Notes under the pieces: generated by a model | Told to the model about the DNA's origin: nothing | Databases searched by the model: none | What the model saw: the letters and a program-made list of their open reading frames with translations, nothing else | Shown here: positions 1-37,149 of the stretch, in pieces | How the letters are laid out: each line of letters begins with the position of its first letter | Position numbering within the stretch: position 1 is the first letter of the stretch | Position numbers and translations under genes: made by a program | Source: an uncultured Bacteroidota bacterium | Lineage (GTDB): Bacteria > Bacteroidota > Bacteroidia > Flavobacteriales > Flavobacteriaceae | DNA length: 37,149 bases | Direction of reading: 5' to 3' | NCBI GenBank assembly: GCA_902509675.1 | Contig: CABWYN010000010.1 | Span: 1-37,149 of the forward strand

Positions 1-1327
1 TACCATCAGTCGTGGCTGAAGCTGCAAAATTGATCGCAGTAGGATCAATACAAGTAACAGCATCACCGTTACCATCATAATAATTTCCAGTACTTACCAC
101 TGTACCGTCAGCGTCTACAATTCGCCATTCGTTTTCACCAGGATATGTTCCTGAGTAGTTGTAAGATGCTGAAACAACATCTCCAAAAGAAACATCAGCA
201 GTAGAAACGGTAAGCCAGTCTGTACCTGATCCATCCTGAGTATAGTTCCCAACACTTGTACCATTGACTAAGAAGTCAATTGTGTTGCCGTTCCATGTAT
301 CCCCGTAGGTGTCTCTAATTTGTAAAGAAAAACTACAGTCAGATGAAGGATTAATAGATTCTGAAGCAAATAATATCTGTTGTATGTCCATTTCACCTGC
401 AGAAGCAGTAGCGCCATCACCTGCATTTTCTACTAATTGAAACCACCAGCTAGCCTGAACTCCTGACCAATTTGTTAAAGCTGTCAAATCAATTTCTACA
501 GTTTGAGCTTCAGCAGAATTAATAGCCATTTCTGATGTTGAAAATTCATTTCCACCACTTGGTGATACAAATGTCAATTTATTTTTAGGTGAATTATTTA
601 CAAGTGTAACTTGTACATACTTATAAGTATCTGCATCAACACTGTATAAACCTGATTGCTCTAGTTTTGGATATGGACTTTGAGCTGCGATATCCAAATG
701 CAATTCACCAGCAACTGGCTGAGACATAGTTACCCCGTTTGCACTAGTAAACCCTTCTGAATCAGAAGTGTTGTCAAAGGTGTAATCTATTCTTGCAGTA
801 GCAGGAATTGCCTCAACAATTTCAATATTATCTACAAAAATTTCACCTGAAAAAACATTTTGAGAATTTGAAGCAGACTCTTTAAATCTAAAATTGATAG
901 TGCCTACTGTCCCAGACCAATTTGCATTGCCTGACATGTTAATGTAATGGGTTACAAAATCAGCGTCATTCGCACTAATTCCGTCAAAACTTGTAAAAGA
1001 ATTTGACCCGTTAACGGTGGTAATTACCTGAACCCTAGTATTTCCTGTGGTGTTCTTAATTGTTAATGCTATATAGTTTCCGACAGAGGTATCTATCATT
1101 GCATCTGTATTTTTCATATTAGGATTTGCAGAGCCACCATTCCCATCATCATTTGGAGATGAAATCGTATACGTTGCGTACGTATCACCCGCAACTATAT
1201 TGGAATAGTTAGATCCAACAAAATTTTCGTCAGTTCCGTTAAAGTCCCATGGGGGAGCAGTCTGAGAAAACATTGTGAAGTTAAAAGATAGCAATAAAGC
1301 TATAGCAATTGAGTAAAGTTTATTCAT
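1..1327 (-). CDS. Secreted multidomain protein, C-terminus outside window (partial)
   Basis: This reading frame is absent from the ORF track because it has no stop inside the window. It starts with ATG at 1327 and stays open for about 442 codons. Residues 1-21 form a Sec signal peptide (MNKLYSIAIALLLSFNFTMF, then SQ). Two consecutive stretches of roughly 150 residues look like beta-sandwich carbohydrate-binding or jelly-roll domains; the first ends in the typical 'IFVDNIEIVE' strand. A third domain contains 'RDTYGDTWNG', the DSYGDGWNG-type module that is common in Bacteroidota secreted proteins and recurs in the giant gene at 28665. Being last in the PUL and exported, it probably binds or degrades the same glycan. 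No catalytic domain is visible in the part seen; one may follow beyond the edge, as may a T9SS sorting domain. Confidence 0.85.
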   Translation of the reverse strand, partial: MNKLYSIAIALLLSFNFTMFSQTAPPWDFNGTDENFVGSNYSNIVAGDTYATYTISSPNDDGNGGSANPNMKNTDAMIDTSVGNYIALTIKNTTGNTRVQVITTVNGSNSFTSFDGISANDADFVTHYINMSGNANWSGTVGTINFRFKESASNSQNVFSGEIFVDNIEIVEAIPATARIDYTFDNTSDSEGFTSANGVTMSQPVAGELHLDIAAQSPYPKLEQSGLYSVDADTYKYVQVTLVNNSPKNKLTFVSPSGGNEFSTSEMAINSAEAQTVEIDLTALTNWSGVQASWWFQLVENAGDGATASAGEMDIQQILFASESINPSSDCSFSLQIRDTYGDTWNGNTIDFLVNGTSVGNYTQDGSGTDWLTVSTADVSFGDVVSASYNYSGTYPGENEWRIVDADGTVVSTGNYYDGNGDAVTCIDPTAINFAASATTDG

Positions 1328-1361
1328 AGTAAATAGTTTTTTGGATTAATAATTTAATGAT

Positions 1362-1898
1362 TTATTTTGAAATAGTTAAGTCGTCTAAGTAAAATTCTGT
1401 TCCCTTAGTCATATACCAGAATTTTACACCCTGATTATTACTATTTGATTTTAGATCGAAGGTGTGAGAGTATTTAGTCCAATCTTCAGTCAGTATAAAA
1501 TCCTTTCCTTGATAACTACCTTGAACATCAGACTGAATGACTACTTTCATCTTTCCATTCCCCCCTTTATTCTTAGCGTGAAAGGTAATTGTGATTGCAT
1601 CTCCTTCTTTACCCTTAAACTTTTGATTAAATTGTGAGCTTAGATGATAACCCTTGTCACCTAGCTGATGAGTTTCCACTTTGAGGGCCCTTTGACTGCC
1701 AGGGTTTGTATCAAAATCCTCAACCGAAAATGTAGCATCAGCACCATTACGTGTTACGCTATTCCACCACCAAAACTTACCCTCAGGGCTTACACCTTCC
1801 AAATTAGAATTCTTTAATTCAAATGTCTTTTGAGAAAATGAATCCGTGTAAAAAAATACCGCCATTAGAACTAGAGTAAATTTGATTGATTGTTTCAT
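1362..1898 (-). CDS. Stand-alone secreted carbohydrate-binding module (CBM4/9/22-like)
   Basis: The 178-residue product has a Sec signal peptide (about residues 1-22, ending FSQ) and then a single beta-sandwich domain of about 155 residues. Its layout resembles the CenC/CBM4_9 fold, with 'HAKNKGG' in mid-domain and the closing strand 'FYLDDLTISK'. It is clearly related to the N-terminal module of the GH30 protein in the same operon: both contain 'QSDV-GSYQG', a 'W-KY/RYTHTF' segment, a 'FWYM' segment and a '(F/Y)(Y/F)LD(D/E)' ending. There is no catalytic domain, lipobox or T9SS sorting domain, so it should end up periplasmic or released. It sits 24 nt after the beta-helix gene on the same strand. 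Glycan binding is inferred from the fold; the ligand is unknown. Confidence 0.85.
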   Translation of the reverse strand: MKQSIKFTLVLMAVFFYTDSFSQKTFELKNSNLEGVSPEGKFWWWNSVTRNGADATFSVEDFDTNPGSQRALKVETHQLGDKGYHLSSQFNQKFKGKEGDAITITFHAKNKGGNGKMKVVIQSDVQGSYQGKDFILTEDWTKYSHTFDLKSNSNNQGVKFWYMTKGTEFYLDDLTISK

Positions 1899-1922
1899 GT
1901 TTGATTGTTTTATGAATTATTA

Positions 1923-4430
1923 TTATTGTTTTACTAATCTTAAGATTTTTAATTGTCCTGTATTTATGTCTTCAAGTCTTAAAAAATATAAGCCTGGTTC
2001 AAGACTTGAAATATTGACAGAAATCGAATTGCTTTCAAAATTATTTATACTGTCTATTTTATACTTTTTACCTAATATATTATATAAAGAAATATTTGAA
2101 TTTGAATAAACATTATGAATATTAAGTATATCGTTAACAGGGTTTGGAGATAGAAATATATTTTTAATATCGTTTTCCGAAATGGAAAGAGGGTCAACTA
2201 CAGTAACCTCAACCTGACTGGTTGTAGAATTTCCTGAGCTGTCAGAAGCTGTAAAAATAACCAAGTATAATCCAGTTGTTGATGTATCTATATTGTGAGA
2301 AATTTCATAGCTAACATTACCATCACAATTATCTGTTACTGTTGGAGGTTCGATATCATCTACATCAAAAGTCGAATTTATCTCATATTCATAATTGCAC
2401 CCTGACCCTCCACAATCTGATAATTCCATTACAGGTGGGGTCGTATCATTTGCACATTCATTAATGGTAAACTCATATGCTCCAATATCAACAACATCTC
2501 CAAAGTTTTCAAAATCAACTGCTGGTGAGCCTTGAATAACAAGAGAAAAATCATCAATATAATAGTCAGCCCCAACACCTGCTTGAACAGGTGGTCCTTT
2601 TACATACAAAAATAAATTATCAGAAATGTCATGTGTAAAATCTGCAGTTAACAAAGTCCATTCTTGGTCTGAAGCTTCGACTGGCTCGGATAAACTATAA
2701 TACTCATTTTCGTCAGTATCCTTAATTGTCAACTGAGTAGTTCCTGTTTCGCCTTCAGCTAACTTTACCCAAACATAAAATGTATATGTTTCGCCCTGAT
2801 CCAATAAATTATTTAATACAATTCTAGGGCTATGCCAATTTGCTGTTCGATCTGTTGTAAAAAGACATCTATCACCCGATAATGATTCATCAGATGTGGT
2901 TTCGATTGTAGACCCAAATGCAGTCCATCCGCCAGTTGCATTTTCAAAACTTGTTGATGAAATAGCGCTACCCTGAACAGGTCTGGGGTTTCCGTTAATA
3001 TCATGAGTTGGGCTGTAACTTGGATTGCCTGAATTTATCGCTGGTGAACTTTCTGTGATTGAAAAGTCTGTTCCCTCAATAGTCAATTCACCGTAAACAG
3101 TTTCTGGTGCTGACACAAAAAGAGGGTCGCTATTTATTAGATTATTGCTTTCGGTTGCTGGCCATGCATAAGTTCCATTAACAATTATATTGTCAACAGC
3201 TACTCTTGAGCCGTATACATTATTTAATTGCAAGGCTGAAAACTCATTGTCTCTAGTTACAATAATATTATTTACAACAGTGGTGTTCAAAACATGGTTA
3301 GCTTTAATACCTCCAACTTTTTGACCTCTGTGTGCTGGGTTTCCTTCAGCAACAGAAATATCTTGTATGATTTCATGAACCCCATTATAGTAAAGTGTAT
3401 TGTTTTGATAAATTGCGGAAGCGGAGTGAGAATGGTCGAAATTAATCCCATTCTTTCCATTATTCAAACATAAATTATTTTCAAATAAGAAAGTCCCGTT
3501 ATATCCAGGGTCACTACGAGTCACATATATTCCCTGACCGTCCCAAATAGATTGGAAGTTTGCAGTTCCATAATCCGGATTATTATTTCCTGAATTATCA
3601 GGTAATTGTGTTACATAAAAACGAATTCTATTCCAATTATTATAAACAATGTTGCCTCTAATAATCATTTTAATATCAGAAGTATTGTCTCCATTTTGAG
3701 CAATAGACTCAGCTAAAACAATAGCGCTTGAAGCAGAAGAAGTCCACCAGTTTGAATTATAAACTATATTATTTTCTATTAATATATGATCACTATCATT
3801 AAACCGAATGGCTGAACCACAGGTGTCATGAACAATATTATTTCTGATGATAATGTGATGATGAGCGCCATAGCCTCCCCAAATCCCTTTTCCTCCAAAA
3901 TAAGAGTGGTTATAATTTGTAGAATCATCTTCATCTTCAGCCATCTCAATTTTATAATTTCTGTCTGCTTCTGCCATATCATAATCAATATTTTGAGCTG
4001 GACCTTCAACTTCAAAGCCCTCAATAATTATATAATTCATATTATTAGAAATAACGATACCGCCTCTTCCGTCAAATTGTATTTTAGGTGTATCACCAGG
4101 ATAATTTCTTAATGTAATATATGCATCTTCAGTTCCCGATTTATTTATGGTAACTACATGCTGATTATTCATGTTCGTGCTGGTTGAAGGATCAACATTG
4201 CCGTAATTGTTATTTTGATAAACTCCATCCATAACATACACTGTTCCTCCAGCATTTACCATGGAGACTCCTTTGTTTATTGTTTTAAAAGGAGAATCAA
4301 TTGTTCCTAAATTATTATCTGAACCGTTTGAATCTGAAATATAGTAATCTTGTGCGCACAGTATTTGTAAGCCAAAAGATAACATTATAGCTAAAAAATT
4401 TCTTTTCAATGTTAATTTCCTAATAGACAT
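1923..4430 (-). CDS. T9SS-secreted right-handed beta-helix protein with inserted CBM; candidate polysaccharide lyase/hydrolase
   Basis: The 835-residue protein begins with a signal peptide (about 1-27). Residues 28-480 form a right-handed parallel beta-helix: a DUF1565-like start ('GTIDSPFKTINKGV', 'GGTVYVMDGVY') followed by many 'I-NNIVY-N' rungs. Residues 460-485 and 638-653 together make the usual end of such proteins ('SSPAINSG', 'DINGNPRP', 'VDIGAYEF'), but a CBM4/22-like domain (about 490-633, ending 'YYIDDFSL') lies between them. An Ig/HYR-like domain (about 660-746, 'DTTPPV...TVTDNCDG') and a T9SS type A sorting domain ('FLSPNPVNDILNI', about 757-835) follow. Helices of this type occur in polysaccharide lyases and some glycoside hydrolases. 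I cannot assign a CAZy family or catalytic residues by eye. PUL context supports glycan degradation at the cell surface. Confidence 0.85.
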   Translation of the reverse strand: MSIRKLTLKRNFLAIMLSFGLQILCAQDYYISDSNGSDNNLGTIDSPFKTINKGVSMVNAGGTVYVMDGVYQNNNYGNVDPSTSTNMNNQHVVTINKSGTEDAYITLRNYPGDTPKIQFDGRGGIVISNNMNYIIIEGFEVEGPAQNIDYDMAEADRNYKIEMAEDEDDSTNYNHSYFGGKGIWGGYGAHHHIIIRNNIVHDTCGSAIRFNDSDHILIENNIVYNSNWWTSSASSAIVLAESIAQNGDNTSDIKMIIRGNIVYNNWNRIRFYVTQLPDNSGNNNPDYGTANFQSIWDGQGIYVTRSDPGYNGTFLFENNLCLNNGKNGINFDHSHSASAIYQNNTLYYNGVHEIIQDISVAEGNPAHRGQKVGGIKANHVLNTTVVNNIIVTRDNEFSALQLNNVYGSRVAVDNIIVNGTYAWPATESNNLINSDPLFVSAPETVYGELTIEGTDFSITESSPAINSGNPSYSPTHDINGNPRPVQGSAISSTSFENATGGWTAFGSTIETTSDESLSGDRCLFTTDRTANWHSPRIVLNNLLDQGETYTFYVWVKLAEGETGTTQLTIKDTDENEYYSLSEPVEASDQEWTLLTADFTHDISDNLFLYVKGPPVQAGVGADYYIDDFSLVIQGSPAVDFENFGDVVDIGAYEFTINECANDTTPPVMELSDCGGSGCNYEYEINSTFDVDDIEPPTVTDNCDGNVSYEISHNIDTSTTGLYLVIFTASDSSGNSTTSQVEVTVVDPLSISENDIKNIFLSPNPVNDILNIHNVYSNSNISLYNILGKKYKIDSINNFESNSISVNISSLEPGLYFLRLEDINTGQLKILRLVKQ

Positions 4431-4442
4431 ATTGATATAAAT

Positions 4443-5876
4443 TTAGTCATTTTGAAATGGATCCTCATTAACAAAATCTCTCATTCTCTTTAGTTTAATT
4501 CTGTACTTAATTACCAGTTCTAAATTCTCTGGCAACTTAGAAATATCTTTGTTTTGTTTTTTATCATTCTTCATGTCATATAACATATTACCTAAATAAT
4601 TTTTCCCTTGAAAAAACTCAGTATATGAATAGCTTTCATCTATCACAGCCTCCCCTTGTTTGTATCTAGTATAGATTTCATTTTTTATTATTGTATTTGG
4701 ATTTTCAAGGACAGGTGTCAAGCTTTTACCCTGAATATAAGTTGGAGGGTCAATTCCTGCCAGCTCACACAAAGTTGGATATATGTCTACCAATTCTGTA
4801 AACGAATCTGAATTATCTGTGGTGCTATATTTTGAGGAAGATATAATAAGCGGAATTTGAACTGCCTCATAAAATGTACTGTGCTTACACCAAAATCCGT
4901 GTTCTCCTAAAAAATATCCGTGGTCACTCCATAAAACAATAGTTGTGTTTTCTCTCAATCCTGAATCTTCTAAGCCTTTGATTAAATTACCAATCATTGC
5001 ATCCATATAACTTACACTAGCGTAATAACCATGAATTAAATCTCTAGAGAGATTATTGTCTAGCAAACCATTTTCTGGAATTCCTAAATAATTTTTTCTT
5101 AATTCTGCTGAATTATGCTGAGCTTCGATTGCAATTTCTGGAGAATTTATAGGCTGGTATGTATTGTCAGCAAGTTTAATCTCATTATGATCATACATGT
5201 CCCAATATTTTTTTGGTTGAATAAAAGGAAGGTGTGGAGAGACATATCCTATTGCCATAAAAAATGGTTTTCCATTTTGACTAAACTCTTTAAATTTATC
5301 AATAGCCTTTAATGTAATTTTTCCGTCATTATAGACATAGTCGTCTACATCTGGGTACTCAATGATTGGGTTTTTTTTACCATATTCACCAGTCTCAGCG
5401 TTATCTCTAAGTTTTATAGATTCGGGATCTTGAAAATCTGCCTGTTGAGCTCCATTGTCTTTTTCTGTCCAGTGCTCTTGAAAATCATCTTTATGGTGAT
5501 AAATTTTTCCGTATGAAATGGTTTCATAACCGTTCTCTTTAAATATTTGGTTTAATGGAATAGCATTCGGAGCATCTACTGAGGCTCTTGTAGAAAAATC
5601 ATTAAACCTTTTTTCACTCGGTCTTATACCGGTCATAATACTTGCTCTACTTGCTCCACATACAGCTATATTTGTAAAAGCATTATTGAATTGAACCCCC
5701 TCTGATGCAAGCTTATCCATATTGGGGGTAATCATTGTTTCATTTTCATAATTGTATGAATTCATGGTTGGTCTTAAGTCATCAATTGAAATAAACAATA
5801 TGTTATGTTTTTTCTCAACTTGATCATTACATGACACAATAAATATTCCTAAAAAGATTAATAAAAATTTTTTCAT
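4443..5876 (-). CDS. Sulfatase, iduronate-2-sulfatase-like (S1_7-like), lipoprotein
   Basis: A 477-residue S1 sulfatase that should hydrolyse sulfate esters from a glycan. It has a lipoprotein signal peptide with lipobox 'FIVSC' (Cys16). Metal ligands are seen in 'ISIDDLRP' (Asp32-Asp33) and in 'SDHGYFLGEHGFW' near residue 320. The second motif and the 'DDLRP' start are characteristic of iduronate-2-sulfatase relatives. The nucleophile motif is C73-G-A-S-R, with Ala in place of the usual Pro; Cys73 would become formylglycine. The residues after the lipid Cys (NDQVEKK) are not strongly acidic, so surface export is uncertain and a periplasmic site is plausible. It lies 7 nt after the preceding sulfatase and 12 nt before the beta-helix gene. 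Family is confident; subfamily S1_7 is my reading, and the substrate is unknown. Confidence 0.93.
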   Translation of the reverse strand: MKKFLLIFLGIFIVSCNDQVEKKHNILFISIDDLRPTMNSYNYENETMITPNMDKLASEGVQFNNAFTNIAVCGASRASIMTGIRPSEKRFNDFSTRASVDAPNAIPLNQIFKENGYETISYGKIYHHKDDFQEHWTEKDNGAQQADFQDPESIKLRDNAETGEYGKKNPIIEYPDVDDYVYNDGKITLKAIDKFKEFSQNGKPFFMAIGYVSPHLPFIQPKKYWDMYDHNEIKLADNTYQPINSPEIAIEAQHNSAELRKNYLGIPENGLLDNNLSRDLIHGYYASVSYMDAMIGNLIKGLEDSGLRENTTIVLWSDHGYFLGEHGFWCKHSTFYEAVQIPLIISSSKYSTTDNSDSFTELVDIYPTLCELAGIDPPTYIQGKSLTPVLENPNTIIKNEIYTRYKQGEAVIDESYSYTEFFQGKNYLGNMLYDMKNDKKQNKDISKLPENLELVIKYRIKLKRMRDFVNEDPFQND

Positions 5877-5883
5877 TTTTAAT

Positions 5884-7539
5884 TTAATTTGAGGTTATTT
5901 CTGATGCTTTGTAGCCGATTCGAATTGCTCTCGCTGCAATTTTTTGATCTTTATTAAGCTCTATTGGCTTATGGTATAGATCCCAGTTTTCTGTACCAAT
6001 TTTATCGTCAATTTGAAATCCAATTGAGGCTCCATCTGTTGCGGAATTCAGCTCAAACTTTCCCTGGTTGTTAATGCTGAATATAACATTTTCTGTCACT
6101 GGCTGAATCATATTTGGCCAAAAAGATTTTACAATTTCGTTTTCAGGAATAAAGCCCTTGTCATCAATTTCTTTTTGCCATCTCTTTAGCTCAGATCTAA
6201 GTTGATCTATTTTTGATGAGTAAGAGGGATTATCTATTAAATTATCCACTTCATAAGGATCAAATTTAAGATCATAAAACTCCTCAACCGGTTTTGTTTT
6301 CATAAAAATATAAGCAGCATCACCTTGTAGTTTTCCTTTTGAATCCATCTCAATTAATTTTGAATTCATTGGTATTCTTTCTCTATATTTATTGCGATAG
6401 ATCAAAGGTAATTCTGGCATAAAATTTTTAATATAAACATACCTTCCATCCAATACTGATCTCTGCATGTCTGTACTCTCATCAAACCTGTCAGCAGTTC
6501 CAAAAGCATATTTCCTTGGCTCTTGTTCATATCGCCCGGCGATTGCTTTACCATCATAATGATTGGGCGGCTTAATATTTAATAAGGACAAAACCGTTGG
6601 TCCTAAATCCATAAGTGATACGATTCTATCATCAACTTTTCCTGCATTTTTTTTATCAGGATATCTAATAATAAGTGGCACATTAAGCCCACTATTTCCT
6701 ACTGCTCTTTTTTGCCTCAATAAATTACCCCCATGATCACTCCAAAACATAATGATTGTGTTTTCAAGGACTCCGTCTGACTCTAATTGATCCATTAATT
6801 CTCCAACTTTTCTATCCATAGCTTCAATGTTGGAATATTTTCTTGCGATATCCTTTCTGACCTCAGGAATGTCTGCAAAATAAGAAGGGATTATTACATC
6901 CTGTGGACTTACCGTTAATGGTTTATTACTTCTTTCCCATATCCTAGATTCATGAGTTAATAAAGTATTCCAAACATAAAAAAAGGGCATTCCATTTGGA
7001 GCATCTCTAAATGAAACCGTAGAAGATACTTCATCCCATGCGGTAAAGGGTGCGTTAAATTGGTAATCGCATTTAAAATTATTTGCACAATAATATCCTT
7101 CTTTCCTTAATATTTCAGTGAATGGCTTAACATGTGGCGGTGGGACAACCTCATATTCTGGTATGTTAAATCCAGCTTTGTCAATAACTCCAATATTCTT
7201 TTTGTGAGAAACTTCTTCTGGAGTTTTATAATTATGGTAATCTCCGGTTCTCATATTATTTGCCCCAAGTCTTGCAGAATACATCCCCGTAATAATTGAG
7301 AATCTGCTTGGTGCACAAACCCCAACAGTTGAGTATGCATTGGTATATCTAACTCCTTCAGATGCGAGTTTGTCTAAATTAGGTGTCTTAATAATTTGAT
7401 TTCCATAAGATCCTAATATGGGCCCCATATCTTCGCAACTAATCCAAACAACATTTAGTGGTTTTTTAATTTTCTCTGAATGATTAGAGCAGGAAATCAT
7501 AATTAAAAAAATGCAGAAATATATATATGTCTTAAGCAT
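5884..7539 (-). CDS. Sulfatase, heparan N-sulfatase-like (S1_8-like), lipoprotein
   Basis: An S1 sulfatase. The ORF track starts it at 7560, overlapping the upstream gene by 20 nt. I prefer the internal ATG at 7539 because it gives a normal lipoprotein signal peptide (lipobox 'IMISC', Cys17) and a 1-nt spacing. In this numbering the nucleophile motif is C75-A-P-S-R within 'GVCAPSRFSIITG', metal ligands lie in 'WISCEDMGP' and 'FWSDHGG', and 'NNMRT' follows the active site. This pattern is typical of S1_8/N-sulfoglucosamine sulfohydrolase relatives. The last 75 residues ('ELNSATDGASIGF', 'LYHKPIEL', 'RAIRIGYKAS') resemble a chitobiase/hexosaminidase C-terminal domain (CHB_HEX_C_1-like), an Ig-like accessory domain found on some of these sulfatases. 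It acts on sulfated saccharides, probably oligosaccharides in the periplasm. Confidence 0.93.
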   Translation of the reverse strand: MLKTYIYFCIFLIMISCSNHSEKIKKPLNVVWISCEDMGPILGSYGNQIIKTPNLDKLASEGVRYTNAYSTVGVCAPSRFSIITGMYSARLGANNMRTGDYHNYKTPEEVSHKKNIGVIDKAGFNIPEYEVVPPPHVKPFTEILRKEGYYCANNFKCDYQFNAPFTAWDEVSSTVSFRDAPNGMPFFYVWNTLLTHESRIWERSNKPLTVSPQDVIIPSYFADIPEVRKDIARKYSNIEAMDRKVGELMDQLESDGVLENTIIMFWSDHGGNLLRQKRAVGNSGLNVPLIIRYPDKKNAGKVDDRIVSLMDLGPTVLSLLNIKPPNHYDGKAIAGRYEQEPRKYAFGTADRFDESTDMQRSVLDGRYVYIKNFMPELPLIYRNKYRERIPMNSKLIEMDSKGKLQGDAAYIFMKTKPVEEFYDLKFDPYEVDNLIDNPSYSSKIDQLRSELKRWQKEIDDKGFIPENEIVKSFWPNMIQPVTENVIFSINNQGKFELNSATDGASIGFQIDDKIGTENWDLYHKPIELNKDQKIAARAIRIGYKASEITSN

Positions 7540-7540
7540 T

Positions 7541-8959
7541 TTAATAATGTAATTTAACATAATCTTCTTCCTTTAATTTACCCGTTAATTCTTCTGAAAC
7601 TTTATTCCATTTTGAATTTTTATCTAGCGGATGTAGAGTTGGTTTTATAACTGATATTGGATTATCCAAGACAAAATCGTTTTGATTTTTCATCCATTTT
7701 TCTAAAACATCGGATAATCTATTTCTGTGCTGTGTGTAATCACTGTTGTTTATTAAATTGTTTTTTTGGTAAGGATCTTTTTTTAAATCATACAGTTCTT
7801 CATATGGGATATTCGGAAAAGATTCAGCAGCAATTTTAGCAAATTCATTTACCACTGGATTTTCCCCAAGATTTGAGTCAACTACTTCAATTGAATTAAA
7901 ATTTCTGATTAATTTAAATCTCTTTCCCCTTACCATTCGAGAAGGAAATATTTTACATTCCCTAATATTTTGTTTTGTTGCAACGCCAAAAACATATTCA
8001 TTGATTTGTTCATTACTACCCAATAAAGTTTTTAAAAAACTTTTTCCGTCAATACTATTGGGAATATCCGTTTTAGCAGCCTCTAGTAAAGTAGGCAGAA
8101 CATCAACAAGAGTAAGTAAAGTATTTGATTTCATATTAGATTTAATTTTACCCGGCCATCTCACCACAAAAGGAACTTGAAGGCCTTGTTCAGACAGACC
8201 CCATTTTCCACTAAGACCATGATCAGACGCATAAAAAAACATCGAATTATCTTTATGTCCATGCCTGTCAACCATTTGTAAGACTTCCCCTAACTGATCA
8301 TTGTCATCTTGAATGTTTTGATAATACCCTGGCTTATGATTACCAACATAACCAGGGTCATATGGCAATTTATATATGTCCTGTTTGCTATAATTAGTTG
8401 TTTTTGGATAGGGGCCATGTGGAAAATCTGAAGCAATAATTAAACAAAATGGTTTATTCACGTTTTTTAAATAATCGTCAATTTTTTCTAAGGGTAAATA
8501 TCTGTTGTTTACCTTTGGAAAATAGTGGGTCCAATTAAAAACCTTGTTGGGCTTTACGTGACTTTTTCCTGCCAATACAACTTCATAGCCAGATTTTTTA
8601 AGTAAAGATGTGATACTTTTAATATCTGGCTTTACTCCAATATGATTTGCTAAACATCCATTTTTTACAGGATACATTCCAGTAAAAATTTGAGATCTAC
8701 TAGGAGCGCAAATGGCCTGGCCGGTATAAAAATTGTCAAACTTAAGACCTTGACTAACAAGTAAATCAACATTTGAGGTTTCCACATTTGGATTTCCGTA
8801 AGACCCATAATCTAATTTATCTTGATCATCTGCTAAATAAAATATTATGTTTGGTTTTTCAGAAATATCATTGTTTAAATCGTCTTCATTAGCCAATAGA
8901 CTAGTTAGTAAAACCCCAGATAAAAAGGCAATAAAATAAATAGATATTTTTGGTCTCAT
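7541..8959 (-). CDS. Sulfatase, S1 family (heparan N-sulfatase-like), periplasmic
   Basis: A 472-residue S1 sulfatase with a non-lipidated Sec signal (about 1-23, 'SLLANE'). Motifs seen are 'LADDQDKLDYGSYG' (metal ligands), 'ICAPSRSQIFTG' with nucleophile Cys84, 'GKSHVKP' and 'YASDHGLSGKWG'. The 'P-FVVRWPGK' segment is standard for the family. It resembles N-sulfoglucosamine sulfohydrolase-type sulfatases; the usual 'TPN-D-LA' segment reads 'TSNVDLLVSQ', a mild divergence. The start codon overlaps the GH30 stop as ATGA, so translation is probably coupled. With the other two sulfatases it gives the locus at least three desulfation specificities, presumably for different positions or sugars. 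The subfamily needs a SulfAtlas comparison. Confidence 0.92.
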   Translation of the reverse strand: MRPKISIYFIAFLSGVLLTSLLANEDDLNNDISEKPNIIFYLADDQDKLDYGSYGNPNVETSNVDLLVSQGLKFDNFYTGQAICAPSRSQIFTGMYPVKNGCLANHIGVKPDIKSITSLLKKSGYEVVLAGKSHVKPNKVFNWTHYFPKVNNRYLPLEKIDDYLKNVNKPFCLIIASDFPHGPYPKTTNYSKQDIYKLPYDPGYVGNHKPGYYQNIQDDNDQLGEVLQMVDRHGHKDNSMFFYASDHGLSGKWGLSEQGLQVPFVVRWPGKIKSNMKSNTLLTLVDVLPTLLEAAKTDIPNSIDGKSFLKTLLGSNEQINEYVFGVATKQNIRECKIFPSRMVRGKRFKLIRNFNSIEVVDSNLGENPVVNEFAKIAAESFPNIPYEELYDLKKDPYQKNNLINNSDYTQHRNRLSDVLEKWMKNQNDFVLDNPISVIKPTLHPLDKNSKWNKVSEELTGKLKEEDYVKLHY

Positions 8960-11118
8960 TCTTTAATTATTTTATGAATTACTTCTTTAAAATTATTTAA
9001 AGAATTGATTTTTATTAAGTATGTACCTTTTGCAAATGATGAGATATCTAATGTGTATTCGATTGAATCATTGATGTCAACTCCAGTTATTTTTGTGCCT
9101 TTTAAATCAAATAATTGAACTCTATAATTAGAGTGTTTTGGAAAAATTAAATTTATACGTCCGTGTGATGGATTGGGATATAATCTTACCTTGAATTCAT
9201 TTTCATTTATTTGATTAAAATCACCATTTGAAAGTGATTCATCAATGTTAAAAACAAAAGATGTTAAAGAAAGTTCAGGCAAGGTTGTTATAAAATACCT
9301 GTCATAATAATTGATTTCTTGCGTTCCAAGGGATGTGAATTCTTCTGAATCGTTATTAGTAGTTAGAATTCGCTCTACCGAAATTGCACCAAGTGGAATA
9401 TCCATCGAAAAGTCTTTTTCTTCGCCCTCGTTAAAAACTTGTAGTATGATTTTGGTATTGTCTTCTGAAATAAAAGCACCTGTATATATTTGATTGTCAG
9501 AGGAAGTATTTGATTGTATCAGACTATACCCTTTTTTGATAAGATTTGTAAAATGTTTAAATGTATAATACCTCTTTGGTAAAATAATTTCACCTACTGG
9601 AGTCCAGGCAACTAGACTAGAATATCCATCATTGTCCGCCTGCTCATAAAATAGGTGCATCATATACGCTGTCATTCCACCTTCATTAAACCCTCTTAAC
9701 ATCCACTTTATATAATTTGCTGCATCAGTCATTGACTGATCTGTACTGTTTAAGTTAGCTGATTCGGTAACCCAAACAGGTTTGTCATTTGATGCAATTT
9801 TTAATGCATTCCAATTTGCATTGTGATTTGCGTCTGCGTAGGTGTGCGTTCCTACCACATCAACCGCATTTTCAACCGCGCTGTTATTAAACATGCTATT
9901 TATGTAGTTTGTAGCTGATGTTGAAGAGTTTTGAGATTCTACTCTAAAACACTCTGGGGAAATAATCTTAATGTTATCTAGCCCTGAATTTGACAACCTA
10001 GCATTTAAGTTTATTAATATACTTGATAATTCTGAGGGTGTAGTATTCATGGACTCGTATGAAACCTCATAATCAGGCTCATTTGTAGGTGAAATTGCAG
10101 TGACTTCAATTCCATACCTAGACTCCATACCATTTAAAAATGCAACAAGAAATTCACTAAATTCTGATTCTCCTCCACTAATCAGAGTACCTCCACCATT
10201 ATGTTGGCCGTTGGTTTTAAGCCAGGCTGGGGCGCTGTTACAGTTACCGATTACGTGATCAAATCCATTAACACTTAAGTTAAAAGCATTTTGTAAGGCT
10301 TCACCAATATATCTAGTTCTCCAACTATTTGGATCACTATCATATCTTGTCCAATCTAGTTGTGTTTCATCTAAGCTATAAGGATCATCATTATCATTTT
10401 CAGGCTCTAAGTCGTGATAAACAAAAAACCTAATCATGTTAACCTCAAGGTCATTAAAACAATATTGTTCAATCTGCTCTCTAAATGAGTCATTTAATAC
10501 ATAGAGATCCTCAGTTCTTCTTTTAATTCCCGCTCCAAAACCATCAATTGTTTGAAATTTAATGTCCGGATCAAAAGTAACCCTTTCACCTGGTGAGACA
10601 CTAACCTCATCCAAAAAGTAGGTTACATCAGATTGCATGTACCAAAACCTAACTCTATTGTTATCGCTAGAATTTTCAACAGTGAAGGTGTGGGTATATC
10701 TTTTCCATTGATTGGTTACCCAAATATTTTGACCCTGATAACTTCCAGACACGTCAGATTGAAAAACCAATTTCATCTGCCTAGAATCTGCTCCAGAAAT
10801 TTTAGCATAAAAAGTCACTGTATACTTTTGGCCTGCCAAAACTTGAAAAGGATATTCGCTTTTAGAGCTAACATGCCATCCGTTTGCCCCTAATGAATGT
10901 ACTTCGCACTTCAAAGCCTTTGTACTACCCTGAACCAAATTATCTGTTTCAATTGAGTATGTTGCATCCCCACCCTCATTAGCTTGATGGCTCCAATATT
11001 GAAATTCATTGTTTTCAATATCCTCTAAGAAACCATTAGCAAGTGGAAGTTGGTTCTGGGAGGCAAGTGAAAGTATAGAAACACTCCAAAAAAATAATAT
11101 CTTTTTTATCATCTTCAC
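8956..11118 (-). CDS. T9SS-secreted GH30 family glycoside hydrolase with N-terminal CBM
   Basis: The 720-residue protein has a signal peptide (about 1-20), a CBM4/9-like module (27-176, with 'QSDVSGSYQG' and 'YFLDEVSVS'), a GH30 (beta/alpha)8 catalytic domain plus side beta-sandwich (about 180-625), and a T9SS type A sorting domain (about 642-720, 'VRLYPNPSHGRINL'). The GH30 call rests on 'TIDGFGAGIKR', the acid/base Glu347 in 'SPTNEPDY' and the nucleophile Glu452 in 'PVWVTESANL'. GH30 enzymes are retaining and include xylanases, beta-xylosidases, beta-1,6-glucanases and beta-fucosidases; I cannot fix the subfamily. MIKKILF two codons downstream is an alternative start. It is the first enzyme gene after the SusD terminator hairpin and overlaps the next sulfatase by ATGA. 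It should act on the outer surface as the locus's backbone-cleaving enzyme. Confidence 0.92.
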   Translation of the reverse strand: MKMIKKILFFWSVSILSLASQNQLPLANGFLEDIENNEFQYWSHQANEGGDATYSIETDNLVQGSTKALKCEVHSLGANGWHVSSKSEYPFQVLAGQKYTVTFYAKISGADSRQMKLVFQSDVSGSYQGQNIWVTNQWKRYTHTFTVENSSDNNRVRFWYMQSDVTYFLDEVSVSPGERVTFDPDIKFQTIDGFGAGIKRRTEDLYVLNDSFREQIEQYCFNDLEVNMIRFFVYHDLEPENDNDDPYSLDETQLDWTRYDSDPNSWRTRYIGEALQNAFNLSVNGFDHVIGNCNSAPAWLKTNGQHNGGGTLISGGESEFSEFLVAFLNGMESRYGIEVTAISPTNEPDYEVSYESMNTTPSELSSILINLNARLSNSGLDNIKIISPECFRVESQNSSTSATNYINSMFNNSAVENAVDVVGTHTYADANHNANWNALKIASNDKPVWVTESANLNSTDQSMTDAANYIKWMLRGFNEGGMTAYMMHLFYEQADNDGYSSLVAWTPVGEIILPKRYYTFKHFTNLIKKGYSLIQSNTSSDNQIYTGAFISEDNTKIILQVFNEGEEKDFSMDIPLGAISVERILTTNNDSEEFTSLGTQEINYYDRYFITTLPELSLTSFVFNIDESLSNGDFNQINENEFKVRLYPNPSHGRINLIFPKHSNYRVQLFDLKGTKITGVDINDSIEYTLDISSFAKGTYLIKINSLNNFKEVIHKIIKE

Positions 11119-11134
11119 TAAGAATTACAAAAAA

Positions 11135-11169
11135 TTTAGCCCGTATATAATTTCAAAATACGGGCTAAA
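11135..11169 (-). terminator. Intrinsic terminator/attenuator between susD and GH30
   Basis: A perfect 12-bp inverted repeat (TTTAGCCCGTAT / ATACGGGCTAAA) with an 11-nt loop lies 7 nt after the susD stop codon. On the minus strand the stem is followed directly by TTTTTTG, giving the hairpin plus U-tract form of a rho-independent terminator. It stands in the middle of the PUL operon, with only about 16 nt between it and the GH30 start. No separate GH30 promoter matching the Bacteroidota consensus is visible. It therefore probably acts as a partial terminator that keeps susCD mRNA more abundant than the enzyme genes downstream. Confidence 0.82.
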
Positions 11170-11175
11170 CAAAAT

Positions 11176-12705
11176 TTAATCTAAATCTATTAATTCATTT
11201 GTGTTAATCTCTATCAAAGGAATTGGTAAAGACATCACTTGAGAAGGGTCTGTACTGAGTGTTAAATCAACAGACGGATTATGAATTGGATTATTATTGT
11301 GAAATAAAATTGTTCTGTTTAAAAAGTTGTCAAAACCTCTTCTTCTGTTGTTATGCGCATCTTCTCCTTCACCTAAAACCTCAAATCTGTACTCGTACAT
11401 AATTGCTTCTCTAAATTCTTCTTGTGTTCCAAAATAAGCACCTTGAGGACTCATTCCAACTCTGCTCAGTAACTCGGTTACAAAACCTAATTGTTGTCCG
11501 TTATCTAATTCGTTTGAAATTTCAGCTAACATAATCAATAGTTCACCATATCTGTATATTATTAAGTTTTGATCTCCATATTGATTACTGTGTTGTGTGT
11601 CTTTTTCGGTAAACTTAAAAAAGTACGGGTGAGCTTTAGAAAAATTAGGTCTATTAGGATTTGAGGGGTAAACTGTTACAGTATTACCATTATCCGCTCT
11701 TTGATAAGAGTGTAAATAAGTTCCTTCTAATCTGGGGTCATTTGGATAAACTGATTCGTGATGGTTATATACGTCCGCATGTACACGTAACCAGCCAAAA
11801 TGTTGTCCTAACTTATATTTCCAGGGGGTAAAATTTCTTCCCATTTGTGAGTTTGCTGCATCTTGACTTATTTGTAGTTCCCATATTGATTCAGAAGAGT
11901 TTTCATTGGTGTCAGTGAATAAACTTCCATAATCTGCAACTAAGCTATACTGACCGTAAACTTCAATAGCTTGCTCATAAGCTAGCTGCCAATAATCCAA
12001 TTCAGTAAATCCGTCTGCTCTTAAATCTGGATTTGTAGCCAATGTCATATATACTTTAGCTAATAACATATTTGCTGCATACTGCTTTGGGTATCCGATG
12101 CCGCTTGAGCCATTTATTAAAGTCAATGCCATCTGAGCATCAGCAATAATTTGAGCATAAACATCTTTAGACGAAGTAGTAGCTAAATGTAAATTTTCAT
12201 TGTTTGGAAGAGACAGCCAAAGCGGTACATCTCCCCAAAGCCTCGTTAATGAAAAATATGACCATGCTCTCACAAAATATGCCTGACCGGCTATGTCATT
12301 AAATCCAGATTCGTCTGAAGTTGTCGGTTCATTCACAGTTACAATGTTGTGTATTGCGCCATTACATCGAGCTATGGCAGAATATACTCCGCCCCACATA
12401 GCCTCTGTGTCTGCATCATAAGTGGGTTTTAAGGAGAATAGATTAGCGTTATTTATATTATTTACATTATTTCCGCCGTTTTTACCTGCGGTAAATAAAC
12501 CTGAAAATCCATTGATAGCAAATATTCTTCTTTCCTGGGCATTGTAGCTAGTTAGGGCTTGATATATACCATCAAGCGCTCCCTTAGCTACACTTATATC
12601 TGAATATACCGCGTTAGAGTCTAAAAATATTGGGTCTTCGTCTAAATCACAGGAAGTGACAAAAAAACCAATTATTGATAATAATATTATTTTAAAATTT
12701 TTCAT
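11176..12705 (-). CDS. susD: SusD/RagB-family outer-membrane glycan-binding lipoprotein
   Basis: The 509-residue protein has a lipoprotein signal with lipobox 'FVTSC' (Cys19). The acidic residues that follow (DLDEDP) resemble lipoprotein export signals described for flavobacteria, consistent with display on the cell surface. The SusD fold is shown by the N-terminal TPR-like region ('AVYSDISVAKGALDGIYQAL', 'GQAYFVRAWSYFSLTRLWGDVPL') and the C-terminal RagB region ('YRYGELLIMLAEI', 'RRRGFDNFL'). It caps the SusC barrel and hands oligosaccharides to it. It lies 29 nt downstream of susC and 7 nt upstream of a terminator hairpin. Family assignment is secure; the glycan is unknown. Confidence 0.96.
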   Translation of the reverse strand: MKNFKIILLSIIGFFVTSCDLDEDPIFLDSNAVYSDISVAKGALDGIYQALTSYNAQERRIFAINGFSGLFTAGKNGGNNVNNINNANLFSLKPTYDADTEAMWGGVYSAIARCNGAIHNIVTVNEPTTSDESGFNDIAGQAYFVRAWSYFSLTRLWGDVPLWLSLPNNENLHLATTSSKDVYAQIIADAQMALTLINGSSGIGYPKQYAANMLLAKVYMTLATNPDLRADGFTELDYWQLAYEQAIEVYGQYSLVADYGSLFTDTNENSSESIWELQISQDAANSQMGRNFTPWKYKLGQHFGWLRVHADVYNHHESVYPNDPRLEGTYLHSYQRADNGNTVTVYPSNPNRPNFSKAHPYFFKFTEKDTQHSNQYGDQNLIIYRYGELLIMLAEISNELDNGQQLGFVTELLSRVGMSPQGAYFGTQEEFREAIMYEYRFEVLGEGEDAHNNRRRGFDNFLNRTILFHNNNPIHNPSVDLTLSTDPSQVMSLPIPLIEINTNELIDLD

Positions 12706-12734
12706 ATTTAAAGAATTTAGTTTTTTAATTTTTT

Positions 12735-15700
12735 TTAAAACCCAACATTAAGTCCTACAACAAAAGTTCTTGCATTTGCTCTTCCATTCCAATCCACTCC
12801 ATTTATAAGGCCGTTATATAAAAAGCTTGAAATTTCGGGATCGTATCCACTATAGTTTGTCCAAGTTATCAGATTTTGTCCTGCAATAAATAATTTTAAA
12901 TTACTTATTGAGTCTATATTGTTAACATCAAAGTCGTATGCAATCGTTAAATTACTCAACCTCAAATAACTTCCGTCCTCAATGATTCTGTCAGTCATAG
13001 CTGGTTGGCCATTTGTGGAATATCCAATCCTGGGATAAACATTTGTTTGAGCATCAGGTCTCCATGCATTAAAATACGCATCAGGTGCAATATTCAAATA
13101 GGTTAATCCTTCAGCATTATTTAATTGTAATAAATTTCCGTTTGCTATGTCATTACCATAAACTCCGTTAAAAAGAATATTGGCTGAAAGCCTCTTGTAA
13201 GTTAAATTAAAATTAAAGCCATATATAAAATCTGGATTTGGATTTCCTATAAATGTTCTATCGCTTAGGTCAATAATTCCATCTCCATTTTGATCAATAA
13301 TCTTTACATCACCAGGCGCCGCAAGGTTTCCAAAAACTTCTGGAAGGGCGTCTCCAGTTTGATAAATCCCGTCAGTTTCCAATCCATAAAATAAACTTGT
13401 TTCTTCACCTTCAACAAATACGTTGGCGGGGTATCTAAATAAATTACTTCTTGTTACTTCTGAACCAAAATAAAATCTTCTTTCCTCAGCAATTCCATCA
13501 ACATAAAACTCGTCCAACGGCTGAGAAGAAAGATCTGTGATTTTGGTTTTATTAATTCCTATGTTTCCTCCAAATGACAGAGTCAAATCCTGATTAGAAA
13601 TTAGGTCTGTGTTTAATGAAAGCTCAATACCTTTATTGGTGATTTCGCCTTTGTTAACCAAAATACTTTGAAACCCAGAAGACGTTGGAATACTAGCTCT
13701 TTGAAGTAAATCTTTGGTAGTCTTTTCATAAACATCAAGAGTTCCTGTGATTTTTTGATTCTTTGTGGCAAAGTCAGCACCGAAATTTAATTGCTCTGTT
13801 GTTTCCCAAGTCAAATCTGGGTTTGCTACATTCTGCAGTGCAATTGGAACATTTGTGCCTCCATCGGCATTTCCATAAAGATTAGCTGAGGCTCCATAAT
13901 TTGAAAGAGTTCCATACGATCCTATTCCGTGATTTCCTATTTGACCCCAACCACCTCTTAGCTTAAGTTCTTCAAATAATTTTAGGTCATTATTTTGATG
14001 AACATTCCATGCTAGAGCAAAGGATGGGAAAAAACCATACCTATTATTTTGTGCAAACTTTGAAACACCGTCTCTTCTAAAAGTAGCTGTTAAAATATAT
14101 GTGTTATCATATGTGTAATTAACCCTTCCAAGTAGAGAAAAAATTTGTTGATCACCCTTTATAAAAGTTAGAGGTCTGGTTACAACTTGACCAAAGGCTG
14201 GATTTTGAGTTGTAAACTGAGTAGTGACAAAATCCTCAACTGCATAAATATTATTATTAACTTTTCTAACATCATAAGTCACCCCTAAAACACTATTAAT
14301 TCGGTGTTTTCTTTTTAGTGTTCTGTTAAACCTTAAAAAGTTGTTTACCTGAAATGAGGAATTATTAAGACCTGTGATTTGCAGAGAGCCATTGGCATTA
14401 TTTCCTTGCCATGTAGTTGTTCCAAAAAATCTTCTTCTTTCTTTTGTCCTAATATTTCCACCAATTTTTACCTGATATCTAAGGCCTTGGACGGGCAATT
14501 TATATGTTAGTGCAAGATTTCCAATATATCTACTTTCCTTTGAAATATCTTCAAAATCATTAATCCATGAATAGGGGTTAGAAATATCTAAATCTTCACC
14601 AAAGTCTTCAAATTCTTCGGTAATTATGGGTCTAAATGAAATAACCTGTTTGATAAAACTCTGATTTGAACCCCCTAATAAATCTCCGCTTTCTGCAAAA
14701 TTAGTAGAGCTCAAATATCCACTCATTCTGGCCTCTAAAATTAACTTGTCATTTAGATCTTGATTAAAATTGATTCTCATATCTCCACTTTTAAACGACG
14801 AGGTGGGAACAATTCCCTGCTGATCATCAAATCCGGCAGATATATAATAATTTCCGTTGTCCGTTCCTCCTGAAACCGAGCCTCCAACTTTTCTGCTTAT
14901 GCCACTTCTGTAAATCTCATCTTGCCAGTGATAGGATTGAGCTGGTGTTTCTAAAACTGTTCCGTCTTCATCAATACTATAAATAGCATAATCATCGTCA
15001 ATAAAAAATCTAGGGTTAAGACCGTTTCCAGCATTTACTTCATTTACATAAGCCGCATAACCATAGGGGTCAAGAACATCATATTTCTTTGAAATGACAC
15101 GAACAGAGGTATTCGAAAATGCTTCTATATTCACTTTACCACTCTTACCTTTTTTTGTTGTTATAACCACAACACCGTTTGCGCCCCTAGATCCGTAAAT
15201 GGCAGTGGCAGATGCATCTTTTAAAACCTGAATACTCTCAATATCTCTGGGGTTGATTCCATTTAATCCGTTTTGACTTTCTTGTCCAATATTACCAACG
15301 CCGGCAGGCAATACATCTTCACCAGCAGAGGAAATAATTACGCCATCTACCACATACAAAGGTTCATTATTACCCCTTAAACTATTTGTTCCTCTAATTT
15401 TTACACTAATCCCAGACCCCGGATTTCCTCCGTTTTGTACCACTTGCACACCTGCTGCTCTTCCCTGAAGCAATTGATCTATAGAGTTAGACTGGTTTGC
15501 AACTTCTTCTTCAACTTTCACAGATGATAAAGATCCTGTAAGATCCTTTTTTAGTACAGATCCATATCCTATAACCACAACTTCCTCTAGTTGCTCTAGG
15601 TCTGGAAGCATCATTATACTCATTGTTTCTGTAGAGGAAACATCCGCTTCCTGGGTTGAATAGCCTAGGTATGAGAAAATTAACACTTTAGGCTTATCTG

Positions 15701-15884
15701 ACGGAATTGTTATAGAATAATTTCCGTCAAAATCACTAAGCGCACCAATGTTTGAATTTTCAACTGTGATATTTACACCAACTAGCGGTATATTATTTTC
15801 ATCGTTAACGGTTCCCGAAATCGTTTTCGTCTGTGTAAAAGCGAAAATTGGAAACAAAACAAATACTAAAAGTAGTTTTTTCAT
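12735..15884 (-). CDS. susC: SusC/RagA-family TonB-dependent outer-membrane glycan transporter
   Basis: The 1,049-residue protein has a signal peptide (about 1-17), a CarboxypepD_reg-like domain ('ISGTVNDENNIPLVGVNITV'), the SusC-type plug ('VVVIGYGSVLKKDLTGS', 'LRGNNEPLYVVDGV', 'IESIQVLKDASATAIYGSRG') and a 22-strand barrel ending in a C-terminal aromatic ('VVGLNVGF'). It imports oligosaccharides with TonB energy, in complex with SusD. There is no N-terminal STN signalling domain, so regulation through an ECF sigma/anti-sigma pair is unlikely. It is the first gene of the PUL operon, with its own promoter in the divergent 253-nt intergenic region. Confidence 0.97.
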   Translation of the reverse strand: MKKLLLVFVLFPIFAFTQTKTISGTVNDENNIPLVGVNITVENSNIGALSDFDGNYSITIPSDKPKVLIFSYLGYSTQEADVSSTETMSIMMLPDLEQLEEVVVIGYGSVLKKDLTGSLSSVKVEEEVANQSNSIDQLLQGRAAGVQVVQNGGNPGSGISVKIRGTNSLRGNNEPLYVVDGVIISSAGEDVLPAGVGNIGQESQNGLNGINPRDIESIQVLKDASATAIYGSRGANGVVVITTKKGKSGKVNIEAFSNTSVRVISKKYDVLDPYGYAAYVNEVNAGNGLNPRFFIDDDYAIYSIDEDGTVLETPAQSYHWQDEIYRSGISRKVGGSVSGGTDNGNYYISAGFDDQQGIVPTSSFKSGDMRINFNQDLNDKLILEARMSGYLSSTNFAESGDLLGGSNQSFIKQVISFRPIITEEFEDFGEDLDISNPYSWINDFEDISKESRYIGNLALTYKLPVQGLRYQVKIGGNIRTKERRRFFGTTTWQGNNANGSLQITGLNNSSFQVNNFLRFNRTLKRKHRINSVLGVTYDVRKVNNNIYAVEDFVTTQFTTQNPAFGQVVTRPLTFIKGDQQIFSLLGRVNYTYDNTYILTATFRRDGVSKFAQNNRYGFFPSFALAWNVHQNNDLKLFEELKLRGGWGQIGNHGIGSYGTLSNYGASANLYGNADGGTNVPIALQNVANPDLTWETTEQLNFGADFATKNQKITGTLDVYEKTTKDLLQRASIPTSSGFQSILVNKGEITNKGIELSLNTDLISNQDLTLSFGGNIGINKTKITDLSSQPLDEFYVDGIAEERRFYFGSEVTRSNLFRYPANVFVEGEETSLFYGLETDGIYQTGDALPEVFGNLAAPGDVKIIDQNGDGIIDLSDRTFIGNPNPDFIYGFNFNLTYKRLSANILFNGVYGNDIANGNLLQLNNAEGLTYLNIAPDAYFNAWRPDAQTNVYPRIGYSTNGQPAMTDRIIEDGSYLRLSNLTIAYDFDVNNIDSISNLKLFIAGQNLITWTNYSGYDPEISSFLYNGLINGVDWNGRANARTFVVGLNVGF

Positions 15885-15983
15885 GAATAGTTAGTTTCAA
15901 ATTATTAAAAAACTAAATATAGCACTCTATCATCTTTTTTAAAACAAATTTGTAAAAAATGAACGTTGTTTTTAGTAGAACCT

Positions 15984-16018
15984 CAAAACTAATAGAAAAT
16001 CATTAGTAAATTCTCAAA
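15984..16018 (-). promoter_or_regulatory. Predicted Bacteroidota promoter for the susC operon, with ~95-nt leader
   Basis: On the minus strand TAGTTTTG (15991-15984) matches the Bacteroidota -7 element TAnnTTTG exactly. TTTG (16018-16015) lies 23 nt upstream as the -33 element. Transcription would start near 15979, giving an untranslated leader of about 95 nt before the susC ATG at 15884. The leader holds a small perfect palindrome, ACAAATTTGT (15944-15953), whose meaning is unclear. The rest of the 253-nt divergent region (15885-16137) shows no open frame or RNA gene that I can recognise. Confidence 0.6.
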
Positions 16019-16090
16019 ATTGAAGCTTAAAAATATACTTTTAAAAAATATTTGATAAATTTTATTTGTCATTAAACTCTACATGTTTTT

Positions 16091-16123
16091 TTTGCTATGT
16101 GTGCATAGTATTTAATATATTTG
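16091..16123 (+). promoter_or_regulatory. Predicted Bacteroidota promoter for the divergent T9SS gene
   Basis: TTTG at 16091-16094 and TATATTTG at 16116-16123 (exact TAnnTTTG) are separated by 21 nt, a consensus arrangement. The start site would lie near 16128, only about 10 nt before the ATG at 16138. This decides the start of the downstream gene, because the ORF-track start at 16066 lies upstream of the promoter and would not be transcribed from it. Confidence 0.65.
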
Positions 16124-16137
16124 TGAAAAATCTGAAA

Positions 16138-17421
16138 ATGAAAAATTTTATTTCCCTGCTAATTCTTTTTTGCGTAGCTTCTATTAATGCTCAAATCTTA
16201 CTACCTGTAGATTTTGAAAATGACCAAGTCCTAATTGAAGATATAGTTAATTTTGACGGAGGAACGGGCTCTGTCGTTTCTAATCCTCAAATTGACGATA
16301 ACAACCCTAGCGAGCAAGTGGGTGTTATAACCAGAGAGGGGGGGGAAATCTGGGCGGGTAGCTATATCGAGCTTGATAATTATTTAGATTTTTCTACAAA
16401 TACTCATATTTCAATGAGTGTTTATACTCCAATTTCTGGGCTAACAGTTAAATTTAAATTAGAAGGAGATAATGGCGCACAAACCGAGCGTGATGCTTAT
16501 TCAACCCAGTCAAATGATTGGGAAACTCTTACTTGGAGTTTTGCAGGAGAACCCTCAAACACTTATAATAAACTTGTTTTGATGTTTGATTTTGGTAATG
16601 TTGGTGATGGTGGTGAAAATTCAACCTTTTACTTTGACAATATTAATTCTTTTGACCCGTCTGGGGGCCTAAATCAAATTGATTTGCCAGTTACCTTTGA
16701 AGATCCAGAAGTTTACTATACGGTAATTGACTTTGAAGGCAATGGGCCATCAACAATTGTTGAAGAAGGGGGTAATCACTATGTTCAGGTTATAAAAAAC
16801 GATGAGTCTGGCACCTCTGCTGGAGTAACAATTGGAACCGAAGAAGGATTTGCAACTAATATCCCAGTTACAAGTAGTGATACCAAAATGTATGCTCACG
16901 TTTATGTGGAGGGAACCACACAAATTGGTATACCTGTTCGGTTTAAGATTGAAAACTCTAATGACCCAACTCAATCTGTAGAAACTGAAGTATTTACATC
17001 TGTTGCGGGTGAATGGGAGGTTTTAGAATTTGATTTTAGCAATGAAGCATCTGGGACAGCCGCACTAAACACAAGTTATCCATTTAACATGGCTTCAATA
17101 TTTTTTAATTTTGGTACCACAGGCGATAATGAAACTATTTATCGACTTGATAATATATCCTTTGGATCGCCAATATCTTTAAGTATCAATGATAATATTT
17201 CTACATCTTACAGGCTTTATCCTAATCCAGTTGTTGACAAAATAAATATAATTGGAATTGACGGAACAGAAAGAGTTACCGTTACAGATATTTTAGGAAA
17301 AGAACTGTTTAAAGGTCTAGGGATTCAAGAAATAAACTTATCAAATTATGGCAAGGGCAGTTATTTCATAACCTTATCCAAGGAGAATAAAAGCCATACA
17401 TTTAAGATTATTAAAAAATAA
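16138..17421 (+). CDS. T9SS-secreted protein with two tandem beta-sandwich domains; candidate surface glycan-binding protein
   Basis: I start this gene at the ATG at 16138, not the track's 16066: MKNFISLLILFCVASINAQ is a normal signal peptide and the promoter lies between the two starts. The 427-residue product has two related domains of about 160 residues. Each opens with 'LPV-FE' ('LLPVDFEND', 'DLPVTFEDPE') and closes with a '(Y/R)(F/L)DNI' strand. A T9SS type A sorting domain follows ('YRLYPNPVVDKINI', ending 'HTFKIIKK'). No catalytic motif is visible. The domains resemble non-catalytic modules found beside flavobacterial glycanases. It is divergent from susC. As no SusE/SusF-like lipoprotein is present in the locus, it may play the accessory glycan-binding role; this is inference. 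Confidence 0.85.
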   Translation: MKNFISLLILFCVASINAQILLPVDFENDQVLIEDIVNFDGGTGSVVSNPQIDDNNPSEQVGVITREGGEIWAGSYIELDNYLDFSTNTHISMSVYTPISGLTVKFKLEGDNGAQTERDAYSTQSNDWETLTWSFAGEPSNTYNKLVLMFDFGNVGDGGENSTFYFDNINSFDPSGGLNQIDLPVTFEDPEVYYTVIDFEGNGPSTIVEEGGNHYVQVIKNDESGTSAGVTIGTEEGFATNIPVTSSDTKMYAHVYVEGTTQIGIPVRFKIENSNDPTQSVETEVFTSVAGEWEVLEFDFSNEASGTAALNTSYPFNMASIFFNFGTTGDNETIYRLDNISFGSPISLSINDNISTSYRLYPNPVVDKINIIGIDGTERVTVTDILGKELFKGLGIQEINLSNYGKGSYFITLSKENKSHTFKIIKK

Positions 17422-17425
17422 TTTG

Positions 17426-17605
17426 ATGCGTAATTTTTGGAATCCAAATAATTATGATAAGTTATTTAATCTTGCTGTTTTTTTGATTATTCTGGGCGGG
17501 ATACTTTCTATTATCGAATTACTAACTGAAAATAGTGGTTCAATATTTATGTCAGGAGTTGTTCTACTTGTTTTACTGGCTATTTTTAAATCTCGATTTA
17601 GCTAA
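17426..17605 (+). CDS. Small two-helix membrane protein, unknown function
   Basis: The track's first codon is TTG at 17423. The ATG one codon later (17426) gives MRNFWNPNNYDKLF and is the simpler start, 4 nt after the preceding stop. The 59-residue product has two hydrophobic segments ('LFNLAVFLIILGGILSII' and 'IFMSGVVLLVLLAIF') joined by a short polar loop, which suggests a small inner-membrane hairpin protein. I do not recognise the family. It follows the T9SS gene closely and could be co-transcribed. Its stop lies 1 nt from the convergent DUF2179 gene. Confidence 0.6.
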   Translation: MRNFWNPNNYDKLFNLAVFLIILGGILSIIELLTENSGSIFMSGVVLLVLLAIFKSRFS

Positions 17606-17606
17606 A

Positions 17607-18104
17607 TTATTTTCTAAGTGAAGTTGGATTCGCTAAATCAGTCGTTACATAAGCGTCTGGGTTTACTGATCTTATTATTGATAGGACTTTACTAAGCTTT
17701 CTTCTAGGTACAATACACCACGAAATTATAACAGCGCCGTCTCTACCTTTTGCTTTAATGTCGGTAACCATAAATCCCCTTTCTCTAAGAGGCTTACTAA
17801 TATTAGCTGATTTAGACGGAGTAAAGACCCTAACCACAGCACTTCCAAGGCCAATAAATTTTTCTAATTGTATCCCTAAAAGAGTACCTCCTGCAAAACC
17901 AAATGCATAGGCGGCAATTAAAAACGGATCGTTAATGTCTTTGATTACTTGGGAAACCGCAAGGATCCAAATTGCTGACTCAATTAATCCTATGAATGCT
18001 CCAAGTACAGGTTTTTTTGTTACCACTAACGCCCTAACCGTGGTTAAAGATTGGTCAATAAGTCTAAGGACAAAAATTAATAACGCAGATAAAAAAAGAT
18101 TCAT
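17607..18104 (-). CDS. DUF2179/DUF5698 (UPF0316-type) membrane protein
   Basis: A 165-residue protein with three hydrophobic segments in its first ~90 residues ('LFLSALLIFVLRLIDQSL', 'VLGAFIGLIESAIWILAVS', 'FLIAAYAFGFAGGTLLGIQLE'). The motif 'RLIDQSLTTVRALVV' is typical of the DUF5698/UPF0316 N-terminal domain. The soluble C-terminal half ('RGFMVTDIKAKGRDGAV', 'IRSVNPDAYVTT') matches the DUF2179 small cytosolic domain seen in YitT-like and UPF0316 proteins. The molecular function is not known. It is transcribed alone and is divergent from the GNAT gene. Confidence 0.85.
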   Translation of the reverse strand: MNLFLSALLIFVLRLIDQSLTTVRALVVTKKPVLGAFIGLIESAIWILAVSQVIKDINDPFLIAAYAFGFAGGTLLGIQLEKFIGLGSAVVRVFTPSKSANISKPLRERGFMVTDIKAKGRDGAVIISWCIVPRRKLSKVLSIIRSVNPDAYVTTDLANPTSLRK

Positions 18105-18163
18105 TTTTTAAATTTCTAAATTGTATTATCTAAAATTAGATGATTTTATAAAGCTTTTAATTT

Positions 18164-18171
18164 TAAATTTG
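18164..18171 (+). promoter_or_regulatory. Predicted -7 element for the GNAT-MATE pair
   Basis: TAAATTTG is an exact match to TAnnTTTG, 19 nt before the GNAT start codon, giving a leader of about 15 nt. No clear TTG -33 element is present at the usual distance, so this is a half-supported promoter. Confidence 0.4.
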
Positions 18172-18190
18172 TTTTTTTATTCACTTAGTT

Positions 18191-18691
18191 ATGATACGGG
18201 CTGGAAATATTTCTGACATTGATACCATTTTAAATATTACAAAGTCCTGTGCAGCTCACATGATTCAAAATGGCATCTATCAATGGAATGAACATTATCC
18301 AAATAAAAGCTCATTTGTCAATGATGCAGAAAACAACGATCTATATGTTGATGTTGAAAATGAAGAAATAATTGCCTGTATTTCCCTTTGCGTTAAAATG
18401 GATGAGGTTTATATGCCTATAACTTGGAAAACTAAAAATCAGAATAATTTATATATTCATCGGTTGGCAGTTCATCCTGATTTTCAAAAGAAAGGAGTTG
18501 GGAAAAATTTAATGGATTTTGCAGAAAACTACGCTAGGGAAAAACTGTACAAATCCATAAGGTTAGATACATTTTCAAAGAACAAAAGAAATTTAAAATT
18601 TTATGAATCAAGGGGGTATCATCGATTGGAAAGCATATATTTTCCAAAGCAAAGTGAGTTTCCTTTTTATTGCTATGAATTAATACTTTGA
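18191..18691 (+). CDS. GNAT-family N-acetyltransferase
   Basis: The 166-residue product is a typical single-domain GNAT enzyme that would transfer acetyl from acetyl-CoA to an amine. The acetyl-CoA binding motif A is seen as 'IHRLAVHPDFQKKGVGKNLM' (Q-x-x-G-x-G type), and motif B features appear in 'LDTFSKNKRNLKFYESRGY'. The substrate is unknown. Its TGA stop overlaps the TTG start of the next gene, so it is probably translated together with the MATE exporter. The pairing may reflect handling of a toxic or antibiotic compound, but this is only suggested by adjacency. Confidence 0.92.
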   Translation: MIRAGNISDIDTILNITKSCAAHMIQNGIYQWNEHYPNKSSFVNDAENNDLYVDVENEEIIACISLCVKMDEVYMPITWKTKNQNNLYIHRLAVHPDFQKKGVGKNLMDFAENYAREKLYKSIRLDTFSKNKRNLKFYESRGYHRLESIYFPKQSEFPFYCYELIL

Positions 18692-20013
18692 CAAAATCTA
18701 TAAAAACTTCTGACATCCAAAAACTAGCAATTCCTGCATTAATTTCAGGTATTGCTGAACCAATTTTATCGATAACCGATACAATTATTGTAGGTAATAT
18801 TGCAGAAAATGCAACCATATCTCTTGGTGCTGTTGGTATTGTTGGAAGTTTTATTTCTATGCTAATATGGGTTTTTGGTCAAACAAGAAGCGTTATTGCT
18901 TCAATTATTGCTCAAGCGGTTGGGAAAAAAAATTTAAAAGAAGTTCAATCCCTACCTGCTCAGGGTATTTTAATCATTATTTCTAGTAGCATATTAATTA
19001 TATTTCTTACCTACTTTAACTCTGAAAGTTTGTTTAGATTCTACAATGCAAGCGGAAAACTTCTGCAATTTTGTGTTGATTATTTTAATATTCGGGTTTG
19101 GGGACTCCCTTTTACATTGCTAACCATCGGAATATTTGGAATATTCCGAGGGTTACAAAACACTTATTATCCTATGATAATAGCAATTGTAGGTACCTTG
19201 ATAAATATTGTGTTAGATGTCATTTTTGTTTACGGGGTTGATGGCGTTATAAACCCCATGTATATAAAAGGGGCGGCATATGCTAGCCTGATAGCTCAAA
19301 TAATAATGGCTGCTCTTGCTGTTATTTTATTATATAAAAAGACCAACATAAAATTGTCAATTACGTTTCCGTTTAATCCTAAGATTAAATCCTTTCTCGG
19401 GATGTTTGGAAACCTGGTAATTAGAACCGCTTCGCTAAATGTAACTTTATATTTCTGTAATGCTTTTTCAACAAAGTATGGAGATGAATTTATAGCAGCC
19501 TACACGATAGCAATAAATCTTTGGTTTCTGGTAGCATTTATTATTGACGGATATTCGAGTGCAGGAACTATTTTATCGGGGAAATTATATGGTGAGAAGT
19601 CATATAAAGTATTGATGGAATTCGGAAATAATCTAACTAAAATTGGAGTTAAGATTGGTTTTATTATGTCAGTTGTTGGCTTTATTTTTTACTATCCCCT
19701 TGGCAGAATTTTTAATAATGACCCTGTTGTTTTACAAGAGTTTTATAATATTTTTTGGATTGTGCTTGCAATGCTTCCTCTTTGCTCAATTGCGTTTATT
19801 TTTGACGGCATTTATAAGGGGTTGGGCTGGATGAAAGATTTAAGAAATGTATTACTCTTCTCAACCTTTATAATATTTGTTCCTTTTGTTCTTCTTTTTG
19901 ATTACTATGAATTGGGGCTTCATGGGGTATTTTATGCATTTACACTTTGGATTCTAGCAAGGTCAATTCCGTTGATAATTAAATTCAAAAAAACATTTAA
20001 TAAGCTTTCATAA
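18688..20013 (+). CDS. MATE-family multidrug/toxin efflux transporter
   Basis: The 441-residue polytopic protein has about 12 hydrophobic segments. Its N-terminus, 'IQKLAIPALISGIAEPILS' followed by 'ITDTIIVGNI', is the classic MATE/DinF opening helix. The start is TTG at 18688, overlapping the GNAT stop. No in-frame ATG occurs before 'SFISML', deep inside the second helix, so TTG must be used. It should extrude cations, drugs or metabolites in exchange for Na+ or H+. The DinF-like branch seems likelier than NorM from the opening sequence, but I am not certain. Confidence 0.93.
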   Translation: MTKSIKTSDIQKLAIPALISGIAEPILSITDTIIVGNIAENATISLGAVGIVGSFISMLIWVFGQTRSVIASIIAQAVGKKNLKEVQSLPAQGILIIISSSILIIFLTYFNSESLFRFYNASGKLLQFCVDYFNIRVWGLPFTLLTIGIFGIFRGLQNTYYPMIIAIVGTLINIVLDVIFVYGVDGVINPMYIKGAAYASLIAQIIMAALAVILLYKKTNIKLSITFPFNPKIKSFLGMFGNLVIRTASLNVTLYFCNAFSTKYGDEFIAAYTIAINLWFLVAFIIDGYSSAGTILSGKLYGEKSYKVLMEFGNNLTKIGVKIGFIMSVVGFIFYYPLGRIFNNDPVVLQEFYNIFWIVLAMLPLCSIAFIFDGIYKGLGWMKDLRNVLLFSTFIIFVPFVLLFDYYELGLHGVFYAFTLWILARSIPLIIKFKKTFNKLS

Positions 20014-20019
20014 AAAATG

Positions 20020-20027
20020 TACATTTG
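20020..20027 (+). promoter_or_regulatory. Predicted -7 element for queD
   Basis: TACATTTG matches TAnnTTTG exactly and lies 19 nt before the queD ATG, implying a leader of about 14 nt. A TTG at the -33 position is not evident. Confidence 0.4.
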
Positions 20028-20046
20028 AAGCTCAATAAAAACAGAG

Positions 20047-20496
20047 ATGGCAAAAATTAGAATCACTAAAAAATTTAGATTTGAAGCTGCTCATGCCTTA
20101 TATGGATACAATGGGAAATGCAAAAATATCCACGGGCATAATTACAAATTATTTGTCACTGTAATTGGTCATCCGATCGCTGATCCAACAAACGTAAAAT
20201 TTGGAATGGTTATGGATTTTGATGACCTAAAAAAGATTGTTAATTCTGAAATAATTGAAGAGTTTGATCACTCTGTAATATTTAATAAAAATTCACCACA
20301 TATTGAGTTGGCCAACGAATTAATTAAAAACGATCATAAAGTAGTCTTAGCTGATTATCAGCCTACAATTGAAGAGATGATTGTTGATTTTGCAAAAAGA
20401 ATTTCTTCAAAGCTTCCTTCTCAAATTAAACTTCACTCACTTAAATTAGAAGAAACCGAAACTTCTTATTCTGAGTGGTTTGCTGCTGACAATTAA
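20047..20496 (+). CDS. queD: 6-carboxy-5,6,7,8-tetrahydropterin synthase (QueD/PTPS family)
   Basis: A 149-residue enzyme that converts dihydroneopterin triphosphate to 6-carboxytetrahydropterin for queuosine and other 7-deazapurines. Zinc ligands His16 ('FEAAHAL'), His29 and His31 ('NIHGHNY') are present, as are catalytic Cys25 ('KCKNIHGH'), His75 ('EFDHSVIF') and Glu in 'LEETETSYSEW'. It is longer than the roughly 120-residue enterobacterial QueD because of loops around residues 40-55 and 83-100. No other queuosine gene is nearby. Pyruvoyl-tetrahydropterin synthase is the alternative name, but the Cys-x3-HGH arrangement and bacterial origin favour QueD. Confidence 0.92.
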   Translation: MAKIRITKKFRFEAAHALYGYNGKCKNIHGHNYKLFVTVIGHPIADPTNVKFGMVMDFDDLKKIVNSEIIEEFDHSVIFNKNSPHIELANELIKNDHKVVLADYQPTIEEMIVDFAKRISSKLPSQIKLHSLKLEETETSYSEWFAADN

Positions 20497-20513
20497 TCTT
20501 TTGCATATCTTTG
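20479..20513 (+). promoter_or_regulatory. Predicted promoter for lpxH, with near-leaderless transcript
   Basis: TTTG (20479-20482) and TATCTTTG (20506-20513, exact TAnnTTTG) are 23 nt apart. The implied start near 20518-20520 leaves only 6-8 nt before the lpxH ATG at 20526. The -33 element lies inside the end of queD. Confidence 0.5.
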
Positions 20514-20525
20514 ACCTAAGAAGTC

Positions 20526-21281
20526 ATGAAAGTAACGGAAGGAAAAAAAATATATTTTGCGTCTGACAACCACTTAGGTATCCCTAATGCTAAGTCTAGC
20601 TTAATCCGTGAAAAGAAATTTGTAAAATGGTTAGATACAATTAAAGTCGATGCGCATTCAATTTATCTTTTAGGTGACTTATTTGATTTTTGGTTCGAAT
20701 ATAAAACGGTAGTGCCTAAAGGCTTTACTAGGGTTTTGGGGAAAATTGCTGAAATAGCAGATTCTGGAATTCCAATTTATTTCTTTACCGGTAATCATGA
20801 CATGTGGGTAAGAGATTACTTTCAGTCAGAACTTGGGGTAAAAGTAATCACTAAGCCTCAACAATTTGAGATTAACGAAAAGAGTTTTTTCATTGGTCAT
20901 GGCGATGGTTTAGGCCCTGGAGACACTTCGTATAAGTTGATGAAAAAATTTGTTACCAACAATAGGTTGTTCAAATGGATGTTTCGTTGGGTACACCCTG
21001 ATATTGGCGTATGGTTGGGTCAATTTCTGTCTAAGGAGAAAAAAATTATGTCTGCAAAAAAAGATATAGGAGATGTTGAAAATCAATGGTTAACTCAGTA
21101 CTGTAGAAAAAAACTAGAATCCAATAATTACAATTATTTCTTATTTGGTCATTCGCATATACCAGTTGAATTAGAGCTGAACTCTGAGTCTAAGTACATT
21201 AACCTTGGGGATTGGATTACCCATTTTACATATGCCGAGTTTGACGGAAATGAACTGACACTTAAAACCTATAGGGGCTAA
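20526..21281 (+). CDS. lpxH: UDP-2,3-diacylglucosamine diphosphatase
   Basis: A 251-residue calcineurin-like metallophosphoesterase that makes lipid X in lipid A synthesis at the inner membrane surface. All five metal-binding blocks are visible: 'ASDNHLG' (Asp14, His16), 'LLGDLFDFW' (Asp51), 'TGNHDMW' (Asn90, His91), 'IGHGDGLGPGD' (His125) and 'FGHSHIP' near residue 215. 'LFDFWFEY' and 'GHGDG' are hallmarks of LpxH. Length agrees with the family. It follows queD by 29 nt with its own promoter-like sequence. Its stop overlaps the stop of the convergent 127-residue gene in the tetranucleotide CTAA. Confidence 0.94.
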   Translation: MKVTEGKKIYFASDNHLGIPNAKSSLIREKKFVKWLDTIKVDAHSIYLLGDLFDFWFEYKTVVPKGFTRVLGKIAEIADSGIPIYFFTGNHDMWVRDYFQSELGVKVITKPQQFEINEKSFFIGHGDGLGPGDTSYKLMKKFVTNNRLFKWMFRWVHPDIGVWLGQFLSKEKKIMSAKKDIGDVENQWLTQYCRKKLESNNYNYFLFGHSHIPVELELNSESKYINLGDWITHFTYAEFDGNELTLKTYRG

Positions 21282-21661
21282 TACCTCTGAATTTTTCTTT
21301 TAAAATCTTTGTCCTCTTTTCTTCCATAATACATATTGCCTATCAAGGACATAGCCTCTTCAATAATTTCATCAGGAATATTGGATTCAATTGGAAATAC
21401 CAAGCCATTCATACTTATTAACTCATTTTTGTCACTATCAAGATCGATTGCGGTAGCATAATAAAATCTGAGCACATAATCTAAAGTATAATCACTCTCT
21501 TTATATTTTTTTTTAAAAACTAAAGAGTCTTTAATTGTAGTTTTTAGAACTCTAAACCCTTTTTCCATTTTATTATTTTTAACATAGACTTTCATTTCTG
21601 GAATATCTTGTGCAAAAGAGCTCTGTATAAAAAGCCAAATAAACAAAACAATATATCTCAT
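21278..21661 (-). CDS. Small secreted protein of unknown function
   Basis: The 127-residue product has a Sec signal peptide (MRYIVLFIWLFIQSSFAQ) and a soluble domain of about 109 residues with no motif I recognise. Its start overlaps the stop of the TonB-dependent receptor gene by one base (TAATG), so the two are probably translated in sequence and may be functionally linked. It has no lipobox or T9SS sorting domain and should be periplasmic. It ends against the convergent lpxH. Confidence 0.8.
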   Translation of the reverse strand: MRYIVLFIWLFIQSSFAQDIPEMKVYVKNNKMEKGFRVLKTTIKDSLVFKKKYKESDYTLDYVLRFYYATAIDLDSDKNELISMNGLVFPIESNIPDEIIEEAMSLIGNMYYGRKEDKDFKRKIQRY

Positions 21662-23655
21662 TAGAAGGTAGTTTTAATTGATAAGATAAATTGTCTTAGA
21701 GAAGCAGGCTCATAAAATCTATTTCCAAATGCATTAGTCCTAATATTATCATAGTACTTTTCATCAAATAAATTTCTTACATGCAAGCCAACATCTAACA
21801 AAAACCCTTTAAAATTAATTTTCTTTCTCAAAGCTATATTTGACAACAAATAAGAAGGAACTTTAACTTCATTGCTGTTGTCCGCAAACATTGAATTTAC
21901 ATATTTTAAATCCACTTTTAAATCATAATTTTTATAACCATAAAGCCACTCAAGTATAAAATTAGATTTTGGAATTCCAGCAAGATTACCACTTAGTCCT
22001 TGATTTTCAAATTCATATCTAGCTTGTGTATATGAAACCTTAAATATTCCTGGTTTGCCTAAATTATAACTTGCCTCTATTTCTGCACCAACTCTTTTTG
22101 AAGTACCTATATTTCTATAAAAATTCATTCCTTCAAAACCCTGCAATTCATAGCGGACTATTTCATCTTTTGTGTCAATATAAAAAGCAGTTAGGCTATA
22201 TGAAAGATCTTGTGACTGTTTTCTAAAGCCTAAATCAAATCCTGAAGAGGTCATTGGAGATAAATCTTCATTGAAACCTGTCCCATTTGGGTTTGCTGAA
22301 AGCTCACTCAACGATGGAGTTTCATAGGCGTAGCCATAATTAATATAAAGTTCTGAGTTTTTATTTAAATTATAAATAAATCCAAGATTGGGTGAAACAG
22401 CGCTAAGCGATTTTGAGTAATCAATATATTGCTGGTCTATCCCAATATCGATCATATAATCATCAGATGAAATTTCATGTTTATCATATCTAAGCCCAGC
22501 TTGAATACTATATTTTGATTTGTTGTATGAACCCAAAGCAAAAGCTCCCAAAGACTTAAATGATTCAATTTGATCAAGTGTTTTCCCCCCTTTTTCACCC
22601 TCATTATTTTCAAACCTTCTTCTATCATCCGTCTGATTCTGAATTGATGTACCTATCATCCACTCAAAGTTTTTAGAACGGTTTTTTAAACTAAATTCTG
22701 CGCCAGAAAAATCTCTATTTAGCTCTACGTAGCCTCCGTATGTGAATGGCAGTAATCCTACGAAGTCACGATCACTATAATATATATTAGAATTTACTTG
22801 ACCTATTTTAGTATTCCAATCTAAAACCAACCCTGTTTGCAATTGCTTTACAGATTCTTGAGAGTTATAAAGTACATTTCGGTCTCTGGCCTGAGATCTA
22901 TTTTCGTCAACTGATTCAATTGTCAATCCTCCCGGATCAAATGCATATGGACTGTCAAAATAAAGTATATTAAATTTCAAATTCATGTTTTGTGTTTTCC
23001 TTGCATGATTAAAAAATAGTGACTTATTTAAGTAGCTACTGTGATCTCTATAACCATCACTCTCTTGCTGAGATACGTTTATAATTGTTGAAGAATTGCC
23101 TTTTGAAGTTGAATAAGTTCCTTGATTTACTTTGTGTCCATAATTGCCTGTTGATGTTCCTACTGATATTTTTTCCGTAAGCACAGAAAATGTATTAATA
23201 GTCACCACACCACCAGAAGCATTCCCGTACCTTGTGGAAGATAGGCTTTTCAAAACTTCGATATTTTCAATAAGCTCGAAAGGAATATTATCAACTTGTG
23301 ATTGGCCGTCCGGAGTGGTTAGTGGAATTCCATCAAGAATAATTTTAACACCTCTTATTCCAAAAGCTGACCTTGATCCGAAACCCCTTATTGACATTCT
23401 ATTATCTTGTGCTTGATTCTCACTGTTTGTAATCCAAAGGCCTGCAGAAAAATCAATGGCGTCCTGGAAATTTACAGGCCTGATTTCACTTTCATTGAAA
23501 GAAATTTCTGAAACTGTTAGGGCGGGGTTATTCTGACTAATCAAGGTGCTCTTTAAAAAAACCTGGTCAAGACTTAAGGTGTCTGACGCAAATACTGAAG
23601 TACTTAAAAAACTCAGAACAGTGGTTAAAAAAACAGGTGATTTATTTATTTTCAT
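21661..23655 (-). CDS. TonB-dependent outer-membrane receptor (FecA/siderophore-receptor-like)
   Basis: The 664-residue protein has a signal peptide (about 1-23), a plug domain ('NRMSIRGFGSRSAFGIRGV', 'ILDGIPLTTPDGQSQVDNIP', 'IENIEVLKSLSSTRYGNASG', 'GVVTINTF') and a beta-barrel ending 'ILSIKTTF'. Unlike SusC it has no carboxypeptidase-regulatory domain and is far shorter, with no SusD partner. It resembles iron/siderophore or vitamin receptors and not glycan importers. It overlaps the MFS gene upstream by 14 nt and the small secreted gene downstream by 1 nt, so the three are probably one unit. The substrate is not determinable by eye. Confidence 0.93.
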   Translation of the reverse strand: MKINKSPVFLTTVLSFLSTSVFASDTLSLDQVFLKSTLISQNNPALTVSEISFNESEIRPVNFQDAIDFSAGLWITNSENQAQDNRMSIRGFGSRSAFGIRGVKIILDGIPLTTPDGQSQVDNIPFELIENIEVLKSLSSTRYGNASGGVVTINTFSVLTEKISVGTSTGNYGHKVNQGTYSTSKGNSSTIINVSQQESDGYRDHSSYLNKSLFFNHARKTQNMNLKFNILYFDSPYAFDPGGLTIESVDENRSQARDRNVLYNSQESVKQLQTGLVLDWNTKIGQVNSNIYYSDRDFVGLLPFTYGGYVELNRDFSGAEFSLKNRSKNFEWMIGTSIQNQTDDRRRFENNEGEKGGKTLDQIESFKSLGAFALGSYNKSKYSIQAGLRYDKHEISSDDYMIDIGIDQQYIDYSKSLSAVSPNLGFIYNLNKNSELYINYGYAYETPSLSELSANPNGTGFNEDLSPMTSSGFDLGFRKQSQDLSYSLTAFYIDTKDEIVRYELQGFEGMNFYRNIGTSKRVGAEIEASYNLGKPGIFKVSYTQARYEFENQGLSGNLAGIPKSNFILEWLYGYKNYDLKVDLKYVNSMFADNSNEVKVPSYLLSNIALRKKINFKGFLLDVGLHVRNLFDEKYYDNIRTNAFGNRFYEPASLRQFILSIKTTF

Positions 23656-24904
23656 TCATGTCTTTTGTTAAATCTAATTTTCTGAATGTAGGAAATTTAA
23701 AAGCTGTAAAACCAACGGTCAAAATTGTCATAACTCCTCCGAAAACCACCGCCGGTACAGTGCCCATTAATTTTGCTGTTGCCCCGCTTTCAAATGCTCC
23801 AAGCTCGTTTGACGACCCAACAAATATTGAATTCACAGAAGCTACTCTTCCTCTAAACTCGTCTGGTGTTTTTAATTGTAAAATTGTTTGGCGTATAATC
23901 ATTGAAACTCCGTCTGTCAATCCATACATAAATAGCGCAAATACAGAAAGCCAAAAAATATCAGAAACCCCAAATACTATTATTGAAATTCCAAAACAGA
24001 ATATTGCAAACAATAATTTCTTTCCTGCATTTACTGTAAGCGGAATATGTGCCGAAGCGATCATCATCAGGACAGAACCTACCGCTGGTGCTGCCCTTAA
24101 TATTCCAAAACCTTCAGATCCTACATTTAATATATCTTGTGCGTATATTGGAAGTAGAGCGATAGCTCCCCCAAATAATACCGCAACCATATCTAGAGTT
24201 AAGGCGACTAAAATAGATTTTGTTTTATACACAAAATTTAAACCTGCCTTTAAGCTTTGAAGTATTGGCTCTCCAATTTTTGGATTAAGAATTGGTTTTT
24301 TCTTAATAAATCCTATTAGAAAAAGGCCAACGATTATTGTTGCCAGTACTATTCCCATAGAATTATGAACGCCAATCCATGCTATTGAAAACCCTGCAAA
24401 TGCAGGTCCTAATACAACAGCTAATTGCCAGGTAGAGCTGCTCCAAGTGGCTGCATTCGGATAAACTCTTTTTGGGACAATTAGAGCGACAAGTGAAAAA
24501 ATAGTAGGGCCAATAAAAGCTCTGATAAAGCCCCCAAGAAAAACCAGTATGTATATTCCTGTTAAAACTTGAGAATTCTCATAATTGTCATATACGTATG
24601 GGCTTGTGATAAAATAATACCCAATGGCTACAAGCAAAAATGCGGTTATACATTGTACAAAAAGCATCTTCTTTTCACGCTGATCTACAATATGACCGGC
24701 AAACAATGCGGTTGATATTGCAGGGATAACTTCTACTAGCCCGATCAACCCAAGGGAAAGTGGATCCTTGGTAAGGCTGTATACCTCCCATTCCACAATG
24801 ATAAATTGCATTGACCAACCAAATACAAGAATAAATCTTATTACAAGAAAAAAATTAAACTCCTTGAATCGGAGTGCTGCGTATGGATCTAGTTTTTCTT
24901 TCAA
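23642..24904 (-). CDS. MFS transporter, EntS/MFS_3-like
   Basis: A 420-residue, 12-helix major facilitator. The loop motif after helix 2, 'GHIVDQREKKML', corresponds to the MFS signature, and the N-terminal 'FRFILVFGWSMQ'-like region and overall form resemble the MFS_3 branch that includes the enterobactin exporter EntS. The C-terminal half carries 'DEFRGRVASVNSIFVGSSNELG', typical of that branch. Its last 14 nt overlap the receptor gene, and it starts 1 nt after the nuclease stop. Pairing with a TonB-dependent receptor suggests export and re-import of a siderophore-like compound, but no biosynthesis gene is near, so this stays tentative. Confidence 0.9.
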   Translation of the reverse strand: MKEKLDPYAALRFKEFNFFLVIRFILVFGWSMQFIIVEWEVYSLTKDPLSLGLIGLVEVIPAISTALFAGHIVDQREKKMLFVQCITAFLLVAIGYYFITSPYVYDNYENSQVLTGIYILVFLGGFIRAFIGPTIFSLVALIVPKRVYPNAATWSSSTWQLAVVLGPAFAGFSIAWIGVHNSMGIVLATIIVGLFLIGFIKKKPILNPKIGEPILQSLKAGLNFVYKTKSILVALTLDMVAVLFGGAIALLPIYAQDILNVGSEGFGILRAAPAVGSVLMMIASAHIPLTVNAGKKLLFAIFCFGISIIVFGVSDIFWLSVFALFMYGLTDGVSMIIRQTILQLKTPDEFRGRVASVNSIFVGSSNELGAFESGATAKLMGTVPAVVFGGVMTILTVGFTAFKFPTFRKLDLTKDMNENK

Positions 24905-24905
24905 A

Positions 24906-25685
24906 CTATTTAGTTAATTCTTTAGCTTGACTAATCAAAAATTCTGCCTCTTTTTTCATTTCGGGTAATTTTACATGCACGTAGTCACTATAATTTGGGT
25001 GAAGCACAAGCAAATTCATTGAACTTATTTTTTTATCATAATAATTTTCAAGAATAGATTTATATACATTTTGCTGAAGGGCGTACCTATTAAAGCTGTT
25101 ATCTGCAATGTGTGAAAGTTTATCAAATCCATAGTTAAAGTCTTTTAATATGACCTGACTGTTTTTATCAACCAATTTTGATGTTCTTTTCCAATCAAAA
25201 ATAAAAAGATCTCCATTTTCTTTTTCGTAAACCATGTCAACTGTGCCGGCCAAAGAAAAACTCTCATCAAAGATCCTCCACTCTGTCCTATATGGTTTTA
25301 ATTTTTTGTATTTATGATGAAAGTTTTTAAAATACTCAAACTCCTCAGGATAATTATCATGAAATTTAGAATTGTAAAAATCTTCTATTTTTTCATGTAA
25401 TATTGTCCCCTTTGTGGCTGCATTAATTCTTTTTGTTTCCCACCCGTTTAAAATCTCTTGTATAGTTTCTTGCAGTATTTCTGAGTCAAAGTCAATATGG
25501 TCCTCATTTAATTTTTGAATTGCCTTGCGCTTCGCCCAATAGTCAGCATCAAATTCAGGAAAAAACTTATCTATAATTTCTGTAACCGAAAATTTGGTTT
25601 TTTTACCATCCACATAATAATCATGATTAGCCTCATCGAAACTAATCTTTTTATCATTTATATGTCTATTAATTTCAGCTAACAA
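24906..25685 (-). CDS. PD-(D/E)XK (RecB-like) nuclease
   Basis: The 259-residue protein carries a RecB-type nuclease core without any helicase domain. His97 in 'TKGTILHEKIEDFY', Asp150 in 'SLAGTVDMVYE', Asp164-Trp-Lys166 in 'FIFDWKRTSK' and Gln204...Tyr208 in 'YALQQNVYKS' are motifs I, II, III and the Q-x3-Y motif of this family. All catalytic positions look intact, so it is probably an active DNA exonuclease or nickase. Related stand-alone proteins occur in phages and in bacterial repair contexts; here it sits among ordinary chromosomal genes, 2 nt after OsmC and 1 nt before the MFS gene. Its physiological role is unknown. Confidence 0.85.
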   Translation of the reverse strand: MLAEINRHINDKKISFDEANHDYYVDGKKTKFSVTEIIDKFFPEFDADYWAKRKAIQKLNEDHIDFDSEILQETIQEILNGWETKRINAATKGTILHEKIEDFYNSKFHDNYPEEFEYFKNFHHKYKKLKPYRTEWRIFDESFSLAGTVDMVYEKENGDLFIFDWKRTSKLVDKNSQVILKDFNYGFDKLSHIADNSFNRYALQQNVYKSILENYYDKKISSMNLLVLHPNYSDYVHVKLPEMKKEAEFLISQAKELTK

Positions 25686-25687
25686 CT

Positions 25688-26104
25688 CTAATTGTATTTT
25701 ACTTCTGTTTTTACCTTTGAGAAGCCTCTAAACATCTCCATTACACCACAGTATCTTGTTACAGACAAATCGACGGCTTTTTCAATTTTTTCTTTATCCA
25801 ATTGCTGTCCAAAAAAATGATATTCAACAGTAACCTCATTATAAAATCTAGGGTGTCCATCAGTTAAAGAAGCTGTTGTGTTTATTTTAAAGTCTTCTAA
25901 TTCAACCCTCATTTTTTTAAGTATTGCAACAACATCTAGCCCAGAACAAACTGCAAGCGAGCCTAGCATTATTGCCTTTGGCGAAGCTATTTTTTCTTCT
26001 CCCTCAGTGCTTGTTCCTAGAATAGTTGAAACCCCATTTGGGTTAATACACTCAAACTCTGTAGTTCCCTTTTTCCAGTGTGTAATAACTGTATTTGTAT
26101 CCAT
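25688..26104 (-). CDS. OsmC/Ohr-family peroxiredoxin-like protein
   Basis: A 138-residue OsmC-fold protein. The two reactive cysteines are Cys53 ('SLAVCSGLDVVAIL') and Cys119 ('TRYCGVMEMF'), as expected for thiol-dependent reduction of organic hydroperoxides. 'ASPKAIMLGSLAVCSG' is the standard helix around the first Cys. It resembles the YhfA-like OsmC subgroup more than Ohr. It acts in the cytoplasm. The gene follows rsmI by 5 nt and precedes the nuclease by 2 nt, so it should be in the same transcript. Confidence 0.92.
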   Translation of the reverse strand: MDTNTVITHWKKGTTEFECINPNGVSTILGTSTEGEEKIASPKAIMLGSLAVCSGLDVVAILKKMRVELEDFKINTTASLTDGHPRFYNEVTVEYHFFGQQLDKEKIEKAVDLSVTRYCGVMEMFRGFSKVKTEVKYN

Positions 26105-26109
26105 GTTTT

Positions 26110-26778
26110 TTATTTTGGTGAAAGAACAATTACAAATTCTCCTTTCGGTTTAGTTTTTTCAAAATGTTCAATTGAATCTTTAATCGTACCCCTAAATGTT
26201 TCTTCAAATAATTTTGTCAACTCCCTTGATATGCTTATTTGACTTTCATCGTTAAAGTATTTTGAAAAATCCTTTAACGTTTTTAATATCCTATGGGGAG
26301 ACTCGTAAAACACCATTGTCTTTGTTTGATCAGATAATTCTTTCAATCGTTTAGTTCTTCCTTTTTTAACAGGTAAAAAGCCTTCAAAGCTGAATCGGTC
26401 AGTAGGTAGTCCAGAAGAAACCAAAGCCGGCACAAAAGCTGTTGGGCCGGGCAAACATTCGACCTCTAAATCATTCTTTATGCATTCTCGAACAAGCAAA
26501 AACCCAGGATCAGAAATTCCCGGAGTGCCTGCATCAGAAATTAATACAATTTCGCGGTTATCTCTAAGCTTTTTGATTATAGATTCCAGTTTTTTATGCT
26601 CGTTGTGCATATGAAAAGATTCTACAACTGTATCAATATTATAGTGCTTTAATAGTTTTGATGAAGTTCTTGTATCCTCAGCTAATATAAGATCTACCGA
26701 TTTTAGAACTTCAATTGATCTTAAAGTGATGTCTCCTAAATTTCCAATTGGTGTTGATACGATGAATAGCTTGCTCAT
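26110..26778 (-). CDS. rsmI: 16S rRNA (cytidine1402-2'-O)-methyltransferase
   Basis: A 222-residue tetrapyrrole-methylase-fold enzyme that methylates C1402 of 16S rRNA using S-adenosylmethionine. Signature segments are 'STPIGNLGDITLRS', 'LAEDTRTSSKLLKHYNI', 'SDAGTPGISDPGFLLV', 'PGPTAFVPALVSSGL' and 'FYESPHRI'. At 222 residues it is shorter than the ~286-residue E. coli protein because it lacks the C-terminal extension, which is usual for Bacteroidota. It heads a tight six-gene minus-strand run and is divergent from tdk across a 112-nt gap where I see no consensus promoter. Confidence 0.96.
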   Translation of the reverse strand: MSKLFIVSTPIGNLGDITLRSIEVLKSVDLILAEDTRTSSKLLKHYNIDTVVESFHMHNEHKKLESIIKKLRDNREIVLISDAGTPGISDPGFLLVRECIKNDLEVECLPGPTAFVPALVSSGLPTDRFSFEGFLPVKKGRTKRLKELSDQTKTMVFYESPHRILKTLKDFSKYFNDESQISISRELTKLFEETFRGTIKDSIEHFEKTKPKGEFVIVLSPK

Positions 26779-26890
26779 TAAAAAATCTTTAAATTAAGTC
26801 TGTGTTCGGTTAATATCAGCTTGGTTTTTACTAAATTTATCTGATTTAAAATAATATTCAGTAAAGGTATCAACTTTTTAAATTTACGAA

Positions 26891-27487
26891 ATGTTTCTTG
26901 AAAATACTTTAAACTTTAACAAACAAACGGGATGGATTGAGGTTGTATGCGGTTCTATGTTTTCCGGAAAAACAGAAGAACTTATTAGAAGAATGCGTCG
27001 TGCCCAATATGCCAATTTGGATATAATTATTTTCAAACCCAAAATTGACACTCGAGACAAAAAAGATAAAGTTGTCTCTCATGATGATTCAGAAATTGAG
27101 TGTGAAACCATTAAAAAAGCTGCTGACATTTATAAAAGGGTAAAAAATTATAGAGTTGTTGGAGTTGATGAGGCGCAATTTTTTGATGATGAGATTGTAG
27201 ATGTTTGTAATGCTTTAGCTAATAACGGTGTGAGAGTAATTGTTGCGGGGCTTGATATGGATTATAAGGGAGTTCCCTTCAAAAACATGGCTAATCTAAT
27301 GGCAACTGCTGAGTATGTTACGAAAGTTCATGCAATATGTCCAAAAACAGGTGGGCTTGCTCAGTACAGTTACAGAAAAGCAAAAAGTAAGAAAAGAATT
27401 CTTGTGGGAAAAGGCGATGAATATATGCCTCTGAGCCGAGCCGCTTATTTTAAAAAATCAAATAAAAAAGAAAAAAAATCAAAGTGA
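26891..27487 (+). CDS. tdk: Thymidine kinase (type II)
   Basis: A 198-residue thymidine kinase for pyrimidine salvage. The P-loop 'GSMFSGKT' (21-28), 'KPKIDTRD' and the DEAQFF motif with catalytic Glu94 ('VGVDEAQFFDD') are intact, and the lasso region 'GGLAQYSYRK' is present. The structural zinc site normally built by two C-x-x-C pairs is largely gone: the first pair reads C150-P-K-T and the second S182-R-A-A. As I recall, Bacteroidota homologues show similar replacements, so the protein is probably functional without zinc. The next gene, alr, begins 38 nt later. Confidence 0.96.
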   Translation: MFLENTLNFNKQTGWIEVVCGSMFSGKTEELIRRMRRAQYANLDIIIFKPKIDTRDKKDKVVSHDDSEIECETIKKAADIYKRVKNYRVVGVDEAQFFDDEIVDVCNALANNGVRVIVAGLDMDYKGVPFKNMANLMATAEYVTKVHAICPKTGGLAQYSYRKAKSKKRILVGKGDEYMPLSRAAYFKKSNKKEKKSK

Positions 27488-27525
27488 ATGGAGGCTGAAA
27501 ATATTTCAGATAAAAAAATAAGAGA

Positions 27526-28614
27526 TTGAAAAAAACTGTGTTAGAAATTGATCTTAAAGCTCTTGAGCACAACTTTACATTAATTGCTTCCAAATTAAAA
27601 CCTGAAACTAAATTCATGGCAGTAGTTAAAGCCAATGGCTATGGATCAGATAGCGTTGCGGTTGCAAAAAAACTGATTTCTTTAGGGGTTGATTACTTTG
27701 CTGTTGCCTTTGCAGATGAAGGGGTTAGGCTTAGAGAGTCGGGAATAAAAACCCCAATATTAGTTTTACTTCCTCAAGTTGAATCCATTAAAAAAATTAT
27801 AAAATATAAACTTGAGCCTAGTTTATACTCTTTTTATTTTCTTGAAAAATTCATTTCATTTCTTGATTTAAATTCTATTGATTCTTTTGACTGTCACTTT
27901 AAAATTAATAGTGGATTAAACAGGGTTGGATTTAATGATGGGCAAGTTAAAAAAGCAATCAAAAAAATCATAAGTTCTGGGAAAATCAAACTGCTTAGCC
28001 TGTATTCTCACCTGGCTGCTAGCGAGGATTTAAACGAAAGGAATTTTACTATTTCACAAATAAACCTTTTTAAAAAAATAACTTCACACATAAAATCAAA
28101 GCTGACTTATACCCCCCTGTTACACATGTCAAACACCTCTGGTATTTTAAATTACCCCGAATGCGAATTTGATATGGTAAGGGCTGGTATTGGGATATAT
28201 GGGTGCAGTAATATGTTAATCAAAGAGTTAAAAGCTGTTCACTCATTAAAGTCGATAATTTCTCAAGTCATTGAAGCGAGAGAAGGAGACTCAATCGGCT
28301 ATAATCGATCATTTATATGCAAAGAAGATACAAAAATTGGAGTTGTTCCTTTGGGGCACGCCGACGGAATTAGCAGAGAGTTTTCAAAAAATGGCCAGGT
28401 ATATATTATGGGTAAAAAATCTAACATAATTGGAAATATATGTATGGATGTTTTTATGGTGAACTTAAAGGGTATTGACGCGGCTGAGGGCGATGAAGTA
28501 ATACTTTTTGATAAACAAAATAATGCTGAGAATTTTGCACTTACTGTAGGCACAATTTCCTATGAAGTTTTAACCAATTTATCATCTAGAATTGAAAGAA
28601 AGATTATTAACTAA
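27526..28614 (+). CDS. alr: Alanine racemase
   Basis: A 362-residue PLP enzyme that makes D-alanine for peptidoglycan. The PLP lysine is Lys35 in 'AVVKANGYGSD', the catalytic tyrosine lies in 'SIGYNRSF', and 'AGIGIYG' and 'GNICMDVFMV' are further family segments. The start is TTG at 27526: an in-frame TAA lies at 27511-27513 and the only other early candidate is GTG at 27538, which would trim four residues; no ATG occurs before Met31. It is co-oriented with tdk and probably transcribed with it. Confidence 0.95.
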   Translation: MKKTVLEIDLKALEHNFTLIASKLKPETKFMAVVKANGYGSDSVAVAKKLISLGVDYFAVAFADEGVRLRESGIKTPILVLLPQVESIKKIIKYKLEPSLYSFYFLEKFISFLDLNSIDSFDCHFKINSGLNRVGFNDGQVKKAIKKIISSGKIKLLSLYSHLAASEDLNERNFTISQINLFKKITSHIKSKLTYTPLLHMSNTSGILNYPECEFDMVRAGIGIYGCSNMLIKELKAVHSLKSIISQVIEAREGDSIGYNRSFICKEDTKIGVVPLGHADGISREFSKNGQVYIMGKKSNIIGNICMDVFMVNLKGIDAAEGDEVILFDKQNNAENFALTVGTISYEVLTNLSSRIERKIIN

Positions 28615-28664
28615 CAATTGGATTAAACTCTATTTTTTATTTAAGAGCTCTCTATTAAAAAACC

Positions 28665-31600
28665 TTAATTAATTTTTATTACACGTTTTGTTGAGGTTGA
28701 ATTTTGATCAGACACTTTTATTATATAAACGCCTTCTGAATACATGCTCATATCGATTTTTGAAATGTTAAAGTCTTGATAGAGCTTCTGACCTGTTAAG
28801 GAATAAATTTCAACATTGTATTTTTCTGAACGCCCGCTTATGTTAAGAATATGATTCACTGGGTTTGGATAAATTTTTATCGAATCGAATTCTATATTTT
28901 GAGGGCTGGAAAGGTTTGAATTATTAGGTGCATTAGGGCTTCCAAAGTCGTTAATACAGTCCCAATTTTCCGCATTATAGTTGTCCAAATTAGGGTTAAT
29001 TAATTCAAGTGTATAGCCTGTACCGTCAGCACACGAAGGCCAGTCCGAAATGTTTTCAAAGCAATTTGCTAATACATTTTCCCCTTCAAGGGTGTCTCCA
29101 AATTCTCCAAATGAAATTAAATCTCCAACACCATCAATAATTTCCCAAGACACTTCTGAAGACCAAGATCCATCAGTCCAAGCAAGTTCTATTGTTGCTC
29201 CGTGCATTATTTCAAATTGTATACTTGCCGAAGCCCCATCATCAAAAGTTGCTTGGGAGTATATAGTTTGGCCGTCGGCAATAATATCTACTGCGTTTCC
29301 TTGCCATCCATCGCCATAGGAATCTATCATGTTTAAAGTATGATTACAATCAGAGCTATAATCCTCAATATCATAATAAACTTCATCTATAAGTTTACTT
29401 GTTGAATTAAATAGTCTTACTGCATCAGAGCCGCCAAGACCAAACCCTAACTCGCCTATAAATGGAATTCCTGGATAAGCATTGCTAAAGTCTGATTCAT
29501 TCTTAACAACTACTAAAAACCCTTCTGGCTCAATTACTGTTGATTGAGGAATATTATAAACATGATTGTTATTGTCGTCTTTGATTTGCCAATTTGATAA
29601 GTCAATAGCATATGATTTTGGATTATATAATTCTAGCCAGTCATTTGGGCTAAAGTCTTCGTCAGATCTATAATTAATCTCATTTATTATAACTGATTCA
29701 ATTTCGATTCGAACTGAATCCTCAAAAGAACATATTTCTTGTGAGTCGTTTACCACAATATTATAAAGTCCAGACGGCAATTCAGTAAAGAAATTGTCTT
29801 CATAGAAATTTTGCCCCCCATCAATACTGTATTGATAAGGGCCAACTCCCGAGCTAGGAATTATCGTTATGCTTCCATCAGTTGAAATACTAGATGGAAC
29901 TCCGATAACTTCAAAGTCTACGGATGTTAAGCTACAAGATTCAATTGTAACATTTTGCTCAAATATACACGCGCCGGCAGATCCAATTATTGAAACATTG
30001 TAATCTCCTGCTGATAAATCTGCAAAACCACTTGTTTCAAAAAATGACTGCCCTCCATCAATACTATATTGGAATGGGCCAACACCAGACGATACAGCAA
30101 TTGAGATATAACCATCTTCAGACTCTTCAGAGCTTGTGTTGGTGACGTCAATTTCAGCTAAAATTTCACATGCATTTTCGTCTAAACAAAATGTTTCCTG
30201 TGTGAAATTTTCGAAAGCTCCATTATTCTCAAAAATCATATTGCCGCTTGAATCAAGCATCATGAAGTCGCCTTCTCCATAGCCACAACAAATTCCATCA
30301 CCATATGAGTCAAAGAAATCTAGCGTAAAACAAGATTCGTAATTGACACAAATTTCTTCAGTATAATACTCACTATCTGAATTTAAAGAGCCTGCAGAAA
30401 TAACTTCATTTGTATTATTATCATATAATTTCCAAGAGGTTTCCTCTGGATAATCATCCGGGTTAATAATAAAAGTAATTGTGTCATAAGACGACTCAAG
30501 TGATGTTGTGGTTGAAACATTGTTGTTGATTGTATTCTGATCATTTTGGGTGTTAACAGAAAATAAATCAAATGTTATTTCATTTGATTCTTGAAGGTTT
30601 TGATCTATGATTATTGTTATAATTTCTTGATCTAAATAAGGAATATCGGCAAGTGTGTAACTTTCAAAAGATGATAAGCCGTTAACCTGAATCTCCATTT
30701 CAACTTCGTTTATTATCTCGTCTCCGAGATTTGAAATAATTAAATCAATTTCGACTATTTCGTCACATAAGACTCTAACATTGTCAATTTCTAAAGCTCC
30801 GTCAAACTGCAGTATATTGCTTATTGTGGTTGTCAGCGAATCATTATTCTCATACACATCATCGGGGTGACTAACATTAACCGTAACATCATAATCGCCG
30901 TTATTTGATAAATCTATAGGCACTGAAAATTGAAAATCGGATTCATTAAAAGGCTGAATTGTTTCTGAAATGGTAATTGTTTCAAGTGTTTGTTCGTTTA
31001 ATATAAGTTCAATATCAAATTCACTCATATCGTTTAAACCATTATTTGAAATTGTAACGGTAACCAGTTCATCATCGCTAAGACCAGACGATGTTACCGG
31101 ATTAGTAATTCCTTCAACAGCCAAATCATAATCGCCAACTATATCTGCCCAAAAAGAAACCCATGGTCGAGCTTGCTTAATAGCTAATTGATTTTGAGCT
31201 GTTACTTTGTATTCAATGTCCATAGCAAAGTCCTCTTGACCGGCAACATCATAAAGAATTGCAAATTCATCATGAATTACAGTCAAGTAGTCTCGCATTT
31301 GATCTAAATACTCTTCATCCATTATTAGCTCGCCAGCATTGACCAGGTTTGAGAGTCGAAGAACTAGATAGCCTCCAGATTGAGACGGGTCTCTGTATAG
31401 TAAAATTTCTTCTGGAACAGAATTTGGATCAGGATTCGTAATTAATGATTCTCCAACCTGAGTGTTCAAGTAGAATGTCTCTTCTGTTTCGTAAATGGGA
31501 TCAATACTAATTCCCACTCCATTTGATTGCTCCTGCTGAAAATTGGGGTGACAAAGTAAACCCATAGCTGCAGTGAAATGATCAATTCTATAAAAATCTC

Positions 31601-33356
31601 TTTCCTCATAAGCTCTAAAATTCCACATACTAGCGTATACTTGTTTTACAGATTTTGAAATATGCCCCTCGTCTGGGTATTGGGTTTTAGATGTGTACAA
31701 ACCTGCTCCACTAAAACCCGGCAGATCTTCATTATTTGTGCTAGATCTGACCCTAACAGCTGTTCCCTCGGGGAAACCGTCATGCATTGCTTGCAAGTCA
31801 TCTAACATCCACTGAGGCATTGGTGCATCTTTGATCGCTGTTCTTAGCATTTCCAAACGACTAACCCTAAAATTGATATCATTTTGAAAGCTTGGATTGT
31901 CAATGATTGTTTGAACTTCCTCATAAAAATTATTAAACTGCATGAATTCATCATAATAATAAAATGGTATACCGAATCCGTTGGGAATGGTGCCGTTGGG
32001 AAATTCAAAAGTCCGCATCGTTGAAACATTAGAACATTTTGCTCCAAATGCTGTTGACATTTCAAAATCAATTTCGTCTAGCGGTAATATCTCAGTAAAG
32101 CTTAGATCACGAATCGGAAACTGAGGTTCAGATGGCCTTATGTTTTCATACCAATCATTGACTTCATCAAGAGTGGCTTCTCTAATCTCATAACTGTCGT
32201 TCTCTACCTTATAATATATATATCCGTTCAAAAGATTTGCTATTTCATTTATTGACAAGGGATCCGCTATGTATGCATTAGGAACATTGTCTTGGATGGC
32301 ACGAAGATTTACGTGAGATAGTGGGGTTTGAATGACTGATGTAATTATTCCGCCAACCCTTGGCAATGAGTTTGGAAGGGCGTCGTAAAGAACTATGTCT
32401 CTACTCCCAGGGGTCTCACTAAGATTTTCCATGTGTCTGAAAAAACCGTATCCTTCTGACAAATGAAAGGGTATGTAGTTTACCTCCGCGAAAACATCAG
32501 TTTCTAAAACCACATCAAATCTAGAGTCTACAAATTGATCTGCATAATTATTAATGTGATTGTTTTCATCTGCCTGACCAATAAAATGATTCATATTGTT
32601 TTGTAAAAAAGGCATGCTTGCTACCAACAATTCATAGGTTCTCTGCGTATTTTCAAAATTATATGCATCCCCAAAAGAAAAATTAAATGAATATGTCCCT
32701 ATAATCCCGTTTGGCATAATAGTATTTGGGTTAAAAACAATCTCACCTGACGCATCATCACCTGTGACTGTAGCGTCTATTCCATTCCAAAAGCTAGCAT
32801 GAATTGTGTAGGTATTGCTGTTTATAAAATAAACTTTTGGCTCAGGTGTATCTCTATCCAAAATTCCAAACTTAACATAAAGCTGATCATCTAAAAATGG
32901 AGCCCAACTAACATTATTAACTGTAGCCAATTCCATAAATGTATCAGCATCAGGAATAGATGTTGCCCCGTCAATAAAATCAATTGCGCCGGCATTATTG
33001 AAAGGTGAGTCGGTTGGCATATTATTAAATTCTGTAATGTCGTCAATTCCATCACCATCATAATCGTCAGGATCATTGACATTATGCTCTGTGATAGAAT
33101 AGTTTTCTAGCGGATATGCTTGTGACGGCTCCGAGATGATCATAGTACCGTTTACTCCAATTGTTAGGGATGATGCCCAATTAAATTCTGAGTTGTGCTG
33201 AGCATGAAGAACGTAGTATTTACCTTGCTGACCCTGGATCGACAACTGAACTTGTCCAAGGTTATTAACGGAATAGTTGTCAATCGTCACATTTTGGGCA
33301 AAACAAAAAATTTGACAAAAAAATAAAAAAATAGCTGTTAGTAAATAGTTCTTCAT
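28665..33356 (-). CDS. Giant T9SS-secreted protein with glucan-water-dikinase-like phosphohistidine and ATP-grasp domains
   Basis: The 1,563-residue protein has, in order: signal peptide (1-20); a 'DYDGDGIDD' calcium-loop-like stretch (98-106); a PEP-utilizer-type phosphohistidine domain (about 318-385) with His348 in 'TPLSHVNLRA'; a PPDK/PEP-synthase-type ATP-grasp domain (about 430-735) with 'GAKCSNVSTM', 'VRSSTNNEDLPGFSGAGLY', 'SNGVGIS', 'DIEYKV' and 'IKQARPW'; two CARDB-like domains (about 742-950); a DSYGDG module (about 1003-1058); two SprB-like repeats (1063-1220); a lamin-tail domain (1221-1480) interrupted by another DSYGDGW module (1336-1432); and a T9SS sorting domain ('IKIYPNPVNHILNI', 1490-1563). 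The His-then-ATP order and 'SHV-(S/N)-(V/L)-RA' match glucan water dikinases, and the pyruvate barrel of PPDK is absent. The catalytic positions I can compare are kept. Function outside the cell is unknown. Confidence 0.9.
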   Translation of the reverse strand: MKNYLLTAIFLFFCQIFCFAQNVTIDNYSVNNLGQVQLSIQGQQGKYYVLHAQHNSEFNWASSLTIGVNGTMIISEPSQAYPLENYSITEHNVNDPDDYDGDGIDDITEFNNMPTDSPFNNAGAIDFIDGATSIPDADTFMELATVNNVSWAPFLDDQLYVKFGILDRDTPEPKVYFINSNTYTIHASFWNGIDATVTGDDASGEIVFNPNTIMPNGIIGTYSFNFSFGDAYNFENTQRTYELLVASMPFLQNNMNHFIGQADENNHINNYADQFVDSRFDVVLETDVFAEVNYIPFHLSEGYGFFRHMENLSETPGSRDIVLYDALPNSLPRVGGIITSVIQTPLSHVNLRAIQDNVPNAYIADPLSINEIANLLNGYIYYKVENDSYEIREATLDEVNDWYENIRPSEPQFPIRDLSFTEILPLDEIDFEMSTAFGAKCSNVSTMRTFEFPNGTIPNGFGIPFYYYDEFMQFNNFYEEVQTIIDNPSFQNDINFRVSRLEMLRTAIKDAPMPQWMLDDLQAMHDGFPEGTAVRVRSSTNNEDLPGFSGAGLYTSKTQYPDEGHISKSVKQVYASMWNFRAYEERDFYRIDHFTAAMGLLCHPNFQQEQSNGVGISIDPIYETEETFYLNTQVGESLITNPDPNSVPEEILLYRDPSQSGGYLVLRLSNLVNAGELIMDEEYLDQMRDYLTVIHDEFAILYDVAGQEDFAMDIEYKVTAQNQLAIKQARPWVSFWADIVGDYDLAVEGITNPVTSSGLSDDELVTVTISNNGLNDMSEFDIELILNEQTLETITISETIQPFNESDFQFSVPIDLSNNGDYDVTVNVSHPDDVYENNDSLTTTISNILQFDGALEIDNVRVLCDEIVEIDLIISNLGDEIINEVEMEIQVNGLSSFESYTLADIPYLDQEIITIIIDQNLQESNEITFDLFSVNTQNDQNTINNNVSTTTSLESSYDTITFIINPDDYPEETSWKLYDNNTNEVISAGSLNSDSEYYTEEICVNYESCFTLDFFDSYGDGICCGYGEGDFMMLDSSGNMIFENNGAFENFTQETFCLDENACEILAEIDVTNTSSEESEDGYISIAVSSGVGPFQYSIDGGQSFFETSGFADLSAGDYNVSIIGSAGACIFEQNVTIESCSLTSVDFEVIGVPSSISTDGSITIIPSSGVGPYQYSIDGGQNFYEDNFFTELPSGLYNIVVNDSQEICSFEDSVRIEIESVIINEINYRSDEDFSPNDWLELYNPKSYAIDLSNWQIKDDNNNHVYNIPQSTVIEPEGFLVVVKNESDFSNAYPGIPFIGELGFGLGGSDAVRLFNSTSKLIDEVYYDIEDYSSDCNHTLNMIDSYGDGWQGNAVDIIADGQTIYSQATFDDGASASIQFEIMHGATIELAWTDGSWSSEVSWEIIDGVGDLISFGEFGDTLEGENVLANCFENISDWPSCADGTGYTLELINPNLDNYNAENWDCINDFGSPNAPNNSNLSSPQNIEFDSIKIYPNPVNHILNISGRSEKYNVEIYSLTGQKLYQDFNISKIDMSMYSEGVYIIKVSDQNSTSTKRVIKIN
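29697..30170 (-). repeat. Two tandem SprB-like repeats inside the giant T9SS protein
   Basis: Residues 1063-1141 and 1142-1220 are two copies of a ~79-residue unit. Both contain 'SSGVGP(F/Y)QYSIDGGQ(S/N)F(F/Y)E', then '(D/E)L(S/P)(A/S)G(D/L)YN', and end with an E-S or I-E-S boundary. The DNA copies are diverged, so the duplication is old. Units of this kind are the repeated adhesin modules of flavobacterial surface proteins such as SprB. Confidence 0.8.
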
Positions 33357-33385
33357 TTTATCAAGAGTATTTACAATATATCATA

Positions 33386-33913
33386 TTATTTGCAATTAAA
33401 GCTTGTCTCGATCAGAAATAGTTCCTTTTTATCCTTGGTAATAACGATCTTATAAATACGATTATAAATGCTTTCATCAAATGGACCCATCACTTGTTCA
33501 GTCAATAATCCAGCCAGGACAGGTGTTGTATTACTGTGGCCAACAACTAAAGTATTTTGTTTTGAATTTATCAATAATTCTGAAAAAGATTTGAGATCGC
33601 TTGAATCATAATATTGTATTTCAAGAATCTTAGCTAATGCTATTGGCATAACCGTGTTTTTTGTTCTTGAATAGTTGGTGCTATAAATCTTCTCTATTTC
33701 GGTTTCTTGAAACAAATCTTTGAAAAAATCTGATCTTTTCACTCCACATTTTGTCAAAGGTGGGTTAGTTTGATTTTCTGATAGAAGATCTTTTTCAGCA
33801 TGTCTTATTAAATATATTGTAAAGTCTTCATTATTCGTTTGGGCGATTAAATAATTAAAGCCTAGAGGTATTAAAAGGGTTAAAAGAGTTAAAATTGATG
33901 CTGTCCTTTTCAT
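33386..33913 (-). CDS. Exported histidine phosphatase (SixA/phosphoglycerate-mutase-like)
   Basis: The track starts this frame at 33946, but the ATG at 33913 gives MKRTASILTLLTLLIPLGFN as a proper signal peptide (cleavage near 'LIAQ'), so I use it (175 residues). The catalytic phosphohistidine sits in 'YLIRHAEKD', the second His in 'VVGHSNTTP', and 'IYSTNYSRTKNT' holds the family's phosphate-pocket arginine. It resembles small SixA-like members of the histidine phosphatase superfamily, whose substrates range from phosphohistidine proteins to small metabolites. Its stop lies 29 nt before the start of the giant dikinase-like gene on the same strand, suggesting co-transcription. It should act in the periplasm; the substrate is unknown. 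Confidence 0.88.
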   Translation of the reverse strand: MKRTASILTLLTLLIPLGFNYLIAQTNNEDFTIYLIRHAEKDLLSENQTNPPLTKCGVKRSDFFKDLFQETEIEKIYSTNYSRTKNTVMPIALAKILEIQYYDSSDLKSFSELLINSKQNTLVVGHSNTTPVLAGLLTEQVMGPFDESIYNRIYKIVITKDKKELFLIETSFNCK

Positions 33914-33954
33914 AACACTGGGTAATAATAAATGTATAAAAAACATTATCGTTT

Positions 33955-33989
33955 ATGTTTCAAAAAGTACTTTTAACTTTTTGAAACAT
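33955..33989 (-). terminator. Perfect 14-bp inverted repeat overlapping the dehydrogenase stop codon; probable terminator
   Basis: ATGTTTCAAAAAGT (33955-33968) and its exact complement ACTTTTTGAAACAT (33976-33989) flank a 7-nt loop. One arm encodes the last residues of the dehydrogenase (NVSKS) and the stop codon lies in the loop. The stem is AT-rich and no U-tract follows directly, so it is not a textbook terminator. It ends the accB-accC-dehydrogenase unit and separates it from the phosphatase gene, whose start is 42 nt further on. An operator or mRNA-stability element is possible. Confidence 0.5.
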
Positions 33990-35082
33990 TATATATAACA
34001 TCTCTCTTTTTTAAGTAGTCGTTTATAGCTTCAAAATGTTCACCCAGAAATTCTGGCGGTGAAATTCCGGTTCTCATGAACTTTTTTTCTAAAATAAGGT
34101 TTGCAACCGCCGTGCAGGTAAAACCAGTGGTCCTGGCCATTGATATTGTGTTGTTTTGAAACCTGTCAAGAAGCGTGTAAGTATATTGTACCTCATTATC
34201 TTTCTCCATTCCTGTAATTTTAATTCGCATTACCGTGAAGTCTTCATCTCCTTCTTTCATTTGCCACTTTGGAAATAAAAGTTTTGCTGTAAGATCAATT
34301 GGTCTTATTTTATTGCCGTCAATTTCCAACGGCTCGTAGGAGAAATATCCGCATTCACGCAATACCTTTAAATACTCTACACACCCTGGGTACCTTAAGG
34401 TTTTCTCAATCATATTAGGAACATGGCTCATGGTTTCTATTAGTGTTCTCAGCCCGTCTGAGTTCCAGCTTTCAAGAGTTCCTATTTCATCAAATTCAAC
34501 CAGTTCTGTGTCAGAAAGAGCCTCTTTTGTTATTAGAGATTTATTAAGAACATATCGTGCAGGCCTTATATATTCTTCAATAACATCAATTGGTGAAAAA
34601 ACAGCCTGATATTCAAATGGCCATTCTCGTTTTTTAGGCAATCCCCCAACCAGACACTCATAATTTTCAATTGTCATGGTTTTGTCATGATGTGCAAAAA
34701 TTATATTTCCCATTCCCGGCGCAACACCACAATCCATAACAGCAACAACATTGTTATCTTTTGCTAATTGATCTAATTCGAAAGGGTCTTCTGGATAAAA
34801 TGATATGTCTACAATGTTTTTTTTTGCCAATATCACCTTCTTCATAGTTTGGTACCCCATAAATCCTGGAAGAGCTCCGACTACTAAATCACAGTCCTTG
34901 ATTACCTCATTCAAAACCGAAGAGCAGGAGACATCTTTGCATAACCTGATAACTTTTGAAGACCCTAGTTTATCCAGATTTTCTTTTGAAATATCAACAG
35001 AAGTCACTTTGTGTCTGTGAGAAAGATCTTGAGCCATTACCCTTCCTACTAGTCCACAACCTAAAACAACAATTTTTTTCAT
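33973..35082 (-). CDS. Saccharopine/lysine-dehydrogenase-like NAD(P)-binding oxidoreductase
   Basis: The track extends this frame to 35196, overlapping accC by 113 nt. The ATG at 35082 gives MKKIVVLGCGLVGRVMAQDL, an immediate Rossmann dinucleotide-binding start (G-x-G-x-x-G), and sits 1 nt after the accC stop, so I use it (369 residues). The N-terminal domain continues with 'DLVVGALPGFMG' and 'DISFYPED'; the C-terminal part ('DCGVAPGMGN', 'TLRYPGCVEYLKVLRECG') matches the saccharopine dehydrogenase C-terminal domain and resembles lysine 6-dehydrogenase. It probably oxidises an amino acid such as lysine or a lysine adduct. Linkage to acetyl-CoA carboxylase genes is positional only. Confidence 0.85.
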   Translation of the reverse strand: MKKIVVLGCGLVGRVMAQDLSHRHKVTSVDISKENLDKLGSSKVIRLCKDVSCSSVLNEVIKDCDLVVGALPGFMGYQTMKKVILAKKNIVDISFYPEDPFELDQLAKDNNVVAVMDCGVAPGMGNIIFAHHDKTMTIENYECLVGGLPKKREWPFEYQAVFSPIDVIEEYIRPARYVLNKSLITKEALSDTELVEFDEIGTLESWNSDGLRTLIETMSHVPNMIEKTLRYPGCVEYLKVLRECGYFSYEPLEIDGNKIRPIDLTAKLLFPKWQMKEGDEDFTVMRIKITGMEKDNEVQYTYTLLDRFQNNTISMARTTGFTCTAVANLILEKKFMRTGISPPEFLGEHFEAINDYLKKRDVIYNVSKS

Positions 35083-35083
35083 A

Positions 35084-36424
35084 CTAGTTTTCCATTGAAA
35101 AATCTTCCATAAACTTAGTTGTATAATTTCCCTCAAGATAATCTTTGCTTTCCATGAGCTTTCTGTGAAACGGAATAGTTGTTTTGATGCCTTCAATCAC
35201 AAATTCATCTAACGCCCTTTTCATTTTATCAATTGCCTCCTGTCTTGTTTGGGCGGTTGTTATAAGTTTTGCGATCATCGAATCATAATTAGGAGGTATT
35301 GTATACCCTGAGTAAACGTGAGTGTCTATTCTAATTCCATGCCCTCCAGGTAAATGAAGGTTGGTAATTTTTCCTGGTGAAGGTCTAAAATTATTGTAGG
35401 GGTCTTCAGCATTAATCCTGCATTCAACCGAGTGTAATTGAGGCAAGTAATTTTTTCCTGAAATTTTTTGGCCACTAGCAACTAAAATTTGTTCTCTTAT
35501 CAAATCATAATCTATGACTTGCTCCGTTATCGGATGCTCAACTTGAATTCTTGTATTCATTTCCATGAAGTAAAAATTTCTGTTTTTATCCACAAGAAAT
35601 TCAACTGTACCTACGCCTTCATATTTAATATATTCTGCTGCTTTTACAGCGGCCTTACCCATTTTTTCCCTCAATTTATCAGTCATAAAGGGGGACGGAA
35701 CTTCCTCTGTTAGCTTTTGATGTCTTCTTTGAATAGAACAATCTCTTTCTGATAAATGGCAAGCTTTTCCTTTGGAATCGCCAACAATTTGAATTTCAAT
35801 ATGTCTTGGCTCTTCGATTAATTTTTCCATGTACATATCATCATTGGCAAACGCTGCTTTAGACTCAACTCTTGCTGAGTTCCATGCATCTTCTAGTTGA
35901 CTTTCTTCCCAAACGGCTCTCATTCCTTTTCCTCCACCTCCAGCACTAGCTTTTAACATGACAGGGTATCCTACTTTTTTTGCTAACTTTTTACAGTGGT
36001 CAAAAGATTCAATAATCCCTTGACTTCCAGGAACACAAGGAACTCCAGCCTCAATCATAGTTGCTTTTGCTGTGGCTTTATCTCCCATTTTGTTAATCAT
36101 TTCAGGGGATGCACCTATGAACTTTATCCCGTGTTCTTCGCAAATCTTTGAAAATTTAGAATTCTCTGAAAGGAATCCATAACCTGGATGAATGGCGTCT
36201 GCATTTGTAATTTCAGCAGCAGCAATAATATTAGAAATTCTCAAATAAGAATCTGAGCTAGGTGCTGGGCCTATACAAACAGCTTCATCAGCAAACTTAA
36301 CGTGTATACTTTCTGCATCGGCAGTTGAGTAAACTGCTACTGTTTGTATACCCATTTCTTTACATGTTCTAATGACACGCAGGGCAATTTCACCTCTATT
36401 GGCAATTAAAATCTTTTTAAACAT
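35084..36424 (-). CDS. accC: Acetyl-CoA carboxylase, biotin carboxylase subunit
   Basis: A 446-residue ATP-grasp enzyme that carboxylates the biotin on AccB, the first step of malonyl-CoA formation for fatty acid synthesis. Characteristic segments are the opening '[19 protein letters not shown]', the glycine loop '[14 protein letters not shown]', '[12 protein letters not shown]' and the active-site '[14 protein letters not shown]'. Its length matches AccC alone, with no fused biotinyl domain. It follows accB by 13 nt and precedes the dehydrogenase gene by 1 nt. Confidence 0.97.
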
Positions 36425-36437
36425 AATTATAATATAA

Positions 36438-36911
36438 TTAAGAAGGGTCTACTAAAAATAAGGGCTGGTCGAATTCAACAGGGCTTGAATCGTCAACAAG
36501 AATCTTTACAATCTTTCCTGAAACTTCAGACTCAATATCATTAAAAAGCTTCATGGCTTCAATAACACAAAGGACAGAGCCTTCTGAAATAACATCGCCG
36601 ACCTCAACAAAGGAGGGTTTATCTGGCGAAGGCTTACGATAAAAAGTTCCAATTATAGGCGATTTGACAGTGATTAAATTAGAATCCTCATCAGCGCTTG
36701 TGATATTATCATCAGCGGGGACGGCTTGCTGGGATGGGATCGTTGGAATAACGGTTTGAGCAGGCAAAACAACAGGCTCGTGTACAACAACTGGAGACTG
36801 GCCACCTGTGGTTTTGATGGTGATTTTAACATCTTCCATCTCAAGACTAACTTCACTTGCACCAGATTTAGCAACGAACTTAATAAGGTTTTGAATTTCT
36901 TTTATTTTCAT
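36438..36911 (-). CDS. accB: Acetyl-CoA carboxylase, biotin carboxyl carrier protein
   Basis: A 157-residue carrier with the AccB-type N-terminus ('[19 protein letters not shown]'), a flexible Pro/Val/Ala-rich linker (about 38-70), and a C-terminal biotinyl domain. Lys121 in '[13 protein letters not shown]' is the biotinylation site; the usual Met after KL is Phe here. The 'thumb' segment before the biotin site ('[19 protein letters not shown]') marks it as a fatty-acid-synthesis BCCP, not one from another carboxylase. It heads the accB-accC-dehydrogenase unit, with a predicted promoter just upstream. Confidence 0.97.
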
Positions 36912-36930
36912 AGGTTAAAGTAATTTGATC

Positions 36931-37141
36931 AAAAATCTAAACTTTTTTGGCAAAAAGCAACAAAAAACATTAAAAATGGCCCAAAAAGTTATAAAAAGCG
37001 GCAAAAATTAGCTAAAAAAGGTAAGATTATAAAATTTGAGTAAGGAAAGTAATAATGAGAATAACATAATTAGCATAAATTCATCAAATTGTAGGCAAAA
37101 TTGATTAAAATGAGAAATTATGTTGTAAAAAAGCATAAAAA
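36931..37141. other. Helically phased A-tract array (predicted curved DNA) upstream of accB
   Basis: A-tracts of 5-6 bases start at 36952, 36962, 36972, 36983, 36993, 37003 and 37014, a spacing of 10, 10, 11, 10, 10 and 11 bp. That is one tract per helical turn, the textbook arrangement for intrinsic bending. A further tract at 36931 is 21 bp before the first, with a T-tract (36943-36948) roughly midway. The rhythm weakens after 37020 but resumes (37086, 37097, 37107, then 37127, 37137) close to the same phase. The array occupies the non-coding region from the accB promoter to the window edge, where I see no gene. Confidence 0.7.
36932..36960 (-). promoter_or_regulatory. Predicted accB promoter
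   Basis: On the minus strand TTG (36960-36958) is followed after 18 nt by TAGATTTT (36939-36932), one mismatch from TAnnTTTG. The start site would fall near 36927, about 16 nt before the accB ATG. The phased A-tracts described next begin at its upstream edge. Confidence 0.4.
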
Positions 37142-37149
37142 CTTAATCT

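What the first reader, a model, noticed from the sequence alone, without database searches (positions are those of the whole stretch)
2475..3053. Carbohydrate-binding module inserted inside the terminal cap of the beta-helix enzyme
Beta-helix proteins of this type usually end 'SSPAINSG...DINGNPRP...DIGAYE' within ~40 residues (the choice-of-anchor-Q pattern). Here 'DINGNPRPVQGS' and 'VVDIGAYEF' are separated by a complete CBM4/22-like domain of about 145 residues. It is the second nested-domain case in the window, in an unrelated protein, suggesting that insertion into exposed loops is a recurrent way these secreted proteins gain modules.
Basis: partly seen in the sequence, partly recalled or inferred. 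Interest (0 to 1): 0.5.

Follow-up and report, generated by a model that had tools for sequence, protein, structure and literature searches.

The report
Sugar-binding module nested in enzyme cap
A secreted marine bacterial protein that probably helps digest sulfated xylan carries a xylan-binding-type (CBM22-like) module spliced into the middle of its end cap; the splice is real, happened once, and is shared by all close relatives found, but nested binding modules are already known in other polysaccharide-degrading enzymes.

Summary
Confirmed. In the 835-aa protein window:1923-4430(-) the choice-of-anchor-Q cap motif is split: its first half ends at residue 484, 'DVVDIGAYEF' resumes at 645, and a complete CBM22-like domain (about 487-632) lies between. 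Joining the flanks raises the cap-model score from 29.2 to 44.1 bits. More distant relatives (27-41% identical) have the uninterrupted motif, 11-13 residues apart; orthologues at 49% or more in which both halves can be read carry the domain at the same site. The interrupted proteins form one clade with one change of state. Among 140 cap matches in 201 Flavobacteriaceae genomes only this orthologue group is interrupted, so 'recurrent' is not supported at this site, although one orthologue (L085) has a second CBM in another beta-helix loop. The gene lies in a putative sulfated-xylan locus whose gene set, including 'a PL9 with a CBM22', is published (PMC6794258); nested CBMs are known in Xyn10C-like GH10 enzymes and SusG. 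The predicted model agrees with the cap re-forming, but contacts could not be measured. A real, single, ancient insertion; new variant of a known kind; modest interest.

The parts
1923..4430 (-). Complete ORF, 835 aa: signal peptide, PL9-like right-handed beta-helix, split cap with nested CBM22-like domain, HYR/Ig-like domain, T9SS sorting tail
4353..4430 (-). Putative signal peptide, residues 1-26
   Evidence: read from the sequence (hydrophobic stretch ending ...LQILCA-QDYY); no predictor was run
2979..4352 (-). Right-handed parallel beta-helix domain, residues 27-484, PL9-like fold
   Evidence: Pfam PF22842 at residues 24-112; AlphaFold model, most helix blocks pLDDT above 80; Foldseek matches to Pel9A 1ru4 and 5olq/5olr; profile match to PL9 proteins, 97.6%
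2979..3065 (-). First half of the choice-of-anchor-Q cap, residues 456-484 (FSITESSPAINSG...DINGNPRP)
   Evidence: NF041518 positions 17-50 of 58
2535..2972 (-). Inserted CBM22-like domain, residues 487-632
   Evidence: Pfam CBM_4_9 E=3e-22; PDB profile hits to CBM22 4xup 4.9e-26 and 1dyo 5.2e-13; Foldseek 4xuo TM 0.85 by target length
2499..2534 (-). Exit linker, residues 633-644
   Evidence: low-confidence segment in the model (model residues 617-619 below 50)
2469..2498 (-). Returning second half of the cap, DVVDIGAYEF, residues 645-654
   Evidence: V647-E653 invariant in 8 orthologues; joining it to the first half restores the cap profile
2199..2447 (-). HYR/Ig-like domain, residues 662-744; present in the window protein and L007, absent from the other rows of A1
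   Evidence: Pfam matches below the gathering scores
1926..2150 (-). T9SS type A C-terminal sorting domain, residues 761-835
   Evidence: TIGR04183 and PF18962

Best explanation
This is a secreted (T9SS) PL9-like beta-helix protein of a putative sulfated-xylan utilisation locus in a marine flavobacterium. In the common ancestor of its orthologue group a CBM22-type domain entered the loop between the last two elements of the C-terminal cap, just before the DIGAYE segment, and it has been kept since. Shown: the split motif, its restoration on joining the flanks, the CBM22-like fold, the single origin, and the conserved locus. Inferred: that the DIGAYE segment folds back to complete the cap, so that both CBM ends are held by the end of the helix and the module sits on it as a fixed platform; that the CBM binds the polysaccharide (xylan-type, possibly anionic) and brings it to the helix; and that the helix is catalytic.
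For: Split cap profile and its restoration on joining. Uninterrupted relatives L015-L020 and the paralogues in L043 and L052. Insert of the same length class at the same site in all orthologues with both halves readable, and no other large insert except in L085. One change of state on the tree, clade support 100 by SH-aLRT. CBM22 fold. AlphaFold model mean pLDDT 87.3; the DIGAYE block at 74, between a linker block at 59 and a tail at 34, with a DSSP bridge at residue 648. Locus: SusC, SusD, GH30, three sulfatases, and in orthologous loci GH10, GH43, an FGGY sugar kinase and sugar transporters downstream; this matches the published 'GH30, three sulfatases, a PL9 with a CBM22, a GH10 and a GH43_1' pattern (PMC6794258).
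Against: Contacts between the two cap halves were not measured: the tools return no coordinates, and the cap and linker are the less confident parts of the model. The model of an uninterrupted paralogue was uninformative at its cap, pLDDT about 33-57. Residues aligned to the PL9 calcium ligands and catalytic lysine are not conserved, so enzyme activity and its type are unproven. Two polar ligand positions of CBM22 differ (R25 to F/W, E138 to K), so xylan binding is unproven.
Confidence: 0.8

Rival explanations
1. The cap was truncated and the CBM appended; DIGAYEF belongs to the linker after the CBM and no longer forms part of the beta-helix, so the arrangement is sequential rather than nested.
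For: The 611-620 block of the model before DIGAYE has low confidence (59) and contacts could not be inspected.
Against: The segment after the CBM is exactly the missing end of the cap profile (29.2 to 44.1 bits on joining); it is invariant over seven residues in the eight orthologues of A2 and near-invariant in A3, and the model confidence rises again there.
Confidence: 0.12
2. The insert is a recurrent, mobile module: binding domains repeatedly invade exposed loops of these secreted proteins.
For: L085 has a second CBM_4_9 domain in frame in a beta-helix loop (window-protein position 395), about 46-49% identical to cap CBMs of other orthologues.
Against: At the cap site one event explains all cases, and no other interrupted cap was found among 140 cap matches in 201 family genomes. 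L085 is one contig of one MAG.
Confidence: 0.2
3. The split is an assembly or annotation artefact.
For: None found beyond the window being part of a 56.5%-complete draft genome.
Against: The same in-frame architecture is present in dozens of independent genomes, MAGs and single-cell assemblies.
Confidence: 0.01

Closest known systems
'PL9 with a CBM22' in sulfated-xylan PULs of marine Bacteroidetes (Kruger et al. 2019, PMC6794258)
   Same: Same module content and same gene set: GH30, three sulfatases, GH10, GH43. In the window itself GH30, the three sulfatases and SusC/D were identified; GH10 and GH43 were seen in orthologous loci L023 and L039.
   Different: The section read lists the modules but does not describe the CBM as nested in the cap. 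No sequence from that paper was compared here.
Xyn10C-like GH10|CBM4 xylanases of gut Bacteroidetes (PMC7848910)
   Same: Binding modules of the CBM4/22 kind inserted inside a catalytic domain, in a xylan locus; the paper calls the insertion a common feature of such systems.
   Different: Tandem CBM4 in the beta3-alpha3 loop of a TIM barrel, not one CBM22-like domain in the end cap of a beta-helix.
SusG amylase with CBM58 inserted in its B domain (cited in PMC7848910)
   Same: A CBM nested within a glycan-degrading enzyme of a Bacteroidetes utilisation locus.
   Different: Different fold, site and substrate.
PL9 pectate and rhamnogalacturonan lyases (Pel9A 1ru4, 5olq)
   Same: Beta-helix with the same N-terminal region and, in the PL9 proteins aligned, a C-terminal (I/N)(D/N)AG...APDLG.(I/F)E ending that resembles this cap.
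   Different: No nested CBM in those proteins; the calcium-binding aspartates and catalytic lysine are not conserved here.
CBM22 of Paenibacillus barcinonensis Xyn10C (4xuo, 4xup) and Clostridium thermocellum xylanase (1dyo)
   Same: Fold and sequence profile; positions W53, Y103, Y134, Y136 mostly aromatic here.
   Different: R25 is F or W and E138 is K in nearly all members, so the ligand may differ.

Membership tests
choice-of-anchor Q domain (NF041518) | Profile score above the curated cut-off | tested here: met
   32.7 bits vs 25
choice-of-anchor Q domain (NF041518) | Contiguous match through the DIGAYE end | tested here: not met
   match stops at position 50 of 58; 160 residues separate the halves; restored on joining
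CBM22 | CBM22 fold and sequence profile | tested here: met
   Pfam CBM_4_9 covers the wider group
CBM22 | Aromatic ligand positions W53, Y103, Y134, Y136 | tested here: met
   532 W/Y/F in 39 of 39, 577 Y or F in 34 of 39, 607 F/W/Y in 39 of 39, 609 Y or F in 38 of 39; that these are ligand positions is from my own knowledge of the family
CBM22 | Polar ligand positions R25 and E138 | tested here: not met
   505 is F or W in 39 of 39; 611 is K in 38 of 39; equivalence read from the alignments to 1dyo, 1h6x and 1h6y
CBM22 | Binding of xylan | not testable with these tools
   needs a binding assay
PL9 | Beta-helix homologous to Pel9A | tested here: inconclusive
   PF22842 36.3 bits vs cut-off 25.2 but only model 5-92 of 370; profile comparison 97.6% probability over the helix
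PL9 | Calcium-binding aspartates and catalytic lysine (PMC6627557) | tested here: not met
   NSDDGFD has no counterpart and the GFK lysine falls at DGQGIY (Y302), though the alignment there is gapped
PL9 | Lyase activity | not testable with these tools
   needs an enzyme assay
T9SS substrates | C-terminal sorting domain | tested here: met
   TIGR04183 31.6 bits vs 23
Sulfated-xylan PUL of PMC6794258 | GH30, three sulfatases, PL9+CBM22, GH10, GH43 | tested here: met
   first part in the window; GH10 and GH43 seen only in orthologous loci L023 and L039, past the point where the window ends

The most novel reading that the evidence does not exclude
The nested CBM is a fixed reading head with a cleft altered for anionic (sulfated) xylan (R25 to F/W, E138 to K), rigidly set on the end of a beta-helix whose active site is not that of PL9, making a new kind of enzyme for sulfated xylan in which the binding module is structurally part of the catalytic domain.
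Probability: 0.2. Interest if true: 0.55.

Novelty: new variant of a known kind. Interest (0 to 1): 0.33.

Why it matters
It gives a clean, single-origin example of a binding module gained inside the structural cap of a beta-helix rather than appended to an end, with uninterrupted relatives available for comparison, in a locus that bloom-associated marine bacteria are thought to use on sulfated xylan. It also warns that profile-based annotation reports such proteins as sequential domains ('PL9 with a CBM22') and misses the nesting.

Tried and rejected
Artefact: rejected, dozens of independent assemblies share the architecture. Recurrent insertion at the cap: tested by a survey of NF041518 in 201 family genomes; the eight matches ending at position 51 or earlier were the seven orthologues plus one in G040, read as a degenerate but uninterrupted cap. 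A second structure model, of an uninterrupted paralogue, for comparing the caps: cap confidence too low to use. PF22842 search in 101 family genomes found nothing at E 1e-20; the phylum-wide search gave the PL9 proteins used. A tblastn search of plasmid records gave only weak partial relatives. Literature: eight searches; none of the passages read describes a CBM nested in a beta-helix cap; subscription papers are not held.

Full report
The protein. The finding lies in an 835-residue ORF on the minus strand, window 1923-4430. The window is contig C10 of a draft genome of 1.08 Mb, 56.5% complete. Pfam and NCBIfam give, in order: a Pel9A-like beta-helix match at residues 24-112, a choice-of-anchor-Q match at 456-490, CBM_4_9 at 489-612, a weak HYR/Ig-like stretch at 662-744, and a T9SS sorting tail at 761-835.

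The split motif. The cap model NF041518 is over its cut-off but stops at position 50 of 58, where the CBM starts. The rest of the motif, DIGAYEF, occurs at 648-654. When I joined residues up to 484 to 645 onward, the match ran from 17 to 57 of 58 and rose to 44.1 bits; the left half with its natural continuation into the CBM gave 29.2 bits. A shorter joined stretch, written after the cap of L007, gave 43.7 bits.

Homologues. Searching 400 genomes of the family with residues 27-486 gave orthologues at 60-92% identity by the search table and more distant relatives at 30-41%; recomputed by blastp the distant ones are 27-35%. In the alignment, all eight interrupted rows have the CBM between GNxRP and DIGAYE, while L015-L020 go straight from one to the other. 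A scan of the species-genome collection brought 75 loci. A motif search on these shows separations of about 170-187 residues in the orthologues wherever both halves were recognised, against 11-13 in uninterrupted relatives whose left half fits the pattern. Several rows of that table list a larger or missing distance because the left-half pattern did not match or because the contig ends. For L077, L078, L083, L085 and L089 I read the region: the CBM follows the cap's first half in each, but in L077, L078, L083 and L085 the sequence ends before DIGAYE. Pairwise alignment to the window protein found no other insert of 60 residues or more within residues 27-660, except in L085 and a masked run of X in L089. 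Broken or partial frames (second ORFs in L055 and L056, L084, L090) were not used for the claim.

Single origin. A maximum-likelihood tree of the beta-helix region alone (49 rows, quick search, SH-aLRT only) puts the 41 interrupted rows in one clade with support 100, and the insertion needs one change of state. The tool warns that long outgroup branches meet. SAR92/Porticoccaceae and Cellvibrionales copies form one group inside the interrupted clade, which suggests transfer of the already interrupted gene between Flavobacteriaceae and Gammaproteobacteria.

Is it recurrent? NF041518 has 140 matches in 74 of 201 family genomes (my sum of the per-genome column). Eight end at position 51 or earlier: seven are orthologues of this protein, and the eighth, in G040, reads as a degenerate but uninterrupted cap. 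The survey would miss inserts placed elsewhere in the cap. One orthologue, L085, has a second CBM_4_9 domain in frame at window-protein position 395, in a beta-helix loop, besides the cap one. It is at most 49% identical to the cap CBMs and sits on a long branch among them. It is a single contig of a single MAG.

What the insert is. Profile and phmmer searches of the PDB put it nearest to CBM22, and Foldseek on the predicted model agrees (4xuo, TM 0.85 by target length). From the alignments with 1dyo and its variants 1h6x and 1h6y, which differ from it at R25 and E138, I read W53, Y103, Y134 and Y136 as residues 532, 577, 607 and 609, which are mostly aromatic in the 39 sequences, and R25 and E138 as F505 (F or W in all) and K611 (K in 38 of 39). 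A change of ligand toward an anionic glycan is my inference.

What the helix is. It is PL9-like: the N-terminal region matches PF22842, Foldseek finds Pel9A and the PL9 rhamnogalacturonan lyase, and a profile comparison with six PL9-type proteins from other Bacteroidota gives 97.6% probability over the helix. Those proteins carry DGFG or DGIG, NSDDG(F/Y/I)D and DG(N/T)GFK. A paper on a PL9 enzyme names three calcium-binding aspartates and the catalytic lysine (PMC6627557); I matched the motifs to those residues by spacing. In the window protein the aspartate cluster has no counterpart and the lysine position falls at DGQGIY, invariant Y302; the alignment there is gapped, so this is a negative of moderate strength. 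Catalysis is therefore likely from context but not shown.

Structure. AlphaFold on residues 27-660 with 39 sequences gave mean pLDDT 87.3 and pTM 0.74. The last blocks are 59 (model 611-620, linker), 74 (621-630, DIGAYE) and 34 (last four residues). DSSP marks a bridge at model residue 622, which is D648. This fits a segment that docks, but its partner is unknown because coordinates are not returned. A model of the uninterrupted paralogue in L043 had cap confidence of about 33-57 and could not serve for comparison.

Context. The upstream genes in the window are three sulfatases, a GH30/GH59-type enzyme with an N-terminal CBM, SusD and a SusC-like receptor (named from its sequence, and its place beside SusD). 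BLAST shows these genes kept in many orthologous loci, with more distant orthologues keeping SusC/D and often one sulfatase. Past the point where the window ends, loci L023 and L039 have GH10, an MFS sugar transporter and GH43, and L039 also an FGGY kinase and a sodium:solute symporter. Kruger et al. [quoted passage not shown] The window fits that pattern.

Novelty. CBMs nested in catalytic domains are known: tandem CBM4 in Xyn10C-like GH10 xylanases, which that paper calls a common feature of xylan systems, and CBM58 in SusG (PMC7848910). The module pair here is also published. In the papers I could search I found no account of a CBM nested in a beta-helix cap. I rate it a new variant of a known kind.

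Noticed in passing
L085:2174-4489 (ORF residues about 419-572): An orthologue with a second CBM_4_9 domain inserted in frame in a beta-helix loop at the position of window-protein residue 395, besides the cap CBM.
   Followed up: partly
L062, L063, L065, L067, L076, L079, L080, L082: SAR92/Porticoccaceae/Cellvibrionales copies of the interrupted protein nest within the flavobacterial clade, which suggests gene transfer between phyla.
   Followed up: partly
window 1362-1898 and 8956-11118: The 178-aa protein next to the finding matches the GH30-type proteins of orthologous loci at 31-39% identity, as if it were a stand-alone copy of their N-terminal binding module.
   Followed up: no
window 2199-2447: An HYR/Ig-like domain between cap and T9SS tail is present in the window protein and L007 but absent from the other rows of alignment A1.
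   Followed up: no
L015:1165-3330(-): An uninterrupted relative carries a CBM_4_9 domain near its N-terminus (residues 47-160) instead of in the cap.
   Followed up: no
window 28665-33356: A 1563-aa protein with a T9SS tail, a PPDK_N (ATP-binding) match at 437-731, and CARDB, SprB and lamin-tail matches: an unusual mixture.
   Followed up: no
L131-L136: PL9-type proteins from other Bacteroidota end in an (I/N)(D/N)AG...APDLG.(I/F)E segment that resembles the choice-of-anchor-Q cap, so the two caps may be related.
   Followed up: no
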